Part shown: in pieces, positions 1-64,000 of the stretch | How positions within the stretch are numbered: position 1 is the first letter of the stretch | How the letters are laid out: each line of letters starts with the position of its first letter | Translations under genes and position numbers: made by a program | Assembly (NCBI RefSeq): GCF_023278365.1 | Contig: NZ_CP075338.1 | Span: forward strand, 2,914,001 to 2,978,000 | Direction: 5' to 3' | DNA length: 64,000 nucleotides | DNA from: Epilithonimonas zeae | GTDB taxonomy: Bacteria > Bacteroidota > Bacteroidia > Flavobacteriales > Weeksellaceae | The notes under the pieces: generated by a model | Seen by the model: the letters and a program-made list of their open reading frames with translations, nothing else | Told to the model about the DNA's origin: nothing | Database searches by the model: none

Positions 1-8
1 ATTTGAAT

Positions 9-746
9 TTATTTGTATTGTTCTATTTGTCTTGGCGTTCCGCAATACGCACAGTAAGTAGAATACATTGCGATGTATGCAAATGGAATTGTAAGATAAA
101 TTCCAACACAACATAGCACAGCTCCGGCAATACTGATAAGACCAGCCAATAATGCGGTAAGTAAAATCGTGCCATAATTATTTTGAACAATATCAAAAGA
201 CTTCTTCAAAGCATCAAAAGCACTTGCCTTTTCAAAAATAAGAATTGGATAACCAAGGAAAAAGAAAGGCATTACAAAAACCGCAGGCAAAACACACATA
301 AAAAGTAGAATTGTAAGAGCAATCTGAGTAATTAAAGCATAAATGAAAATATTAATGAAGTTCTGTCTGTAAGCAAAGAATATATCAGAAACTACAATGG
401 GCTGTTTAAAATTGGATTTATTAGCCACATAGATCAAACTTACCAATACAGGTGTCAGAAGAAGTGTTATCAAAAAACTTGCACCAGTATAAGCTGCAAA
501 ACCTGGCGCTGCAATCATATCTGCATAACCAAAATTACCATTACTTTCTCTTGCTTGTTCTATAAAAAGTTGAGTGTCAAATCCTGTCAGCATTTGAACA
601 AGAAGACTTAGTAAAAAATAAATAACAACTGCCAAAAAGCAATATAGAAACGTATTTTTAAAAATTTCTAAAGCGTGAGAGATGATGCTTCCTGCCTCTC
701 TTTCCGGCACAGGCACAGAAGAATTGAATTCATTAAAATTGTCCAT
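9..746 (-). CDS. Multi-pass membrane protein of unknown function
   Basis: A 245-residue protein with a short soluble N-terminus and about five or six hydrophobic segments (roughly residues 35-55, 85-108, 132-160, 163-185 and 195-235). Proteins of this look in Chryseobacterium are often labelled beta-carotene 15,15'-monooxygenase. I see no catalytic motif supporting that name. The upstream gene at 817-1524 has the same architecture and appears to be a diverged tandem paralogue, 70 bp away on the same strand. It may be a membrane-organising or transport-related protein, but the substrate is unknown. Confidence 0.75.
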   Translation of the reverse strand: MDNFNEFNSSVPVPEREAGSIISHALEIFKNTFLYCFLAVVIYFLLSLLVQMLTGFDTQLFIEQARESNGNFGYADMIAAPGFAAYTGASFLITLLLTPVLVSLIYVANKSNFKQPIVVSDIFFAYRQNFINIFIYALITQIALTILLFMCVLPAVFVMPFFFLGYPILIFEKASAFDALKKSFDIVQNNYGTILLTALLAGLISIAGAVLCCVGIYLTIPFAYIAMYSTYCAYCGTPRQIEQYK

Positions 747-816
747 TAAGTTTGTTTTTATAGTTGATTATCAAATCTACACAAAAAATCTCTTAATAGA
801 ATTAACAAAACAACAA

Positions 817-1524
817 TTATTCCTCAAAGTCTGCAATCAGATGCTTATAAAGAACATAATTTACGGCATTCCAAAAAGGAAAAGTCACAAAAAGTCCAAA
901 AAAGAAAACAATAATTCCCGAAAAAGAAATAACAATAGAAGCCAAAACAACAACAATCATCAACAGAGCGTTCTTGTTGAAAACCTGAAAACTCAGTTTA
1001 AAAGCATCAAAGAAATTATAATTCTTGAAGAAAATCAAAGCCGGAACCAACAAAAACATCGGCATCCAGATGAGAGAAATGATGAATAAATAATTATTAA
1101 TGAAGTTCCAAATCAATGCAAAAGCCACAAAAATTAAAAAATGATAACCTCTGAATCCTGCAAACAAATCCGATAATTCTAGCGGTGCGCCAATATCCAA
1201 CTTTCTGTAAATTTTCAAAAAGCCAATATTCAGGGGATAAATCACAGATTTGATTATCAAAACAGCAATAGAAAAATTCAGCGCATTTTCCGTTTGCATC
1301 AGTTCTGCGTATTTTGTCAAGAATGCTGAACTGTCAGAATAGAAGAGATTCTGGAACTTCTGGATTTCCTCAAAAAGCCCGTAATATCGGAATGCATACA
1401 TTGCCGCAAACATATAAATGCTGAAATAAATCACAGTAAACATCAGCTGGAACGGCAAAGTTCTCATCCAATATTGATAGGCTTCTGTCAGTATTTTTCC
1501 AATTTCCGGTTTTTGCGTCGTCAT
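817..1524 (-). CDS. Multi-pass membrane protein, paralogue of the 9-746 gene
   Basis: A 235-residue integral membrane protein with about five hydrophobic segments. Its layout matches the downstream neighbour: a short cytoplasmic N-terminus, a long charged loop after the first segment, and a motif of the type LVPALIFFKNYNFFDAFKLS that parallels FEKASAFDALKKSFD in the neighbour. The pair probably forms one transcription unit. On the minus strand a TACTTTTG box at 1548-1541 sits just upstream of the ATG and fits the Bacteroidota -7 element, although no well-spaced TTG was found. Function unknown. Confidence 0.75.
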   Translation of the reverse strand: MTTQKPEIGKILTEAYQYWMRTLPFQLMFTVIYFSIYMFAAMYAFRYYGLFEEIQKFQNLFYSDSSAFLTKYAELMQTENALNFSIAVLIIKSVIYPLNIGFLKIYRKLDIGAPLELSDLFAGFRGYHFLIFVAFALIWNFINNYLFIISLIWMPMFLLVPALIFFKNYNFFDAFKLSFQVFNKNALLMIVVVLASIVISFSGIIVFFFGLFVTFPFWNAVNYVLYKHLIADFEE

Positions 1525-1668
1525 TTCTCAACTTTTTTTGCAAAAGTAGCCATTATTGTTTTGGAAATATATCGCAAAGGCACAAAATTATTTATCTAAA
1601 TCTTTTTAAGGCACAAAACTTCCAATATTGGAAAGTTTGCGACTTATCAATTATATTAGATTATTAAA

Positions 1669-1700
1669 TTGCGCCTTTGCGATACAAATTCCTATTTTTG
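1669..1700 (+). promoter_or_regulatory. Bacteroidota-type promoter of pabB
   Basis: TTG at 1669-1671, a 21-nt spacer, then TATTTTTG at 1693-1700, fitting TTG-N(17-23)-TAnnTTTG. The predicted start of transcription falls at or next to the ATG at 1706, so the message would be leaderless or nearly so. Confidence 0.6.
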
Positions 1701-1705
1701 TTTTT

Positions 1706-2677
1706 ATGTTTGAGAATCCGCAGTTTCAAAAGATGGACGAGTTGTCAGGGAAAAAAGAACCATTCTTTTTTCTGATTAATTTTTTGATGGATGAAGTCAG
1801 AATATTCACAAAAAACGAAATTAAAAATAAAGCTTTGTTGATTGATTTTCATAATATTACGAACATCAATTATCAACACGCAACAATTCCCAACTTTCAA
1901 TGGAAATCATTTCCGGAAACTTTAGATGAATATCAGCAAGGATTCGAAATTGTTCAGGAAAATCTCAGAAAAGGAAATTCTTATTTGACGAATTATACAA
2001 CGAAAACAGAAATTGAAACAAGTTTAAGTTTAGAAGATATTTTCAAATTTTCAAAGGCAAAATATAAAGTTTTAGTTCCGGATGAATTCGTATTTTTCTC
2101 ACCAGAAACTTTTGTAGAAATTGTTGACAACAAGATTTTTACGCATCCGATGAAAGGAACAATCGACGCCGAAATCGAGGATGCAGAAAATATTCTGAAA
2201 AATGACCCAAAAGAAAAAGCAGAACATTATACGGTTGTCGATTTGTTAAGGAATGATTTGAGTATGGTTGCGGACAATGTTCAGGTGAAAGAATTTCAAA
2301 GAATCGATTATATCAAAACCAAGCAGAAAAATCTCTTGGCAATGAGTTCCGAAATCGAAGGCGAAATCAAACCGGAATATCAAAATAAGATTGGAACCAT
2401 TCTTCAAAAGTTGTTGCCGGCAGGTTCTATTTTGGGTGCACCAAAACCAAAAACTTTGGAAATCATTTTGGAAGCCGAACAATATGAAAGAGGATTTTAT
2501 ACAGGAATTGCGGGTTATTTTGACGGCAAAAACCTTGATTCCTGCGTAATGATACGTTTTATTGAAAAAGAGAACGACCAACTGTTTTTCAAAAGCGGAG
2601 GTGGAATTACCCATCAAAGTGACCTTATCCGCGAATATGAAGAAATGAAAAACAAAATCTATGTCCCGATTTATTGA
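1706..2677 (+). CDS. pabB: Aminodeoxychorismate synthase component I (PabB-like, chorismate-binding enzyme)
   Basis: Member of the anthranilate synthase I/PabB/isochorismate synthase family. It would convert chorismate to 4-amino-4-deoxychorismate for folate synthesis. Visible family motifs are THPMKGTID, VVDLLRNDLS, LPAGSILGAPKPKTLEII, YERGFYTGIAGYF and FFKSGGGITHQSD near the C-terminus. It has about 323 residues and lacks the long N-terminal domain of full-size PabB, as is common in Bacteroidota. A longer frame opens at a TTG at 1628, but that would lie upstream of the promoter; I chose ATG 1706. ATG 1733 (MDELSGKK) is an alternative. The next gene overlaps by 17 nt and supplies the matching lyase. 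Confidence 0.88.
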   Translation: MFENPQFQKMDELSGKKEPFFFLINFLMDEVRIFTKNEIKNKALLIDFHNITNINYQHATIPNFQWKSFPETLDEYQQGFEIVQENLRKGNSYLTNYTTKTEIETSLSLEDIFKFSKAKYKVLVPDEFVFFSPETFVEIVDNKIFTHPMKGTIDAEIEDAENILKNDPKEKAEHYTVVDLLRNDLSMVADNVQVKEFQRIDYIKTKQKNLLAMSSEIEGEIKPEYQNKIGTILQKLLPAGSILGAPKPKTLEIILEAEQYERGFYTGIAGYFDGKNLDSCVMIRFIEKENDQLFFKSGGGITHQSDLIREYEEMKNKIYVPIY

Positions 2678-3287
2678 AAGCATCAAAGTTGAAGACCAGA
2701 AAATTTTCCTGAAAGAACTTCATCAGAAAAGGATGAACGACACTTTTTCGAATTTAGGAAAAGTATGCAAAATTGATATTTACAGTTTATTCCTCAATCT
2801 GGAACACGATGAAGACGGACTTTACAAATTCCGAATCGAATATGATTTGGAAAACAATTTCAAAACACAGATTATTCCGTATGCGATTTCAGAATTAGAT
2901 GATTTCGAATTGGTTATTGATAATGAAATCGACTATAGCTTTAAGTCTGCTGACAGGACTCAATTACAAAAACTGAAAGATAAAAGTCACGCAGATGAAG
3001 TCATTATTGTGAAAAATAACCAGATTACAGATACATCATATTCCAATCTTTTGTTCCTTAAAGATAAAACTTGGTTCACACCGAAAAGTTATCTTTTAAA
3101 TGGTGTAATGAGGAAGAATCTTTTGCAATCAAAAGAAATCAAGGAAACAGAAATCACACTAGATAATATCAAAGATTTCACGCATTTTCAGTTGATCAAT
3201 GCATTGAATGACTTCGATGATATGTTTATTTATCCGATTGAAAAAATCATTAATCTTCCGAAAGAAGAATCTGATTTGGAATTTTAA
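2661..3287 (+). CDS. pabC: Aminodeoxychorismate lyase (class IV aminotransferase fold)
   Basis: A PLP-dependent class IV aminotransferase-fold protein expected to split aminodeoxychorismate into p-aminobenzoate and pyruvate. Family features are FKSADRTQLQKL (the Lys near residue 95 is the likely PLP lysine), VIIVKNNQITDTSYSNLLF, and TPKSYLLNGVMRKNLL. The start codon lies inside the end of pabB, so the two are translationally coupled. At 208 residues it is shorter than enterobacterial PabC but normal for flavobacteria. Its stop codon overlaps the stop of the convergent gene at 3284, with no terminator between them. Confidence 0.85.
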   Translation: MSRFIESIKVEDQKIFLKELHQKRMNDTFSNLGKVCKIDIYSLFLNLEHDEDGLYKFRIEYDLENNFKTQIIPYAISELDDFELVIDNEIDYSFKSADRTQLQKLKDKSHADEVIIVKNNQITDTSYSNLLFLKDKTWFTPKSYLLNGVMRKNLLQSKEIKETEITLDNIKDFTHFQLINALNDFDDMFIYPIEKIINLPKEESDLEF

Positions 3288-3988
3288 ATTATTTTAAGAT
3301 ATATCTCACCAATTAATATTGCTAAACCGAAGCTTAACAATGTTCCTATAAGTATATATTCTGTTAACTTGATATCATTGTTATCCTTTAAATCCCCAAA
3401 TCTGAATATTGACTTTGCTGCTAATAAAAAGCCTATTCCTTCCCAAAAATTGCTTATTACAAATAGAAACACAAATGCTCTTTCTAGCATTCCAATATAT
3501 TTACCAGCATCTTGTATTCCAGAAGTTGTAATATTATAATTAAACATTTCGATTATTTTCTTTATGACGATTGAAGAAACAAAAGTTATACATATTACTG
3601 ACACGAATAGTATTTGATTCTTTATACTAAATATTTCATTATAATCTATTGTATACTTGTGGAAATAATATACAAATACAGAAATTGATGTTAGATGTAA
3701 AGCTTGATCTATGATTAAATTTGTAATGCCATTAACTCTATATTTTAAGTAAAGTTTAGTTAGTGCATCAATTACTAAGTGTGATAATGACAAAATTAAT
3801 GCAGGGAGTAAATATTCTTTTTTAAATCCTGTAAGTGTTATTATTAACAGATAATGAATTAATATATGCAGATATAAATATTTCGATTTATATCGATTAA
3901 TGTCAATATCACTTACCATTTTGTTATTTTGAAAAACAAAATCTCCTAATAGATGAGATATAATTATTAATAGTATTAATCGAGACAT
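3284..3988 (-). CDS. DUF3307-family integral membrane protein
   Basis: A 234-residue protein starting MSRLILLIIISHLLGDFVFQ. The HxLGDF pattern in the first helix, followed by HILIHYLL and SHLVIDALTKLYLK, is characteristic of DUF3307 membrane proteins, whose biochemical role is unknown. There are about six hydrophobic segments. It overlaps the end of satD by 13 nt and is clearly in the same operon. The SatD-DUF3307 pairing recurs in other bacteria. I infer that the membrane protein is the effector or partner of the SatD regulator. Confidence 0.8.
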   Translation of the reverse strand: MSRLILLIIISHLLGDFVFQNNKMVSDIDINRYKSKYLYLHILIHYLLIITLTGFKKEYLLPALILSLSHLVIDALTKLYLKYRVNGITNLIIDQALHLTSISVFVYYFHKYTIDYNEIFSIKNQILFVSVICITFVSSIVIKKIIEMFNYNITTSGIQDAGKYIGMLERAFVFLFVISNFWEGIGFLLAAKSIFRFGDLKDNNDIKLTEYILIGTLLSFGLAILIGEIYLKII

Positions 3989-4581
3989 TCAGATATTTTT
4001 TTATTAAATAAGTGGATAATTTCAAGAATTTCATCATAAGCTCCTCTTTTTAAGGCTCTATTTACTGTTGTTTTATCTTTTTTAAGTCGTTCAGCAACTT
4101 CTTTTTGCATTAAATTCTTATTTATTAGGGAATAAAAAATGGTTTCAGAAGTAACAGGTTTCCAATTATCAATTATAAAACTTAGCAGTTTAAAAATAGG
4201 ATTAAAATATTCATCTATTTCCTCAAATGGAGTTTTAATTATAAGAGTATTATTTTTTAATTTTTCAAAGGCTTCTCCCGAATTTATAAAAGCAGAACCA
4301 TAAGATTCTATAACTTTTTTGCCATTAAATGATATATCTCCAATTCCAATTGAAATTCTTACATCTATTTTTGAATTCGTTTTTATTAACGCTTTTATAG
4401 ATATTGTTATTTCCAAAGCTCTTTCAATATTTATTTGAACTTGAAAACTATCGCCCCTATATATTTCCCACTCTTCATCATTAGTCGTAATTTTATTCAA
4501 GTACTCTTTAAGCTTAGGTAGCCACTCTTCAGAATTGACTTTTCTTGAATTTATTATATCTCCTGTTAATACTGCAATCAT
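3976..4581 (-). CDS. SatD-family protein: cyclase-like domain fused to a helix-turn-helix
   Basis: 201 residues from ATG 4581 (the frame stays open to 4638, but MIAVLTGDI is the family start and the promoter lies just upstream). Residues 1-120 resemble a small class III nucleotide-cyclase fold: LTGDIINS (Asp8), YRGDSFQV (Asp44), VRISIGIGDI (about 74-82), then SGEAFEKLKNNTLIIKTP. Residues about 155-180 form a helix-turn-helix (KEVAERLKKDKTTVNRALKR). SatD family membership is a recognition call; the cyclase resemblance is my inference. Its promoter is overlain by a long palindrome and repeated motifs, which suggests self-regulation. Confidence 0.78.
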   Translation of the reverse strand: MIAVLTGDIINSRKVNSEEWLPKLKEYLNKITTNDEEWEIYRGDSFQVQINIERALEITISIKALIKTNSKIDVRISIGIGDISFNGKKVIESYGSAFINSGEAFEKLKNNTLIIKTPFEEIDEYFNPIFKLLSFIIDNWKPVTSETIFYSLINKNLMQKEVAERLKKDKTTVNRALKRGAYDEILEIIHLFNKKISECLD

Positions 4582-4589
4582 TTTTATTT

Positions 4590-4622
4590 CAAATTTAATA
4601 AAAATTGTATTAAATACTACAA
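4590..4622 (-). promoter_or_regulatory. Promoter of the satD-DUF3307 operon
   Basis: On the minus strand, TTG (4622-4620), a 22-nt spacer and TAAATTTG (4597-4590) fit the Bacteroidota consensus. The predicted transcript would start only a few bases before the ATG at 4581. The -33 element lies inside the 46-bp palindrome and the spacer contains an 18-bp operator-like repeat. Confidence 0.6.
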
Positions 4623-4747
4623 CTAATAAAAATTGCACTAATTAGTGCAATTTTTATTAGTTGTTAATCCATACATTTTAAGTATGTAGTGTTAGATTAA
4701 AAAGGGTGAGTTGCCTTAAAAATAGCAATTAATAAAAATTGTATTAA
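4596..4747. repeat. 18-bp operator-like motif: three direct copies and one inverted copy
   Basis: The motif TAATAAAAATTGTATTAA occurs identically at 4596-4613 and 4730-4747. A 16/18 variant, TAATAAAAATTGCACTAA, lies at 4624-4641 with its exact reverse complement at 4642-4659. Copies bracket and overlap the satD promoter. Confidence 0.75.
4619..4664. repeat. 46-bp perfect palindrome over the satD promoter
   Basis: Two 23-nt arms with no spacer pair perfectly, centred on CACTAATTAGTG at 4636-4647. This is the most symmetrical sequence in the window and is built from two inverted copies of the 18-bp motif. A likely operator for the HTH of SatD (inference). Confidence 0.85.
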
Positions 4748-4832
4748 TAGAGCCAATTTAAGGAAATGTGAGTTTAAAAATATTGATTTTTAAATTACCG
4801 CAAAAAAAAACAAAGAATTATTCCACAATAAG

Positions 4833-6503
4833 TTATGGATATTTCAAAGCTTCAAAATACTGCTTCAAAATATCCGCATTATTAGATTCCGAAGTCATGA
4901 CTTCCAGGATTTTCGGTTTTGAATCCGGCTTGAAATAATTGGGTAAAACGCGGTCAAGAGAAATCTCATCTTCAACTCGGGTATAATCAAATCCAAAATT
5001 CTTTGCTAATAATTCTGCATTTCTGTGATGTTGAGTGGCGATAAATTCGTCCAAAGCATTAGTTCCGCTTGGTCCAGGAATGATTTTGAAAATATTGCCT
5101 TCCCCATTGTTGAAAATCACAATTCTCGTATAAGGTGGAATATACTGATTCCAAAGTCCGTTGATATCATAGAAAAACGATAAATCGCCGGTAATCAGAA
5201 TCGTTGGTTCATCCTCCATCATTGCAAATCCCATCGCAGTAGAAGTACAACCGTCGATGCCGCTGGTTCCGCGGTTGCAGTACACATCATATTTCTGATA
5301 TTCAAATAATTGCGCATATCGGATTGCCGAAGAATTAGAGAAATGAACTCTGTAATTTTCAGGAATATGATTGGATAATTGATTGAAAAGATAAAAGTCT
5401 GAAAAAGGTGCTTTGTTGAGATATTCTTCGTGCTTTGCATCTTTTTTATCTTTCAGAACATCCCAAAGGTTGAAATAAGCTCTGGGTTCCAGATTGATAG
5501 ATTTCAATAATTTAGAAAAGAAGACTTCTGGTTTTGTTTCAATCTTTTGACTCAGAACAAAGTATGTATCAGGCTGCCAATATTCATCAATATGCCAATG
5601 CTGCTTTGGTTTGGCTTTTCTTAGGAATTGCTTCACTCTTTTGGAAACCACATTCTGCCCGATGGTAATTAACAAATCCGGCGCGTAAGTATGATAATCT
5701 TCCTCAGAAAAATCAGTAATGTAACGGTCGATATGAGCGAAAAATTTGTCGTGCTGAAGATTGGAATTCATTTCCGTCAAAACAACAACGGTGTGATTTT
5801 TAACTAATTGCGAAAGTTGAGCTTCCAATTCTGGATTTGGGGACAACGTTCCTGCAAGAATCATAATTCTCTTGGAAGTATGCCAATCTGCAACAAGATT
5901 GGATGGTAATTCATAATTCTTTTTCTGAATTGTTTTCTCAACAGCCGGCATTACAGGCAACTCTTCCAGCAAATTGTAGAGAGGTTCTGTCAAAGGAATA
6001 TTGATATGAACCGGCCCGCTTTTTTCGATGCAAAGTTCAACCGCTTTTTTAATCGTCTCGAAATTATAATCATCAACACCGTCCTTTTCATCTTCCAATA
6101 ATTCGAAATCGCCGTAAGAATGCTGCTGGAAAATATTTTTTTGACGAATCGTCTGCCCGTCAAAAATATCAACAAAATCCGCAGGTCGGTCTGCTGTCAA
6201 TACCAAAAGCGGGACATTCTGATAAAACGCTTCTACAACCGCTGGATAATAATTAGCTGCAGCAGAACCGCTTGTGCACGTAATAGCAACAGGTTTTTTA
6301 ATAGATTTTGAAATTCCTAAACCTACAAATGCAGCAGCTCTTTCGTCCACAATACTGTAACATTGGAAAGCATCAATCTCAGAAAAATGAATCGCCAAAG
6401 GTGCGTTTCTGGAACCTGGAGAAATGATGATTTTATCGATGCCGTATTGTTCAAGAATATGTGCGAGAATCTGGATGCTGCGTTTTGCGGAATATTGCTT
6501 CAT
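4833..6503 (-). CDS. menD: 2-succinyl-5-enolpyruvyl-6-hydroxy-3-cyclohexene-1-carboxylate synthase
   Basis: A thiamine diphosphate enzyme of menaquinone synthesis that joins isochorismate and 2-oxoglutarate. The full-length protein has 556 residues. Family motifs include IISPGSRNAPLAIHF and VDERAAAFVGLGISK at the N-terminus, TCTSGSAAANYYPAV, and in the ThDP-binding C-terminal domain NRGTSGIDGCTSTAMGFA and ITGDLSFFYDINGLWN. A minus-strand TAAATTTG box (6543-6536) lies 33 nt upstream of the ATG. No other men genes are in the window; the gene seems to stand alone between intergenic stretches. Confidence 0.95.
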   Translation of the reverse strand: MKQYSAKRSIQILAHILEQYGIDKIIISPGSRNAPLAIHFSEIDAFQCYSIVDERAAAFVGLGISKSIKKPVAITCTSGSAAANYYPAVVEAFYQNVPLLVLTADRPADFVDIFDGQTIRQKNIFQQHSYGDFELLEDEKDGVDDYNFETIKKAVELCIEKSGPVHINIPLTEPLYNLLEELPVMPAVEKTIQKKNYELPSNLVADWHTSKRIMILAGTLSPNPELEAQLSQLVKNHTVVVLTEMNSNLQHDKFFAHIDRYITDFSEEDYHTYAPDLLITIGQNVVSKRVKQFLRKAKPKQHWHIDEYWQPDTYFVLSQKIETKPEVFFSKLLKSINLEPRAYFNLWDVLKDKKDAKHEEYLNKAPFSDFYLFNQLSNHIPENYRVHFSNSSAIRYAQLFEYQKYDVYCNRGTSGIDGCTSTAMGFAMMEDEPTILITGDLSFFYDINGLWNQYIPPYTRIVIFNNGEGNIFKIIPGPSGTNALDEFIATQHHRNAELLAKNFGFDYTRVEDEISLDRVLPNYFKPDSKPKILEVMTSESNNADILKQYFEALKYP

Positions 6504-6690
6504 TTGGGAAAATTACTGAGAAATAAATCAGTTTGCAAATTTAATTAAAAGACTTGTTTTATTTTATCGCAAAGGCGGAAAAATGTAAACAACTTGCTGT
6601 TTCAAGCCGCAAATATTGTATTCTGATTTTAATTTTGCGACTTTTAACGAATTACAATTAAGAATAATTTGTGACTTTGCGATAAAAATA

Positions 6691-7731
6691 CTAAAACAAT
6701 CGCAATTGTTGCGTTCTGCTTCCTGTAAAATGTTCAGTTGTTAAAACGGCTCTTTCTCGATTATTAAAAAATTTCTTCTTTCCAATTTCGAAAGTTTTAT
6801 GAATCATTTCTGCAATATTTCCCTCGCCTTTATATCTTTCGTAAAATCTTTTTTCTCCAAGATTTCCGCCACGCATCGAGCGTATGAGATTCAGGACTTT
6901 GTCTTTTCTGTCTGGGAAATGTGCTTCTAGCCACTGGACAAAAACCGGTTCAACAGTATCATTCAGTCTGACAAGAGTATAACCGCAACTTTTTGCGCCG
7001 GCTTCAGAAACAGATTTCATTATAAAAAGGCTTTCGTCACTTGTCAAAGCAGGAATCACGGGCGCAATCATCACATTCACAGGAATATTTTTCCCGGATA
7101 AAACTTCAATCGCTTTCAGTTTGTTTTTGGCTGTAGAAGTTCTGGGTTCCATTACTCTTCTCAAATCTTCGTTCAAAGTTGGAATACTCATATTCACAGA
7201 AATCAGATTTTTCTCTGCCATCTTTTCAAGAATATCTAAGTCTCTCAGAATCATAGCGTTTTTGGTGATAATGGAAACCGGATGTCTGTAATCCAAACAA
7301 ACCTGAAGCAGTTTTCTGGTGATTTCGAATTGTCTTTCAATTGGTTGGTAACAATCCGTATTTCCGGAAAGCATAATCGGTTTTGGTATGTAAGATTTTT
7401 TCTGAAATGTTTTTTCAAGAAGTTCCGGCGCATTTTTCTTGACCATTAATTTTCTTTCAAAATCAATTCCTGCGCTATAACCCCAAAATTCGTGAGTTGG
7501 TCTTGCAAAACAATAGGAACAGCCGTGTTCACAACCTTGGTACGGATTCATCGAATAATCCATAGGCAAGTCAGGACTTTTTATAACATTGATTATTGTC
7601 TTCGGAAAAACTTCTGTCACCTGAGTCTTGATTTTGTCCAATTCATAGTCTTCCGGCTCGAAAGTATATCTGTCGAATCGGTTGATGACGTTGCGTTGTG
7701 CGCCCTGACCTTTTGGAATTAAATCTGACAT
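6691..7731 (-). CDS. PA0069-family radical SAM protein
   Basis: A 346-residue radical SAM enzyme. The cluster motif is GCEHGCSYCFARP (Cys-x3-Cys-x2-Cys) near residue 65, preceded by MDYSMNPYQ. It resembles the spore photoproduct lyase-like PA0069 group, whose substrate is not established. YSAGIDFERKLMVKKNAPELL and VNMSIPTLNEDL follow, in the right order for a TIM-barrel radical SAM domain. It is monocistronic; the neighbours menD and a small gene lie at some distance. Confidence 0.88.
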   Translation of the reverse strand: MSDLIPKGQGAQRNVINRFDRYTFEPEDYELDKIKTQVTEVFPKTIINVIKSPDLPMDYSMNPYQGCEHGCSYCFARPTHEFWGYSAGIDFERKLMVKKNAPELLEKTFQKKSYIPKPIMLSGNTDCYQPIERQFEITRKLLQVCLDYRHPVSIITKNAMILRDLDILEKMAEKNLISVNMSIPTLNEDLRRVMEPRTSTAKNKLKAIEVLSGKNIPVNVMIAPVIPALTSDESLFIMKSVSEAGAKSCGYTLVRLNDTVEPVFVQWLEAHFPDRKDKVLNLIRSMRGGNLGEKRFYERYKGEGNIAEMIHKTFEIGKKKFFNNRERAVLTTEHFTGSRTQQLRLF

Positions 7732-7932
7732 TAGAATCTAATTTTCTCGCAGATTTAATTGATTTTAGCAGATTTACAATGAGAAATAATTTGCGCAATC
7801 TGGAAAATCAGCGAGAGTATGAGTTCAAAATTATCACTTGAAAAATGAAAACTCTCTTAAAATTCCGGAAAGTTTTCCACAAAAAAATCCGATTCAAAAG
7901 AACCGGAAATTTGTATAATTAAATAGTGTGTG

Positions 7933-8127
7933 TTAAAGGAATGCATCCAATTCTACTCCGTCATTTGGAGAAGCGTAAGCTTTCTTTGGCGAACCAAATA
8001 GCAAATGATGGTCAGAATAATCGCTATTATAAATTCTGTTTTTAAAATATTTCCTTACCGCTATAGCGCTTAGGACCGCGGCTGTACCAAATAATCCTGC
8101 AAATATTATTTCGATATTTCTCTTCAT
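7933..8127 (-). CDS. Small membrane protein, unknown function
   Basis: From ATG 8127 this encodes 64 residues: MKRNIEIIFAGLFGTAAVLS gives one N-terminal transmembrane or signal-like helix, followed by a short polar tail ending GVELDAFL. The frame stays open to 8184, but that extension is hydrophilic and poorly placed. It is divergent from the LytS-like operon and shares the intergenic region containing the LytTR-like sites. No family recognised. Confidence 0.5.
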   Translation of the reverse strand: MKRNIEIIFAGLFGTAAVLSAIAVRKYFKNRIYNSDYSDHHLLFGSPKKAYASPNDGVELDAFL

Positions 8128-8197
8128 ATCAATATTAATTTCCATTCTCAAAAGCAAATAGTGTTCCCTTTTTGTTTTCGACAAAATGACATTTTTT

Positions 8198-8227
8198 ACA
8201 ATTCAGTCGGTTTTTTCTACAGTTCGG
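8198..8227 (+). promoter_or_regulatory. Candidate LytTR-regulator binding site (direct repeat, 21-bp spacing)
   Basis: ACAATTCAG at 8198-8206 and ACAGTTCGG at 8219-8227 are direct repeats whose starts lie 21 bp apart (two helical turns, 12-bp gap). The second matches the general LytTR consensus [TA][AC][CA]GTTN[AG][TG]; the first has one mismatch. They end 10 bp before the -33 TTG of the operon that encodes a LytTR regulator. Confidence 0.55.
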
Positions 8228-8237
8228 TCAATATTAA

Positions 8238-8268
8238 TTGCTTAACTTCTGATATTGAAATAATTTTG
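8238..8268 (+). promoter_or_regulatory. Promoter of the kinase/2TM/ICMT/LytTR operon
   Basis: TTG at 8238-8240, 20-nt spacer, TAATTTTG at 8261-8268: a clean match to the Bacteroidota promoter. The expected start of transcription is near 8275 and the ATG is at 8286. Confidence 0.7.
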
Positions 8269-8285
8269 AACCAAGAAATTAAGAA

Positions 8286-9611
8286 ATGAAAAGAAAAAAT
8301 ATCATATCACTGTTCTGGGTCGGTTTCGGCGTTAACCTTTTTTTCTTCATCGTGGATACAGATGAGAAGACAGTGGAGAACTTTTTCTACGGATTATTGA
8401 TTTGTTTGATGTACTCATTATTCATCGGAGTTAGTAATGGATTGACGAACGAGTTTTTGAACAAAAAATTCCCTTGGGCGGAACAAACCAGAACTCGAAC
8501 CATTTTTGGAATCATTGCTTTGGTTATTGTGAATGTTGTAGTAAGTTATGTATGTGGTTATCTCAATTTTGTAGTGATTCAGAAAACGGCGACAACGGAA
8601 GCTTTCTTCTCTGGAAAATATAACTTTATCAATTGGTTCACCATTAATATTGCTTTGATGATTTCGGCTTTTCTTCACGCCAAAGGCTTTATGGAAGAGC
8701 TGAAAAAAAACACCAAGAAAGAAGTCGTAGAACAAAAACTGATTGCAAAATCTGCCAACGCCCAATTCGAATCGTTGAAGAATCAATTGGACCCACATTT
8801 TCTTTTCAATTCTTTGAACGTTTTAACCGCTTTGATTGATGAAAATCCTGAACAGGCGCAGAAATTCACGACATCGATGTCCAAGATTTACCGTTATGTT
8901 CTGGAACAGAAAGACAAAGAAATGGTAAAAGTAGAAGATGAGATAGAATTTGCTAAAATCTATTGCAATCTTTTGAAAACCAGATTCGAGGATAGTGTGA
9001 ATTTCACTTTTGATGTTAATAATGATGATTTACAAAAATTCGTGGTTCCACTTTCTTTACAATTATTATTAGAAAACTGTATCAAGCATAATTTCGCAAC
9101 CTCATCAAAACCATTGAATATCAGAATCTTCACGGAAGGAAAGTTTCTCTGCATCGAGAATAATCTCCAAGTGAGAGAACAACTGAAAGAAAGTGCGGGA
9201 ATTGGTTTAGCCAACATCGTTCAGCGTTATGCACTACTTACTAAAGAAAATGTATTCATAGAAAAATCAGAACAAACTTTTAAAGTCAAAATACCCATAT
9301 TAATCGAAAAAAATTCTCAGACAATGGCAACTTATACTTCAGAAACTACAGAAAATGTCGCTTACGAAAGAGCGGTAAAAAGAGTAAAAGAACTGAAAGG
9401 ATTCTACGGAAACTTAATCTCTTATTGCGTCGTGATTCCTTTTTTAGTAATCATCAATCTATTGACTTCGCCTGAACAAATTTGGTTTTACTGGCCAATG
9501 TTAGGCTGGGGAATCGGACTTCTGGCGCACGGAATGACCGTCTTCGCCATCGGTAAAAATTGGGAAGAAAAAAAGATTCGAGAAATAATGAATAATCAGA
9601 AATCAATTTAA
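8286..9611 (+). CDS. LytS/YehU-type sensor histidine kinase with a C-terminal 2TM domain
   Basis: A 441-residue kinase. About four N-terminal transmembrane helices (residues 8-128) lead into a His_kinase domain with LDPHFLFNSLNVLTALI and YRYVLEQKDKEMVKVEDEI, then an ATP-binding domain with LQLLLENCIKHN and AGIGLANIVQRY. Unusually, residues about 355-440 add a 2TM domain (AYERAVKRVKELKGFYGNLI ... NWEEKKIREIM), the same module found as two free-standing proteins directly downstream. The partner regulator is the LytTR protein at the end of the operon. The signal sensed is unknown. Confidence 0.88.
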   Translation: MKRKNIISLFWVGFGVNLFFFIVDTDEKTVENFFYGLLICLMYSLFIGVSNGLTNEFLNKKFPWAEQTRTRTIFGIIALVIVNVVVSYVCGYLNFVVIQKTATTEAFFSGKYNFINWFTINIALMISAFLHAKGFMEELKKNTKKEVVEQKLIAKSANAQFESLKNQLDPHFLFNSLNVLTALIDENPEQAQKFTTSMSKIYRYVLEQKDKEMVKVEDEIEFAKIYCNLLKTRFEDSVNFTFDVNNDDLQKFVVPLSLQLLLENCIKHNFATSSKPLNIRIFTEGKFLCIENNLQVREQLKESAGIGLANIVQRYALLTKENVFIEKSEQTFKVKIPILIEKNSQTMATYTSETTENVAYERAVKRVKELKGFYGNLISYCVVIPFLVIINLLTSPEQIWFYWPMLGWGIGLLAHGMTVFAIGKNWEEKKIREIMNNQKSI

Positions 9612-9623
9612 AAATCAATAACA

Positions 9624-9923
9624 ATGGAACATATTAATAAAGAGAATCCACGTTATGCAATGGCTGTGGAAAGAGTACAAAAAATCAAAAAATTCTATAC
9701 CGGAATTCTGGTTTTCGCAATCGTGTTTATGGTTGTTTACGGCGTCAGATTTTTCAAAAACGGATTTCCGCAGAACCTTGGTGAGTTGCACGTATCGTGG
9801 ATTTTCATTATCTGGGGATTGATTCTGGCCATCAAAGGTGCAAAACTGTTTTTGTTCAACTCCGATTGGGAGAATGATATGATTAACAAAGAAATCAAAA
9901 AACAAAACAATGGAAATTATTAA
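9624..9923 (+). CDS. 2TM domain protein
   Basis: A 99-residue protein of the 2TM family: an amphipathic N-terminus (RYAMAVERVQKIKKFYTGI), two membrane helices, and a C-terminal W-E-x2-M/K-I motif (DWENDMINKEI). It lies 12 nt after the kinase and overlaps the next 2TM gene by 14 nt. The family is usual in Bacteroidota LytTR operons. The molecular role is unknown and may be to modulate the kinase (inference). Confidence 0.82.
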   Translation: MEHINKENPRYAMAVERVQKIKKFYTGILVFAIVFMVVYGVRFFKNGFPQNLGELHVSWIFIIWGLILAIKGAKLFLFNSDWENDMINKEIKKQNNGNY

Positions 9924-10212
9924 CGATAAAAACGATATCCAATATCGTGAAGCCGTAAGAAAAGTAAAACGTCTGAAAAGCTTTTACACCCATTTGACAA
10001 TCTATGTTTTGGTAAATCTATTTCTTATTTTTGCCAACTGGAGCGAAATTCGTGATGAACATAGCATTTGGAGTTGGCAGATTTGGGCAGTTCCGGTTTT
10101 TTGGGGAATCGGATTGATAGCACAAGCTATAGGAGTTTTCTGTCCGGGTTTCTTCTTCGGAAAAGATTGGGAAGACAAGAAAATCAAGGAATTGACAGAG
10201 AAATATAAATAA
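9910..10212 (+). CDS. 2TM domain protein, second copy
   Basis: A 100-residue 2TM-family protein with YREAVRKVKRLKSFYTHLTI, two membrane helices and FGKDWEDKKIKELTEKYK at the C-terminus. It is closer to the 2TM tail of the kinase than to the 9624 copy, which suggests internal duplication within this operon. Its start overlaps the end of the preceding gene. Confidence 0.82.
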   Translation: MEIINDKNDIQYREAVRKVKRLKSFYTHLTIYVLVNLFLIFANWSEIRDEHSIWSWQIWAVPVFWGIGLIAQAIGVFCPGFFFGKDWEDKKIKELTEKYK

Positions 10213-10213
10213 A

Positions 10214-10789
10214 ATGACACAGATATTTTTTTATATTCTAATGGGAGCTTGGCTTTTTACCGAGGTCTTTTATAAAAGTAAAATGTCATCCAATAATTCT
10301 GACCAAAAAGGTAAAGACAAGTCTTCCCTCAGCTTGCTTTGGATTGTTATCATCTCATCCATATCGTTATCAATTTTCGTTTCATATATTCATTTTGAAG
10401 ATTTTAGTTTGATGATGACAACACAAAACTGGATAATCTATCTCGGACTGTTTGTATTGTTTATCGGGATTTTCACAAGGTTTTTAATCATAAAATCTTT
10501 GGGTAAATATTTTACGGTAGATGTAACGATACGAGAAGGTCATAAAATAAAAAAAGATGGAATCTATAGTATTTTGAGACATCCATCTTATGCGGCTTCT
10601 CTTCTCACATTTCTAGGTTTAGGTTTATTTTTAAACAATTGGTTTGCATTATTTATAGCATTTATTCCGCCATTTTTAGCATTTTTGTATAGAATTAAAA
10701 TTGAAGAAAAAGCCCTTACAGAACAATTCGGTCAGGATTATATAGATTATAAAAAGCAGACAAAAAAATTAATACCATTTATTTATTAA
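10214..10789 (+). CDS. Isoprenylcysteine carboxyl methyltransferase-like (ICMT/PEMT) membrane protein
   Basis: A 191-residue integral membrane protein with four or five helices. The C-terminal signature GKYFTVDVTIREGHKIKKDG, then YSILRHPSYAASLLTFLG and the tail RIKIEEKALTEQFGQDYIDY, is that of the ICMT/phospholipid methyltransferase group that uses S-adenosylmethionine. The physiological substrate in bacteria is uncertain. It starts 1 nt after the 2TM gene and 5 nt before the LytTR regulator, so it is part of the signalling operon. Confidence 0.82.
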   Translation: MTQIFFYILMGAWLFTEVFYKSKMSSNNSDQKGKDKSSLSLLWIVIISSISLSIFVSYIHFEDFSLMMTTQNWIIYLGLFVLFIGIFTRFLIIKSLGKYFTVDVTIREGHKIKKDGIYSILRHPSYAASLLTFLGLGLFLNNWFALFIAFIPPFLAFLYRIKIEEKALTEQFGQDYIDYKKQTKKLIPFIY

Positions 10790-10794
10790 ACCAA

Positions 10795-11544
10795 ATGAAA
10801 ATTAGAACGATAATCATCGAGGACGAAAAGCCGGCAGTCAGAAGACTGGAAAAACTATTGGGTTTGTTTTCTGATTTAGAATTAGTTACAAGTCTTAATT
10901 CTGTAGAAGAAGCTGTCGATTGGTTTCAGAAAAATGAACATCCACAACTAATTTTTTCAGACATTGTTTTAGGTGACGGATTATCGTTTGATATTTTTGA
11001 TAAAGTCTTGACCAAGGCTTTTATCATCTACACAACCGCTTTTGACCAATATACTTTGAAAGCTTTTAAACTGAACAGCATCGATTATCTTCTGAAACCG
11101 ATTGAAGAAGAAGACTTGGCAAAAGCGATTGAAAAATTCAAATCATTTCTGCCAGAAGAAGGAACGGTTGATTCGCAGGAAATCAGACAAATCGTCCGAA
11201 AAGAAAAATCTACACTTTCCAGAATTTTGGTCAAAATCGGTTACAATCTGAAAGTGGTTTCCATCAACGAAGTCAGCTGTTTCTACAGCGAAAATAAAAT
11301 TGTCTACCTCCAAACCAAAGAACGGAATTTCCCGACAGATTGCACATTGGACGAATTAGAAAATGTTTTGGATAATTCTAAATTTTTCCGTGTAAACAGG
11401 CAATTTATCATCAGTTCAGATTATATCAAAAACATCCACACTTCTCCTAATTACAAAGTTGATTTGGATTTCCAGCCGAATGAAGAAATTACGGTAAGCA
11501 GAGAAAGAGTGAAGGATTTTAAAGATTGGCTGGCAGGAAATTAA
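10795..11544 (+). CDS. LytTR-family response regulator
   Basis: A 249-residue regulator. The receiver domain shows IIIEDEKPAVRRLEKLL at the N-terminus, the phospho-acceptor region LIFSDIVLGDG (Asp near residue 56) and DYLLKPIEEEDL. The LytTR DNA-binding domain occupies about residues 140-245 (RILVKIGYNLKVVSINEVSC, FFRVNRQFIISSDYI). It is the final gene of the operon and the natural partner of the kinase at 8286. Candidate binding repeats stand upstream of the operon promoter. Confidence 0.92.
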   Translation: MKIRTIIIEDEKPAVRRLEKLLGLFSDLELVTSLNSVEEAVDWFQKNEHPQLIFSDIVLGDGLSFDIFDKVLTKAFIIYTTAFDQYTLKAFKLNSIDYLLKPIEEEDLAKAIEKFKSFLPEEGTVDSQEIRQIVRKEKSTLSRILVKIGYNLKVVSINEVSCFYSENKIVYLQTKERNFPTDCTLDELENVLDNSKFFRVNRQFIISSDYIKNIHTSPNYKVDLDFQPNEEITVSRERVKDFKDWLAGN

Positions 11545-11548
11545 AACA

Positions 11549-11574
11549 AAGCTCCCAAAATAATTCGGGAGCTT
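11549..11574. terminator. Bidirectional terminator between convergent genes
   Basis: AAGCTCCC (11549-11556) pairs with GGGAGCTT (11567-11574) around a 10-nt loop. It lies between the LytTR gene and the convergent small exported protein. Confidence 0.7.
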
Positions 11575-11589
11575 AATAATTGATCGGGC

Positions 11590-11898
11590 TTATCTTCTTG
11601 GACCATTCATTGCAAAATCTCTGTCTTTTTTACAGTCTTTGTGCTGGTAAGCCATATAATTCTCATATTGTTGTTTGTTCAGAATTTTTCTGATTCTGGC
11701 GTCATATTCTCTCTGGCTCAATCTTTCTCTTAAAAGGTTATCGATTTTCTTTTGCTGAGCCGGAGTTAAACGGATTCCGGCAAAATCTTTTTGATATTGA
11801 TGATTTTCAACTTTTATGTTTCTCATTCCGTTTTCTCTTTTCTGTGCACTAGCAGCGAATGCGATAAATAAACTTGCTGCTAAAACTAACTTTTTCAT
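11590..11898 (-). CDS. Small exported LTxxQ-like protein
   Basis: A 102-residue protein with a signal peptide (MKKLVLAASLFIAFAASAQ). The mature part contains IRLTPAQQKKIDNLL and YDARIRKILNKQQYENYMAY, reminiscent of Spy/CpxP-like LTxxQ or DUF4890 periplasmic proteins. The downstream-facing paralogue at 12208-12627 shares the signal peptide and the L-T-x2-Q plus ILxKxQYxxY patterns. Role is presumably in the envelope. A pair of GTTC/TTCGTC-like direct repeats lies upstream. Confidence 0.7.
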   Translation of the reverse strand: MKKLVLAASLFIAFAASAQKRENGMRNIKVENHQYQKDFAGIRLTPAQQKKIDNLLRERLSQREYDARIRKILNKQQYENYMAYQHKDCKKDRDFAMNGPRR

Positions 11899-12012
11899 AA
11901 TTTCTAAAATTTTAATGTTAATATTAATTAGCGTTCTTACTTAGTAATATCCAATATTGATGCCTGAAAGTACCATTAATATTGAGTTATAGAAGAATGA
12001 AAGTTATTTACC

Positions 12013-12040
12013 GACGAAGAAATCAAATGTATAGATGAAC
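12013..12040 (-). promoter_or_regulatory. Possible second LytTR-type site
   Basis: Reading the minus strand, GTTCATC (12040-12034) and CTTCGTC (12019-12013) are spaced by exactly 21 bp, as in the site at 8198. It lies 115-142 bp upstream of the 11898 start. Weak evidence alone. Confidence 0.3.
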
Positions 12041-12080
12041 AATACTTTTAGAATTTGTGAGAATTTTTTTAACTCAAAGG

Positions 12081-12148
12081 CTTCGGCTCCATTCAGCCTG
12101 ACAATGAAAAAAGTAGTAGTAGCAATGTTATGCTCAGCGGAGCCGAAG
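12081..12148. repeat. Inverted repeat of the CTTCGGCTCC type (dispersed element)
   Basis: CTTCGGCTCC (12081-12090) pairs with GGAGCCGAAG (12139-12148), with the words CAGCCTGAC and CTCAGCGG inside. This is a diverged relative of the element at 27868-27940. It sits in the 309-bp gap between the two LTxxQ-like genes, which otherwise holds only the possible regulatory repeat. Confidence 0.6.
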
Positions 12149-12207
12149 GATTTCAATTAATAAATATAAAAAACCTTTCAGAATTCCTGAAAGGTCTATT
12201 GATTGGA

Positions 12208-12627
12208 TTAATTTTCCTGTTTACGTTCTGGTCTTTGTCCTCCTTTTTTCTGACCGCCTTTTTGATGTTGCTTTTGGTTGGTCTGATATTTTGCATATTG
12301 TTCTTTGGTCAGAATGCTCTGCAATTTTCCGTCAAACTCTTTATTTTCTTTTTCAAAATTAGCTTTCATTTTAGAATCGTCTGGCCTTTGACCATCTTTC
12401 GGAACTTGAGGTCTTTCTCCGGAAGGTTTGTTTTTTTCAAATTTCGCATCACGTTCTTTATACAGCGCCTGTAATTTTTGTTTTTGTGCAGATGTCAATC
12501 CATAATCATCAAATTGTTTCATCTGTTGTTCCGTTGTCGGTCTTTCGGGTCTTTTTCTTTCCTGAGTTTCCTGCGCACTGATTGCAACTACTGTAAATAA
12601 ACTTGCTGCGAATAATAACTTTTTCAT
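12208..12627 (-). CDS. Exported LTxxQ-like protein, charged C-terminus
   Basis: 139 residues from ATG 12627 (the open frame extends to 12666, but MKKLLFAASLFTVVAISAQ is the natural signal peptide). The mature part is very polar: YGLTSAQKQKLQALYKERD, then a Lys/Asp/Pro-rich stretch, LQSILTKEQYAKYQTNQKQ, and a basic tail (GGQKKGGQRPERK). It is a paralogue of 11590-11898. Envelope location is inferred from the signal peptide; function unknown, with the Spy/DUF4890 type as the best guess. Confidence 0.7.
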   Translation of the reverse strand: MKKLLFAASLFTVVAISAQETQERKRPERPTTEQQMKQFDDYGLTSAQKQKLQALYKERDAKFEKNKPSGERPQVPKDGQRPDDSKMKANFEKENKEFDGKLQSILTKEQYAKYQTNQKQHQKGGQKKGGQRPERKQEN

Positions 12628-12816
12628 AAGAGTAAAATTTATGTTTTTTATTGTTTTACATAGCAATATTAAACAATAAACATTCCTTTAGCAACCGAGG
12701 TTTTGAGCCAATAGACAGATGATTGTTTTTAATCGACGAACGAAACTTATTTATAGACAAAACCGACTTTACGAAAGTTTCATAAAGTCGGTTTCAATAT
12801 TTAATTCTAATTATTT

Positions 12817-14004
12817 TTAGGAAATCACCCCACTTCCAATCAATTCATCATCAATATACCATGCTGCAAATTGCCCTTCAGCAATCGCCGATTGAGGATT
12901 TTCAAATTCCATAAAAAAGCCTTCTTCGAATTGATAAATCGTTGCTTTTTCCAAAGTCTGGCGGTAACGGATTCTCGCCATCACTTCCATAGATTCTCCG
13001 TTTTTTAATTTCAAATCTTCACGAACCCAATGAACTTCAGAATTATCGATTTTCAAAGCTTTTCTAAACAATCCTGGGAAATTTCTGCCTTCGCCTACGA
13101 AAATGATGTTGTTCTCCATTTCTCTGGAAATGATGAAGCAACTCTCTTTGTGTCCGCCGATTCCCAAACCTTTACTTTGTCCGATGGTAAAAAACTGTGC
13201 ACCCTGATGCTTTCCAATCACTTTTCCATCTTCTCTTTTATAATTGATTTTTGCAGACAGATATTCTAATTCTTCTTGTTTTGAATTGAAAGTCGGCTGA
13301 GATTTGTGATATTCAGCAAAATCATTGAAGATTTCTACAATTTCGCCTTCTTTCGGAACCAATTGCTGTTGAAGAAAAGTGGGCAAACTTACTTTTCCAA
13401 TGAAACAAAGTCCTTGAGAATCTTTCTTATCAGCCGTCACCAAACCTTGTTCTTTAGCAATTTCACGAACTTCAGGTTTCGTTAATTCTCCAATCGGGAA
13501 CAACGCTTTTGACAATTGATCCTGGCTCAACTGGCAAAGGAAATAACTTTGGTCTTTGTTATTATCTTTTCCTGCTAAGAGATGAAAGATTTCTTTCCCA
13601 TTTTCGTCAAAAGTTGAAGTCACGCGAGCGTAATGTCCTGTTGCAACTTTCTCAGCACCAAGCGATAAAGCTGTTTTCATAAACACATCGAATTTCACTT
13701 CTCTGTTACAAAGTACATCGGGATTCGGCGTTCTGCCTTTCTGATATTCCTCAAACATATAATCTACGATTCTCTCCTTGTAGAGCTCGCTCATATCGAT
13801 AACCTGATAAGGAATTCCTAATTTTTGTGCGACCAGAAGCGCATCATTACTGTCTTCTATCCAAGGACACTCGTCCTCCAAAGTTACCGACGCATCATTC
13901 CAGTTGCGCATAAAAAGTCCGATAACCTCGTGACCCTGCTGTTGCAAAAGATAAGCGGTCACGCTAGAATCTACGCCTCCGGAGAGGCCAACTACTATTT
14001 TCAT
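12817..14004 (-). CDS. mnmA: tRNA-specific 2-thiouridylase MnmA
   Basis: Catalyses 2-thiolation of the wobble uridine U34 in tRNAs for Lys, Glu and Gln. The 395-residue protein starts [20 protein letters not shown], the PP-loop ATP motif. Catalytic cysteines are visible in [13 protein letters not shown] and [13 protein letters not shown], and KATGHYARV marks the tRNA-binding part. The C-terminal beta-barrel region ends with [12 protein letters not shown]. Length and motif order are normal. Apparently monocistronic. Confidence 0.96.
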
Positions 14005-14145
14005 TTGATTTCAATTTTACGAAACTCTTAACGGGAGTTCTTAGTTTGAGGTTGCAAAAATACAACTAAAATATTCGCTAAAAAACCATAATTTTATACA
14101 TTGAGAAAATCGATAGTATGAAATAAGCGATAATTAATTTTAATT

Positions 14146-14232
14146 TTGGCAACTATTCCGCCTTCCACTCCCGCTATCCGCCTCTGGCGGATGAGCTCCG
14201 TTCAAGTCGGGTTGCAAGCAATTCGGCCTTTC
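14146..14232. repeat. Dispersed intergenic element, copy A (partial)
   Basis: GC-richer than its surroundings. It contains CCCGCTATCCGCC, an internal CCGCCTCTGGCGG hairpin and GAGCTCCGTTCAAGTCGGG. It shares the GCTCC and TCGGG words with copy E at about 52385-52490. Confidence 0.5.
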
Positions 14233-14265
14233 AAATTAGATTGATAACATTAAAACTCAAATATT

Positions 14266-14790
14266 ATGAAAAAACATTTCACTTTATTAATGATGATGAT
14301 TAGCTTTTGGTCGTTCTCTCAAATTGCAATGAGTTCCGGAACTCAAAACAATCGTTGGACTTTTGGTGGTGGTTTAGGAGTAGGATTCGGGAGCAATTCT
14401 TATTTCAATTTACAAGTTTCTCCGAGAGTAGGTTACAAAATCACAGACCAATTAGAAGGCGGAATCATCGGAAACGTTTCCTGGCAAACTTCTGATTATT
14501 ACAAATCAACAATGTTCGGCGTTGGCCCTTTCGCGAATTATTATTTTGACCGTTCGTTTTTTGTTGGCGCCAATCTTCAGCAATATTTCATCAATTCGAA
14601 AGAAAAATTCACAGGTTACAAATTTGATACAGACGAAACAGCGCTTTATCTTGGAGGAGGTTATATGCAGAGTTTGGGAAACAATGCCTTTGCACAGTTT
14701 GGGATAATGTATAATGTGCTTTGGAAAGAGAGAAGCAGTATTTTCAGTAGTGGATTTGTACCAAGTGTTGGATTTGTTGTAGGACTATAA
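14266..14790 (+). CDS. Outer-membrane beta-barrel protein
   Basis: A 174-residue exported protein with a signal peptide ending near residue 19 (FWSFSQ). Alternating hydrophobic strands such as WTFGGGLGVGFG, NLQVSPRVGYKI, LEGGIIGNVSWQTS and FAQFGIMYNVLW fit an eight-stranded OmpA/OmpW-like barrel, and the protein ends VGFVVGL. Function unknown. It is followed by a hairpin terminator. Confidence 0.72.
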   Translation: MKKHFTLLMMMISFWSFSQIAMSSGTQNNRWTFGGGLGVGFGSNSYFNLQVSPRVGYKITDQLEGGIIGNVSWQTSDYYKSTMFGVGPFANYYFDRSFFVGANLQQYFINSKEKFTGYKFDTDETALYLGGGYMQSLGNNAFAQFGIMYNVLWKERSSIFSSGFVPSVGFVVGL

Positions 14791-14794
14791 AAAA

Positions 14795-14847
14795 AGAACC
14801 CTCTTTATTATCACCATTTGTGTTTAGAAATATTAAGAGGGCTCTTG
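14795..14847 (+). terminator. Terminator after the beta-barrel gene
   Basis: AAGAACCCTCTT pairs with AAGAGGGCTCTT with one mismatch, around a long loop. It lies directly after the stop codon. Confidence 0.5.
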
Positions 14848-14897
14848 TTTGAGACTGCAAATCTAAAAGGAAAAAACGAATTAAAAATTTACATATG

Positions 14898-15482
14898 TTA
14901 ATTTCCGCGTAAAATTCTTTTTTTAATTCTACTTAATGAGACAGGCGTGATTCCCAGTAGGGATGCTACATATTTTGAAGGTACTTTTTTAAGAACTTCT
15001 GCATTTTCTTCAAGATGTTTTTGGTAACGCTCTTCGGGATTTAGTAATACAAAATCTTCAATATTATTTAATAAAATTCCAATCATCATCAGAAACATAT
15101 TTCCACGCAAATTATTAAGTGAAATGCTTTTCTGAGCGCCTTTGTCTATGGCATCATAAGTTAATTCAAAGACCTCTGTTTCCCCCACAGCTTGATAATA
15201 AAATCGCGAGGGACGTTTAAAAATAATCCCGCCATAATTACCAACAAAGCTTTTTTTATTATGAAAAAGCATTGTTTTTTCTGTTCCATTTTCTAAAAGA
15301 TGATAAACTCGGATAATACCACTTTTAATAAAATAAACTTTGGTATTGTTGTCGCCAGGAGAAATAAAAATCTCCCCCGATTTGGACTTTTTAAAAGCTA
15401 TTGATGGCAATAATAATTCTAAATCCTCAGGAGTAAGCCCTGGAATATTTCTTAATAAATAATCTTTTAATTCCGTTGTCAT
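14898..15482 (-). CDS. Crp/Fnr-family regulator
   Basis: A 194-residue protein with an N-terminal cyclic-nucleotide-binding-like barrel (SGEIFISPGDNNTKVYFIKS, GIIRVYHLLENGTEKTMLF). The C-terminal winged helix-turn-helix covers about 155-192 (VPSKYVASLLGITPVSLSRI). There are no Fnr-type cysteine clusters. A second family member of similar length lies at 33267-33836. The effector is unknown; it is a single-gene unit with clpC upstream on the same strand behind a terminator. Confidence 0.85.
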   Translation of the reverse strand: MTTELKDYLLRNIPGLTPEDLELLLPSIAFKKSKSGEIFISPGDNNTKVYFIKSGIIRVYHLLENGTEKTMLFHNKKSFVGNYGGIIFKRPSRFYYQAVGETEVFELTYDAIDKGAQKSISLNNLRGNMFLMMIGILLNNIEDFVLLNPEERYQKHLEENAEVLKKVPSKYVASLLGITPVSLSRIKKRILRGN

Positions 15483-15489
15483 ATTGATA

Positions 15490-15520
15490 TAAAAAGACCA
15501 CCTAAAATATTTAGGTGGTC
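15490..15520 (-). terminator. Rho-independent terminator of clpC
   Basis: Perfect 11-bp stem (15496-15506 with 15510-15520, core GACCACCTAAA), triloop, then a run of T on the minus strand. It separates clpC from the downstream crp gene. Confidence 0.88.
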
Positions 15521-15534
15521 AACTTATTTTGATT

Positions 15535-18069
15535 TTATTCTTTAATACTTTCTTTAGTACTCTTCTCTTTCTGAGTTTTTCCTTCTAGCCCATCTTTAGC
15601 TTCATTGATTTTCAGAATAACCGTTTCTCCTTCACTGAATTGCTTATTAACAAGCATTTCTGCCAAAAGATCTTCTATGTATTTTTGGATAGCACGCTTA
15701 AGCGGTCTTGCTCCAAAATCTTTATCCCAACCTTTTTCTGAAATGAAATCTTTGGCTTCCTCTGTCAACTCTACTTTGTAGCCTAGTTTTTCAAGTCTGC
15801 TGTAAAGTTTTCCAAGCTCAAGGTCGATTATTTTTTTGATGTCTTTTTGCTCCAAAGAGTTAAAGATAACAATGTCATCAATTCTGTTAAGGAATTCCGG
15901 CGCAAATGCTTTCTTCAAAGCACTTTCGATAGTGGATCTTGCTCTTGCATCAGAATTGGTTTTCTTCGCATTAGTCCCGAATCCAACACCATCACCAAAA
16001 TCTTTGATATCTCTGGTTCCGATATTGGAAGTCAGAATGATAATTGTATTTCTGAAATCGATTTTTCTTCCAAGAGAATCGGTCACGAAACCTTCGTCCA
16101 AAATCTGCAACAAAATATTGAAAACATCTGGATGCGCTTTCTCAATTTCGTCAAGAAGCACAACTGCGTAAGGCTTTCTTCTAACAGCTTCTGTCAATTG
16201 TCCACCTTCTTCATAACCAACATATCCTGGAGGCGCTCCAACCAATCTGGAAACCGCAAATTTCTCCATATACTCACTCATATCAATTCTTACCAAAGCT
16301 TCATCGGAATCAAATAATTCTCGAGCCATTACTTTGGCCAACTCCGTTTTACCAACACCAGTTGTTCCAAGGAAAATGAATGTTCCGATTGGTCTGTTTG
16401 GGTCTTTCAATCCGGCTCTGTTTCTTTGAATAGCTTTTACTACTTTTTTCACAGCGTCTTCCTGACCAATCACTTTTCCATTAAGTTTATCATCCATCTG
16501 AGCCAGTTTATCTAACTCATTTTTACCCACTTTGGTTACTGGAACGCCACTCATCATAGAAACAACTTCCGCAACATTCTCTTCAGAAACTTCTTCTTTT
16601 TTCTCCTTTACATCTTTGTCCCATTGTTCCTGGGCAAGATTCAATTCGATTTGAAGCCTTTCTTCTTCGTCCTTCAGTTTTCTAGCTTCAAGATAATCCT
16701 GAGCTTTCACAGCTTTCTGTTTCAATTCCTTCACTTCTTCGATACGGGCTTCGTGGTCGATGATTTCTGTAGGAACTTTCATATTCTTGATATAAACTCT
16801 AGACCCAGCCTCGTCCATCGCATCAATTGCTTTGTCCGGTAAGAATCTGTCTGTTATATATCTGGCTGTTAAATTAACACAAGCGTTAATTGCCTCATCA
16901 GAATAATGAACATTATGATGGTCTTCGTACTTATCTTTGATTTGATGAAGGATTTGAATCGTTTCTTCAATAGATGTTGGTTCAACCATTACTTTTTGGA
17001 ATCTTCTTTCTAAAGCTCCATCTTTCTCAATATACTGACGATATTCGTCCAATGTTGTAGCACCGATGCATTGGATTTCTCCTCTTGCCAAGGCAGGTTT
17101 GAACATATTGGATGCATCTAAACTTCCTGTAGAACTTCCCGCACCTACAATTGTATGTAATTCATCAATGAAAAGAATGACATCTCTGTTTTTCTCCAAT
17201 TCCGTCATTATCGCTTTCATTCTTTCTTCGAATTGTCCACGATATTTGGTTCCTGCAACAAGACTTGCTAAATCTAACGTAATAACTCGCTTGCCATAAA
17301 GAACTCTGGAAACTTTTTTCTGCTGAATTCTCAAAGCTAAACCTTCTGCGATTGCAGATTTACCAACTCCAGGCTCACCAATCAAAAGTGGATTGTTTTT
17401 CTTTCTTCTCGATAGAATCTGAGAAACTCTTTCAATTTCTTTTTCACGACCAATAACCGGGTCCAGTTTTCCATCTCTTGCAAGAGCGGTCAAATCACGA
17501 CCAAAGTTGTCCAAAGTTGGAGTCTTACTTTTCTGGCCACCAAGATTTCCGGAAGGTTTCTTCATCTGGCTGTAAGGTTCATCCTTCTCATCGTCATCAT
17601 CGTAAGCACTGTTTTGCGGCAATTGATCGGTATTTTTCAACATCGTTCTATACGCCTTTTGAACAGCATCATAATCGATATCATAAGCCTGAAGAATGCT
17701 GGATGTCGGATCTTCCTGCTTGTACAATATTCCTAACAAAAGATGTACGGTATTGATATCTGCAGATTGATATTGACGACATTCTAATTCTGACCTTTTC
17801 ACAGCCTGATCTGCCATTTTTGTAAAAGAAATGCTTCCCATATTAGCAGTGAAAGGATTACTGTTCACGGCACTTAGGGTTTCTATTTTTCGTTTTATCT
17901 GGGTGAGGTCTGCGCTAAGACTTTCAAGAATCTCTTTCGCAGAATTTTCAGTTTTGATAATTCCTAAAAGGAAATGTTCAGTATTCAGAAACTCACTCTG
18001 CAAACGCCTTGCTTCATTTTTGCTTTGCTTGAACACGCGGTTCAAACCGTCTGAAAATTTATAATCCAT
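15535..18069 (-). CDS. clpC: ATP-dependent Clp protease ATP-binding subunit ClpC
   Basis: A Hsp100 unfoldase that feeds ClpP and also acts in protein quality control. Its 844 residues contain a double Clp N-domain (about 1-150), a first AAA+ module with LLIGEPGVGKSAIAEGLA and DELHTIVGAG, a UVR-type middle segment (YLEARKLKDEEERLQ), a second AAA+ module with FLGTTGVGKTELAK, and sensor and C-terminal region ARPLKRAIQKYIED. The UVR segment favours ClpC over ClpB. The final 25 residues are lysine/glutamate rich. Followed by a strong terminator. Confidence 0.95.
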   Translation of the reverse strand: MDYKFSDGLNRVFKQSKNEARRLQSEFLNTEHFLLGIIKTENSAKEILESLSADLTQIKRKIETLSAVNSNPFTANMGSISFTKMADQAVKRSELECRQYQSADINTVHLLLGILYKQEDPTSSILQAYDIDYDAVQKAYRTMLKNTDQLPQNSAYDDDDEKDEPYSQMKKPSGNLGGQKSKTPTLDNFGRDLTALARDGKLDPVIGREKEIERVSQILSRRKKNNPLLIGEPGVGKSAIAEGLALRIQQKKVSRVLYGKRVITLDLASLVAGTKYRGQFEERMKAIMTELEKNRDVILFIDELHTIVGAGSSTGSLDASNMFKPALARGEIQCIGATTLDEYRQYIEKDGALERRFQKVMVEPTSIEETIQILHQIKDKYEDHHNVHYSDEAINACVNLTARYITDRFLPDKAIDAMDEAGSRVYIKNMKVPTEIIDHEARIEEVKELKQKAVKAQDYLEARKLKDEEERLQIELNLAQEQWDKDVKEKKEEVSEENVAEVVSMMSGVPVTKVGKNELDKLAQMDDKLNGKVIGQEDAVKKVVKAIQRNRAGLKDPNRPIGTFIFLGTTGVGKTELAKVMARELFDSDEALVRIDMSEYMEKFAVSRLVGAPPGYVGYEEGGQLTEAVRRKPYAVVLLDEIEKAHPDVFNILLQILDEGFVTDSLGRKIDFRNTIIILTSNIGTRDIKDFGDGVGFGTNAKKTNSDARARSTIESALKKAFAPEFLNRIDDIVIFNSLEQKDIKKIIDLELGKLYSRLEKLGYKVELTEEAKDFISEKGWDKDFGARPLKRAIQKYIEDLLAEMLVNKQFSEGETVILKINEAKDGLEGKTQKEKSTKESIKE

Positions 18070-18213
18070 AATTAAAATTATACACTAAGTTATGTTTTTT
18101 ATAATCAATCCTACAATAAATAATTGTAAAATTTAAATATTTGGTTGCAAATAGATTGCCATGAAGAAAAAATGGACTTTATGACCTGATTTTTTTATCA
18201 TTGCAAAATTGAT

Positions 18214-18221
18214 TAGGTTTG
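18214..18221 (+). promoter_or_regulatory. -7 promoter box for the 18242 gene
   Basis: TAGGTTTG fits TAnnTTTG 20 bp before the ATG. No convincing TTG at the expected distance. Confidence 0.35.
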
Positions 18222-18241
18222 TGATACTCAAAATTTAACCA

Positions 18242-18457
18242 ATGGAAAACTGGCCAGAATATGTTGGATATTTGGCTTCTGCTTTTATAGTTGGAGGCTT
18301 TTTGCTAAAGAATATTACTGCCATCAGAACGATTAATTTGTTAGGATGTATATGCTTTGTGATTTACGGTATTTTTAGCGGAATGCTCTGGCCAGTGATT
18401 ATTCCGAACGGAATTCTCGCCTTTGTCCAGATTTATTATATTTTAAAAAAAGACTAG
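18242..18457 (+). CDS. YgjV-like small membrane protein
   Basis: A 71-residue protein with three hydrophobic segments: YVGYLASAFIVGGFLLK, INLLGCICFVIYGIF and WPVIIPNGILAFVQIYYIL. Layout and the pattern R-T-I-N-x2-G-C-x-x-F-x-x-Y-G fit the YgjV/Imp family (half-SWEET-like size). No transport substrate known. It ends 1 nt before the glycosyltransferase start, so the two are probably co-transcribed. Confidence 0.68.
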   Translation: MENWPEYVGYLASAFIVGGFLLKNITAIRTINLLGCICFVIYGIFSGMLWPVIIPNGILAFVQIYYILKKD

Positions 18458-18458
18458 T

Positions 18459-19565
18459 ATGAAAGTCATTGTAAGTGTTTTTAATAACCTTTACACAGAC
18501 CAGCGTGTAGAAAAAGTCTGCAAAACACTTTATGATCACGGTTATCAGCCTATTTTAATTGGCAATAACTGGTCGGGAACACCTGAAATGGAAAGACCTT
18601 ATCCGTTTTTCAGGATTGATTTGAAGTCTAAAAAATTGAGATTTGCCTACATAGAATTTCAGCAAAAGCTCTACAAAGAAATCAAAAAATATGCTGACAA
18701 TAAGACCATTTTATTAGCCAATGACCTGGAAACAATAATGCCAAATTATCTCATTTCTAAGAAATTGGGCATCCCGATTGTTTTTGACAGCCACGAGATT
18801 TTTACCGAAATGCCCACAATCCAGGGACGCTGGGTAAAAAATGTGTGGAAAAAAATAGAAAGCACTTTTGTTCCGAAAATCAAGAAAATGATTGCTGCAA
18901 GTGATTCCTATGCTAATTGGTTTGCCAATGAATATAAAATCAATAAACCAATTGTTATCAATAATCTTCCCAGAAAAATTGAATTTAAAGGAACCACCGA
19001 AAACTCGAAAAAAATTATTCTTTATCAAGGCTGGTTGAATTACTCCCGAGGAATTGATAAAGCCATTCTCGCAATGCAATCGATTGAAAATGCGGAACTT
19101 TGGATTGCTGGCGGTGGACCAATGGAAAATGAATTTAAACAAATTGCTATTAAGGCTGATGTTTTGGATAAAGTCAAATTTCTTGGGAAATTATCTCCGG
19201 ATGACCTTCGGAAATTGACCCCGAAAGCTGATGTTGGAATTAGTATTGAGGAAAATAATGGATTGAGTTACTATTATTCTTTACCCAACAAAATCTCAGA
19301 TTATATCCAATCCCGAGTTCCGGTGGTTGTATCAGATTTTCCGGAAATGAGAAATATTGTGAATACTTTTGGTGTTGGAGAAATTATAGAAAATCATTCT
19401 ACTGAACACCTTGCAGACAAATTGAAAATAGTTCTGGAAAAAGGGAAAGCTTCCTATCTTCACAACCTACATGTAGCTGCAGACGAACTTTGCTGGGAAA
19501 ATGAGGAAGGTAAAATCCTCAAAATATTCTCAGACTGTAAAAAAGAATTAGAACACAACCATTAA
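18459..19565 (+). CDS. Family 4-like glycosyltransferase
   Basis: A 368-residue GT-B glycosyltransferase. Features are an N-terminal acceptor domain (DQRVEKVCKTLYDHGYQPIL), VFDSHEIFTEMPTIQGRW, and a donor-binding C-terminal half with IILYQGWLNYSRGIDKAILA, ELWIAGGGPMENEFK, VKFLGKLSPDDLRKLTPKAD and a sugar-nucleotide region around GISIEENNGLSYYYSLPNK. The acceptor cannot be told from sequence. It is coupled to the upstream YgjV-like gene and not part of a visible polysaccharide cluster. Confidence 0.85.
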   Translation: MKVIVSVFNNLYTDQRVEKVCKTLYDHGYQPILIGNNWSGTPEMERPYPFFRIDLKSKKLRFAYIEFQQKLYKEIKKYADNKTILLANDLETIMPNYLISKKLGIPIVFDSHEIFTEMPTIQGRWVKNVWKKIESTFVPKIKKMIAASDSYANWFANEYKINKPIVINNLPRKIEFKGTTENSKKIILYQGWLNYSRGIDKAILAMQSIENAELWIAGGGPMENEFKQIAIKADVLDKVKFLGKLSPDDLRKLTPKADVGISIEENNGLSYYYSLPNKISDYIQSRVPVVVSDFPEMRNIVNTFGVGEIIENHSTEHLADKLKIVLEKGKASYLHNLHVAADELCWENEEGKILKIFSDCKKELEHNH

Positions 19566-19627
19566 CCTTCTGTCTTTTCTGTCATCTAAAGATTGTATGA
19601 TTTTTGATGATTAATCTTTCTAAAATA

Positions 19628-20149
19628 ATGAATATGAGAGCTTCTATATTAATGATAAGTTTTGCACTGATGACAATCAGCTGCGGAAGTCAAATATATC
19701 TTGACCCAGTAACATTGAACTCTGCAATAGAAAATAAAGAATTTGATTTCAATGCAACGAAGGCATTTCCAACCAATTACGATGTGTTGAATGTGATGAA
19801 CTCGATGCCAGGATCAACAGGAACTCGAATTTTGAACCTAGACTCGGGTTACGGTTTTAATCTGAAAAAAGATTTGTTCAGTGTTTATCTGCCTTATTTT
19901 GGAAGGGCTTTTACGGTTAGTCCAGGCGACGCAAACAATAGCGGAATCAAATTCGAATCCAAGGAATTTACGGTAAAACAATCTGCGACTAAAAAAGGAA
20001 ATACACTTTTGGTCATCACGCCAAGCGACCAAAGAGAAAATTATGTTTTCAATCTGGAGATCTTCAAAAACGGAAGTGGATTTTTATCAGTAAGATCTAA
20101 TAACAGACAGCCAATCAGTTTTGACGGGAATATTTCGTCAGCGAAATAA
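19628..20149 (+). CDS. DUF4251-family lipoprotein
   Basis: From ATG 19628 the N-terminus is a lipoprotein signal (ILMISFALMTISCGSQ) with the lipobox cysteine near residue 20; ATG 19634 is equally possible. The body contains YGFNLKKDLFSVYLPYFGRA and FESKEFTVKQSATKKGN, typical of DUF4251 proteins of Bacteroidota, and ends in RSNNRQPISFDGNI. Likely anchored to a cell-envelope membrane. The stop abuts the stop of the convergent meaB with no spacer. Confidence 0.75.
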   Translation: MNMRASILMISFALMTISCGSQIYLDPVTLNSAIENKEFDFNATKAFPTNYDVLNVMNSMPGSTGTRILNLDSGYGFNLKKDLFSVYLPYFGRAFTVSPGDANNSGIKFESKEFTVKQSATKKGNTLLVITPSDQRENYVFNLEIFKNGSGFLSVRSNNRQPISFDGNISSAK

Positions 20150-21136
20150 TTAATTCCCTAATAATTTTTTAACAAAATCACTGGCTTCGGAACTTGGATT
20201 AGACAAAAGTTCTGAAGCATTTTTTTTATGTTCCTGGAAAGAATTTTCTAATGAATGGTCGTTTTTAGCTCTTTCAAGAATATATTCTCTTACCCAGAAT
20301 TCAAAACGTTTCTGAGCTTGATTTTTTCTGGTTTCGAGGAAAGTTCCATTCTTCGTTTTCAAAGAAATATAGTCCTCGATTTTATCAAAAACTTCCTCCA
20401 ATCCGGTTTTTTCCAAAGCAGACCCAAAGAGCACTGGGATTTTCCAGTTTTTTTCTTTTGGTGTTATAAATTGCAATGCTCTAGTCAATTCCGTTTTCGT
20501 CATTTTAGCTTTAGATAGATTTTCGGAATTCACCTTATTAATGAAAATCAAATCCGCCATTTCCATTATTCCACGTTTGATTCCCTGTAATTCGTCGCCA
20601 GTTCCGATGACTTTCAGAAAAAGAAAAACATCGGTAATATCATTTACCAAAGTTTCACTTTGTCCAACACCAACGGTTTCTATCAGGATATAATCAAAAC
20701 CTGCCGCTTCACAGATCAAAAGACTTTCAAAAGTTGTATTCGCAATCCCACCTAAAAATCCGGAGCTTGGACTAGGGCGGATAAAAGCATTCGGATCTTT
20801 GGCCAGTTCTTCCATTCTGGTTTTATCGCCAAGAATACTTCCTTTGTTGATCGAGGAGCTGGGGTCAATCGCCAGAACGGCTACTTTTTTTCCTTGCTCA
20901 ATCGCATATTTTCCAAAGCTTTCTATGAAGGTTGATTTTCCAGCACCTGGAACGCCTGTAATTCCGATTCGGATAGATTTTCCTGTGAATGGCAAAATTT
21001 CTTTTAGTAATTGATCCACAATTTCCCGATGTTCAGGCTTTTTACTTTCAATTAAAGTAATAGCTTTTCCCAAAATCCTTTTATCAGAAGATTTGATTCC
21101 GTTGATGTAATCTTGTAAACTGATTGTTTTATTCAT
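20150..21136 (-). CDS. meaB: Methylmalonyl-CoA mutase-associated GTPase MeaB
   Basis: A G3E-family P-loop GTPase chaperone that protects and reloads the B12-dependent methylmalonyl-CoA mutase. The 328 residues show IRIGITGVPGAGKSTFIES (G1), AVLAIDPSSSINKGSILGDK, ILIETVGVGQSETLVND (G3 region) and INKVN (G4). Its client mutase is encoded nearby at 25420-27543 on the same strand, separated by the rtcB operon. Confidence 0.93.
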   Translation of the reverse strand: MNKTISLQDYINGIKSSDKRILGKAITLIESKKPEHREIVDQLLKEILPFTGKSIRIGITGVPGAGKSTFIESFGKYAIEQGKKVAVLAIDPSSSINKGSILGDKTRMEELAKDPNAFIRPSPSSGFLGGIANTTFESLLICEAAGFDYILIETVGVGQSETLVNDITDVFLFLKVIGTGDELQGIKRGIMEMADLIFINKVNSENLSKAKMTKTELTRALQFITPKEKNWKIPVLFGSALEKTGLEEVFDKIEDYISLKTKNGTFLETRKNQAQKRFEFWVREYILERAKNDHSLENSFQEHKKNASELLSNPSSEASDFVKKLLGN

Positions 21137-21195
21137 TGGGAATTTGGAATTATTACAAATTAGGATTTAGGTAATTTTCGGAGTCTTATATTTTC

Positions 21196-21203
21196 TATTT
21201 TTG
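21196..21203 (+). promoter_or_regulatory. -7 promoter box of the cytochrome c gene
   Basis: TATTTTTG, 21 bp upstream of the ATG at 21225. It rules out the TTG at 21201 as the gene start. Confidence 0.45.
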
Positions 21204-21224
21204 ATAAGAATAAAATCCAAAAAT

Positions 21225-21515
21225 ATGAAAAAAACGATATATGCCTTATGTTTTGTAGGCGCAATTATCTATTCCTGTACAACAAAAACAGTGGCGACTT
21301 CTACGGCTTCTATCGACACCAGTGCAGAATACGTAGCTAAAGGTAAAACCGTATTTGACCAGCATTGCGGAAAATGCCACGGACTTCCGGAAGCTTCTGA
21401 CCACACGCCGGAACAATGGAACAAGATCATCGCAAGAATGGCTCCGAAAGCGAAACTGAATCCGGACGAAACCAATTGGGTTCTGGCTTATGTAACGGTT
21501 AATGCGAAGAAGTAA
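21225..21515 (+). CDS. Small c-type cytochrome lipoprotein
   Basis: 96 residues from ATG 21225. The lipoprotein-type signal MKKTIYALCFVGAIIYSC places it on the membrane outside the cytoplasm. One haem-binding motif, CGKCHG, follows DQH, and MAPKAKL provides a plausible axial methionine, so this is a single-domain class I cytochrome c. Electron partner unknown; monocistronic. Confidence 0.82.
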   Translation: MKKTIYALCFVGAIIYSCTTKTVATSTASIDTSAEYVAKGKTVFDQHCGKCHGLPEASDHTPEQWNKIIARMAPKAKLNPDETNWVLAYVTVNAKK

Positions 21516-21516
21516 A

Positions 21517-21650
21517 TTTTGGGCAATCCCTCTCCAAGGCTTTAGCCAACGCTCGGGTCGGGCTATCCACTCATATCTTTTGCTTTTCCCAAGCTAAATC
21601 TTAGCTAAAAAGCAAAAGGATAACCGTTACTATCCCTATTGCGTCCATTA
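21517..21650. repeat. Dispersed intergenic hairpin element, copy B
   Basis: Core stem CTTTTGCTTTT (21577-21587) pairs with AAAAGCAAAAG (21608-21618). Flanks are GGGCAATCCCT, TCGGGCTATCC and ACTATCCCT. It matches copy D (about 28015-28185) in reverse orientation. Confidence 0.7.
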
Positions 21651-21660
21651 TTGCATATAA

Positions 21661-21691
21661 AACAAAAGGAAACCATTAATTGGTTTCCTTT
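21661..21691 (-). terminator. Terminator of the rtcB-prfH-TPR operon
   Basis: AAAGGAAACCA (21665-21675) pairs with TGGTTTCCTTT (21681-21691). The hairpin overlaps the stop codon of the TPR gene and is followed by TTTTGTTTT on the minus strand. Confidence 0.75.
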
Positions 21692-22209
21692 TTCTTGTTG
21701 CTTTTCGCTTTACTTTTGGTTTTCTTTTTCTTGGGTATTTTCTCTTTGATGAATTTTTCTTTGCTCTTCAAAAAGTCCAACATAGATTGATCATAAGCGA
21801 ATTTTTTAGCTTCTTTCAAAATTTCCAATGCTTTTTTGAAATCCATTTTGATTTCAGACAGATAAGATTTTTGGATTAAAATTCTGCATTTGTCAATTCC
21901 TTTTATTTTCAAAGAATATTCGATGAGTTTTTCTGCTTCGTCCAAATCTTCATTATCCAAAAGGCATTTGATGTAATATCTTGGTGTGTTGAGATTCGTA
22001 ACGTCACATTGCAATGCTTCTTCGAAATAGAGTTTTGCTTTTTCATAATCGATGAGCATTTCGCTGTATATTCTTCCCATCAGACAAAGCGAATCTGCAT
22101 CTTCCGGGTCATAAGAAAGTGCGTAGTTCAATGCTTCCAGACAATCCGGCAAGTTGTATGGATAATTATCCAAAGCTTCGAAATAATATTTACTTTTAGT
22201 TAAGGTCAT
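21676..22209 (-). CDS. TPR protein with a basic tail, last gene of the RNA-repair operon
   Basis: A 177-residue soluble protein. At least two or three tetratricopeptide-like helix pairs are visible (CLEALNYALSYDPEDADSLC, YEKAKLYFEEALQCD, DEAEKLIEYSLK, FKKALEILKEAKK). The last 25 residues are strongly basic (KIPKKKKTKSKAKSNKKK), which could bind RNA or ribosomes (inference). Its start overlaps the end of prfH by 14 nt, so it is translationally coupled to a ribosome-rescue factor. No named family. Confidence 0.75.
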   Translation of the reverse strand: MTLTKSKYYFEALDNYPYNLPDCLEALNYALSYDPEDADSLCLMGRIYSEMLIDYEKAKLYFEEALQCDVTNLNTPRYYIKCLLDNEDLDEAEKLIEYSLKIKGIDKCRILIQKSYLSEIKMDFKKALEILKEAKKFAYDQSMLDFLKSKEKFIKEKIPKKKKTKSKAKSNKKKETN

Positions 22210-22894
22210 TTCTGTAGTTTTTTAATTCGTTTTTCACTTGAAGTCTTTCTTTTTTGAAAGATTTTTCCTGATAATTCTTTCTGAAATCAGTTCCCGAAAA
22301 TGTTCTGATTGGATTTCCTCTTTGAACATTCAAATGATTATTCCAGGTTTCCTGCATTTGTTTTTGAAGCTGGATGATATTCTGTTCCAAAACTTTTTCT
22401 TTCAGTCTTTCAACCGAAAGTTTTTTATTCTCCAGTTGCGACCGGGAATCCTGCACGAATACACTTTGTCCTGTCGGAATATGAGTTGCACGAACAGCTG
22501 TGTTGACTTTATTCACGTTTTGCCCGCCACTTCCCTGACTTCTCGCCGTCTGAAACCGGATATCTTTTTCATTAAATTCAATTTTTTCCAAACCTTCCAG
22601 TTCGAAAATCCCGATAAACCAATTGCTTCTCTTATGCAGTTTTCTGAAAGTGCTTTTCCCAATCCAAAGAATGCTTCCGAGCCAGCTTTTAAGAAATTCA
22701 TTGACTCCTTTTCCTTTTAAAAGTAAAGTCACAGATTTCAACGTCAGGTTTTCATCACCATTTTCACGGTGAATGATTTCGTAATCGATTTTATTTTGTT
22801 TTGCTTCCTCAAGGAAAACCTTCAGAACTTTGGCAACTACCCATTGACATTCCGAAGGTCCTCTTCCCGAGGTTATTTGTATGAGTTTTTCCAT
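22196..22894 (-). CDS. prfH: Peptide chain release factor H homologue
   Basis: A class I release factor-like protein of 232 residues. It has the peptidyl-tRNA hydrolysis motif GGQ at residues 123-125 within QGSGGQNVNKVNTAVR and the following IPTGQSVFVQDSRSQ. It lacks the stop-codon-reading domain of RF1/RF2, as PrfH proteins do. PrfH with an RtcB ligase is known to act on ribosomes cleaved in the decoding centre. Here rtcB lies two genes upstream. It overlaps both neighbours (22 and 14 nt). Confidence 0.9.
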   Translation of the reverse strand: MEKLIQITSGRGPSECQWVVAKVLKVFLEEAKQNKIDYEIIHRENGDENLTLKSVTLLLKGKGVNEFLKSWLGSILWIGKSTFRKLHKRSNWFIGIFELEGLEKIEFNEKDIRFQTARSQGSGGQNVNKVNTAVRATHIPTGQSVFVQDSRSQLENKKLSVERLKEKVLEQNIIQLQKQMQETWNNHLNVQRGNPIRTFSGTDFRKNYQEKSFKKERLQVKNELKNYRNDLN

Positions 22895-23460
22895 TTTTGT
22901 AAAATTTTTAAGATAGCTTCTCTGTTTTTAGCTTCTTTAATAAATGTTGATAATCTTTCTACCATTCGCATTCTGTACGGCAATCTTGTTCTTAAATCTG
23001 ATGAAACATAGTTTTCCATTTCTAAAAGATGTTCCCGATTTCTTGCCCAGAATAACTTTCCTTTGAAATCTTCCTGGAAATAATAGGGACAACCAAAAAC
23101 CTGGTCGTGTATCAAACCCTCTTCTCTTATAGAATTGTTTAGATACTTTTCAGATTTAGGCTGAACTTGAAAAGAAGAATCGCATTCGTCGCATTTTACA
23201 GTAACATTCTTAGGTTTCTCTTTCAAATTGCCTTGCTCATAGCGAATTGGATGTGCACAAATCGGACAATTGAGTTTTACAAATGCTTTGTAAATTACCA
23301 AGTCCAATCCGTTTTTCTTCAAATTACAATGATTACATTCTAAAGTCGCTTGCTTATAGTTATATTCATTTTTGACCACTGCATCTTCTCCGCAATCAGG
23401 ACAAACAACGAGAATGTTTTCGTGATAATTGAAATATTCTTGTTTGTATATTTTTTTCAT
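22873..23460 (-). CDS. Zinc-ribbon protein between rtcB and prfH
   Basis: 195 residues with two four-cysteine ribbons: CPDCG with CNHC (about residues 20-46) and CPIC with CDEC (about 65-95). The C-terminal half is basic and aromatic (FWARNREHLLEMENYVSSDL, RTRLPYRMRMVERLSTFIKE) and is not a domain I recognise. The ribbons suggest nucleic-acid or ribosome binding. Overlap with prfH and an 85-nt gap to rtcB make it part of the repair operon. Confidence 0.8.
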   Translation of the reverse strand: MKKIYKQEYFNYHENILVVCPDCGEDAVVKNEYNYKQATLECNHCNLKKNGLDLVIYKAFVKLNCPICAHPIRYEQGNLKEKPKNVTVKCDECDSSFQVQPKSEKYLNNSIREEGLIHDQVFGCPYYFQEDFKGKLFWARNREHLLEMENYVSSDLRTRLPYRMRMVERLSTFIKEAKNREAILKILQKWKNSYK

Positions 23461-23545
23461 TTTGTTTAATTAATTTGTTGCTGATTGATTTCAGTTGATA
23501 GTGCTAAAAATTCTAACAACTATCAACCAAAACCTATCAACCATT

Positions 23546-24937
23546 TTATTTATCCATCCTCACAATTCGGGGTTGGAAAGTTCCTAGAATATCGACCAAA
23601 TCGCTTTGTGAGTTCATCACTTCATTAATGTCTTTGTACGCCATCGGAGCTTCTTCGGCATTTCCGCCCAGCAACGTAACATTTTTAAGTTTTAATTCTT
23701 TCTTAATGTCATTTTGAGTAAAACGGTTTCTACATTCACCTCTCGAAAATTCCCGTCCAGCTCCGTGCGAAGCTGAATTTAAAGAATCTGGATTTCCTTT
23801 TCCACGAACGATGAAACCTTTCGCCGTCATTGAACCTGGAATCATTCCCAATTCATTTTCATTGGCTGGAGTTGCGCCTTTTCTGTGAACGATCACTTCT
23901 TTTCCGTTATGGATTTCTTTCCATGCGAAGTTGTGATGGTTTTCGATTCGGGCTTTTACTCTTCCTCCGACTGCTTTCACCAATCTTCTATGAATATCGT
24001 CTTGACAAGCCGAAGCGTAATCTCCCGCCAAATTCATTGCTGTCCAATATTCTAAGCCGAGATGCGTGTTCAAATCCAGCCAAGCGAAGTTTTGTGCTTC
24101 TTTTGGCAACGGACATTGTTCTGTCGCCACTCTCGAATAATACTGAGCGATTTCCGCTCCCAATCCACGAGAACCGCTGTGCGAAAGAACACCCAGATAT
24201 TTTCCTTTTGGAAGTCCGATTTGTTCGTCTTCTTCCGTGATTTCAACCTCTCCAAATTCCACAAAGTGATTTCCACCGCCGGAACTTCCCATTTGTTTGA
24301 TGGCTTTTCCTTTTAATCTTCTCAATATCGGAATCAAATCGAACGTATCTCTGTCGAAAATTTCGTGGTCGATGTGGGATTTGTGCGTTTCGTACATTCC
24401 GAATTTGGTATGTTCGGCAAGCGCTTTTTCATATTTGTCTTTTGCGCCATCGAGATATGAAATTGGCGTATCCAAAATACTGAGCGACATTCTGCAACCA
24501 ATATCCATCCCGACTCCATAAGGAATCACTGCATTTTCAACTGCTAGAACTCCACCAATTGGAAGTCCGTAACCGCTGTGCGCATCAGGCATCAATGCAC
24601 CTTGCGTTGCAATCGGCAGTTTCAAAGCGGTATAAAGCTGGTTTTTGGCTTCATCCGAAATATTGTTTCCGAAAATGTGAAAATCTGCTCGGCTTGTGTT
24701 GAGCATTCTTTTCTCGGTTTTCTTCGATGACAGCAAAGCTTCTGCAATTTGTCCGAAGGTTAAATCTTTTTCGAAGTGTTCCGGATTTTGGTGGATTTCC
24801 TTCAAAAGAGATTTTACGTGATGAATATTTTTGGTTGCAAAGTTTCTCTTCATAACTTCTAAAGCGATGTTGACGCTCTGATTATTTGGATACCCTAATT
24901 TTAATATATCTTTTCCTTTAAGTTTTAAATTTCCCAT
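23546..24937 (-). CDS. rtcB: RtcB-family RNA ligase
   Basis: A GTP- and Mn-dependent ligase that joins 2',3'-cyclic phosphate or 3'-phosphate ends to 5'-OH ends. 463 residues from ATG 24937. Metal and GTP site motifs are present: MPDAHSGYGLPIGGV, GVGMDIGCRMS (Cys148), GGGNHFVEFG, LSHSGSRGLG, NHHNFAW, HRKGATPA and the guanylated-histidine region SASHGAGREFSR. The context with prfH marks it as the ribosome-repair type rather than the tRNA-splicing type (inference). It is the first gene of the operon. Confidence 0.93.
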   Translation of the reverse strand: MGNLKLKGKDILKLGYPNNQSVNIALEVMKRNFATKNIHHVKSLLKEIHQNPEHFEKDLTFGQIAEALLSSKKTEKRMLNTSRADFHIFGNNISDEAKNQLYTALKLPIATQGALMPDAHSGYGLPIGGVLAVENAVIPYGVGMDIGCRMSLSILDTPISYLDGAKDKYEKALAEHTKFGMYETHKSHIDHEIFDRDTFDLIPILRRLKGKAIKQMGSSGGGNHFVEFGEVEITEEDEQIGLPKGKYLGVLSHSGSRGLGAEIAQYYSRVATEQCPLPKEAQNFAWLDLNTHLGLEYWTAMNLAGDYASACQDDIHRRLVKAVGGRVKARIENHHNFAWKEIHNGKEVIVHRKGATPANENELGMIPGSMTAKGFIVRGKGNPDSLNSASHGAGREFSRGECRNRFTQNDIKKELKLKNVTLLGGNAEEAPMAYKDINEVMNSQSDLVDILGTFQPRIVRMDK

Positions 24938-24994
24938 CTTTTTAGATTTTAGATAATAGATGTGAGATGATAGACCTTCCCACATCGAATGTTT

Positions 24995-25014
24995 TCAACT
25001 AATTTTTTAGTTGA
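24995..25014. repeat. Small hairpin upstream of rtcB
   Basis: TCAACTAA (24995-25002) pairs with TTAGTTGA (25007-25014), loop TTTT. It is 58-77 bp before the rtcB start. Operator or mRNA hairpin; undecided. Confidence 0.4.
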
Positions 25015-25060
25015 GTAATTTTTTATCAAAATTTTCAATTTTTGTGAAAAATGTTGATTG

Positions 25061-25165
25061 GAGACGAAATCCCTAGCCCCGATTGCAGTGGAAATCCTTT
25101 TTTTGCGCTGGCTTGAAGCGTGGGCAAAAAAGATTGCAACGGAAAGCGGGATTAAGCTCCTAATA
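25061..25165. repeat. Dispersed intergenic hairpin element, copy C
   Basis: Contains AGTGGAAATCCTTTTTTTGC, an inner loop, then GCAAAAAAGATTGCAACGGA and AAGCGGG. The same words in the same order as copy D. Confidence 0.7.
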
Positions 25166-25212
25166 AAAATTGATTTCGGGAAAACTGTTTTGAGTTTGAA
25201 ATATTGCGCAAT

Positions 25213-25245
25213 AAAAAACCCGAAAATCTTACGACTTCGGGTTTT
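25213..25245 (-). terminator. Terminator of the small transcript
   Basis: AAAACCCGAA (25215-25224 on the plus strand) pairs with TTCGGGTTTT (25236-25245). On the minus strand the hairpin is followed by TTATT. Confidence 0.75.
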
Positions 25246-25265
25246 GATATTTCATTGTACTTATT

Positions 25266-25343
25266 CTAAGAGTGTACCAAACCACGAAGCCTCGCCTTTG
25301 CAAAAGGCAATCCTACAGATGTATGTTGATTGTATTTGAACAT
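25266..25343 (-). CDS. Possible 25-residue small ORF inside the small RNA
   Basis: ATG 25343 to TAG 25266, encoding a short basic peptide that begins MFKYNQHTSVG and ends RLRGLVHS. It ends 21 nt before the terminator stem. Nothing but its position supports translation, and the RNA folding suggests it may be incidental. Confidence 0.25.
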   Translation of the reverse strand: MFKYNQHTSVGLPFAKARLRGLVHS

Positions 25344-25386
25344 TGCTTCGATGTTTTTTTTATTGGTTGAACTTGATTTTCAGGTG

Positions 25387-25414
25387 CAAAGATAGAAATA
25401 AAATTTAATTACAA
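25387..25414 (-). promoter_or_regulatory. Promoter of the small RNA
   Basis: Minus strand TTG (25414-25412), 17-nt spacer, TATCTTTG (25394-25387): an optimal Bacteroidota promoter located immediately after the stop of the mutase gene. Confidence 0.7.
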
Positions 25415-25419
25415 ATTTT

Positions 25420-27543
25420 TTAAGCTAAAAATTTTTCCAAAATCTCCACTGCGCATTTCGGTAAATTGGTTCCCGGACCGAAAATAAAATCTGCACCATT
25501 GGCATACAAAAATTCATAATCCTGTTGCGGAATTACACCGCCAACAACAATGGTAATATCATCTGCACCCAGTTTTTTCAACTCTTCGACCACTTGTGGA
25601 ACAAGTGTTTTGTGACCGGCGGCCAAAGACGAAACGCCTAAAATATGGATGTCATTTTCAACCGCCTGTTTTGCCACTTCTTCCGGAGTCTGAAATAATG
25701 GCGCAACATCGACATCAAATCCCATATCTGCGAAAGCTGTCGCAACCACTTTTGCACCTCGGTCGTGACCGTCTTGTCCCATTTTGGCAACCATAATTCT
25801 TGGCCGTCTTCCTTCTGCATCTTCAAATTTCTGGCTTAAAACAACGGCTTTTTCAAAGTATTCGTTTTTTCCTGCATTCATAGCGTAAACTCCTGATATG
25901 GTTCTGATATTGGCTTTGTAACGTCCGAAACTTTCTTCCATCGCATCGCTCATTTCTCCAAGTGTTACTCTTCTGCGGGCTGCTTCTATACAAAGTTCGA
26001 GAAGATTTCCATTACCTGTTTTCGCACAATCTCGAATTTTATTTAATATTTGGCTCACCGCCTCGGTGTTACGTTCGGCTTTTATTTTTTCCAAACGTTC
26101 GATTTGTTTTCGGCGGACTTCTGTATTATCGATGTCGAGAATATCGATGTCGGTTTGTTTTAGATTGGATTTGAAGGAATTAACACCGATGATAAATTCT
26201 TCTCCACTATCGATTTTTGCCTGTTTTCTCGCAGCAGCTTCCTCGATTCTCATTTTCGGGATTCCGGCTTCGATGGCTTTGGTCATTCCGCCTTCTTTTT
26301 CGACCTCATCAATGTATTTCATTGCTTCATCAATCATTTGTTGAGTTAGAGATTCAACTAAATGACTTCCACCCATTGGGTCAACAACGTCGCAAATTCC
26401 GCTTTCCTGCTGAAGAATAATTTGGGTGTTTCTGGCAATTTTCGCAGAATAATCTGTTGGTAAAGCGATTGCCTCGTCCAAAGCATTCGTATGTAAAGAC
26501 TGTGTTCCGCCTAAAGCCGAAGACAATGCTTCAATGGCCGTTCTTGTGATATTATTAAAAGGTTCTTGTTCTGTTAAAGACCATCCGGATGTTTGGGAAT
26601 GTGTTCTTAAGGCTAATGATTTTTGATTCTGAGGATTGAACTGTGTCAAAAGATTGGCCCAAATATATCGTGCCGCACGCATTTTGGCGATTTCCATAAA
26701 ATGGTTCATTCCAATGGCCCAGAAAAAAGATAGTCTCGGAGCAAAATCATCGACGTTCATTCCGGCTTTGATTCCTGTTCTGACATATTCCAGACCGTCT
26801 GCTAAAGTGTAGGCCATTTCCAAAACCGGCGTTGCCCCGGCTTCCTGCATATGATAACCGGAAATAGAAATTGAGTTAAATTTCGGGATATTTTTGGAAG
26901 TGTATTCGAAAATATCAGCAATGATTTTCATTGATGGTGTCGGAGGATAAATGTAAGTGTTCCGAACCATAAATTCTTTCAGAATGTCATTCTGGATTGT
27001 TCCCGATAGTTTATCCTGCGAAACACCTTGTTCCTCTGCAGCAACAATATAGAAAGATAAAATCGGCAAAACGGCACCGTTCATTGTCATAGAAACCGAA
27101 ATCTCATCCAAAGGAATCTGGTCAAACAAAATCTTCATATCCTCAACCGAATCAATCGCAACGCCTGCTTTTCCAACATCGCCAACGACTCTTGCGTGGT
27201 CGGAATCGTAACCTCTATGCGTTGCCAAATCAAAAGCTACTGACAATCCTTTTTGTCCTGCTGCGAGATTTCGTCTGTAAAATGCATTGGATTCTTCGGC
27301 GGTGGAAAAACCTGCGTATTGACGAATCGTCCAAGGTTTCTGAACGTACATCGTAGAATATGGACCACGAAGAAAAGGCGCAATTCCGGCTGAACTGTTC
27401 AAAATACTTTTGTTTTTTACATCTTCTGCAGCGTATTTTGATTTAAGTTCCAACCCGTCTTTTTCAAATGTGTAATTTTCTGAATTAGAATTGAATTCAA
27501 TATTTTGAAAATCAGGGTTTTGATTTTTTATTTTGTGGCGCAT
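25420..27543 (-). CDS. Methylmalonyl-CoA mutase (B12-dependent, catalytic subunit)
   Basis: Interconverts methylmalonyl-CoA and succinyl-CoA. 707 residues from ATG 27543 (the frame opens at 27609, but [12 protein letters not shown] is the better start). The substrate TIM barrel shows [20 protein letters not shown] and [12 protein letters not shown]. The C-terminal cobalamin domain has the DxHxxG-type motif in [18 protein letters not shown], followed by [15 protein letters not shown]. The size fits either a homodimeric enzyme or the large subunit of a heterodimer; no small-subunit gene is in the window. The chaperone MeaB is encoded 4 kb downstream. Confidence 0.93.
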
Positions 27544-27867
27544 TTTTCCTTTTATCTTCTGAAAGTAAATGTAATAAATTTTGAAAATGTGATGAACCAC
27601 AAAAGGCACAAAAGTTTTGTTAATAAATGTAGAGAGAAATTATGATGATTATATTGTGATTTTTAAACGCAAAGGCACAAAAGGATTTTATGGAATTCGA
27701 TGTTTAAGGCACAAAGATTTGACTTCGTCAAATTTTATCATAATGTTTTTATTATAAGCTTTTGTAATTTTTGAATGCAAAGCTTGCAAAGACTTTTTTC
27801 CAATATTGAAAATATTTTAAGGCTCGCAAAGACGTAAAACTCATCAAAGAACAAAGGCTGATAACAA
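27544..27867. other. Gene-free stretch with short degenerate repeats
   Basis: The divergent region between the mutase and htpG, spanning 27544-28257 in all. This first part contains degenerate words AACGCAAAGGCACAAAAGG (near 27665), AAGGCACAAAG, GACTTCGTCAAA and CTCGCAAAGACG. I see no gene in it. Confidence 0.6.
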
Positions 27868-27940
27868 TTCGACTCCGCTCAGTGTGACAAGTCCAATACT
27901 ATGGTTTCATTTCAATGATGTCAGTCTGAGCGGAGTCGAA
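27868..27940. repeat. Inverted repeat TTCGACTCCGCTCAG / CTGAGCGGAGTCGAA
   Basis: 22-nt arms at 27868-27889 and 27919-27940 pair with two mismatches, separated by 29 nt. GC-rich against an AT-rich background, in the divergent mutase-htpG gap. It is related to the element at 12081-12148. Confidence 0.8.
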
Positions 27941-28014
27941 GACTTTTTAGAATTAGAGTTTTTATTCCAAGCGACAATTTGTCATTATTTTTTGGATGGT
28001 CTTTTTTTTGAGAA

Positions 28015-28185
28015 ATGTTCGTTGGCGGCGAAGCTGCGACAGGGATAGTAGTGGAAATCCTTTTGCTTTTTAGATTCTTCACTTCGTTCGGAATGACAAA
28101 TGTTCTAAAAAGCAAAAGATTGCAACGGATAGCCCGGTGACAAAATAGCTTGGGAAAAGTTTTGGGTTTTGGCAGTCGCCCTAAT
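28015..28185. repeat. Dispersed intergenic hairpin element, copy D, with a nested repeat in its loop
   Basis: Stem CTTTTGCTTTTTA (28060-28072) with TAAAAAGCAAAAG (28106-28118). Outside it are GGGATAGTAGTGGAAATC and ATTGCAACGGATAGCCCGG. The loop contains TTCACTTCGTTCGGAATGAC, which resembles a different repeat type. Confidence 0.75.
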
Positions 28186-28257
28186 TGTGTTGGAGAGTTT
28201 GAGGATGGGAGAGTTGGGGATTTTGAGAGTAAATAATTAACAAAAAATAAAATAAAT

Positions 28258-30147
28258 ATGGCAACAGGAAGTATTAATGTATCGGTGGAGAATATTTTTC
28301 CGCTTATCAAAAAGTTTCTTTATAGTGACCACGAAATTTTTCTGCGTGAGCTGATTTCTAACGCAACGGATGCGACGACGAAGCTAAAGCATTTGACAAC
28401 AATTGGTGAAGCGAAGGTTGAATATGGTAACCCGATAATTGAAGTGAAAATTGATAAAGATGCGAAAACGCTGACTATCAAAGACCAGGGAATCGGGATG
28501 ACTGGTGAAGAGGTTGAGAAATATATCAATCAGGTGGCTTTTTCCGGTGCCGAGGAATTTCTGGAAAAATATAAAGATTCGGCGAAAGATGCCGGTATTA
28601 TTGGGCATTTTGGTCTTGGATTTTATTCGGCGTTTATGGTGGCGGAGAAAGTGGAAATCTTGACTAAATCTTACAAGGAAGATGCGAAAGCAGTTCGCTG
28701 GGTTTGTGACGGAAGTCCGGAATATACGCTTGAAGAAACGGAAAAATCTGACAGAGGAACGGAAATTATTCTTCATATCGCAGATGATTCTACGGAGTTT
28801 TTGGAGGAATTCAGAATTCGTGAACTTTTGACAAAGTATAATAAATTCAATCAGATTCCAATTAAATTTGGAACTAAAACTGAGACTTTGCCTTTGCCGG
28901 AAGGTGCTGCTGAAGATGCTAAGCCGGAAACAATTGAAGTTGATAATATCATCAACAATACCAATCCGGCCTGGACAAAAGCGCCTTCCGAACTTAAAGA
29001 TGAGGATTACAACAATTTCTACCGAGAATTGTATCCGATGCAGTTTGAAGACCCATTGTTCCATATCCATCTGAATGTGGATTATCCGTTCAACCTGACA
29101 GGCGTTTTGTTCTTCCCGAAACTAGGAAATAATCTAAATATCGAGAAAGATAAAATACAATTGTATCAAAATCAGGTTTTTGTGACAGATGAGGTGAAGG
29201 GTATTGTTCCTGATTTCCTAATGTTGTTGAGAGGTGTTATTGATTCTCCGGACATTCCGCTGAACGTTTCCCGTTCTTATTTGCAGGCTGACGGCGCAGT
29301 GAAGAAAATCTCTTCTTACATCACGAAAAAAGTGGCGGACAAAATGGTTTCATTAATCAATGACAACCGTGAAGATTATGAAAAGAAATGGAACGATATC
29401 AAAATCGTTATCGAATACGGAATGATTTCCGAAGATAAATTCTATGAAAAATCTGACAAGTTTGCGCTTTATCCAACAACGGATAACAACTATTATCTTT
29501 GGAATGAATTGATTGAAAAAATCAAACCAACTCAAACGGATAAAGATGGAAAGACCGTGATTCTTTACGCTAACAATGCCGATGAGCAACACAGCTATAT
29601 AGAATCTGCGAAAGAAAAAGGTTATGAAGTTCTGTTATTGGATTCTCCGATTGTTCCGCACCTCATCCAGAAATTGGAATCGTCCAAGGAAAATGTTTCT
29701 TTTGCGAGAGTGGATGCAGACCATATCAACAACCTTATCAAAAAAGATGAGCCTAAGATTTCTAAACTAAATGATTCGGATAAAGAGACTTTGAAGAAGG
29801 AGATTGAAGAATCAATTAATGACCAGAAGTTTACCGTTCAGCTTGAAGATTTGGATTCTACGGATGCGCCCTTTACATTGACTCAGCCGGAGTTTTTCAG
29901 AAGGATGAAGGATATGCAGGCGACTGGCGGTGGCGGAATGTTCGCAATGGGTGGTTTCCCAGAGATGTATAATCTGGTTGTGAATTCTAATTCTGATTTC
30001 GCAGGAGAATTATTGAAAAAAGATAATGCTGATGATAAAAAAGCGATGATTAATCAGGCTTTGGATTTGGCAAAATTGTCTCAGAATCTTTTGAAAGGAA
30101 AAGAGCTGACAGATTTTATCAAGCGTAGTTTTGAGAGTTTGAAGTAA
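28258..30147 (+). CDS. htpG: Molecular chaperone HtpG (Hsp90)
   Basis: A 629-residue cytosolic Hsp90. The ATP-binding GHKL domain shows FLRELISNATDATTKLK, IKDQGIGMT and GHFGLGFYSAFMVAEKVE. The middle domain has LFFPKLGNNLN and SRSYLQADGAVKKISSYI, and the C-terminal dimerisation domain is complete. A charged loop typical of eukaryotic Hsp90 is absent. No heat-shock operator recognised upstream; the preceding 700 bp is repeat-rich. Followed by a strong terminator. Confidence 0.96.
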   Translation: MATGSINVSVENIFPLIKKFLYSDHEIFLRELISNATDATTKLKHLTTIGEAKVEYGNPIIEVKIDKDAKTLTIKDQGIGMTGEEVEKYINQVAFSGAEEFLEKYKDSAKDAGIIGHFGLGFYSAFMVAEKVEILTKSYKEDAKAVRWVCDGSPEYTLEETEKSDRGTEIILHIADDSTEFLEEFRIRELLTKYNKFNQIPIKFGTKTETLPLPEGAAEDAKPETIEVDNIINNTNPAWTKAPSELKDEDYNNFYRELYPMQFEDPLFHIHLNVDYPFNLTGVLFFPKLGNNLNIEKDKIQLYQNQVFVTDEVKGIVPDFLMLLRGVIDSPDIPLNVSRSYLQADGAVKKISSYITKKVADKMVSLINDNREDYEKKWNDIKIVIEYGMISEDKFYEKSDKFALYPTTDNNYYLWNELIEKIKPTQTDKDGKTVILYANNADEQHSYIESAKEKGYEVLLLDSPIVPHLIQKLESSKENVSFARVDADHINNLIKKDEPKISKLNDSDKETLKKEIEESINDQKFTVQLEDLDSTDAPFTLTQPEFFRRMKDMQATGGGGMFAMGGFPEMYNLVVNSNSDFAGELLKKDNADDKKAMINQALDLAKLSQNLLKGKELTDFIKRSFESLK

Positions 30148-30170
30148 AGACCTTAAATATAATGTAAATA

Positions 30171-30200
30171 AAAAAGGAACTCAATTTTGAGTTCCTTTTT
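30171..30200. terminator. Bidirectional terminator between htpG and the tail-specific protease gene
   Basis: Perfect 14-bp stem (30171-30184 with 30187-30200, core GGAACTCAA/TTGAGTTCC) flanked by A and T tracts, serving both convergent genes. Confidence 0.9.
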
Positions 30201-30202
30201 TA

Positions 30203-32323
30203 TTATTTAATTTTCGAAAGTACATCTACCGTTTCTTCCAGATAGAAATCTCTTTCAAGATTTTTTCTCCAGTTTTCAGTTTTCTTGGCAAATGCTTCGT
30301 CTTTTTTGATACGTTCTGCTTCGTCCTGATGAATGGTAAATTTCAATCCGTTATTGAATTTATCCAAACCTTTGAACTTCTCGATTTGCGCTTTACGTGT
30401 TTTCATCAGCTCATTGAATTTGGTTTGATTCAACGTGATTGTTTCTTCTTTGTCAAGCGCTTCTTTCCATTCTGCAGATTCCTGCAACATTTTGTAATTG
30501 TTGTTATCCACCAATTGTTTGTCTAATTCTGCTTGCAATTGAGGAACATTAAGTCCGGTCAATTTTTTATAAGAAGTCGTTTCGATTTTGTCCCAAGGTA
30601 ATGCAAATTGGTCAAAACGTTCTCCAACTTCTGCATAAGAGAAGAAATCTTTCATCTTAAGATCCGCTTCTACACCTTTTCTTTGGGTAGATTCTCCGGA
30701 AACTCTATAGAATTTTTGAATTGTCAATTTCAAAGCTCCGAAATCATCATTCGTATTCAGGAATCTATTCAATTCTACAAACGTCTGAACGGTACCTTTT
30801 CCGAAAGAACTAGGCGAACCAATAACAGCTGCTCTTCCATAATCTTGGAAAGCTCCTGCAAGGATTTCTGAAGCGGAAGCCGATAATTCGTTTTGCATCA
30901 CTACCAACGGACCTGTCCAGATTGGCTCATTCGATTTGTTACTAAGAACCTGGATTTTTCCTCTGCTGTCTTTTACCTGAACATACGGGCCAGCATTCAT
31001 AAACAATCCCATAATATCACCAACTTCGGTCAAAGAACCACCGCCATTGCTTCTAAGATCAAGGATTATTCCTTCTACATTTTCTTTTTTAAGTTTGATT
31101 AATTCTGCTTTGATATCATCAGAAGCATTTCTACCTGTAGGGTCTTCAAAATCTACGTTGAAACTTGGAAGGTAAATGAATCCATATTTTTTACCATTTT
31201 TAGAATTAACAACAATACTTCTTGCAAATGTATCTTCGATTGCCACTTCTTCACGAATCATCGTTACTTCTTTGATGGTCTTGTCTTTTTTCTCAACTGT
31301 TAAAGTTACAGGTGTTCCTTTTTCTCCACGAATCAATCTTACCGCTTCGTCAGACAACATCCCGACAACGTTGACAGGTTCTTCATTTGGTTTTGATTTT
31401 ACTTTCAGGATTTTATCACCGGCGGTCAGTTGTTTTGATTTCCAAGCTGGTGCACCAATGGTTAATTCACCAAGATATAAGTAACCTCTTTTTTCTTGGA
31501 TCAAAGCCCCGATGCCAATCACTTTTCCGGTGAATTGCATGTCGAATTCTTCTTTATTTTTCGGAGAGAAATAATTGGTGTGCGGATCAAAAACTTCGGT
31601 ATAAGCATTCATATAAACTGTAAACCAGTCCATTTTCTTTCTTTTCTTGAATCTTCTGAAAGAATCTGTAATCAAGTCTTTTACCTCAGCAGTTGCTTTT
31701 TCACGCTTCTTTTCCATAGAAAGTGGCGCATATTTTATCGTGTCCGGAAGTTTGTTATTTACCACAGAATCTTTTTTCTTTTTCTGAGCCTCTTCCTTGC
31801 TGTTCATCGTTTCAATTTCCTGAAGGATATTATACTTGATGTATTTTTTCCACTCTTCACGTTGCTGTTTTGCATCAACAGGATTAACCCTTTTCTTTGG
31901 TTCGATGGTCAAAACATCATCCTCATCCAAATTGATTGGTTTGGAAAGGATATCCTGAGTCATTTTATCAATCTCATCTACACGCTGATAAAGTCTGTCG
32001 ATTGTCAGTTTATAGAAAACAAGATTTCCTTGGTTAAGGTAATCATCCAGTTTTGTGTAATGCTTTTTGAACTCATCCATATCAGATTGCAGAAAATATC
32101 TTTTGGAAGCATCTACGCTTTCAAAATATTTATCATAGACATCCTGGGAATAAGCATCGTTAATCGGTTTTGGACTGTAATGAAGATAGGAAAGTGTATT
32201 TTTTACGCTGACCATAATGGTCTGCATTTTTTCATCATCATTTTGAGGAGAGTTGAAACAGAACATCAGCGTCATCAGCGGCGCAAACATCAGTAGTTTC
32301 TTTAACTTGATTTTTTTGAACAT
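30203..32323 (-). CDS. prc: Carboxy-terminal processing peptidase (Prc/Tsp, family S41)
   Basis: A periplasmic serine protease of 706 residues. An N-terminal signal helix is followed by a helical domain, a PDZ domain (GKVIGIGALIQEKRGYLYLG to KSKQLTAGDKILKV), and the S41 catalytic core. The nucleophilic serine lies in NELSASASEILAGAF and the lysine in SSFGKGTVQTF; substrate-loop sequence LDLRSNGGGSL precedes them. The C-terminal DUF3340-type extension distinguishes Prc from the shorter CtpA. Single-gene unit. Confidence 0.93.
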   Translation of the reverse strand: MFKKIKLKKLLMFAPLMTLMFCFNSPQNDDEKMQTIMVSVKNTLSYLHYSPKPINDAYSQDVYDKYFESVDASKRYFLQSDMDEFKKHYTKLDDYLNQGNLVFYKLTIDRLYQRVDEIDKMTQDILSKPINLDEDDVLTIEPKKRVNPVDAKQQREEWKKYIKYNILQEIETMNSKEEAQKKKKDSVVNNKLPDTIKYAPLSMEKKREKATAEVKDLITDSFRRFKKRKKMDWFTVYMNAYTEVFDPHTNYFSPKNKEEFDMQFTGKVIGIGALIQEKRGYLYLGELTIGAPAWKSKQLTAGDKILKVKSKPNEEPVNVVGMLSDEAVRLIRGEKGTPVTLTVEKKDKTIKEVTMIREEVAIEDTFARSIVVNSKNGKKYGFIYLPSFNVDFEDPTGRNASDDIKAELIKLKKENVEGIILDLRSNGGGSLTEVGDIMGLFMNAGPYVQVKDSRGKIQVLSNKSNEPIWTGPLVVMQNELSASASEILAGAFQDYGRAAVIGSPSSFGKGTVQTFVELNRFLNTNDDFGALKLTIQKFYRVSGESTQRKGVEADLKMKDFFSYAEVGERFDQFALPWDKIETTSYKKLTGLNVPQLQAELDKQLVDNNNYKMLQESAEWKEALDKEETITLNQTKFNELMKTRKAQIEKFKGLDKFNNGLKFTIHQDEAERIKKDEAFAKKTENWRKNLERDFYLEETVDVLSKIK

Positions 32324-32438
32324 ATAAATTTTAAATCTGTACTTGGATTAGTATTTTTTTCTTTTTGAATGTTACTGAGATATTCAAAAACGAAACCAAA
32401 TTTAACACCTTATTTTAATTAAAGTATTATAAATTGGT

Positions 32439-32446
32439 TATTTTTG
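32439..32446 (+). promoter_or_regulatory. -7 promoter box of surE
   Basis: TATTTTTG, 49 bp before the surE ATG. A partner TTG at ideal spacing was not found. Confidence 0.4.
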
Positions 32447-32495
32447 AAAGAATTATGAAAATATCGCAAAAAGCGAAAAAAATTAAATAAAATTT

Positions 32496-33260
32496 ATGAG
32501 TAAACCATTGATTCTGGTAACCAATGACGACGGAATTACTGCGCCTGGCATCAGAAAATTAATTAGCATAGTCAACCAAATTGGCGACGTTATTGTTGTA
32601 GCTCCTAATTCTCCTCAAAGTGGAAAAGGTCACGCCATCACCATCAACTCAACTTTAAGTTTCGAGGAATTAAACCTGGATGGACCTCAAAAAGATTTCT
32701 CCTGCTCAGGAACCCCTGTGGATTGTGTGAAAATGGCATTAGATAAAATCCTTCCAAGAAAACCGGATTTGGTAGTTTCTGGAATTAATCACGGTGCGAA
32801 TTCTTCTATCAATGTTATTTATTCCGGAACGATGTCTGCAGCGGTAGAAGCTGGTGTGGAAGGTCTGCAAGCCATCGGATTTTCACTTTCCGATTTGAAA
32901 TGGGAAGCAGACTTTGACCAGGCTGAAGATTTTATTAAAGATATTATTCTTAGAACTTTGGAAAACCCAATGCCTAAAGGAGTTGTCCTGAATGTTAATA
33001 TTCCCAAATTAAACAAGGAAGAAATCAAAGGCATCAAAGTTTGTAAGCAAGCCAACGCCAAATGGGAAGAAAGTTTTGACGAAAGAACCAACCCGCACGG
33101 AAGAAAATATTACTGGTTGACAGGCTATTTCAACAATATGGATGAGTCTGAGGATGCAGACGAAACGGCTTTGGAAAATGGTTATATCAGTATTGTACCT
33201 GTAAAATTTGATTTGACAGCTTACGAATATATGAACGAACTCAATTCAATTTATAAATAA
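32496..33260 (+). CDS. surE: 5'/3'-nucleotidase SurE
   Basis: A metal-dependent nucleoside monophosphatase, 254 residues. The active-site motif ILVTNDDGITAPGI is at the N-terminus (paired Asp and Asn), then APNSPQSGKGHAITI, GTPVDCVKMAL and VSGINHGANSSINVIYSGTM. These are the family motifs in order. The next gene, a Crp-like regulator, begins 6 nt after the stop and is likely co-transcribed. Confidence 0.96.
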   Translation: MSKPLILVTNDDGITAPGIRKLISIVNQIGDVIVVAPNSPQSGKGHAITINSTLSFEELNLDGPQKDFSCSGTPVDCVKMALDKILPRKPDLVVSGINHGANSSINVIYSGTMSAAVEAGVEGLQAIGFSLSDLKWEADFDQAEDFIKDIILRTLENPMPKGVVLNVNIPKLNKEEIKGIKVCKQANAKWEESFDERTNPHGRKYYWLTGYFNNMDESEDADETALENGYISIVPVKFDLTAYEYMNELNSIYK

Positions 33261-33266
33261 AAATGA

Positions 33267-33836
33267 ATGGAGTTTATCAGACAATATTTGCTTTCTAAAG
33301 GCATTCCGCTTACTGAAGAAAACTGGAGGCCTTTTGTGGAGAAAAACTTTAGAAAAGAATACAAGAAAAAAGATATAATTCTTAATAAAGGTGAGGTGGA
33401 TAATTATCTGTCTTTTGTTGAAAATGGAGCAGCAAGGCTCTTCTTTATGAAGGAAAATAAAGAGCTGACTATAAGATTTGTATTTCAAAATCAATTCCTT
33501 ACGGCTTATGATTCTTTTACTCAAAGAACACCTTCCAGATGCGACATAGAAGCATTAACCGATATGGTGGTCTGGCAGATCCATTATGATGATTTGCAGG
33601 AGATCTACAGAACTCAGACTATTGGTAATCTGGTTGGTAGACTGACTGTTGAAGCGCTTTATGTAGAAAAACTAAACAGAGAATTTTCTTTTCTAAGTGA
33701 AACTGCAGAAGAACGATACCTTTCACTTTTGAGAGAGCAGCCAGACCTGTTTCAAAAAATTCCATTGAAGCATATCGCCTCTTATATGGGTATTACGCCA
33801 CAGGCACTTAGCAGAATCAGAAAACGAATTTATTAA
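33267..33836 (+). CDS. Crp/Fnr-family regulator
   Basis: A 189-residue protein. The N-terminal cyclic-nucleotide-binding fold includes KDIILNKGEVDNYLSFVENG and LTIRFVFQNQFLTAYDSF. The C-terminal HTH (IPLKHIASYMGITPQALSRI) ends the protein. Many Bacteroidota relatives have the Y-L-x-L-x-x-x-P pattern seen here (ERYLSLLREQPDLFQ). No iron-sulfur cysteines. Second gene of a surE operon; target genes unknown. Confidence 0.87.
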   Translation: MEFIRQYLLSKGIPLTEENWRPFVEKNFRKEYKKKDIILNKGEVDNYLSFVENGAARLFFMKENKELTIRFVFQNQFLTAYDSFTQRTPSRCDIEALTDMVVWQIHYDDLQEIYRTQTIGNLVGRLTVEALYVEKLNREFSFLSETAEERYLSLLREQPDLFQKIPLKHIASYMGITPQALSRIRKRIY

Positions 33837-33841
33837 CCATG

Positions 33842-33877
33842 GTTCATTTTATTTGAACTAAATAAACTATACTTTTG
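33842..33877 (+). promoter_or_regulatory. Inverted repeat and -7 box after the crp gene
   Basis: GTTCA-N7-TGAAC (33842-33858) is followed by TACTTTTG (33870-33877). It could start a transcript of only about 70 nt ending at the next terminator. Speculative. Confidence 0.3.
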
Positions 33878-33921
33878 CCTAAAATCAATTCTGATTAAAA
33901 AATCCGAATGAGGGAAGAAAG

Positions 33922-33950
33922 GCGTTTAGAGAAATCTGAATGCTTTTTTT
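33922..33950 (+). terminator. Rho-independent terminator with GAAA tetraloop
   Basis: GCGTTTAGA (33922-33930), GAAA, TCTGAATGC (33935-33943), then seven T. All nine positions pair with G-U allowed. It ends the surE-crp transcript or a very short RNA. Confidence 0.8.
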
Positions 33951-33982
33951 AGCAATGATAGAAGGGTAGAAACTAATAAAAA

Positions 33983-34007
33983 AAACCGCTAATCTAATTA
34001 GCGGTTT
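33983..34007 (-). terminator. Terminator of the 34019 gene
   Basis: AAACCGCTAAT (33983-33993) pairs with ATTAGCGGTTT (33997-34007), triloop CTA, A-tract on the plus strand giving U on the minus transcript. Confidence 0.85.
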
Positions 34008-34018
34008 CTATTTTTATA

Positions 34019-34525
34019 TTAATTAAAAGCATTGTCATAAGTCATTGATGAAAAATCGATTTTCAGAATGGCTTTAGAATCTATTGGTGTTCCGTTGCAT
34101 TTGGCTGGAATCCAAGTTTTGCCAACCTTTGTTGCGGCGTCTTTCAAATCTTTAAGGAAAGGTTCGCTGTTCGCCACTTTTGGTCCGGCTTCAACTTTAG
34201 ACAAAATTCCGTCTTTGTTTATGTCAAGTTTTACAAAGAACAATCCATTGATTGAATAAGTGCTCCAATTGACGTTCTGCTGCAATTTTTCTTTCAATTC
34301 TTTGATATATTTATCCGTTCCGCCAGGATACCTCAAACTTTTGAACTGAGAAGGATTACAAGACTCGTCTTTTATTTGATAAATTCCTCTTACACTGTAA
34401 GTCACCGAACTTGTAGAAGCATCCGCCATTGGAATATCGATATTCAAGGATTCTTCAACGTCGTTATTTTGAGCAAAAGCTAATGTAGATATCAGCAGGC
34501 TCAATGAAAATAGTATTGATTTCAT
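34019..34525 (-). CDS. Exported protein with a TonB C-terminal-like domain
   Basis: A 168-residue protein with a signal peptide (MKSILFSLSLLISTLAFAQ). The mature region carries RYPGGTDKYIKELKEKLQQN, GLFFVKLDINKDGILSKVEA and VGKTWIPAKCNGTPI. This pattern resembles the TonB C-terminal (energy-transducer-like) domain used as a free periplasmic protein in Bacteroidota. No membrane anchor follows the signal. Monocistronic; function not known. Confidence 0.65.
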   Translation of the reverse strand: MKSILFSLSLLISTLAFAQNNDVEESLNIDIPMADASTSSVTYSVRGIYQIKDESCNPSQFKSLRYPGGTDKYIKELKEKLQQNVNWSTYSINGLFFVKLDINKDGILSKVEAGPKVANSEPFLKDLKDAATKVGKTWIPAKCNGTPIDSKAILKIDFSSMTYDNAFN

Positions 34526-34589
34526 AGTATTTGATTTATAATAAATTAGAAAGAAATTTTATGCCAAAATAACTCTGATTAGCAACAAA

Positions 34590-35789
34590 TTACAAAACTT
34601 CAATCTGGTTTTTTAATAAATCTTCGAATTCGTCTCTTTTTCTGATAAGATGTGCTTTTCCGTCCAAGAACATTACTTCCGCTGGCTTCAATCTCGAATT
34701 GAAATTCGAACTCATCTCAAAACCATAAGCGCCTGCGTTTCTGAAAACAATCACATCACCTTCTCTTACTTCATTGATTTTTCTGTCCCAAGCAAAAGTA
34801 TCTGTCTCACATATGTTTCCAACCACAGTATAGATTCTTTCCGGACCTTTTGGATTGGATAGGTTTTCGATAATATGATAAGAATCGTAGAACATCGGAC
34901 GAATCAAATGATTGAATCCGGAATTAACACCTACAAAAACGGTCGCTGTAGTTTGTTTGATAACATTGGATTTTACCAGGAAATGTCCACTTTTACTCAC
35001 CAAAAATTTTCCAGGCTCAAACCAAAGCTGGAATTTTTTCCCAGAAGTTTCCTCGTGTTTTTTAATCGCAGCATTAACTTTTTTCCCAAGAGATTTCACA
35101 TCTGTTTCGATGTCGCCGTCTTGATAAGGAACTTTGAAACCGCTTCCCATATCCAGATATTTCAGATTTGGGAAATGTTCTGCCAGTTCGAACATAATAT
35201 CAAGACCTTGAAGAAAGACGTCCGGATCTTTGATCTCGCTTCCTGTGTGCATATGAAGCCCTTCAACATTGATGTTAGTGGATTTCATAACACGTTCGAT
35301 GTGACGAAGCTGATGAATGGAAATGCCAAATTTGGAATCGATGTGACCTGTCGAGATTTTATAATTTCCTCCTGCAAAAATGTGCGGATTGATTCTCACA
35401 AAAATCGGATAAGAACTACCGAATTTATTTCCAAATTGCTCCAAAATCGAAATGTTATCGATATTGATATGAACATTCAGAGACATTGCTTCCTCGATTT
35501 CTGCAAGGTCAACACAGTTTGGTGTGAAAAGGATTCTGTCGTTTGAGAAACCAGCTTTCAAACCCAATTTCACTTCGTTGATAGAAACACAGTCAAGAGA
35601 AGCGCCTAACTTTTCCACGTATTTCAGGATATTGATATTGGTTAAAGCTTTGGCTGCGTAGAAAAATCTTGTGTTCTTCGAGAAAGAAGAAGTCAGTTTT
35701 TCGTATTGTTCGCGTATCGAATTAACGTCATACACATAAACGGGTGTCCCGAATTCTTTTGCTATAGCCAGCAAATCCTGATTTGTCAT
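34590..35789 (-). CDS. lysA: Diaminopimelate decarboxylase
   Basis: The last step of lysine synthesis, converting meso-diaminopimelate to lysine. A 399-residue alanine-racemase-fold PLP enzyme: the PLP lysine is in RFFYAAKALTNINIL, and EGLHMHTGSEIKDPD, FEPGKFLVSKSG, VGNICETDTFAW and FRNAGAYGFEMSSNFN complete the active site. It is preceded by a leader with its own promoter, a lysine-rich small ORF and a terminator 25 nt before the ATG, indicating transcription attenuation by lysine supply (inference). Confidence 0.95.
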   Translation of the reverse strand: MTNQDLLAIAKEFGTPVYVYDVNSIREQYEKLTSSFSKNTRFFYAAKALTNINILKYVEKLGASLDCVSINEVKLGLKAGFSNDRILFTPNCVDLAEIEEAMSLNVHINIDNISILEQFGNKFGSSYPIFVRINPHIFAGGNYKISTGHIDSKFGISIHQLRHIERVMKSTNINVEGLHMHTGSEIKDPDVFLQGLDIMFELAEHFPNLKYLDMGSGFKVPYQDGDIETDVKSLGKKVNAAIKKHEETSGKKFQLWFEPGKFLVSKSGHFLVKSNVIKQTTATVFVGVNSGFNHLIRPMFYDSYHIIENLSNPKGPERIYTVVGNICETDTFAWDRKINEVREGDVIVFRNAGAYGFEMSSNFNSRLKPAEVMFLDGKAHLIRKRDEFEDLLKNQIEVL

Positions 35790-35799
35790 AAGTTAAATT

Positions 35800-35840
35800 T
35801 TTAAAAATAAAAAGGCAGATTCTTACAAAAAGAGTCTGCC
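35800..35840 (-). terminator. Attenuator terminator upstream of lysA
   Basis: On the minus strand GGCAGA (35840-35835 inward) pairs with TCTGCC, then one mismatch, then TCTT/AAGA, followed by a U-rich run; it ends about 20 nt before the lysA ATG. Its 5' arm (ACUCUUU) can instead pair with AAAGAGU at the leader-peptide stop (35870-35864), which would be an antiterminator. Confidence 0.75.
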
Positions 35841-35868
35841 GCAATAGATATCTTATGCATGCAACTCT

Positions 35869-35940
35869 TTATACATTCCAAACCTTAGAGAACCTCACAG
35901 CTCCCTTTTTTCCGATTTTGCTTTGTTTAAAATATTGCAT
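35869..35940 (-). CDS. Lysine-rich leader peptide of lysA
   Basis: ATG 35940 to TAA 35869, 23 residues, with lysines at positions 5, 8, 11, 12 and 19 (FKQSKIGKKGAVRFSK is the core). Five lysines in 23 codons directly upstream of the lysine-producing gene, with the stop codon inside the antiterminator strand, is the layout of a classical attenuator leader. Confidence 0.7.
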   Translation of the reverse strand: MQYFKQSKIGKKGAVRFSKVWNV

Positions 35941-35961
35941 TGCTTTTGTTAAAATTTTTCG

Positions 35962-35992
35962 CAAAATTAGAGTTTATCTGTAAATCCTGCAA
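35962..35992 (-). promoter_or_regulatory. Promoter of the lysA leader transcript
   Basis: Minus strand TTG (35992-35990), 20-nt spacer, TAATTTTG (35969-35962). It predicts a leader of about 165 nt before lysA. Confidence 0.65.
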
Positions 35993-36032
35993 TGTTTTTA
36001 TTTCAAGATTTAAAATTAGGATAATAGAAAGA

Positions 36033-36533
36033 TTATTTTTTCTTTGTTGGTAGTAAATAAACAATTCCGATATTACTTTTAGGAATTCCATCCAGAAGAT
36101 TATTTGTGATTCTTACGTTGTATCCATAAATCACTTTTACACGCATCAAACCAAATCCAATCTCCGGTCTAAAATATAAATTAGAATTTTTAAAGTCTGT
36201 AAAATAAATAAAGTTAGCTCCTAATGCCATTGCTCCAACTCCTCCGGAAACCCAACCTCCAATTTTTGGACCGATGATAAAGTTTTTTCCAGTCAGTAAA
36301 TTAACTTCAGTCGAAACAAAATAAGCAGAAGAAAGCGGGTGATGACCATTGGTTGAATTCTTGTATTTTGCTAAACCAACTTCTACAAAAAGAGAGTTTT
36401 TCCAAAAATTAATTCCTGTAAGAACTGTTAGTTGTCTTTCTGTTTGTAGGGAATCTTTTAAGGATTGAGCAGAAATATTGATGCTCTGAAATATAATAAT
36501 TAAAACAAAAAACCGAAGAATTCTTTTCATCAA
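36033..36533 (-). CDS. Exported protein, probable outer-membrane barrel
   Basis: A 166-residue protein with a signal peptide (MMKRILRFFVLIIIFQSINISAQ). Amphipathic strand-like segments follow: QLTVLTGINFWKNSLFVEVG, FIIGPKIGGWVSGGVGAMAL, NLYFRPEIGFGLMRVKVIYG. The glycine-rich alternating pattern suggests a small beta-barrel. It starts 3 nt after the exonuclease stop, so the two share a transcript. Confidence 0.65.
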   Translation of the reverse strand: MMKRILRFFVLIIIFQSINISAQSLKDSLQTERQLTVLTGINFWKNSLFVEVGLAKYKNSTNGHHPLSSAYFVSTEVNLLTGKNFIIGPKIGGWVSGGVGAMALGANFIYFTDFKNSNLYFRPEIGFGLMRVKVIYGYNVRITNNLLDGIPKSNIGIVYLLPTKKK

Positions 36534-36536
36534 TTT

Positions 36537-37760
36537 TTATTTTTCAGGAAGCGAAGAAATGTCATACTCATTCCTCAAAAGTGCCAACTGCAAATCATTC
36601 TGCAACTCCTGTGTAAATCTAGGCACAGGCAACATCAGCTTTTTGATTTTCTCCAAAGACTGAATCTGATGATACAATTCATAAAACCCAAAACCGATTA
36701 ATTTGCCTTTCTCCAAAACCAAAAATGATTTTTCGCCCAAAGTTCGTCCGGATGACGACCAGATTTCATTCCTTCCTTTGAGATTGATTTTATGAGTGAA
36801 TTCTATCAAATCCTTTAGTTCTTCTCTGGATTTGATGTAATTAATAGCCTTCAAACCTTGCGTAAAACTCTTGAATCTCAGTAAGGGTTTATCTTCCTGA
36901 AGTTTAATTTTCTCAAGAATATATTTGTTCTTTCTGTAAAACAATCCAAAGGTCAATTGTTGTCTTTTTTGGATGCCCTTATTTTGCATCATTAGTTTGG
37001 CAATCAAGTCAGTTCCAGTCAGTTCATAAGAGATTTTCTCTGTCTCTTCCTGGATTTTTTTATACTTCGCTTTATCAGAATCGAAAATTTTCTTGGCAGA
37101 TTTGTAAAGGTCTTCCACAACATCGGAGCTAATGATTTTCCCGTCTGAGTTTTGAAAATATAGAATTCCTCTTTCGTTTGGCAAATCTTCTGTCAAAATC
37201 TGAACTTTGCTAATGTAGTCTTTCTCCAGATTTTCTTCCTGTTGTGATTGGATTATTTCGTTGTTTTTGTCTTTGATAATCAGTAATTTAAACAAATCCA
37301 AAGTTGCTCTTGCGTCCCCACTTGCACGATGCGCTTCACTCAATGGAATGCCGATTGACTTACAAAGTTTACTTAAGGAGTAACTTTTCTCATCCGGAAT
37401 CAGATTTTTAGCTAATGGAATTGTGTCTAAAGTTTTGATTGTGAAGTCGTAACCGAGACGTTTGAACGATTGACGAAGCATTCTGTAATCGAAATCGATA
37501 TTGTGACCAACTAATACAGAGTCCTTGGTTATTTCTACCACACGTTTAGCAATTTCGTGAAATTTCGGAGCTGTAATTACCATTTTTGAGGTAATTCCAG
37601 TCAGCTTTTGCACAAAAGCAGAAATCTCTGCTTCGGGATTCACGAGGGAGATAAATTGGTCTGTAATCTCGTGACCATCAAAACGATAGATGGCAATTTC
37701 TATAATGCTTTCTTTCCTAAAAGGCGCTCCGTTACTTTCTATGTCTATTATTGAATACAA
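36537..37760 (-). CDS. DEDDh 3'-5' exonuclease fused to a degenerate GIY-YIG-like region
   Basis: A 407-residue protein. Residues about 1-165 are a DnaQ-type exonuclease: MYSIIDIESNGAP (acidic pair), VLVGHNIDFDYRMLRQ, and the H-x4-D motif in AHRASGDARATLDLF. The following part (LPNERGILYFQNSDGKIISS, then ISYELTGTDLIAKLMM) resembles the UvrC-type GIY-YIG segment LPxxPGxYxFxNxxGxxxYVGKA, but the catalytic YVGKA part is missing. Such fusions are common in Bacteroidota, usually as a DNA polymerase III epsilon-like protein. The role is probably in DNA repair. A decayed second copy of its first codons lies at 40119-40162. Confidence 0.82.
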   Translation of the reverse strand: MYSIIDIESNGAPFRKESIIEIAIYRFDGHEITDQFISLVNPEAEISAFVQKLTGITSKMVITAPKFHEIAKRVVEITKDSVLVGHNIDFDYRMLRQSFKRLGYDFTIKTLDTIPLAKNLIPDEKSYSLSKLCKSIGIPLSEAHRASGDARATLDLFKLLIIKDKNNEIIQSQQEENLEKDYISKVQILTEDLPNERGILYFQNSDGKIISSDVVEDLYKSAKKIFDSDKAKYKKIQEETEKISYELTGTDLIAKLMMQNKGIQKRQQLTFGLFYRKNKYILEKIKLQEDKPLLRFKSFTQGLKAINYIKSREELKDLIEFTHKINLKGRNEIWSSSGRTLGEKSFLVLEKGKLIGFGFYELYHQIQSLEKIKKLMLPVPRFTQELQNDLQLALLRNEYDISSLPEK

Positions 37761-37827
37761 ATGACTAAATACAAATCCTTTCGCAAATGTAAGGATTTGT
37801 ATTTTGCGAAAGGAGTTTTTTATAAAC

Positions 37828-39585
37828 CTATTGCTTAATAAATTTAGAATGATGTGTTTTTTTATCCGTCGTTATTTTTAAAATATAATTACCAGGTCTT
37901 AGTGCGGATACGTTTATCTTATTATTTTCAATTCCTGATTCTGCTTTTATCAGTCTTCCGGACAAGTCATATATTTTCGTTTTTTTGATTTTTTCTTCCG
38001 AAGCTTGAAGATTAAGTATGTTTTTTACGGGGTTAGGATAGATTTGGATTTTGAGACTTTGTGATTCGTGTGTAGCAAGAGGGTTACAATTTGGGTCATA
38101 AGTGTCGCCGTCAATTTGCCAGTTTTTTGTGTTAATAAGAAAATCTCTTGCGGAAACTGCTTCATTGCTTGAGTAAACCATTGGCGTATTACCGTTAAAA
38201 AGTATATTATTTGGTGTATTGATATTATTTGCCCAGCCAATGAGTGTTTTATTATAATTGTCACAATCTATCCCTGAACCATACAACATAAAATTGTTAA
38301 TCAGTCCGCTGGTAGTGAGATTTTTCAAATTCCATTTTCCGAGATTCTGATTGAATTTATTAGCTGAGAAAAACATACTGCCCATGCCTCTGACGTTGGT
38401 CGTATCCCAATTTTCAATATTCTGATTAAAAAGGATTGCAAGACTAAACATTCCAGTCATATCAGTAACTTTAGAAATATCCCAACTACCGATGGGTTGA
38501 TTGAACGAAAGGGCTGTATAAAACATAAAAGCCATATTCGTTACATTAGAAGTATTCCAATTCCCAATAGGTTTGTCAAATCTGAGCGCGTTTAAAAACA
38601 TATTATACATACTTCTTACTGACGAAGTATCCCAGTTTCCAATATCCCCGTTAAAAATAGTGTTGCTTTGAAACATCGACTCCATACTTGTCACTTTTGA
38701 TGTATTCCAATTATTCAGAGATTGGTTAAAAGAATTAGCCACTTCAAACATATGAGACATATTGGTTACATTCAATGTATTCCATTTTCCAATATTTTGG
38801 TTAAAAGCAAGTGCACCGCTAAACATATAAGACATGTCTGTAACTTTGGAGGTATCCCAATCGGTTATATCCTGATTAAAAATATCCGCAGAAAAAAACA
38901 TAGTTGACATATTGGTTACATTCGATGTATTCCAGTTTGAAATTGATTCATTAAATAAATCGGCATTGTAAAAAGCCCAAGACATGTTGGTTACATTAGT
39001 CGTATCCCAATTATTGATTTGTGAATTAGCTCTCAGTCTCGGACATTGATAAAATAAACGGCTTAAGTCACATCCGGGCAAAAAAACAGGAGTATCCGCA
39101 GCAGTACAATCTAAATAGCTACAGTAGGTAAACTGTATTTTTTTCCAATTAATATTGCCCCATTGTACAATATCCAGTATTTTTTGTGTATCACCATAAG
39201 AGCGTGTTGGTCCCTCACTAGTAATACCGTGAAAAACCATTTGTGAAAAATTACCACTCCCGTTGCTAACCTTAACGTAATAAGTAGCTTCAGAGGTATT
39301 TGGATTAATAGGATTTCCAAAATCCAGCAATATTGCATTCCCTACAGTAGATGTTACATTGTTCAGTATTCCATTATGGGAAGGAAAACCTGCTTCTTCC
39401 CAATAAATTGTATAATCAGTTCCAACACCCGGAAAATATACTTGACTATTAGTAGAGTGCTGCATCTGATTACCAACCCACATAAGGTAACTAGGATTAT
39501 TAGGTTTCCAAATAGTAATAAACTCATTTTGGGAAAAACAATATATAAAGCAAAAAAGAGATAAAAGGAGAGATATTTTTTTCAT
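37828..39585 (-). CDS. BspA-like repeat surface protein with T9SS sorting domain
   Basis: A 585-residue secreted protein. Signal peptide MKKISLLLSLFCFIYCFSQ, an N-terminal region of about 170 residues, then nine tandem 25-residue BspA/DUF285 repeats (consensus NWDTSNVTNMSxMFxxAxxF) and a degraded tenth. The C-terminus is a type A sorting domain (IQIYPNPVKNILNLQASEEK, ALRPGNYILKIT), which directs export through the type IX system and cell-surface attachment. BspA repeats are associated with adhesion. It stands alone, flanked by gene remnants. Confidence 0.88.
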   Translation of the reverse strand: MKKISLLLSLFCFIYCFSQNEFITIWKPNNPSYLMWVGNQMQHSTNSQVYFPGVGTDYTIYWEEAGFPSHNGILNNVTSTVGNAILLDFGNPINPNTSEATYYVKVSNGSGNFSQMVFHGITSEGPTRSYGDTQKILDIVQWGNINWKKIQFTYCSYLDCTAADTPVFLPGCDLSRLFYQCPRLRANSQINNWDTTNVTNMSWAFYNADLFNESISNWNTSNVTNMSTMFFSADIFNQDITDWDTSKVTDMSYMFSGALAFNQNIGKWNTLNVTNMSHMFEVANSFNQSLNNWNTSKVTSMESMFQSNTIFNGDIGNWDTSSVRSMYNMFLNALRFDKPIGNWNTSNVTNMAFMFYTALSFNQPIGSWDISKVTDMTGMFSLAILFNQNIENWDTTNVRGMGSMFFSANKFNQNLGKWNLKNLTTSGLINNFMLYGSGIDCDNYNKTLIGWANNINTPNNILFNGNTPMVYSSNEAVSARDFLINTKNWQIDGDTYDPNCNPLATHESQSLKIQIYPNPVKNILNLQASEEKIKKTKIYDLSGRLIKAESGIENNKINVSALRPGNYILKITTDKKTHHSKFIKQ

Positions 39586-39731
39586 TTGTGTAATTTTTTG
39601 AATAATATAAATGTAACAATTATTTTAAATTTACATTATATATAGATATTGAATAATACAGATTTTCACTATTAATCAGGTTTAAAATATAATTTCATTT
39701 ACATTTTTTTCATAATATTCTAGAGCTATCC

Positions 39732-40037
39732 AAAATAATTCCTTTAATTACAGAAAATATATTATTGTTCTTAGAAAAGTTTGAAGAGGAAAAAAAGGTC
39801 TCTTGAAAAAGAATTAAATATGCAGCAATTAGCCCAAAAATGTGACACAAACGTTTCTTACTTTTCTAAATTTGTCAATCATTATAAGAAAGATAATTTT
39901 ATTTCTTTATATTGGAGTAAAACATTTTATCACTCAGTAAATTGCTCAAAATCCGGGTTAATACCGCGCAAAGCTTCTCTAAAAATTTCAAAGAAAAATA
40001 TAATATATCACCTTCTTATTTTTTAAAGTTTAAATAA
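39732..40037 (+). pseudogene. Remnant of an AraC-type (TPR-AraC) regulator C-terminus
   Basis: Three reading-frame segments together spell an AraC-family DNA-binding domain. LLFLEKFEEEKK comes first (frame shifts at the seven-A run 39790-39796), then LEKELNMQQLAQKCDTNVSY and FVNHYKKDNFIS. A shortened middle follows, and after a second shift near 39958, NTAQSFSKNFKEKYNISPSY to the stop at 40037. About 20 residues of the middle are missing. The N-terminal half of such regulators is absent. Confidence 0.75.
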
Positions 40038-40118
40038 ATAATCTGAAGTAAGTATTTGATAATTCCCATACAATATACTTAATGCAAATTTAATCATATA
40101 CACATTTCGTATGTTTTT

Positions 40119-40162
40119 CCGAAAAGCGCTCTGTTACTTTCTATATCTATTACTGAGTACAT
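40119..40162 (-). pseudogene. Fragment of a second exonuclease gene start
   Basis: On the minus strand it reads MYSVIDIESN, as in the exonuclease at 37760 (MYSIIDIESN). About 44 bp align at roughly 85 percent identity with one deleted base, and the similarity ends beyond. It is a scar of duplication or rearrangement. Confidence 0.65.
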
Positions 40163-40176
40163 CTACATTTTTCCTT

Positions 40177-40827
40177 CTACAAAGTTAAGAAACTTGAGAA
40201 ACTTCCTTTCTCAAACATTTTGTTGTTGATCAATTCTATTTTCTTTATGGAACTGACAGGCACAATAGTAACAATTTTATGTCCTTTTTCAACGTAAAAA
40301 AAATAAGCGCTGTTAGAATCAATTAGGTAAATGTCTTTTTGATTTCCAGAATCATCTGTAATCCTATGTTTGATTTTTAAATTATTATTCGCAATTCTGT
40401 CTTTTACATTAATTCCTGTTCCTAAACCTCCACCAAGGAAGAAAGCGGAAATCATAAATGCTATCGCGAAATAAGCCTGCTTTTTGATATGGATTTTCAA
40501 ATCAATGTCTGCTGCGTCAGGATTTTTTTTAAGAAAACTCTTGCTGACAATAGAATCACGAACCCACTTTTTGTGACTATTTTTAGCAAGAAAATTATAA
40601 TAAAGAAAGAATACTATAACCATCAAAGTTACTGTTAATAAGATGATTGGCTGAGAAGTCAATTCTGCAATCGGACTTATCAAAATGTCCATTATTGAAG
40701 AATATTTTAGAAAATTAATTCCCAACATATAGAAAAAAACGCCATCTCTAAGTATCCCGAGAATAATGAGATATAAATAACCTAAAGGTAAAAATGTCTG
40801 TAGTTTTTCAATCAGTTTGTAGTCCAT
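40177..40827 (-). CDS. Membrane protein of unknown function
   Basis: A 216-residue protein with about three or four hydrophobic segments: FLPLGYLYLIILGILRDGVF (about 13-35), IILLTVTLMVIVFFLYYNFL (about 61-80), and YFAIAFMISAFFLGGGLGTG (about 120-140). The C-terminal soluble domain contains KHRITDDSGNQKDIYLIDSN and TIVPVSSIKKIELI. No family recognised. It lies 10 nt after the HerA-like ATPase gene and is probably co-transcribed with it. Confidence 0.65.
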   Translation of the reverse strand: MDYKLIEKLQTFLPLGYLYLIILGILRDGVFFYMLGINFLKYSSIMDILISPIAELTSQPIILLTVTLMVIVFFLYYNFLAKNSHKKWVRDSIVSKSFLKKNPDAADIDLKIHIKKQAYFAIAFMISAFFLGGGLGTGINVKDRIANNNLKIKHRITDDSGNQKDIYLIDSNSAYFFYVEKGHKIVTIVPVSSIKKIELINNKMFEKGSFSSFLTL

Positions 40828-40837
40828 TCAGTAGTTT

Positions 40838-42370
40838 TTATCTCCTTTTCTTCATACTGAACATTCCCAAGATAAACTTAGCGCCTTCTCTTGCCAGAGT
40901 ATTTAGAAAGGTTTTTCCGGCGCGACTTTCAATGACTTGCTCAAACATTCCTGCTTCTTCTTTTGGTTGTGCAGGTCTTCCTCTTGTTGGCGTTGGGATT
41001 ACGGTTTGCGTATGTTCTTCGATTCTTTTGTTGAGGATTTCGTAGGCACTTTCTTTATCGATGTCTTGTTCGTATTTTTTGACAAGATTAGAATTTCTGG
41101 TCAGTTCATCGATTTCTGATGCGGTTAAGATATCCATTCGGCTTTCAGGCGAAATCAAATAAGTTTGGACTAAAGGTGTCGGAATTCCTTTTTCGTCCAA
41201 TGCGGTTACAAAAGCTTCTCCGATTCCAAGATTTTGGATGAGTTCATTGGCTTTGTAAAATTCTGTCGTTGGATAATTTTCTACCGCTTTATCAATTTCT
41301 TTTCTGTCTTTTGCAGTGAAACCTCTCAAAGCGTGCTGAATTTTCAACCCTAATTGGCTCAAAATATTTTCAGGAACATCGCCAGGAATTTGAGTGATAA
41401 AATAAATTCCGATTCCTTTGGAACGAATCAACTTTACCATCGTTTCGATTTGGGAAAGCAAGGTTTTTGAAGCTTCATTAAATAATAAATGCGCCTCATC
41501 TATAAACAAAACCAATTTTGGTTTTCCACTGTCGCCTTCTTCAGGAAAGGTCATATAAATCTCGGCAAACAATGATAAAATGAACGTGGAAAAAAGATTA
41601 GGCTTATTCTGAATATCATCAACTCGGAAGATATTCACAACACCTTTTCCATCTCTGGTTTTTAGCAAATCATCCACTTCAAAACTTGGTTCTCCAAAGA
41701 AAGTTGTTGCGCCTTGTTGTTCCATCGCAACAATCGAACGAAGAATGGCACCCAAAGATGCGGGAGCAATCGAGCCGTAATTGTCAGCCAATTCTTTTTT
41801 ACCAATCGGATTATCAGTCACATATTGCAAAACTTTTTTCAAATCCTGTAAATCCACCAAAGGCAAAACTTTGTCATCACAATATTTGAAAACAATAGAC
41901 ATAATGCTTTGTTGAGTGTCATTCAATCCAAGAATCTTACTCAATAGAATTGGTCCGAATTCTAAGACTGTCGCACGAAGTTTCACACCTTTTGCGCCGG
42001 AAATTGTCATCAATTCTACAGGAAAACTCTGTGGAGAATAAGGCAATTGCGTTTTAGAATATCGATCTTTGATGTTATCATTTTCTGTTCCGGCTTCGGC
42101 TATTCCGGATAAGTCACCCTTGATGTCCATTACCAAAGTCGGGATGCCTGCATGAGACAGTTGCTCTACAAAAACCTGAAGTGTTTTGGTTTTTCCTGTC
42201 CCAGTCGCTCCGGCAATTAAGCCGTGTCTGTTAACGGTTTTTAGAGGGATAGAAACATTAACTTCTGTAATAACTTCTCCATCCAGCATTCCTTTTCCGA
42301 GGATAATGTGTTCACCTTTTGGATTGTACTTGGCGTTGAGGTCGGTTATGAATTTTTCTTTATTTGACAT
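40838..42370 (-). CDS. HerA-like ATPase (DUF853 family)
   Basis: A 510-residue P-loop ATPase of the HerA/FtsK superfamily. Motifs are HGLIAGATGTGKTKTLQVFV (Walker A), TLVMDIKGDLSGIAEAG, LVLFIDEAHLLFNEASK (Walker B) and YFITQIPGDVPENIL (sensor). The N-terminal IILGKGMLDGEVITEVNVSI is typical of the DUF853 group. These proteins are widespread but poorly characterised; a DNA-processing role is assumed from the superfamily. No NurA nuclease neighbour is present. Confidence 0.88.
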   Translation of the reverse strand: MSNKEKFITDLNAKYNPKGEHIILGKGMLDGEVITEVNVSIPLKTVNRHGLIAGATGTGKTKTLQVFVEQLSHAGIPTLVMDIKGDLSGIAEAGTENDNIKDRYSKTQLPYSPQSFPVELMTISGAKGVKLRATVLEFGPILLSKILGLNDTQQSIMSIVFKYCDDKVLPLVDLQDLKKVLQYVTDNPIGKKELADNYGSIAPASLGAILRSIVAMEQQGATTFFGEPSFEVDDLLKTRDGKGVVNIFRVDDIQNKPNLFSTFILSLFAEIYMTFPEEGDSGKPKLVLFIDEAHLLFNEASKTLLSQIETMVKLIRSKGIGIYFITQIPGDVPENILSQLGLKIQHALRGFTAKDRKEIDKAVENYPTTEFYKANELIQNLGIGEAFVTALDEKGIPTPLVQTYLISPESRMDILTASEIDELTRNSNLVKKYEQDIDKESAYEILNKRIEEHTQTVIPTPTRGRPAQPKEEAGMFEQVIESRAGKTFLNTLAREGAKFILGMFSMKKRR

Positions 42371-42472
42371 CGATTGGTTTTTTCAATCCTTAAATTTAAA
42401 AATAATTTTCAGAAACAATTTAAAACTTGAGTGAATTATAAAGTTATCACAGGATTTTATTTTGATATCAAT

Positions 42473-42480
42473 TATCTTTG
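42473..42480 (+). promoter_or_regulatory. -7 promoter box of the bestrophin gene
   Basis: TATCTTTG, 18 bp before ATG 42499. It supports 42499 rather than the upstream TTG at 42478 as the start. Confidence 0.45.
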
Positions 42481-42498
42481 TCATCTAATGTTTTTTGT

Positions 42499-43380
42499 AT
42501 GCGCGCTTACAACACAAAAAATTTCCTCAAAATACTCATCAGTCTTCATAAAAGTGACACACTGAGTATCCTTTTTCCAACAATGCTTCTCGTAGGAGTT
42601 TATTCTTACGGCATCTATTATTTGGAAGTAGAATATCTGCATTTGACGTCCAAATCTTCGGTGATTAATATCGGAATGATTCATTCTTTACTGGGATTTG
42701 TCTTGTCTTTGCTTTTGGTTTTTAGGACTAATACAGCCTATGACCGTTGGTGGGAAGGACGAAAACTTTGGGGAAAATTGGTCAATGACAGCCGAAATTT
42801 TATGATTAAGATGAGTAGCATCTTGGATGATAAAGATGTTAAAACCAAAACTCAGATCGCACGTTATCTTAAACTTTTTCCTCATTTGCTGGCAACAAAT
42901 CTTTCCAAAGAATCAACAAGATTGGTTTTGGATGAGGATTTTACAGACCTTAAAAAAGAACTGAAACATCACGGACCTGCAGAATTGGTTTTTCTGATGA
43001 CCAAAAAATTGTTTCAATTAAAAAAAGAAGGTAAGATTTCCGAAACAGAAATGTTGGTTTTGGATACTCAGCTATCAGGATTTTTGGATGTTTGCGGAGG
43101 TTGTGAAAGAATCAAAAATACACCAATTCCATACTCTTATTCATCATTCATCAAGAAGTTTATTGTTTTCTATGTTTTGGCTTTGCCAATCGCGAATGTT
43201 GTGAATCTTGGATTTTTTATGATTCCGATTACGATGTTTGTGTATTATGTTTTGATGAGTTTGGAGCTGATTGCAGAAGAGATAGAGGATCCTTTCAATA
43301 ATGATGAAAATGATATCCCGATGGAATCCATCGCGCAGAATATCGAGAGAAATATCGATTTAATTTTAAATAAAGCTTGA
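42499..43380 (+). CDS. Bestrophin-family anion channel
   Basis: 293 residues from ATG 42499. The bestrophin signature FRTNTAYDRWWEGRKLWGKL follows the first transmembrane helix, and IKNTPIPYSYSSFIKKFIVF and the C-terminal AEEIEDPFNNDENDIPM (the acidic Ca-clasp-like region) complete the family pattern. Bacterial members form pentameric ion channels. The stop codon TGA overlaps the TTG start of the next gene. Confidence 0.9.
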   Translation: MRAYNTKNFLKILISLHKSDTLSILFPTMLLVGVYSYGIYYLEVEYLHLTSKSSVINIGMIHSLLGFVLSLLLVFRTNTAYDRWWEGRKLWGKLVNDSRNFMIKMSSILDDKDVKTKTQIARYLKLFPHLLATNLSKESTRLVLDEDFTDLKKELKHHGPAELVFLMTKKLFQLKKEGKISETEMLVLDTQLSGFLDVCGGCERIKNTPIPYSYSSFIKKFIVFYVLALPIANVVNLGFFMIPITMFVYYVLMSLELIAEEIEDPFNNDENDIPMESIAQNIERNIDLILNKA

Positions 43381-43922
43381 TTTTGACAAAAAAACTGAAA
43401 CTAGAAGAGCTAGGAAGAATAGATGTAGAAACCTTCAAAAAAACAGCTAAAATTCCTTTGGTTGTGATTTTGGACAGCGTGAGAAGTATGCACAATGTTG
43501 GTGCGATTTTCAGAACTGGCGACGCTTTTCTGATAGAAAAAGTGGTGCTTTGTGGGATCACGCCTCAGCCACCTCATCGTGAAATTCATAAAGCGGCTCT
43601 TGGTGCAACAGAGAGTGTGGATTGGATTTATGAGCAGGATATTAATGTAGCTATTGACCACCTTAAAAAGGAAAACTTCGAAATCATTGGGATTGAGCAA
43701 ACTTCGTCAAGTCAATTGATAACAGATTTTGAAATTAATCCAGAAAAAAAATATGCTTTAATTCTCGGAAATGAAGTCGATGGAATCAGCGATGAAGCTT
43801 TACCAAATATTGATACTTTTCTGGAAATTCCTCAACTTGGAACCAAGCATTCCCTGAACGTAAGTGTCTGTGGCGGAATCGTAATTTGGGAATTTGCAAA
43901 GAATCTTAATCTTACAAAATAA
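43377..43922 (+). CDS. SpoU/TrmH-family RNA 2'-O-methyltransferase
   Basis: A SPOUT-fold methyltransferase of 181 residues. The three SpoU motifs are visible: LDSVRSMHNVGAIFRTGDAF, YALILGNEVDGISDEAL and LGTKHSLNVSVCGGIVIWEF, which form the knotted SAM site. It lacks the N-terminal RNA-binding domain of larger members. Translation probably starts at a TTG (43377) that overlaps the stop of the bestrophin gene; no ATG is suitably placed. Target nucleotide unknown. Confidence 0.85.
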   Translation: MILTKKLKLEELGRIDVETFKKTAKIPLVVILDSVRSMHNVGAIFRTGDAFLIEKVVLCGITPQPPHREIHKAALGATESVDWIYEQDINVAIDHLKKENFEIIGIEQTSSSQLITDFEINPEKKYALILGNEVDGISDEALPNIDTFLEIPQLGTKHSLNVSVCGGIVIWEFAKNLNLTK

Positions 43923-43923
43923 A

Positions 43924-43954
43924 AAACTGCAAACACAATGAAGTGCTGCAGTTT
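43924..43954 (+). terminator. Probable terminator after the SpoU gene
   Basis: AAACTGCA (43924-43931) pairs with TGCAGTTT (43947-43954); the following tract is A/T rich but not a clean T run. Confidence 0.45.
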
Positions 43955-44092
43955 GAAATAAATCTAATAAAAAGTAAAAATGAAAGGCGACAAAGATATA
44001 TTTTTATTTTTATATAAAGCAATAGTTGTTGTAAAAAAATATAAAATTTTTTAAAATCTTTTGTGGCTAAGTAATTTTTGTAAATTAGCATA

Positions 44093-44746
44093 ATGTTTAT
44101 CAAAGATTACATTTCCAAAGACTATCCGGCTTTCGGCGTCAGAGACTCTATAGAAGAAGCTTCTGAGGTTGCTAAGGAATTTGGATATTCCCACGTTTTC
44201 ATTGTGAGCAAGGGTATTTTTCTTGGTGGATTGAGTCAGCCGTTTCTGGAAGACAGTCCGGAAGGCAATCTGGATTCGCTTAATATCCATTACGAGCGTT
44301 TTGCGATTATGGAGGACAGTAGTTTGCTGGACAGCATCAAGCTTTTCCACACCTTCAACGCAAATGTAGTTCCTGTTATTTCCAAAGAGGAAAAATATCT
44401 GGGTTATATCTCTTGCGACGATATTTTCAATGAGTTTTCCAAATATCCTTTGTTTTCCGAAAACGGGGCGATTTTGACAATTCAAACCACAGGATTGCAT
44501 TATTCTATGACAGAGATTTCTCAGATTGTAGAAAGTAACAATGGCAAAATCTACGGCACATTCATCAATGCTATAAAAGACGACAGTGTAGAAATTACGC
44601 TCAAAATCAGCAATGAAAATCTAAGTTCTATCGATGAGACTTTTGAACGTTACGGCTATGTTGTGGTGCATAAACATTATGATGACGAGAAAGAAGAACT
44701 GTTGAAAGACCGTTTTGGGTTTTTCCAGAAATTTTTAGAAATATAA
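44093..44746 (+). CDS. CBS-domain protein with an ACT-like C-terminus
   Basis: A 217-residue soluble protein. Two CBS motifs cover about residues 1-135 (YPAFGVRDSIEEASEVAKEF and VVPVISKEEKYLGYISCDDI). The C-terminal 75 residues (GAILTIQTTGLHYSMTEISQ, KISNENLSSIDETFERYGY) have an ACT-like alternation. It probably binds an adenine nucleotide or similar ligand. It ends 3 nt before the nadK ATG, so it may sense adenylate or NAD status for the kinase (inference). Confidence 0.8.
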   Translation: MFIKDYISKDYPAFGVRDSIEEASEVAKEFGYSHVFIVSKGIFLGGLSQPFLEDSPEGNLDSLNIHYERFAIMEDSSLLDSIKLFHTFNANVVPVISKEEKYLGYISCDDIFNEFSKYPLFSENGAILTIQTTGLHYSMTEISQIVESNNGKIYGTFINAIKDDSVEITLKISNENLSSIDETFERYGYVVVHKHYDDEKEELLKDRFGFFQKFLEI

Positions 44747-44749
44747 TTG

Positions 44750-45622
44750 ATGAAGGCAGCTATCTATTCTCAAAAAAAAGATCTTGATACGTTTTTGTAT
44801 CTCAACCGATTCATTTCCGAATTGGCGTTGCGAGAAGTAGCAGTTGTTCTTCACGCAGAGATGGCGGAGAATCTGAATTTTTCCAAAGAATTTGATACAT
44901 TTTCCGGAAAAGAAGAGCTTAAGAATAAGAATGTCAATATCGTTTTTAGTTTTGGAGGCGATGGAACGATTCTGAATGCTTTAACCTTTATTCAAGACCT
45001 TGAAATCCCGATTATTGGAGTTAATACAGGGCGATTAGGATTTTTGGCAAATTTCCGAAAAGACCAGATTTTCGATGAATTGGATTCTATTATTCTCGAT
45101 AAAAATTATAATATCAGCGAACGTTCGGTAATTAAAATTACAACGGATGATAATTCTCAGATTGATTTTCCATTTGCTTTGAATGATGTCAGCCTTTCCA
45201 GAAAAGAAACAACATCAATGATTACTGTGGAATCTTATATTAATGATGAATTCCTGAACGTTTTCTGGGGTGATGGATTGATTGTTTCTACACCAACAGG
45301 TTCTACCGCCTATTCATTAAGTTGTGGAGGTCCGATTATTTCTCCAAGTAATGACAACTTTGCGATATCACCTATTGCTCCTCATAATCTGAATGTTCGT
45401 CCGCTCATAGTAAAAGACGATTCCAAGATAAAATTGACGGTCAAAAGCCGTGTTCCGCAATATACTTTAGCTTTGGATTCCAGACTTTATCATATGGATG
45501 TTGGTAGCGAAGTTGTAATTGAGAAAGCCGAATTTTCCTTGTTTCTCATTAAACCAAAAAATTTCAGTTTCTACGAAACGATTCGTCAAAAACTGCTTTG
45601 GGGAAATGATAAGCGGAATTAA
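44750..45622 (+). CDS. nadK: NAD kinase
   Basis: Phosphorylates NAD to NADP. 290 residues from ATG 44750. Family motifs are VFSFGGDGTILNALTFIQ (catalytic GGDG), IIGVNTGRLGFLANF, DVSLSRKETTSMITV and TPTGSTAYSLSCGGPIISP. Length and order are normal. It is immediately downstream of the CBS protein in an operon. Confidence 0.95.
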   Translation: MKAAIYSQKKDLDTFLYLNRFISELALREVAVVLHAEMAENLNFSKEFDTFSGKEELKNKNVNIVFSFGGDGTILNALTFIQDLEIPIIGVNTGRLGFLANFRKDQIFDELDSIILDKNYNISERSVIKITTDDNSQIDFPFALNDVSLSRKETTSMITVESYINDEFLNVFWGDGLIVSTPTGSTAYSLSCGGPIISPSNDNFAISPIAPHNLNVRPLIVKDDSKIKLTVKSRVPQYTLALDSRLYHMDVGSEVVIEKAEFSLFLIKPKNFSFYETIRQKLLWGNDKRN

Positions 45623-45667
45623 AAACAAAAATTATTATCTATAACATAGGATTTGTAAAAATGAAAT

Positions 45668-45695
45668 TTGAATTGTTAATAATTTCGTAAGTTTA
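45668..45695 (+). promoter_or_regulatory. Probable fbaA promoter
   Basis: TTG at 45668-45670, 17-nt spacer, TAAGTTTA at 45688-45695 (last base deviates from consensus), 33 bp before the ATG. Confidence 0.45.
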
Positions 45696-45727
45696 CAGTC
45701 CAAAAAATCTTAAAAAATATAATAAAA

Positions 45728-46795
45728 ATGAGCAGAAAATTTCCGGCAGGAGTTGCCACTGGTTCTTTAGTAACAGAGATATTTGATTATGCCAAAGAGA
45801 AGCAATTCGCACTTCCGGCAGCTAATGTGATTGGTTCTAGTAACATCAACGCAACGTTAGAAACTGCTGCAAAACTTAATGCTCCAGTAATTATCCAGTT
45901 TTCAAATGGAGGTTCTATCTTCAATGCTGGAAAAGGATTGAGTAACGATGGACAAAAAGCGGCGGTTCTTGGAGCTGTTGCTGGTGCAAAACATATCCAC
46001 ACTTTAGCAGAAGCTTATGGAGCAACTGTTATTCTTCACACAGACCATTGTGCTAAGAAATTGTTACCTTGGGTAGATGGACTTTTGGATGCAAGTGAAG
46101 AATATTACAAGCAAAACGGAAAGTCTCTTTACTCTTCTCATATGTTAGATTTCTCAGAAGAGCCAATTGAGGAAAACCTGGAGGTTTCTGCAAAATACTT
46201 CGAGAGAATGAACAAAATGGGGATGACTCTTGAAATCGAATTAGGAGTAACAGGAGGAGAAGAAGATGGTGTTGACAACTCTGATGTTGACAGCTCAAAA
46301 TTGTATACTCAGCCAGAAGAAGTAGCACACGCTTACGAAGTTTTGAAAGCGGTTTCTGACAACTTCACAATTGCAGCGGCTTTCGGAAACGTACATGGTG
46401 TTTACAAACCAGGAAACGTAAAATTGACTCCGAAAATTCTTGACAATTCTCAGAAATATGTTCAGCAAAAATTCGGAACGGGAGATAAACCTGTGAATTT
46501 CGTATTCCACGGTGGGTCAGGTTCTACGTTGATGGAAATCCGTGAAGCTATCAGTTACGGTGTTGTAAAAATGAACATCGATACAGATTTACAATTCGGT
46601 TACACAGAAGGAATCAGAGATTATATGACAGAACAGATTGAATATCTGAGACATCAAATTGGAAATCCAACTGGCGCAGATGCTCCAAACAAGAAATTCT
46701 ATGACCCAAGAGTTTGGGTAAGAAAAGGAGAAGAAACGTATATCAAGAGATTGACTCAGGCTTTTGAAGACCTGAACAATATCAATACACTTTAA
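45728..46795 (+). CDS. fbaA: Class II fructose-bisphosphate aldolase
   Basis: A zinc-dependent aldolase of glycolysis and gluconeogenesis, 355 residues, of the longer class IIA type. Motifs are ALPAANVIGSSNINATLETA, VILHTDHCAKKLLPW (zinc and catalytic Asp), LEIELGVTGGEEDGVDNSDV, AAAFGNVHGVYKPGNVKL, FVFHGGSGSTLMEIREA and KMNIDTDLQFGYTEGIRDYM. An inverted-repeat terminator follows before accD. Confidence 0.95.
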   Translation: MSRKFPAGVATGSLVTEIFDYAKEKQFALPAANVIGSSNINATLETAAKLNAPVIIQFSNGGSIFNAGKGLSNDGQKAAVLGAVAGAKHIHTLAEAYGATVILHTDHCAKKLLPWVDGLLDASEEYYKQNGKSLYSSHMLDFSEEPIEENLEVSAKYFERMNKMGMTLEIELGVTGGEEDGVDNSDVDSSKLYTQPEEVAHAYEVLKAVSDNFTIAAAFGNVHGVYKPGNVKLTPKILDNSQKYVQQKFGTGDKPVNFVFHGGSGSTLMEIREAISYGVVKMNIDTDLQFGYTEGIRDYMTEQIEYLRHQIGNPTGADAPNKKFYDPRVWVRKGEETYIKRLTQAFEDLNNINTL

Positions 46796-46800
46796 TTTAT

Positions 46801-46864
46801 AAATGATAATTGATGAGAGATAAGCGATTTTCGCAATTGTCTTTACATCAATTATCATTTTTCA
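46801..46864 (+). terminator. AT-rich long hairpin after fbaA
   Basis: AATGATAATTGATG (46802-46815) pairs exactly with CATCAATTATCATT (46846-46859) around a 30-nt loop, followed by T-rich sequence. Confidence 0.6.
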
Positions 46865-46881
46865 TTTATCAATTATAGATT

Positions 46882-47739
46882 ATGGCATTTGATTGGTTTA
46901 AAAGAAAAACCCAAAACATTACAACTTCTACAGAGGACAAAAAAGATGTTCCAAAAGGACTTTGGCACAAAACACCTACTGGTAAAATTATAGAAGCTGA
47001 AGAACTTAAGGCTAATAATTTTGTGTCTCCGGAAGATGGTTTCCACGTAAGAATCGGAAGCAGAGAATATTTCGATATGCTTTTTGACGACCATAAATTC
47101 AAGGAATTGGATGCGGATGTGGAAAGTGTTGATATTCTTAAATTCAAGGATACAAAGTCTTACACAGACCGTCTGAAAGAAGTGAAATCAAAAACAAAAC
47201 TCACAGACTCTATCAGAAATGCAACCGGAAAAATAAACGGTGTAGAAATGGTGGTTTCCTGTATGGATTTTGCTTTTATTGGAGGTTCTTTAGGCTCAGT
47301 AATGGGAGAAAAAATCAGAAGAGCCATCGATTATTGTATCAAACATAAGTTGCCCTATATGATTATCTGCCAGTCTGGTGGCGCAAGAATGCAGGAAGCG
47401 GCTTATTCACTAATGCAATTGGCGAAAGTTCAGGCGAAGTTGGTTCAGCTTTCTGATGCTGGACTGCCTTACATCGCATATCTGACAGACCCTACTTTTG
47501 GTGGAATCACAGCTTCATTTGCAATGACGGCTGATGTGATTATCGCTGAACCGGGTGCTTTGATCGGCTTTGCGGGACCTAGAGTGATCCGTGAAACCAT
47601 TGGTAAAGATTTGCCGGAAGGCTTCCAAACGTCGGAATTCTTACAGGAAAAAGGATTTGTTGATTTCATCGTAAAAAGGACAGAAATCAAAGAGTCGATT
47701 TCAAGAATCGTAAAATTATTGGTACACGAGTATCATTAA
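46882..47739 (+). CDS. accD: Acetyl-CoA carboxylase carboxyltransferase subunit beta, without zinc ribbon
   Basis: A subunit of the enzyme that makes malonyl-CoA for fatty acid synthesis. The 285 residues include the crotonase-fold core: [50 protein letters not shown] and [13 protein letters not shown]. The N-terminal part ([32 protein letters not shown]) aligns with the E. coli zinc ribbon but has none of its four cysteines. This appears normal for Bacteroidota. The partner accA is not in the window. Confidence 0.94.
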
Positions 47740-47761
47740 TTAAATTTAAATACAACATGCA

Positions 47762-47787
47762 CTCTCTCAAATTTGGGAGAGTTTTTT
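47762..47787 (+). terminator. Terminator of accD
   Basis: CTCTCTC (47762-47768) pairs with GGGAGAG (47775-47781), then a T run. It lies 5 bp before the next ATG, so the next gene either needs its own start signal or readthrough. Confidence 0.7.
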
Positions 47788-47791
47788 ATTG

Positions 47792-48301
47792 ATGAGATTT
47801 ATAGGCATATTTTTCAGAACATTAAAGTCATTGACCTTTGGAAAACTTTTGAAAGTTTTTTCTATTGGATTGATGCATCCTTTGTTCGCGATTTTATACA
47901 CGTATGCGAGCTTTAAAGCCTTTGCGAAAGCGAAAGAATTGTATCCTGATACCAACTCTAATAATGGCGAAGGAAACGCTTTTAGACATTCATATTGGTG
48001 TTGTTTGATTATGATGTACTTCTGCAAAGTGTCTTCACCAAGAAAATCGTTGGAATGGTGTGAAAAACTCACCAATATGCACGAAGAATTGTTTCCGAAT
48101 GAACCATTAGAAACCAAAATGGACCTTCACAATAACAGAGTCGGGATGGATTATTTTATGAGCCTGATTCCGGGTGTTCATCGCCAGTTTTTTGAAAGTA
48201 GTTTTTTTATTAAGGAATTGCAGGAAAGAACTAAGAATGGCGTTTTAATAAAATCTATAGACGAAGAAGTTGATAAAGATGTTTTGATATATCTGGAATA
48301 A
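47792..48301 (+). CDS. DUF6973-like protein of unknown function
   Basis: 169 residues from ATG 47792. An N-terminal hydrophobic segment (GKLLKVFSIGLMHPLFAILY) precedes a soluble part with conserved-looking GEGNAFRHSYWCCLIM and MDLHNNRVGMDYF, motifs of the DUF6973 type (R-H-x-x-W then M-D-L-x-N-N). The paired His/Asp/Asn residues could be an active site, but no activity is known. Transcription is odd: the accD terminator stands directly upstream. Confidence 0.6.
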   Translation: MRFIGIFFRTLKSLTFGKLLKVFSIGLMHPLFAILYTYASFKAFAKAKELYPDTNSNNGEGNAFRHSYWCCLIMMYFCKVSSPRKSLEWCEKLTNMHEELFPNEPLETKMDLHNNRVGMDYFMSLIPGVHRQFFESSFFIKELQERTKNGVLIKSIDEEVDKDVLIYLE

Positions 48302-48326
48302 AAAGACGCTCAATCGAGCGTCTTTT
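48301..48326. terminator. Bidirectional terminator
   Basis: AAAAGACGCTC (48301-48311) pairs with GAGCGTCTTTT (48316-48326), loop AATC, between two convergent genes. Confidence 0.88.
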
Positions 48327-48347
48327 TCCTTAAAATTTGAAGTGATA

Positions 48348-49412
48348 TTACTTCTTGATGAATTTCTTCGTCGTTGTTTTTCCGTTTTCGAAAGTGATTC
48401 TGATGAAATAATTTCCTTTCGTTAAGCTGGAAACATCTACTATATTGTCTTTAGTTTCCATTACTTTTTGTCCTGTTACAGAAAGAACTTCAACAGATTT
48501 CAAAGCATTTTCTGTATTCACCTTGATGAATTTATCAGCTGGATTTGGTCCAAAACTGAAATCAACTTTATTGAAATAATTAACCGCTAAAGTGTTATTC
48601 GATTTGTTGACACATCTTACAGAATAACCAAAACTTTTTGCATCACCCCCAAAACCAGTTGTACTAGCCGCAGAAGCTCCTAAATATGCATAACGGTAAA
48701 AATTAGGGTTTGCACTAGCCGACCTTGTCCAGAGGTAAGCACGAGTTCCTTCAAAGGCCCAGCCTGCATCTTTACGCGCTCCAGCTCCAGCGATTTTCAG
48801 GTTGCTGTCAAAACCTCTCTGCATTCCTGTGTTAGTTGAACCTGCGGGTCTTGGGAAGATATTTTCCTTTGTCATTACCAGATCCCAATCTGCCTCAGAA
48901 GGCATTTCCCAATTGTCTCCAATTGCTTTACAAGGATCCATTCCGTTGTGTTCTGTCACTTCAGAAAGACTTTTTGCTGTCCAATTATCATTTTGTTCAG
49001 GATTGGCAAACCAACCCGTATAGTTGGAAGACCAAGGTGTTCCACCACCGATGTAGAAAAGGCTTGTTCCAGTGCCTAAACCAACAGGATTGTTTGGTGT
49101 TGGATAGGTTTCTGTCGTCTGGGACGTTTTTAATTGATGACCATCATCCCAACGTCCGTACTGGAAATAATCGCCGCGGGCCCCTTCGTCAGCAATACTT
49201 GTTGCAACATTTGAGCTTCCAAGATTTTGTTGCAGCCATTCATAACCGTCAGCTGCTCTTACAGTTTTGTAGGAAACAGTTTGGTTTTGATAAGTCAAGC
49301 TCACACAACCATTGTCACCGATGTTTGCACCTGCAGTTTGAGGTGTGCAGTTTTGAGCTTGTATATTAAAGATAGCTGCGAACAGCCCTAAACAAAGATA
49401 TTTATTAAACAT
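48348..49412 (-). CDS. FISUMP-domain secreted protein with T9SS sorting domain
   Basis: 354 residues from ATG 49412. Signal peptide MFNKYLCLGLFAAIFNIQAQ. The central domain has the FISUMP (Fibrobacter major paralogous) pattern: YKTVRAADGYEWLQQNLGSS, GDNWEMPSEADWDLVM, RAYLWTRSAS and a closing SFGYSVRCV. The C-terminal type A sorting domain (DFSFGPNPADKFIKVNTENA, SSLTKGNYFIRITF) sends it out through the type IX system. Surface or secreted role unknown. No clear promoter was found in the AT-rich upstream gap (49413-49657). Confidence 0.85.
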   Translation of the reverse strand: MFNKYLCLGLFAAIFNIQAQNCTPQTAGANIGDNGCVSLTYQNQTVSYKTVRAADGYEWLQQNLGSSNVATSIADEGARGDYFQYGRWDDGHQLKTSQTTETYPTPNNPVGLGTGTSLFYIGGGTPWSSNYTGWFANPEQNDNWTAKSLSEVTEHNGMDPCKAIGDNWEMPSEADWDLVMTKENIFPRPAGSTNTGMQRGFDSNLKIAGAGARKDAGWAFEGTRAYLWTRSASANPNFYRYAYLGASAASTTGFGGDAKSFGYSVRCVNKSNNTLAVNYFNKVDFSFGPNPADKFIKVNTENALKSVEVLSVTGQKVMETKDNIVDVSSLTKGNYFIRITFENGKTTTKKFIKK

Positions 49413-49657
49413 ATAATTAAATTTTTTGCAAACATATTTATTTAGAACTAATAAAAATAACAAAATGATTTATATCATAATGTGATAATATGATAAAAAC
49501 GTCTCGATTTACTTTATATAACTAGTTTATTTGTTATTTAAGATTATTTTAAATGATAATAATTTTAAAACTATAAATATTATTTGTTGAATTATAAATA
49601 AAAATTGACGATTCGTAAGAACCGCCAACTTAAAAAATTAGATATAGAATAGAAGTT

Positions 49658-50458
49658 TTACCAGGCTTTCACAGCACCTCCTTTGAAGGTCTGTTGCGCC
49701 GCAGATTCTACTTCCGGAGATTGGTATGCTTGTACAAATTTTTTCACTTTTTCATCACTCTTATTATCTTCTCTGGAAACAATTAGATTAGCATAAGGCG
49801 AATCTTTATCCTCAGAAAATAAGCCTTCTTTTTCAGGGTCTAGTCCGGCCTGAGCTGCAAAATTGTTATTGATAATTGCCAAAACTACTTCTTTGTCTTC
49901 CAGAACTCTTGGGATTTGAGGTGCTTCCAATTCTAGGATTTTAAGGTTTTTAGGATTAGCGATGATATCAGTTACTTTAGGCAAAAGCCCAACGCCATCT
50001 TTCAATTTCAGAATACCTTGTTTTTGTAATAACAGTAATGAACGGCCACCATTGGTTGGATCATTCGGAATCACAATAGTTTGTCCAGCCTGTAATTCGG
50101 AAATTGATTTTATCTTTTTAGAATAGGCTACAATTGGGAATACAAATGTCTTTCCAACAACTGCTAATTTATAACCGCGCTGTCTAGATTGTTCTTCAAG
50201 ATAAGGTAAATGTTGGAACGCATTCACGTCCACATCGCCCTGACTTAAAGCCTCGTTTGGAACAACATAATCATTAAATGTTACCAATTCCACATCCAAA
50301 CCATATTTCTCTTTCGCCACTTTTTTTGCAGCTTCGGCAAGGTTTTGTTCCGGTCCGGTTGCGATTCCGACTTTCAGAACATTGGGGTTTGATTCTTTTT
50401 TGTTGCAGGCTGATAATGTAAGAATAGCCAATGCTAAAGCCAATATTTTCGATTTCAT
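49658..50458 (-). CDS. metQ: Methionine ABC transporter substrate-binding lipoprotein
   Basis: A 266-residue NlpA/MetQ-family binding protein. The lipoprotein signal is LALAILTLSACNKK with the lipobox cysteine near 18. Family motifs are VGIATGPEQNLAEAAKKVAK, DVNAFQHLPYLEEQSRQRGY, IVIPNDPTNGGRSLLLLQKQ and LIVSREDNKSDEKVKKFVQA. Last gene of the metN-metI-metQ operon, 11 nt after metI. Confidence 0.93.
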   Translation of the reverse strand: MKSKILALALAILTLSACNKKESNPNVLKVGIATGPEQNLAEAAKKVAKEKYGLDVELVTFNDYVVPNEALSQGDVDVNAFQHLPYLEEQSRQRGYKLAVVGKTFVFPIVAYSKKIKSISELQAGQTIVIPNDPTNGGRSLLLLQKQGILKLKDGVGLLPKVTDIIANPKNLKILELEAPQIPRVLEDKEVVLAIINNNFAAQAGLDPEKEGLFSEDKDSPYANLIVSREDNKSDEKVKKFVQAYQSPEVESAAQQTFKGGAVKAW

Positions 50459-50469
50459 TTTTTTATAAT

Positions 50470-51123
50470 TTATCTATGATTGAATTTTTTTGAAAGAAAG
50501 TCCCCGGAAATCTGGATAATGAAAACCAGTATAATTAATAATATTAGAACAGAATTCATTACCGCAAAATCATATCCGATGTAGCCGTATTGATAACCTA
50601 CTTGTCCCAATCCACCTGCACCAACTGCGCCTCCCATTGCGGAATAACCAACTAAAGTGATTAATGTAATGCTTACGTTATTGATTAATGACGGTAAAGC
50701 TTCTGGCAAAAGGACTTTCCGGATGATTTGAAGCGGTTTTGCGCCCATTGCTCTTGCTGCTTCTATTAATCCTGAAGGGATTTCCAACAGGCTGTTTTCT
50801 ACCAATCTTGCAATAAATGGAGCAGAACCTACACTCAACGGAACTAGTGCTGCGGAAACGCCAATCGATGTTCCTACAATGGTTCTTGTGAAAGGTATCA
50901 TCCATACAATGAGAATGATAAAAGGAATCGAACGGAAAATATTGACTATAATGGATACGATTTGGTGTGATATCTTATTTTCCAATAATTGACCTTTTCT
51001 TGTGAGGAAAAGAAAAATTCCCGTCGGTAATCCTAAAACAAATCCAAAAAATCCTGAAACCAAGGTCATTACAATTGTCTCAATTGTCCCTTGAAATAAC
51101 AAATTGATAATACTATCCGACAT
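50470..51123 (-). CDS. metI: Methionine ABC transporter permease
   Basis: A 217-residue permease with five transmembrane helices. The EAA loop contacting the ATPase is IEAARAMGAKPLQIIRKVLL. FRSIPFIILIVWMIPFTR and GYSAMGGAVGAGGLGQVGYQ are typical of MetI. It overlaps the end of metN by 11 nt. Confidence 0.94.
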   Translation of the reverse strand: MSDSIINLLFQGTIETIVMTLVSGFFGFVLGLPTGIFLFLTRKGQLLENKISHQIVSIIVNIFRSIPFIILIVWMIPFTRTIVGTSIGVSAALVPLSVGSAPFIARLVENSLLEIPSGLIEAARAMGAKPLQIIRKVLLPEALPSLINNVSITLITLVGYSAMGGAVGAGGLGQVGYQYGYIGYDFAVMNSVLILLIILVFIIQISGDFLSKKFNHR

Positions 51124-52141
51124 AACCTAAAATTTCTGTGTTTGTATATTCATTTTCCAAATAAGCCAAAGCTTCGTTGATATTTTTCCCCTGTAATTCC
51201 AGAATCAAAACACCAAAATTCAAGTGACCAACATATTCCAGTTGCGCACTGATAATCTTAGCCTTAACATTAAATTTCTCATACAGATTAATGATAACTG
51301 AACTCTGAGTTTCGTTTCCGCTTATCAGAATTTTGACCAAAGGATTGTTATTCTCGCTGTCAATATTGCTGATAGAGTTCTGATAAATCGAAGGCAATTC
51401 CACATTCAGAGAAGCTTGTATAAAACCTTTCGTGATTTCTTTTTCCGGATGAATGAAAATCTGTTCTACTTTTCCTTGTTCCGCTAATTGGCCATTATCA
51501 ATTACGGCCACTTTATCGCAAATACTTTTAATCACTTCCATCTCGTGTGTGATAAGAAGAATCGTGAGATTCAATTTTTGATTAATGGATTTAAGAAGTT
51601 GTAAAATCGATTTTGTCGTTGCAGGATCCAATGCGCTTGTAGCTTCATCACACAACAGAACTTTCGGATCGTTGGCTAAAGCTCTCGCAATCGCAACTCT
51701 TTGTTTTTGTCCGCCGGAAAGATTCGCCGGATAATCTTTTGCCTTGTCCTTCAGTCCAACTAACTCCAAAAGCGAATCTACTTTTTCTTTAATTTGGGAT
51801 TTAGATTGTCCTTCTAATTCCAACGGAAAAGCAACATTATCAAAAACATTTCTTGAGGATAACAAATTGAAATGCTGGAAAATCATTGCAATTTTTCTTC
51901 GTTCCTGAGTCAATTGAGCTTCGGAAAGTTTTGTCAGTTCAATTCCATCAACAATTACTATTCCGTCATTTGGTTTTTCCAGAAGATTCACGCATCGGAT
52001 CAGCGTACTTTTTCCAGCACCGGAAGTTCCAATCACGCCAAAAATTTCTCCTTTTTCTACGGTCAGAGAAATATTGGACAACGCTTGGATAGTTTTATTT
52101 TTAGTTGTAAAACGTTTGGAAACGTTCAGCAGTTCAATCAT
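51113..52141 (-). CDS. metN: Methionine ABC transporter ATP-binding protein
   Basis: A 342-residue ABC ATPase. Walker A GVIGTSGAGKSTLIRCVNLL, signature NLSGGQKQRVAIARALA, Walker B VLLCDEATSALDP and switch His in TILLITHEMEV. The C-terminal NIL (ACT-like) domain, about 265-340, is the methionine-responsive regulatory domain of MetN. First gene of metNIQ. A leader with promoter, tiny ORF and terminator lies upstream, so the operon may be attenuated. Confidence 0.94.
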   Translation of the reverse strand: MIELLNVSKRFTTKNKTIQALSNISLTVEKGEIFGVIGTSGAGKSTLIRCVNLLEKPNDGIVIVDGIELTKLSEAQLTQERRKIAMIFQHFNLLSSRNVFDNVAFPLELEGQSKSQIKEKVDSLLELVGLKDKAKDYPANLSGGQKQRVAIARALANDPKVLLCDEATSALDPATTKSILQLLKSINQKLNLTILLITHEMEVIKSICDKVAVIDNGQLAEQGKVEQIFIHPEKEITKGFIQASLNVELPSIYQNSISNIDSENNNPLVKILISGNETQSSVIINLYEKFNVKAKIISAQLEYVGHLNFGVLILELQGKNINEALAYLENEYTNTEILGYVG

Positions 52142-52165
52142 TTTGATTCATTAATTAAAAAAATA

Positions 52166-52196
52166 AAAACCTTTCAAATGAGTTATGAAAGGTTTT
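52166..52196 (-). terminator. Terminator in the metN leader
   Basis: Perfect 11-bp stem: AAAACCTTTCA (52166-52176) with TGAAAGGTTTT (52186-52196), then a U-rich run on the minus strand, 25 nt before the metN ATG. Since the operon promoter is upstream, it would stop metNIQ unless antitermination occurs. Confidence 0.8.
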
Positions 52197-52220
52197 CAAA
52201 ATAAACACACTATTTCTTCT

Positions 52221-52256
52221 TCATATAAATCTTATGCAACAAACAAATTTCAACAT
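52221..52256 (-). CDS. Possible 11-residue leader peptide of metNIQ
   Basis: ATG 52256 to TGA 52221, encoding MLKFVCCIRFI with two adjacent cysteines and no internal methionine. The flanks AACAC...ACTA and TAGT-GTGTT can pair around it. It could be a cysteine-sensing leader or coincidence. Confidence 0.35.
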   Translation of the reverse strand: MLKFVCCIRFI

Positions 52257-52284
52257 AGTATGGTGTTTTTAAAAAAAGCCTCTG

Positions 52285-52312
52285 CAAAACTATAAATTTC
52301 AATTCATACCAA
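52285..52312 (-). promoter_or_regulatory. Promoter of metNIQ
   Basis: Minus strand TTG (52312-52310), 17-nt spacer, TAGTTTTG (52292-52285). Expected start near 52278, giving a leader of about 137 nt. Confidence 0.65.
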
Positions 52313-52384
52313 ACAAGTATAATTTGAAATAAATGACAAATGTCATGTTTTGTAAAGATGATTTGACTAACTGGAACACCTTCG

Positions 52385-52490
52385 CTAGGTTTGGGCAGCT
52401 TTATCCGCGCTCCGTTCCCGCTATTTTTGCCAAACTTTCCCAAGCAAAAAAATGAGCTCCACTCAGCTCGGGCTGCTGTAATTCAACGTT
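52385..52490. repeat. Dispersed intergenic element, copy E
   Basis: Contains GGGCAGCTTTATCCGCGCTC, TTCCCGCTAT, AACTTTCCCAAGCAAAA and GAGCTCCACTCAGCTCGGG. The AACTTTCCCAAGC word is also found, inverted, in copy D (GCTTGGGAAAAGTT), and the GAGCTCC...TCGGG words in copy A. Confidence 0.6.
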
Positions 52491-52523
52491 CCATTCTAAC
52501 GTAATATTTAACGTGAAGTTTGC

Positions 52524-52582
52524 CATTCCGGAGGAATCTAAATAATGCTCATCACCATTATTGTTGAGATTCCTCCGGAATG
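52524..52582. repeat. Inverted repeat CATTCCGGAGGAATCT
   Basis: CATTCCGGAGGAATCT (52524-52539) and AGATTCCTCCGGAATG (52567-52582) are perfect 16-bp arms around 27 nt. Directly beside copy E in the 534-bp gap between metN and the SpmAB fusion. Confidence 0.85.
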
Positions 52583-52675
52583 ACAATATTGTGTTTTTTT
52601 TACAGGCAAAATTCTAGTATCTAGAATCTAACATCTCATATCTTTTCTTACATTTACTGAAATTAATTTCCAAAA

Positions 52676-54076
52676 ATGGTTTTAAGCAGGATTTGGTCCG
52701 CCTTCATCATCATTGCAATTGCGGTTGCATCGGTTAAATATTTTAGTTCAGAAAATTACAGTCAGATTTTCAACGATATGGTCGTTGGGAAAGGCGGTGA
52801 TACGATTCAGATTGGCTATAAACCATTGGTCAAACTTCCTCTGGAGATCAGAAAACCAATGATGGACAATCTTCAGTTTGAACAAAACCACATTCATTAC
52901 CAGGCCAATGAGTCGCCTGATGTGAGAATCTACCGCATTCAGGAAACCGACGGCGTGATCGGAACCAGCGAAACGGCGGTTAATATCTGCCTAAAGTTGA
53001 TTGGAATTATGGCGTTGTTTATGGGATTTATGAGCATCGCTGAAAAAGCAGGCGGTATTAATTTTTTGAGCCGATTGATTCAACCTTTTTTCTCTAAATT
53101 ATTTCCGGAAATTCCGAAAAATCATCCGTCTTTTGGACATATGATGCTGAATTTCAGTGCCAATCTTCTCGGTCTTGATAATGCGGCTACACCTTTCGGA
53201 CTCAAAGCCATGGAAAGCCTCCAAACTTTGAATCCAGATAAAGACAAAGCCAGCAACGCCCAAATTATGTTTCTCTGTCTGCACGCCAGCGGATTGACTT
53301 TGATTCCGGTTTCTATTATTGCGATCCGTTCATCAATGGGTTCGGAAACGCCGACTGATATTTTTCTGCCTTGTATGATTGCAACTTTTTGTGCGACTTT
53401 GGCAGCGATGACGATTGTTTCTATCAGACAAAGAATCAATCTTTTTCAGCCAATTGTTTTAGCTTACGTTGGCGGAATTTCTGCGATTATTGCTTTATTA
53501 GTAATTTATCTGGTTCAATTGAATAAAGAAGAATTAGATTCTTTCAGCAAAGTAATGAGCAACGGGATTATCCTGTTGATTTTCTTAGCAATTGTCCTTG
53601 GAGCTGTTTATAAAAAAATCAATATTTTCGATGCGTTTATCGACGGTGCAAAAGAAGGGTTCACGGTTTGTGTGAAGATTATTCCTTACTTAGTGGGGAT
53701 GTTGATTGCTATTTCATTACTGAGGACAAGTGGCGTTTTTGATGTGATTATTGATGGAATGAAATGGATCGCGAGCGCATCTCATCTCGACACCAGATTT
53801 GTGGATGGACTACCAACTGCGTTGATAAAACCTTTATCAGGTTCCGGAGCTCGCGGAATGATGGTTGACACAATGAAAACCTTTGGAGCCGATAGTTTTG
53901 CAGGAAAATTATCTGCGATTCTACAAGGAAGTTCCGATACAACTTTCTACGTTATTGCAGTTTATTTCGGTGCTGTTGGAATTAAAAATACGAGATATAC
54001 AGTTGGTTCGATGCTTTTGGCGGATTTGGTTGGCGTTACAGTTTCGGTAATTTTGGCGTATTTATTTTTTGGTTAA
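52676..54076 (+). CDS. SpmA-SpmB fusion (nucleoside-recognition domain membrane protein)
   Basis: A 466-residue protein with two nucleoside-recognition (gate) halves that are separate SpmA and SpmB proteins in spore formers. The first half has MALFMGFMSIAEKAGGINFL, HMMLNFSANLLGLDNAATPF and QIMFLCLHASGLTLIPVSII. The second has FIDGAKEGFTVCVKIIPYLV, PLSGSGARGMMVDTM and ILQGSSDTTFYVIAVYFGAV. About ten transmembrane helices. This organism type does not sporulate, so it is presumably a transporter of unknown substrate. Confidence 0.88.
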   Translation: MVLSRIWSAFIIIAIAVASVKYFSSENYSQIFNDMVVGKGGDTIQIGYKPLVKLPLEIRKPMMDNLQFEQNHIHYQANESPDVRIYRIQETDGVIGTSETAVNICLKLIGIMALFMGFMSIAEKAGGINFLSRLIQPFFSKLFPEIPKNHPSFGHMMLNFSANLLGLDNAATPFGLKAMESLQTLNPDKDKASNAQIMFLCLHASGLTLIPVSIIAIRSSMGSETPTDIFLPCMIATFCATLAAMTIVSIRQRINLFQPIVLAYVGGISAIIALLVIYLVQLNKEELDSFSKVMSNGIILLIFLAIVLGAVYKKINIFDAFIDGAKEGFTVCVKIIPYLVGMLIAISLLRTSGVFDVIIDGMKWIASASHLDTRFVDGLPTALIKPLSGSGARGMMVDTMKTFGADSFAGKLSAILQGSSDTTFYVIAVYFGAVGIKNTRYTVGSMLLADLVGVTVSVILAYLFFG

Positions 54077-54123
54077 TAATTTGCCAAACTAAAATCTACA
54101 ACTAGTCAACTAAAACCTAATCA

Positions 54124-54516
54124 ATGATTCAAGATAAAGACTTTACATTAAGATTAATTCGTCAATTAACCCAAGCTTTAGAAAAACTACTTCTCGGAAA
54201 ACCGGAAGAAAGTCTGATGCAAAAAGAATTGGATTTCGATTCTTTAATGAAAGATATTTTTAAAATAGACTTCAACGAGTTGTCTTTAAAATCAAAAGAA
54301 GAGATTATCGACATAGTAAAAGAAAGAGAATCCAAAGACCATGCAGATTATTACGAGATGCTGGGCAATGTTTTTATGTTCCATTATAGATTAGAGGGAA
54401 CAAAAGATTTTGCAGAAAAAGCCAAAATATTTTATGAATTGTATCTACAAATCAGCGGAATCTTCGCTTTGCCAATTATCAATAGAATCAACGAATTGCA
54501 AGTTGTCTTAAATTAA
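54124..54516 (+). CDS. Small helical protein, unknown function
   Basis: A 130-residue soluble protein predicted to be all helical: FTLRLIRQLTQALEKLLLGK, MQKELDFDSLMKDIFKID and KAKIFYELYLQISGIFALPI. It faintly resembles DUF6483-type proteins, but I would not assign it. It lies 47 bp after the SpmAB fusion and 8 bp before trmL, probably in the same transcript. Confidence 0.65.
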   Translation: MIQDKDFTLRLIRQLTQALEKLLLGKPEESLMQKELDFDSLMKDIFKIDFNELSLKSKEEIIDIVKERESKDHADYYEMLGNVFMFHYRLEGTKDFAEKAKIFYELYLQISGIFALPIINRINELQVVLN

Positions 54517-54524
54517 ATTTCAAA

Positions 54525-54977
54525 ATGTTAAATGTAGTTTTAGTAGAACCAGAAATTCCTAATAATACGGGAAATATCGGTCGTTTATGTGTAGGAACAG
54601 AAAGTAGATTACACTTGATTCATCCTTTTGGATTTGTCATTAATGATGCTAATTTGAAACGGTCAGGATTAGATTATTGGGTGCATCTTGACGTTACAGA
54701 ATATCAAAGTGTTGAAGAATGGATGAATGTAATTCCAGACAAATCCCGAGTTTTTCTAATGAGCTCGCACGCCACACATTCGATTTATGACAATGAATTC
54801 CAAGATGGAGATTGGCTCGTTTTTGGAAAGGAAAGTTGTGGTTTGAGTCAGGAAGTTTTGAGTTTATTTGACAATCATTTGACCATTCCGATGTCTAAGT
54901 TGATTCGAAGCTTCAATATTGCTAATTCTGTGGCATTTGTTGTTGGAGAGGCGAAAAGACAAATCGCATTGAAGTGA
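54525..54977 (+). CDS. trmL: tRNA (cytidine/uridine-34-2'-O)-methyltransferase TrmL
   Basis: A minimal SPOUT methyltransferase of 150 residues modifying the wobble ribose of tRNA-Leu. Starts MLNVVLVEPEIPNNTGNIGR, followed by LHLIHPFGFVINDANLKRSG, WLVFGKESCGLSQEVL and IPMSKLIRSFNIANSVAFVV, all typical of TrmL. Confidence 0.94.
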   Translation: MLNVVLVEPEIPNNTGNIGRLCVGTESRLHLIHPFGFVINDANLKRSGLDYWVHLDVTEYQSVEEWMNVIPDKSRVFLMSSHATHSIYDNEFQDGDWLVFGKESCGLSQEVLSLFDNHLTIPMSKLIRSFNIANSVAFVVGEAKRQIALK

Positions 54978-55096
54978 GAAATCAAATATCAAAAATATTT
55001 TGTTCAAACTTTATTAATAATTTGACATCAGTGTTAAAATAATTTAATTTTGACCGCTTTAGTAGGATTAAAATAAAAAAATTATTCTTTTATTTG

Positions 55097-55104
55097 TATT
55101 TTTG
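55097..55104 (+). promoter_or_regulatory. -7 promoter box of the hydrolase gene
   Basis: TATTTTTG, 20 bp before the ATG at 55125. No well-spaced TTG seen. Confidence 0.4.
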
Positions 55105-55124
55105 CGCGTTATCGAGAGAGCATT

Positions 55125-55886
55125 ATGATTTTTAAGACAAAAAAAGACACGAAATATAGTTATGTAGAAGCGGGTGAAGGTCATCCAATGGTGCTTTTGC
55201 ATGGTTTGATGGGCGGGTTGAGCAACTTCGATAAGATGATCAATTTTTATTCGGACAAAGGCTATCAGGTCTTTGTTCCACAATTGCCAATATATGATTT
55301 ACCTATTCTGAATACCAATTTGGCTTCTATTTCAAAATTTGTAGCGAAATTTATTACAGATGTTATTGGAAAACCGGTAACGATAGTTGGTAATTCTATG
55401 GGCGGCCATATTGGTTTGATTCTCACGACTTCTCGTCCGGAACTGGTAAGAAATCTTGTTCTGACAGGTAGTTCTGGTCTTTACGAAAGAACATTCGGAG
55501 ATAGTTTCCCAAGAAAAAGTGACAAAGAATATATCAAGAAAAAAACTCAGGACGTTTTCTACGACCCGATTGTTGCAACAGATGAGTTGGTAGATGAGGT
55601 TTTTGCGGTTGTGAATGACAGAATGAAAGGCATCAAAACCGTGATGTTGGCAAGAAGTGCCATCAAACACAATATGTTGAATGATCTTCCGAAAATCACT
55701 TGTCCAACTTGTATTATCTGGGGAAAACAAGATAATGTGACGCCGCCGGAAGTGGCAGAAGATATGCACAAATTCATCCCAAATTCTGAATTGCACTGGA
55801 TCGATAAATGTGGTCACGCTGCGATGATGGAAAAGCCGGACGAGTTCAATGAGATTCTTTATACTTGGCTGCAAAAAGTAATGTAA
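55125..55886 (+). CDS. Alpha/beta-fold hydrolase
   Basis: A 253-residue soluble hydrolase. The oxyanion region is MVLLHGLMGGLSNF. The nucleophile elbow GNSMGGH (Ser near residue 91), the acid in CIIWGKQDNVTPPEVAEDM and the histidine in HWIDKCGHAAMMEKPDEF make a complete triad. Substrate unknown. Single gene between promoter and a long terminator hairpin. Confidence 0.88.
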   Translation: MIFKTKKDTKYSYVEAGEGHPMVLLHGLMGGLSNFDKMINFYSDKGYQVFVPQLPIYDLPILNTNLASISKFVAKFITDVIGKPVTIVGNSMGGHIGLILTTSRPELVRNLVLTGSSGLYERTFGDSFPRKSDKEYIKKKTQDVFYDPIVATDELVDEVFAVVNDRMKGIKTVMLARSAIKHNMLNDLPKITCPTCIIWGKQDNVTPPEVAEDMHKFIPNSELHWIDKCGHAAMMEKPDEFNEILYTWLQKVM

Positions 55887-55912
55887 GCCAATAATCAATA
55901 AAAACTTTTCAG

Positions 55913-55967
55913 ACCATTAAGAATTTGAATTTTTTAATTTTAATAAATTTGATTCTTAATGGTTTTT
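55913..55967 (+). terminator. Terminator hairpin overlapping the engB promoter
   Basis: ACCATTAAGAAT (55913-55924) pairs exactly with ATTCTTAATGGT (55952-55963) and is followed by TTTTAAA. Its loop contains the TAAATTTG box (55944-55951) of the next gene. Confidence 0.6.
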
Positions 55968-55980
55968 AAATTATAAAAAT

Positions 55981-56604
55981 ATGGTAATCAAAACCGCAGA
56001 ATTTGTAAAAAGCAGTCAGAAATGGCAGGATTGTCCTGAGCCGACAATGCCGGAATATGCTTTCATCGGACGTTCCAATGTTGGAAAATCTTCTCTCATC
56101 AATGCGATGATGAATCACAAAGATCTTGCAAAAACATCTCAAACGCCTGGTAAAACTCAGTTAATCAATAACTTTTTGGTTAATGAAACCTGGTCGCTTA
56201 CCGATCTTCCTGGTTACGGTTATGCGCGGGTTTCTAAAAGTCTGAGAAAAGATTTTGAGAAATTGATTACCAATTATATTCTTAACAGGAGAAATCTTGT
56301 GAACCTTTTTGTTCTTGTAGATATCCGCCATACACCGCAGAAAATCGATTTGGAATTTATGCAATGGCTTGGAGAGAGCAGTGTTCCGTTCTCAATTGTT
56401 TTTACCAAAGCGGATAAACTGAAGCCTGGCGCATCAGAGAGAAATGTTGAGGTTTATAAAAACGAATTGCTTAAAACCTGGGAAGATTTGCCAGACCTTT
56501 ATATTACTTCTGCAGAGAAAAAGGAAGGTGTTGATTTGATTTTAAAATACATCCAGAAAACCAATGACTTTTTGGTTAAAAATAAAGTGAGATTCGATGA
56601 TTAA
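55981..56604 (+). CDS. engB: Ribosome biogenesis GTP-binding protein EngB/YsxC
   Basis: A GTPase needed for large-subunit maturation, 207 residues. G1 [20 protein letters not shown]2 [14 protein letters not shown]3 [15 protein letters not shown]4 [11 protein letters not shown] and G5 [10 protein letters not shown] are all intact. elaA overlaps its end by 8 nt. A TAAATTTG box stands 30 bp upstream. Confidence 0.95.
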
Positions 56605-57046
56605 TGTAGATTGGAAAATCAAAACATTTTCTGAACTTGATACGACGGAACTTTACGAAATCATCAAAGCCAGAATCAATGTTTTTGTAGTGGAACAAGA
56701 TTGTCCTTATCCAGATTTGGATGATTATGATCAAAAAGCGATTCATCTTTGGGCAGAAAAAGAAGGCGAGGTTTTGGCTTATTGCAGGATTTTTGACAAA
56801 GGAATCAAATATCAGGAAACGTCTATTGGAAGAGTAATTACGACGGAAAAGGGTAGAGGAACAGGTTTAGGAAAACAACTGATTTCTTACGCAGTGGATA
56901 TTATCGAGAATAGATTCCGAACTTCTGAAGTTAGAATTTCTGCTCAGGATTATTTATTGAAGTTTTATTCTGGATTTGGTTTTCAGGAAACGGAGAAAAA
57001 ATATCTGGAAGATAATATTCCTCATACGGAGATGTTTAGGAAATAA
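56597..57046 (+). CDS. elaA: ElaA-type GNAT acetyltransferase
   Basis: A 149-residue GNAT-fold acetyltransferase. The ElaA signature [20 protein letters not shown] is near the N-terminus. The acetyl-CoA loop is [13 protein letters not shown], preceded by SIGRVITT. ElaA substrates are not established. It overlaps engB and ends the operon at a hairpin. Confidence 0.88.
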
Positions 57047-57047
57047 A

Positions 57048-57078
57048 AAAGAGTCTGAAGTCGCGCTTTAGACTCTTT
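57048..57078 (+). terminator. Terminator of engB-elaA
   Basis: AAAGAGTCTGAAG (57048-57060) pairs with CTTTAGACTCTTT (57066-57078), one G-U pair, 5-nt loop. Confidence 0.8.
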
Positions 57079-57195
57079 CTGAAAAATGAAAGTATCTCGA
57101 TTTGTGTTTTTACGGTTATTAATCTTTGGCAAAGTTAATTACATAAAATCACAATTCTTTACGGGAAAACCGTAAAATTCAAAAAATTTACTTTT

Positions 57196-57861
57196 TTAAA
57201 TTATTCCAATATTTTTGCTGGAAGCGATCAATTCCTCGGTGTTTTTCACAGCTAGTGCTAACTTCATGGCATTGATTCTTTTTTCGACACTGCTCAAACT
57301 GTTTGGATAGATATTCTTTTCCTGTAGTTTTTTAGGGATGTTTTTTTGTAAAATTCCATCCGATAATAATTTCAACAAAGTAATATCATAGTTGCTGAAT
57401 TCTATAGTGTTAGCACTTTTTATTGGGAGTTTTAAATTGTGAGAAATGTAGGTGTCTCCGTTGTAAACAGCTTCTATTGCTTTCTTTAATTCTTTGGAGT
57501 CAGATCTTGCTTTTTTGACATAAGCATTAATTCCAAACTCTTTGAATAACAAGTCGATAACACCAATTCTGTTTTCTCCGGAAAAAACAATCACTTTCAG
57601 TTCCGGATACAAATCCCGGCAACACTTTACCAACTCACGACCATCTTTGATTAATTGTTTCTTATGATCTTCCTCAAAAGAAAGATCGGTAATCAGCATT
57701 TCATAAGGAAATTTCGAGGTTAATGATTTTTTCAATTTTTCAAAAGCGTCATCACAATAATAAACGTGATCTACATTAAGAATTGCCAAATCTTCCAATA
57801 CTTTTTGGACAGAAAAATTACTACTTTCATGATCTTCTGCAATTAATATTTTACTGAACAT
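57196..57861 (-). CDS. Response regulator with a divergent LuxR-like C-terminus
   Basis: A 221-residue regulator. Receiver: ILIAEDHESSNFSVQKVLED, phospho-acceptor in MLITDLSF (Asp near 59), VIVFSGENRIGVID and AYVKKARSDSKEL. The C-terminal 70 residues (YDITLLKLLSDGILQKNIPK to VEKRINAMKLALAVKNTEEL) follow the LuxR/NarL helix pattern weakly, so DNA binding is likely but not certain. It overlaps the kinase gene by 11 nt. Confidence 0.82.
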   Translation of the reverse strand: MFSKILIAEDHESSNFSVQKVLEDLAILNVDHVYYCDDAFEKLKKSLTSKFPYEMLITDLSFEEDHKKQLIKDGRELVKCCRDLYPELKVIVFSGENRIGVIDLLFKEFGINAYVKKARSDSKELKKAIEAVYNGDTYISHNLKLPIKSANTIEFSNYDITLLKLLSDGILQKNIPKKLQEKNIYPNSLSSVEKRINAMKLALAVKNTEELIASSKNIGII

Positions 57862-59542
57862 AAGAACAATGTTTTATTGATAATTTTAAACCTCCCAAGT
57901 AACTTCTTTCTATCTTCAATTCTGCATTTATTTGTTCCAAACGAGATTTTATATTACTAAATCCGTTCTTCTCAACAAAATTTTCCGGTAATCCAACACC
58001 GTTATCAGAATAAGTGATTTCATAATTATGATTTTCTTTATTGAATCTTAAAATAACCTGCGTCGCAGAACTGTGCTTTTTCATATTAACGAGTAATTCC
58101 CGAATAATCTGATAGGTTTCTTCTTTAAATTTAGAACTTAAATGGTCCCAAAAATCCAAATCGTTTCCAATAATAATAATTTTTGTATCCTCATTATCAA
58201 AAGAGCTTACCAAACCCAGTATTTTATCCTGAAAATCTTGCTGACTGTTATTGTCATAGGACAGATCACGGGATTTTTCATACATCAATTCCAGCTTGTC
58301 CAAAAGTTTTTCTTTAGGCAGATCTTTCTGATTTTCTATAGTTGTCATGACTTCATAAATCCCATTGGCTACAACATCGTGAACTCTTTTTGATAAATCC
58401 AATCGCTGTTCCTGCAGTTTGTTATTGGTTTCTAGTAATAATCTTTCTCGCCTTTTTTTAATCCAAAAATAAGTGATAACTACAACGATAAGGAAAACTG
58501 AAATTAGAACACTAATAATTATTTTCTGAATCTGAACTTGATATTCGTGAGAAGCGTGTTCTTTTTGGAGAATTAGATTTTCGGTTTTCGCCTTTTCACT
58601 ATCAAAACGGATCAAAGCGAATTGATTTTTGGCTTTGTTTTGAGCATTAACCAAGCTATCTTGTGTTTTAGAATATTGATCAAAATATTGTTGAGTTTCT
58701 GTCCCGTCTGATAGTTTTATTAATGTTTGTAAAGCTTCTAATTCATCAGCAGGATATTGTAACTTTTTAGCCAGTGTCAGCATTTTTTTTGCATAAGACT
58801 TCGCTGAATCGGGCTTTTTATTGAGGTAATAAGCTGCCAAATAAGCATATGCCGCATCTTTATCCCAATCATCATCCCAATTCTCGCTTAGTTTTTCTGC
58901 CAGTAAATAATTCTTTACAGGGTCGTAATTATTATTCTGAAACCATTTGGATCTGGAATAATTTAATAAAAGTCGCGGATAAAACTCGCTTTTTGAACCA
59001 ATGCTATCAATGAGTTTTTTGTAAATAGAGATGGCTTTGGTAAAATCTTTTTCATTATGATAAGCAATTGCTAGATTATTGAATAGCATCAATTTATCAA
59101 CAGGATCTTTTGTGAAAAGTAAAGCTTTATTGTAGAAACGCTTTGCATCATCATAATTTTTTAAATTTCCAGATGCAACCCCCAAATTATTATAGTTGCA
59201 AAATAGAGAATAATAATGGGCAGTATCTTTTTCTTTAAGAAATTTGGAGGCAATCAAACTGCTCTCAATACTTCCAAAATTATCACCTGTATTTTCCTGA
59301 AGAATGGCCATATTAACAAAGCTTTTGGCCATTCCAAAACTATCTTTTCTCTTTTGAAAAAGGTCTTTACCTTTGTTCAAATAATAGAAAGCGCTGTCTG
59401 TCTGATTTTTATCCATCAAAACAAAAGCCTTTTCGTAAAAAGGATTCAGTTCTTTTTTGGGGGAAGTGTCTTTGTGTTGTTCAGTTTTTTCTGTACAGGA
59501 AAACAGAATCAACAACAAAAAACAAAAAATTGATTTTTGCAA
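57851..59542 (-). CDS. TPR-containing sensor histidine kinase (HisKA_3 type), lipoprotein-like N-terminus
   Basis: A 563-residue kinase. The signal sequence SIFCFLLLILFSCTEK suggests lipid modification or an exported sensor. Several TPR units follow (about 30-280; for example YNNLGVASGNLKNYDDAKRF), then a transmembrane helix (IIISVLISVFLIVVVITYFW), the phospho-acceptor region LSKRVHDVVANGIYEVMTTI and the ATPase motif ITYSDNGVGLPENF. The start is a TTG at 59542, since an in-frame TGA lies just upstream. The partner regulator overlaps its end. Confidence 0.88.
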   Translation of the reverse strand: MQKSIFCFLLLILFSCTEKTEQHKDTSPKKELNPFYEKAFVLMDKNQTDSAFYYLNKGKDLFQKRKDSFGMAKSFVNMAILQENTGDNFGSIESSLIASKFLKEKDTAHYYSLFCNYNNLGVASGNLKNYDDAKRFYNKALLFTKDPVDKLMLFNNLAIAYHNEKDFTKAISIYKKLIDSIGSKSEFYPRLLLNYSRSKWFQNNNYDPVKNYLLAEKLSENWDDDWDKDAAYAYLAAYYLNKKPDSAKSYAKKMLTLAKKLQYPADELEALQTLIKLSDGTETQQYFDQYSKTQDSLVNAQNKAKNQFALIRFDSEKAKTENLILQKEHASHEYQVQIQKIIISVLISVFLIVVVITYFWIKKRRERLLLETNNKLQEQRLDLSKRVHDVVANGIYEVMTTIENQKDLPKEKLLDKLELMYEKSRDLSYDNNSQQDFQDKILGLVSSFDNEDTKIIIIGNDLDFWDHLSSKFKEETYQIIRELLVNMKKHSSATQVILRFNKENHNYEITYSDNGVGLPENFVEKNGFSNIKSRLEQINAELKIERSYLGGLKLSIKHCSYVQ

Positions 59543-59617
59543 ACTTCATAATTTATTCGAAATTTAAGAAAAAACAGATTATGTTCCAATAATTTAGTAT
59601 TAAATGACAGGAATGAT

Positions 59618-59625
59618 TAATTTTG
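59618..59625 (+). promoter_or_regulatory. -7 promoter box of the sprT-like/manC operon
   Basis: TAATTTTG, 20 bp before the ATG at 59646. Confidence 0.4.
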
Positions 59626-59645
59626 TTTAACATCCAATTTTATTA

Positions 59646-60251
59646 ATGTCAATCAACACTTTAGAGCAATATCTTCCGGATAATACGTTTCCTTTTCTCA
59701 AAAAATGGTTCTCGGATTATTACATCCACATTAAGATTACAAAGAACCGAAACAGCAAGTTAGGAGATTACAGAAAATTGCCAGACAAATCGCATCAGAT
59801 AACGGTTAATTCTACTTTAGATAAACAATTATTCTTTTTTGTACTGACACATGAATTAGCTCATCTTATTGCTTTTGAGAAATTTAATTTCAGAATCAGT
59901 GCACACGGCAAAGAATGGAAAGATACTTTCCGAGAAATGCTTTTGGAAAGTATTGACATTTATACAGAAGATTTGAAGCCAATTATCAAGAAATTTTCCA
60001 AAAACCCAAAAGCCAACTTTATGGCAAGTCCAGAATTAGTACGTTATTTTCACATCGAAAATCCTGAAGAAAATTTTGTTTTTGTTGAGGATTTGTTAAT
60101 TAATGATGAATTTCACTACAAAGGAGACGATTACAGGTTATTAGAAAAAAAGAAAAAGTTATATCTTTGCGTTCACTTAAAAAACTCAAAAAAATATCTC
60201 TTCCGTGCTTTAGCGAAAGTAGAAAAATTAACATTAAATGAAGAACAATAA
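59646..60251 (+). CDS. SprT-like zinc metalloprotease domain protein
   Basis: A 201-residue protein. The zincin motif VLTHELAHLIAF is at about residue 75, with the third zinc ligand probably in ISAHGKEWKDTFREML. The rest (GDDYRLLEKKKKLYLCVHLK) is a beta-rich C-terminal region as in SprT-like proteins. Eukaryotic relatives (Spartan) cleave DNA-protein crosslinks; the bacterial role is uncertain. It overlaps the start of manC by 14 nt. Confidence 0.82.
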   Translation: MSINTLEQYLPDNTFPFLKKWFSDYYIHIKITKNRNSKLGDYRKLPDKSHQITVNSTLDKQLFFFVLTHELAHLIAFEKFNFRISAHGKEWKDTFREMLLESIDIYTEDLKPIIKKFSKNPKANFMASPELVRYFHIENPEENFVFVEDLLINDEFHYKGDDYRLLEKKKKLYLCVHLKNSKKYLFRALAKVEKLTLNEEQ

Positions 60252-61317
60252 TTATTGCGTTATCATGGCTGGAGGTATCGGAAGTCGATTTTGGCCGATG
60301 AGTACCCAGAAATTTCCAAAGCAATTTCACGATATATTAGGAACAGGAAGAACGATGATTCAACAAACTTTTGACAGAATCAGTCAGTTAATTCCTGCAG
60401 AGAATATTTATGTTATTACCAATCAGGAATATACGGAATTAACACAACAACAATTACCAAATATTCCGGTAAATAATATCGTTGGCGAGCCTGCGATGAA
60501 GAATACTTCGGCGTGTAATCTTTATATGGCCAAAAAAATAGAAGATGCCAATCCTGATGCTAATATCATTGTAATGCCTGCTGATCATCTGATTTTGAAA
60601 GAAAAAACTTTTCTTGATAAAGTTGAGTTGGCTTTTGAGTTGGCTTCTAAAAATGATTATTTGATTACATTGGGAATTACGCCAACAAGACCTGATACGG
60701 GTTATGGTTACATTCAATTCATCCAAGAGAATGATGAAGTTATTTCTAAAGTAAAAACTTTCACAGAAAAACCGAACCTAGAAATAGCTAAAAGTTTTAT
60801 AGAATCCGGAGATTTCCTTTGGAACGCAGGAATATTTGTATGGAGTGCAAAAAGTATTTTGTCCGCATTTACAAAATATTTACCTGAAATGTCCAACCAA
60901 TTCAATGGCTGCGAATACAATACAGAAGCAGAAAAAGAATATATTGATGTGATTTATCCTATCGTTAGCAAGATTTCTATAGACAATGGAATTTTGGAAA
61001 AAGCTGATAATGTTTATGTAATTCCAGCAAATATAGGTTGGAGTGATCTTGGAACTTGGACTTCAGTTTACACCAATGCAGACAAAAATGATGACAATAA
61101 CGCAATAAGTTCTAAAAATGTGTTGACTTACAACTCAAAAGGGAATGTTATTAGAATCAAAAATCAGAACAAAGCTGCAGTAATAGATGGTTTGAAAAAC
61201 TATATTATTGTAGATACGGAAAAGGCTCTATTGATTTGCCCGAGAGATAATGATCAATTGATAAAAGATTATGTTTTGGATCTAAAAAACCTTAAGAAAG
61301 GCGAAAGATTTATGTAA
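60238..61317 (+). CDS. manC: Mannose-1-phosphate guanylyltransferase
   Basis: Makes GDP-mannose from mannose-1-phosphate and GTP. The 359 residues begin YCVIMAGGIGSRFWPMSTQK (nucleotide-binding signature), then PKQFHDILGTGRTMIQQT, IIVMPADHLIL, RPDTGYGYIQF and VIPANIGWSDLGTWTSVY. There is no C-terminal phosphomannose isomerase domain, so it is the monofunctional form. No other sugar-nucleotide genes nearby. Confidence 0.93.
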   Translation: MKNNNYCVIMAGGIGSRFWPMSTQKFPKQFHDILGTGRTMIQQTFDRISQLIPAENIYVITNQEYTELTQQQLPNIPVNNIVGEPAMKNTSACNLYMAKKIEDANPDANIIVMPADHLILKEKTFLDKVELAFELASKNDYLITLGITPTRPDTGYGYIQFIQENDEVISKVKTFTEKPNLEIAKSFIESGDFLWNAGIFVWSAKSILSAFTKYLPEMSNQFNGCEYNTEAEKEYIDVIYPIVSKISIDNGILEKADNVYVIPANIGWSDLGTWTSVYTNADKNDDNNAISSKNVLTYNSKGNVIRIKNQNKAAVIDGLKNYIIVDTEKALLICPRDNDQLIKDYVLDLKNLKKGERFM

Positions 61318-61343
61318 TCATTATTATTTCTTAAAAATATTTA

Positions 61344-61369
61344 ACTCTTTGGTTTTCATCAAAGAGTTT
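61344..61369 (+). terminator. Terminator of manC
   Basis: AACTCTTTG (61344-61352) pairs with CAAAGAGTT (61361-61369), 8-nt loop, then a T run. Confidence 0.85.
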
Positions 61370-61382
61370 TTTTTATTTTTGG
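61350..61382 (+). promoter_or_regulatory. Promoter of the comM-like gene
   Basis: TTG at 61350-61352, 22-nt spacer, TATTTTTG at 61375-61382, 15 bp before the ATG. The -33 element lies within the manC terminator stem. Confidence 0.5.
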
Positions 61383-61397
61383 TAAAACAAAACACAA

Positions 61398-62930
61398 ATG
61401 TTAGTCAAAATTTCCGGTGCCGCCATTCACGGCGTTTCCGCACAGATTATTACTATTGAAGTGAATGTAGATCAAGGCGTTGGTTATCATTTAGTAGGCT
61501 TACCAGATAATGCTATCAAGGAAAGTAGTTATAGGATTTCTGCTGCATTGAAGAATTCCGGCTTCAAAATTCCTGGGAAGAAAATTACGATTAATATGGC
61601 GCCGGCAGATCTTAGGAAAGAAGGTTCAGCTTATGATATGAGTATTGCTTTGGGGATTCTCGCAGCATCCGATTTGATCAAAGCAGAAAGTCTAGGGGAA
61701 TATATTATTATGGGAGAGTTGTCTCTTGATGGCGGGCTTCAACCGATAAAAGGTGTTTTACCCATTGCAATCAAGGCCAGAGAAGATGGCTATAAAGGGT
61801 TTATTCTTCCAAAACAAAATGCAAGAGAAGCGGCAATTGTCAACAATCTGGATGTATATGGTGTTGAGAATATCAAACAAGTTATTGACTTTTTTAATGA
61901 CGAAATTCCTTTAGAAAAGTTTGAGATTGATACAAGAAAAGAATTCCAAGATAAAATCGATCATTTTCCATTTGACTTTGATGAAGTTAAAGGGCAAGAA
62001 GCAGCCAAACGTGCGATGGAAGTTGCTGCAGCCGGCGGTCACAATATCATTCTGATCGGCTCTCCAGGAAGCGGAAAAACGATGATAGCGAAGAGACTGC
62101 CAAGCATTCTTCCGCCTTTGAATTTGAAGGAAGCACTGGAAACTACAAAAATCCATTCCGTAGCTGGTAAAATGGGAGCAGAAACATCACTGATGACAAT
62201 CAGACCATTCCGCTCACCCCATCATACAATTTCAGACGTTGCACTAGTCGGAGGTGGGAGCTATCCTCAACCAGGCGAGATTTCCTTAGCTCATAATGGA
62301 GTTCTGTTTCTGGACGAAATGCCAGAATTCAAACGTGCAGTTCTCGAAGTAATGCGACAACCTTTGGAAGATAGAGTTGTTACCATTTCCCGAGCTAAAT
62401 TTACTATTGAATATCCTGCAAGTTTTATGCTCGTTGCAAGTATGAATCCAAGTCCAAGTGGTTATTTTCCCGATGATCCTAATAATACTTCATCAGCATT
62501 GGAAATGCAGCGTTATATGAATAAACTGTCCGGACCACTTCTAGACAGGATTGATATTCATATCGAAGTTTCAAAGGTTGAATACGAACAATTAGCTGAA
62601 AAAAGAAAAGGAGAAAGCAGTCTGAAAATCCGTGAACGGGTTATTGAAGCAAGAAATAAACAAACCGAGAGATTCAAGAATCTTGATATCAATTACAATG
62701 CACAGATGGGACCGAAAGAAATAGAAAAATATTGTGAATTGGACGAGTATTCTCAATTATTGCTTAAAACAGCAATGCTAAAACTTAATCTTTCCGCAAG
62801 AGCTTATGATAGGATTTTGAAGGTTGCCAGAACCATCGCCGATTTAGAAAACTCAGAAAATATCCAAGGTGATCATATTTCGGAAGCAATACAGTACAGA
62901 AGTCTGGATCGTGATTTTTGGAATGCCTAA
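61398..62930 (+). CDS. comM: YifB/ComM-family Mg-chelatase-like AAA+ ATPase
   Basis: A 510-residue protein. N-terminal Lon-substrate-like domain (VGLPDNAIKESSYRISAALK, IMGELSLDGGLQPIKGVLPI), then the AAA+ core with Walker A IILIGSPGSGKTMIAKRLPS, the HSVAG and RPFRSPHHTISD signature, Walker B LFLDEMPEFKRAVLE and LLDRIDIHIEVSKVEYE. In naturally competent bacteria ComM is a branch-migration helicase acting on incoming DNA; here the role is by homology only. Confidence 0.92.
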   Translation: MLVKISGAAIHGVSAQIITIEVNVDQGVGYHLVGLPDNAIKESSYRISAALKNSGFKIPGKKITINMAPADLRKEGSAYDMSIALGILAASDLIKAESLGEYIIMGELSLDGGLQPIKGVLPIAIKAREDGYKGFILPKQNAREAAIVNNLDVYGVENIKQVIDFFNDEIPLEKFEIDTRKEFQDKIDHFPFDFDEVKGQEAAKRAMEVAAAGGHNIILIGSPGSGKTMIAKRLPSILPPLNLKEALETTKIHSVAGKMGAETSLMTIRPFRSPHHTISDVALVGGGSYPQPGEISLAHNGVLFLDEMPEFKRAVLEVMRQPLEDRVVTISRAKFTIEYPASFMLVASMNPSPSGYFPDDPNNTSSALEMQRYMNKLSGPLLDRIDIHIEVSKVEYEQLAEKRKGESSLKIRERVIEARNKQTERFKNLDINYNAQMGPKEIEKYCELDEYSQLLLKTAMLKLNLSARAYDRILKVARTIADLENSENIQGDHISEAIQYRSLDRDFWNA

Positions 62931-62937
62931 AAAAAAC

Positions 62938-62968
62938 AAAAACCGTCTGCAAATTATAGACGGTTTTT
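62938..62968. terminator. Bidirectional terminator
   Basis: AAAAACCGTCT (62938-62948) pairs with AGACGGTTTTT (62958-62968), loop GCAAATTAT, between convergent genes. Confidence 0.88.
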
Positions 62969-62975
62969 AAATCAT

Positions 62976-64000
62976 TTATTTCTTGATGATTTTAATAGTT
63001 TTTTTATTCTCACCGTCATATAATATCAAAATATAATTACCATCTTTAAGTGAGCCAAGGTTTACATTGCTTTTATTATTTTCCACATCAAAAATTTTAA
63101 TTAAGTCTCCAGCTAAATTATAAATGTAGGCTCTATTATTAATAGCATTTTCGATGTATAATATATCCGTTACAGGATTTGGATATGAAAAAACATTTTT
63201 TTCTGTATAATCCTTAATATCAAGATTTGGCGTGTTGTTTAAACGTGCTAACTTGTTCTTTTCTACAGAGTTGAAAGTTGTAAAGCCGCCTCCGATTAGT
63301 ATTTTATTGTCAGCCTGCAATGTAATATCAAGAATATTACTATTTGTACCTGTTCCAACATTAAAAGAGCTATCTAAAGATCCATTTGTATTCAGACGAA
63401 TAAGACTTCCTAGTGAAGAACTGTTATATGCGGTAAAATCTCCACCAACAAGTATTTTTCCATCTGGCTGTGGAATTACACAGTAAACAGTACCATTCGC
63501 CCCATTTCCTGTATTGAAACTTGTATCCAAAGTACCATTTGAATTGAGACGAGCAATACGATTTATTGATGTTCCATTGTATGTTGTAAAATAGCCGCCA
63601 ATGATAATTTTTCCATCTTTTTGTAATGCAATACTACTTATTGTACTTGAGCCATTTCCTAAAAAATTAGTGTCTAAAGTTCCATCATAATTTAATCTTG
63701 CAATGGATCTAGCTGTGATATTATTGAATGTGGAAAAATCTCCTGCGATGAGAATTTTGCCATCAGTTTGTAAAATAATATCCTCAATGTTGCTGTTGGC
63801 ACCAGTGACATAATTGAAACTTGCATCCAAACTACCATCAGTATTCAACCGGGCAATACGATTTCGGGATATCCCATTATATGTTGTAAAGTAACCAGCA
63901 ATTAAAATTTTTCCATCTGGAAGTACTATAATACTATTGATAATATCATTCGCTCCATTACCTGGATTAAAAGAAGTATCTAAAGAGCCATCAATATTCA
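62976..64000 (-). CDS. Delta-60 repeat protein with T9SS sorting domain (partial at window edge)
   Basis: The frame is open to the right edge, so the true start lies outside the window. The apparent start at 63848 is just an in-frame TTG within RIARLNTDG. Tandem repeats of the delta-60 type are visible (DGKILIAGDFSTFNNITARS, IARLNYDGTLDTNF, and an earlier copy at 63849-64000). The C-terminus is a type A sorting domain (VFSYPNPVTDILYIENAINN, GSLKDGNYILILYDGE), so the protein is secreted by the type IX system. Likely a beta-propeller-like surface protein. Confidence 0.88.
   Translation of the reverse strand, partial: NIDGSLDTSFNPGNGANDIINSIIVLPDGKILIAGYFTTYNGISRNRIARLNTDGSLDASFNYVTGANSNIEDIILQTDGKILIAGDFSTFNNITARSIARLNYDGTLDTNFLGNGSSTISSIALQKDGKIIIGGYFTTYNGTSINRIARLNSNGTLDTSFNTGNGANGTVYCVIPQPDGKILVGGDFTAYNSSSLGSLIRLNTNGSLDSSFNVGTGTNSNILDITLQADNKILIGGGFTTFNSVEKNKLARLNNTPNLDIKDYTEKNVFSYPNPVTDILYIENAINNRAYIYNLAGDLIKIFDVENNKSNVNLGSLKDGNYILILYDGENKKTIKIIKK

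Follow-up and report, generated by a model that had tools for sequence, protein, structure and literature searches.

What controls lysA, the gene for diaminopimelate decarboxylase, in Epilithonimonas zeae? The gene lies on the minus strand of the stretch of DNA analysed here (the window: 64,000 nucleotides, positions 2,914,001 to 2,978,000 of contig NZ_CP075338.1, assembly GCF_023278365.1), and is preceded by a short lysine-rich open reading frame (ORF) and a hairpin. In the enterobacterial thr, his, ilv, leu, trp and phe attenuators, a promoter, a short ORF rich in codons for the cognate amino acid and a terminator stand before the first gene, and the terminator 5' arm can pair either with its 3' arm or with a segment located at the leader stop or close to it. 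The lysA leader is alike in all of these parts, and differs in its amino acid (lysine), its scattered codons, its partly conserved peptide and its phylum (Bacteroidota). To our knowledge, lysine is not usually an amino acid under leader-peptide attenuation. Here, the lysA leader is very probably a transcription attenuator that senses charged lysine tRNA through translation of the lysine-rich leader. The parts of the locus are as follows:

34590..35789, minus strand: lysA, diaminopimelate decarboxylase, the regulated gene (NCBIfam TIGR01048, 375.5 bits against a cut-off of 297.9)
35962..35992, minus strand: promoter of Bacteroidota type, TTG (35990-35992), 20 nt, TAATTTTG (35962-35969) (from the sequence)
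35869..35940, minus strand: leader ORF of 23 codons, MQYFKQSKIGKKGAVRFSKVWNV and stop, with Lys at 5, 8, 11, 12 and 19 (sequence, pattern, purifying selection on the frame)
35929..35940, minus strand: segment 1, the start-codon region, able to pair with segment 2 in ribosome-free RNA (minimum free energy (MFE) fold of the naked leader; swap test, P ~0.005)
35887..35906, minus strand: hairpin within the leader ORF, AGGGAGCU...GGUUCUCU (folding and covariation)
35861..35870, minus strand: segment 2 (AAAGAGUUGC), the antiterminator 5' strand, overlapping the leader stop (antiterminator pairing, swap test)
35829..35840, minus strand: segment 3 (GGCAGACUCUUU), common to antiterminator and terminator (covariation counts)
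35803..35840, minus strand: predicted intrinsic terminator, hairpin GGCAGACUCUUUUUGUAAGAAUCUGCC at 35840-35814 (GGCAGA...UCUGCC) and U-run at 35813-35803 (folding, covariation, swap test)

The promoter and the 23-codon ORF with its five lysine codons lie on the minus strand where an initial annotation of this DNA had placed them, and the TIGR01048 score agrees with its naming of the gene as lysA. The TTG-N20-TAATTTTG arrangement is of a type that we take to be the Bacteroidota promoter, and 95 of 96 non-redundant leaders have TA-N2-TTTG 10-50 nt upstream of their start. The terminator hairpin, which had been predicted to lie 20-25 nt before the lysA ATG (35789), ends 24 nt from it, and the U-run ends 13 nt from it. 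Since 24 nt would leave no room for a second promoter, transcription of lysA must presumably pass through the terminator. AAAGAGU, starting within the leader stop codon at 35870, is indeed the complement of ACUCUUU on the terminator 5' arm, an antiterminator pairing that UGC and GCA can extend past one bulged G. A generic promoter and terminator scan of the locus returned no terminator and no minus-strand promoter; it is blind to this terminator because its rule (stem, loop of 3-8, T-run) is unfit for a stem with an internal C-A mismatch, and to this promoter because its promoter type is sigma-70. Elsewhere in the window, an ORF of 166 aa (36033-36533, minus strand) with no NCBIfam match lies between an exonuclease-like gene and the leader, and three Flavo-1 RNAs (RF01705) are found at 25071-25157 (plus), 28034-28143 (plus) and 21552-21644 (minus).

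Selection on the leader peptide was counted by placing changes in codons 2-23 on the lysA tree for the 79 leaders of the 23-codon type, drawn from the 96 non-redundant leaders whose lysA sequence was long enough (17 of other length or core were excluded). The 145 scored changes comprise 71 synonymous, 72 non-synonymous and 2 stop-related ones. Random relocation of the changes gives 38.2 synonymous, 96.4 non-synonymous and 10.4 stop-related on average, and 71 synonymous changes were reached in none of 500 simulations; the other two reading frames show only 23 and 25 synonymous changes. Judged by these counts, the leader frame is under purifying selection. Lys 5, 11, 12 and 19 together have seven synonymous and no non-synonymous changes. 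Lys 8 was lost twice on the tree, and leaders with Gln at this position have Lys at position 7. Several other residues are also kept, with synonymous and non-synonymous changes, respectively, of 10 and 0 for Gly 10, 4 and 0 for Gly 13, 7 and 0 for Phe 17, and 4 and 1 for Ser 18. One leader (L020) has a 6-nt insertion, which is in frame.

Two further codon positions can be mentioned here. At codon 16 (35893-35895), Lys and Arg replace each other nine times along the tree; the residue is always basic, and the change retains a U-A or U-G pair of the ORF hairpin. Codons 20-21 (35878-35883), GTT TGG, are unchanged over the 79 leaders, though GTT could vary silently; by eye, they are able to pair with codons 8-9.

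In the proposed mechanism, transcription would start just upstream of the small ORF, with a ribosome trailing RNA polymerase. When lysyl-tRNA is ample, the ribosome would reach the leader stop and cover segment 2, segments 3 and 4 would pair to form the terminator, and transcription would stop ahead of lysA. When lysyl-tRNA is scarce, the ribosome would stall at a lysine codon (11/12 or 19) and leave segment 2 free to pair with segment 3 before segment 4 exists, so that no terminator would form and lysA would be transcribed. If no ribosome is present, segment 1 would bind segment 2, and the terminator would form. From the arrangement of the parts, we infer that ribosomes stall at lysine codons, that the switch responds to lysine, that the terminator works in vivo and that the ribosome-free state exists. 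That arrangement is the one expected of an attenuator: a short leader ORF apparently under coding selection, with lysine codons cognate to the product of the lysA pathway; a predicted intrinsic terminator before lysA; and a putative antiterminator, mutually exclusive with it, that a ribosome at the leader stop would mask.

The pairings themselves can be followed through an alignment of 35 leaders. For the terminator and ORF hairpin taken together, 94.0% of cells are paired (36-63% in slid controls), and both partners have changed in 7 of 18 pairs (1-3 in slid controls; 7 was reached by 73 of 500 shuffles). The ORF hairpin alone has 96.1% of cells paired and both-side changes in three of its eight pairs; one terminator pair, at column 142, is unpaired in 24 of the 35 leaders. 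The antiterminator is paired in 92.1% of cells (slid controls, 36-64%). Its best pair, columns 94/141, is U-A in 17 leaders, U-G in 6, C-G in 11 and broken in 1, with U-A or U-G in one group and C-G in another. Both-side changes are found in only two antiterminator pairs, a number equalled by 179 of 500 shuffles and five of six slid versions, and the number of pair types was equalled by 457 of 500 shuffles. Support for the antiterminator from double changes is thin, and the independent events behind the covariation are few. Compensatory changes in both hairpins had been proposed as a check of the initial annotation: the terminator covaries clearly, the antiterminator less so.

Another view of the same pairings is given by a swap test in 23 leaders, in which each leader's own segment 2 and terminator-arm partners pair better than swapped ones (P ~0.0004). 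Pairing of the ORF start with the region after the stop is also weakened by swapping (P ~0.005), although both P values are optimistic because the leaders are related to one another. The start-codon pairing with segment 2 was judged in this way because its partners occupy different alignment columns in two groups. The antiterminator is made of quite different letters in some leaders, with GAGCC/GGCUC in L149 and L154 and GGUCUG/CAGACU in L156.

Folding was computed with and without a stalled ribosome, whose footprint was set to 12 nt past the codon, in line with PMC4833913. For the naked leader, the computed energy is -37.5 kcal/mol (z -2.4; 2 of 200 shuffles are as low), and in its MFE structure the start-codon region is bound to segment 2 and the terminator is formed. 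In the window, the antiterminator has -14.1 kcal/mol and the 34-nt terminator stretch -12.3 kcal/mol. The computed probability of the terminator in the window is 0.99 both for the naked leader and when a ribosome occupies the stop; it is 0.60 for a ribosome at Lys 12 and 0.43 for one at Lys 19. Across the 15 leaders computed, stalling at one position or another lowers this probability by 0.2 or more in nine and does not in six; with a stalled ribosome it stays at or above 0.9 in 6 of the 15. In the naked state, it is at least 0.84 in 12 and 0.35-0.64 in three (L078, L156 and L152). The RNA left free before segment 4 exists has a folding energy of -6.7 to -15.5 kcal/mol if the ribosome sits on the tested lysine codons, and of 0 to -3.2 kcal/mol if it sits on the stop. 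An exception is L152, with -0.6 kcal/mol when the ribosome is on Lys; its last Lys sits inside segment 2. Because the equilibrium folding is mixed, the attenuation model needs co-transcriptional kinetics. The computed folds are consistent with the co-transcriptional form of the model, and only partly with the equilibrium form.

How widely the leader occurs was examined in two ways, by LysA protein similarity and with a covariance model. Among the lysA loci gathered by similarity (best 80 of 333), 57 have a complete leader, 56 of them found by pattern and one, L002, missed by it owing to FTK. Thus, the small ORF and its lysine codons, whose fate in relatives had been named as a check, are kept at most of these loci, with the record of no non-synonymous change at Lys 5, 11, 12 and 19 given above. 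At 22 of the 80 loci the leader is missing, so it is restricted to some lineages; the remaining locus (L004) is cut by a contig end. Leader DNA is present in 23 of 23 genomes of the genus, the window's own genome counted, which is more than a chance arrangement would give, and the closest LysA among the matches listed, 99% identical, is that of Epilithonimonas arachidiradicis. The covariance model, built from the 35 leaders, finds a match in 195 of the 320 genomes searched from the family to which the window belongs, and these matches span 9 of 33 genera. Re-searching 21 matching genomes, selected because the match was weak or accompanied by a second one or because their genus was new to the set, put the best match upstream of lysA in 19; the other two matches (G226 and G232, of one genus) are unrelated, with no lysA in the locus, and the genera therefore fall from nine to eight.

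Of the 127 family genomes without a real match, 80 were searched for lysA, which is present in 65. A leader of this kind was not seen in the 40 upstream regions read from these 65 genomes; by eye, lysA there mostly follows directly after the exonuclease-like gene or has its own promoter. Lysine-rich small ORFs were matched by pattern in part of the 40 regions, and many of them resemble the ends of upstream genes. One such genome (G304, locus L187) has by eye a terminator-like hairpin, GGCAGGCUCC...GGAUCCUGCUUUCUU, just upstream of lysA and no leader ORF; perhaps it is a remnant of an attenuator. Candidate further copies of the element, namely a second match in the window's own genome (L164) and L159-L163 and L165-L167, were rejected, as their loci lack lysA and by eye they resemble plain terminators.

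Leader peptides fall into several types, each with variants. In Epilithonimonas and many Chryseobacterium the peptide is MQ.FKQ.K.GKKG[AT][VI][RK]FSKVWN[VI], in Kaistella M....SIKK..SKGKK..SK....., and in Cloacibacterium MNAILKIKSTSSKGKK.F.KAKKWSYS.ELQ; in the Cloacibacterium type, segment 2 is placed before the stop. Further types are MPTLSSKQIKISKKGIKPFSKDFVLS (L151), MSAVVTFKKVS.KGKK.F.KGISV. (L155 and L156) and MKTVYASKKGMKKGSKKFSKKPV (L154, read by eye from a TTG start). The diverged group of 12 leaders has 5-9 Lys per 25-31 codons and, by eye, little other peptide identity besides a KG...K core.

The window's own genome offers a direct comparison, since other amino-acid genes in it also have short cognate-rich leaders followed by a terminator hairpin. 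Upstream of thrA (L209, C1 near 209499) is a leader of 24 codons, MNFIITTTTISTTTTISSCRKVCL, then a terminator; TIGR00657 matches the start of this 814-aa ORF, whose length suggests a bifunctional protein. Upstream of hisG (TIGR00070; L213, C1 near 3519485) are an 18-codon leader, MSIQLMHHHHHSHVQAGR, and a terminator, and a third such pair, with the 18-codon leader MSYSVIIIVIISIIGFRW, precedes a 302-aa ORF directly before ilvD (TIGR00110; L214, C1). These leaders are probably threonine/isoleucine, histidine and isoleucine/valine attenuators, respectively. They differ from the lysA leader in their distances to the gene and in having cognate codons in runs: TTTTISTTTT for thrA, HHHHH for hisG and IIIVIISII for the ORF next to ilvD. 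Rfam gave no match at threshold in these three loci or in three lysA loci. Neither dapA nor the stand-alone aspartokinase of this genome has a lysine-rich small ORF within 300 nt upstream. We suggest that consecutive AAA/AAG codons would cause slippage or stalling on poly(A) whether or not the tRNA is charged, which may be a reason for the scattered lysines of the lysA leader.

Some features speak against attenuation. The lysines are scattered, unlike the runs of the Thr, His and Ile leaders; non-lysine residues such as Gly 10 are conserved, which plain codon counting does not require; and many relatives manage without a leader (22 of 80 loci, best 80 of 333). Conservation of Gly 10, Gly 13, Phe 17 and Ser 18 over synonymous change and recurrence of a KG-xxx-FSK-like core in the diverged group could instead point to an arrest peptide of the TnaC or SpeFL type, in which the nascent chain (KG...FSK core) together with free lysine or another ligand halts the ribosome and the same RNA switch follows. 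We consider this unlikely: the core overlaps the conserved ORF hairpin, so that Phe 17 and Ser 18 may be kept for the sake of RNA pairing; the C-terminus differs among leader groups; the shift of Lys 8 to position 7 in one type fits codon counting; and the own-genome Thr, His and Ile leaders resemble plain codon counters. We are equally doubtful that the leader does more than count lysine, its conserved core (Gly-Lys-Lys-Gly ... Phe-Ser-Lys) acting as a nascent chain that delays or halts the ribosome and either detects lysine itself or makes the response sharper; if it did, the scattered lysines would have evolved because AAA/AAG runs stall and slip regardless of tRNA charge.

A structured RNA, either a riboswitch or a protein-bound leader in which the ORF is incidental, would account for a naked leader that only 2 of 200 shuffles equal in stability (z -2.4) and for the covarying ORF hairpin, but is very improbable given the strong frame-specific selection, the in-frame 6-nt insertion of L020, and the lysine-rich frame that the diverged group keeps on different DNA. 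Nor does any Rfam family match over the leader at threshold: the matches found, at E 0.49 and 0.7, are far under the gathering scores, and an L-box or other Rfam family there is rejected. The lysine riboswitch (L-box, RF00168), which serves the same kind of target genes, was not found by covariance search in any of 100 family genomes (a control search was positive in 4 of 14) or at the locus, and its absence had been noted in the initial annotation. We give hardly any credence to a terminator that merely ends the upstream gene's transcript while the small ORF serves another purpose. A same-strand ORF does end at 36033, ~190 nt before the terminator, but the promoter match lies downstream of that ORF and there is little room between terminator and lysA. 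Moreover, a perfect-stem search flagged only 2 of 40 leaderless upstream regions, one with a hairpin of another kind (L185) and one an edge artefact with no sequence (L200), the L187 hairpin being found by eye. Finally, the heptamer A AAA AAG (Gly10-Lys11-Lys12) stands in slippery register in the window, as a programmed -1 frameshift site would, but Gly 10 is GGA in 31 and GGT in 12 of 43 leaders, a switch that destroys the heptamer, and 8 of 12 diverged-group leaders use GGG for the glycine that precedes the Lys pair. With the heptamer not conserved, frameshifting was rejected as next to impossible.

By its anatomy and evolution, the lysA leader thus appears to be a real and conserved lysine-specific leader-peptide attenuator. 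Among known systems, the lysine-biosynthesis gene cluster of Thermus thermophilus is reportedly under leader-peptide attenuation (Tsubouchi et al., 2005); it likewise concerns lysine biosynthesis, in another phylum and another pathway (aminoadipate). The Bacteroid-trp motif stands before tryptophan genes, as its name also suggests; its amino acid is a different one, and it does not match over the lysA leader, whether at threshold or with E relaxed to 1. This Bacteroidetes motif (Rfam RF01692) is named in a table of PMC2864571. The initial annotation had regarded a lysine peptide attenuator as noteworthy in a flavobacterium, but the mechanism is not foreign to these bacteria: besides the own-genome Thr, His and Ile leaders, the transcriptome of Flavobacterium psychrophilum holds, according to PMC9723704, strong clues for leader-peptide attenuation upstream of amino-acid biosynthesis operons. 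A literature search, with most subscription papers and supplements outside it, found no lysine leader attenuator before lysA in Bacteroidota.

The leader would thus represent, in Bacteroidota, the classical attenuator adapted to lysine, matched in about six in ten of the 320 family genomes and described by no Rfam model. It raises the question of how a lysine attenuator avoids poly(A) runs, and whether the scattered codons stem from that. Seen beside its Thr, His and Ile counterparts in this genome, it points to leader peptides as a common means of amino-acid control in these bacteria, and the attenuator probably lets the cell make LysA only when lysine runs short.
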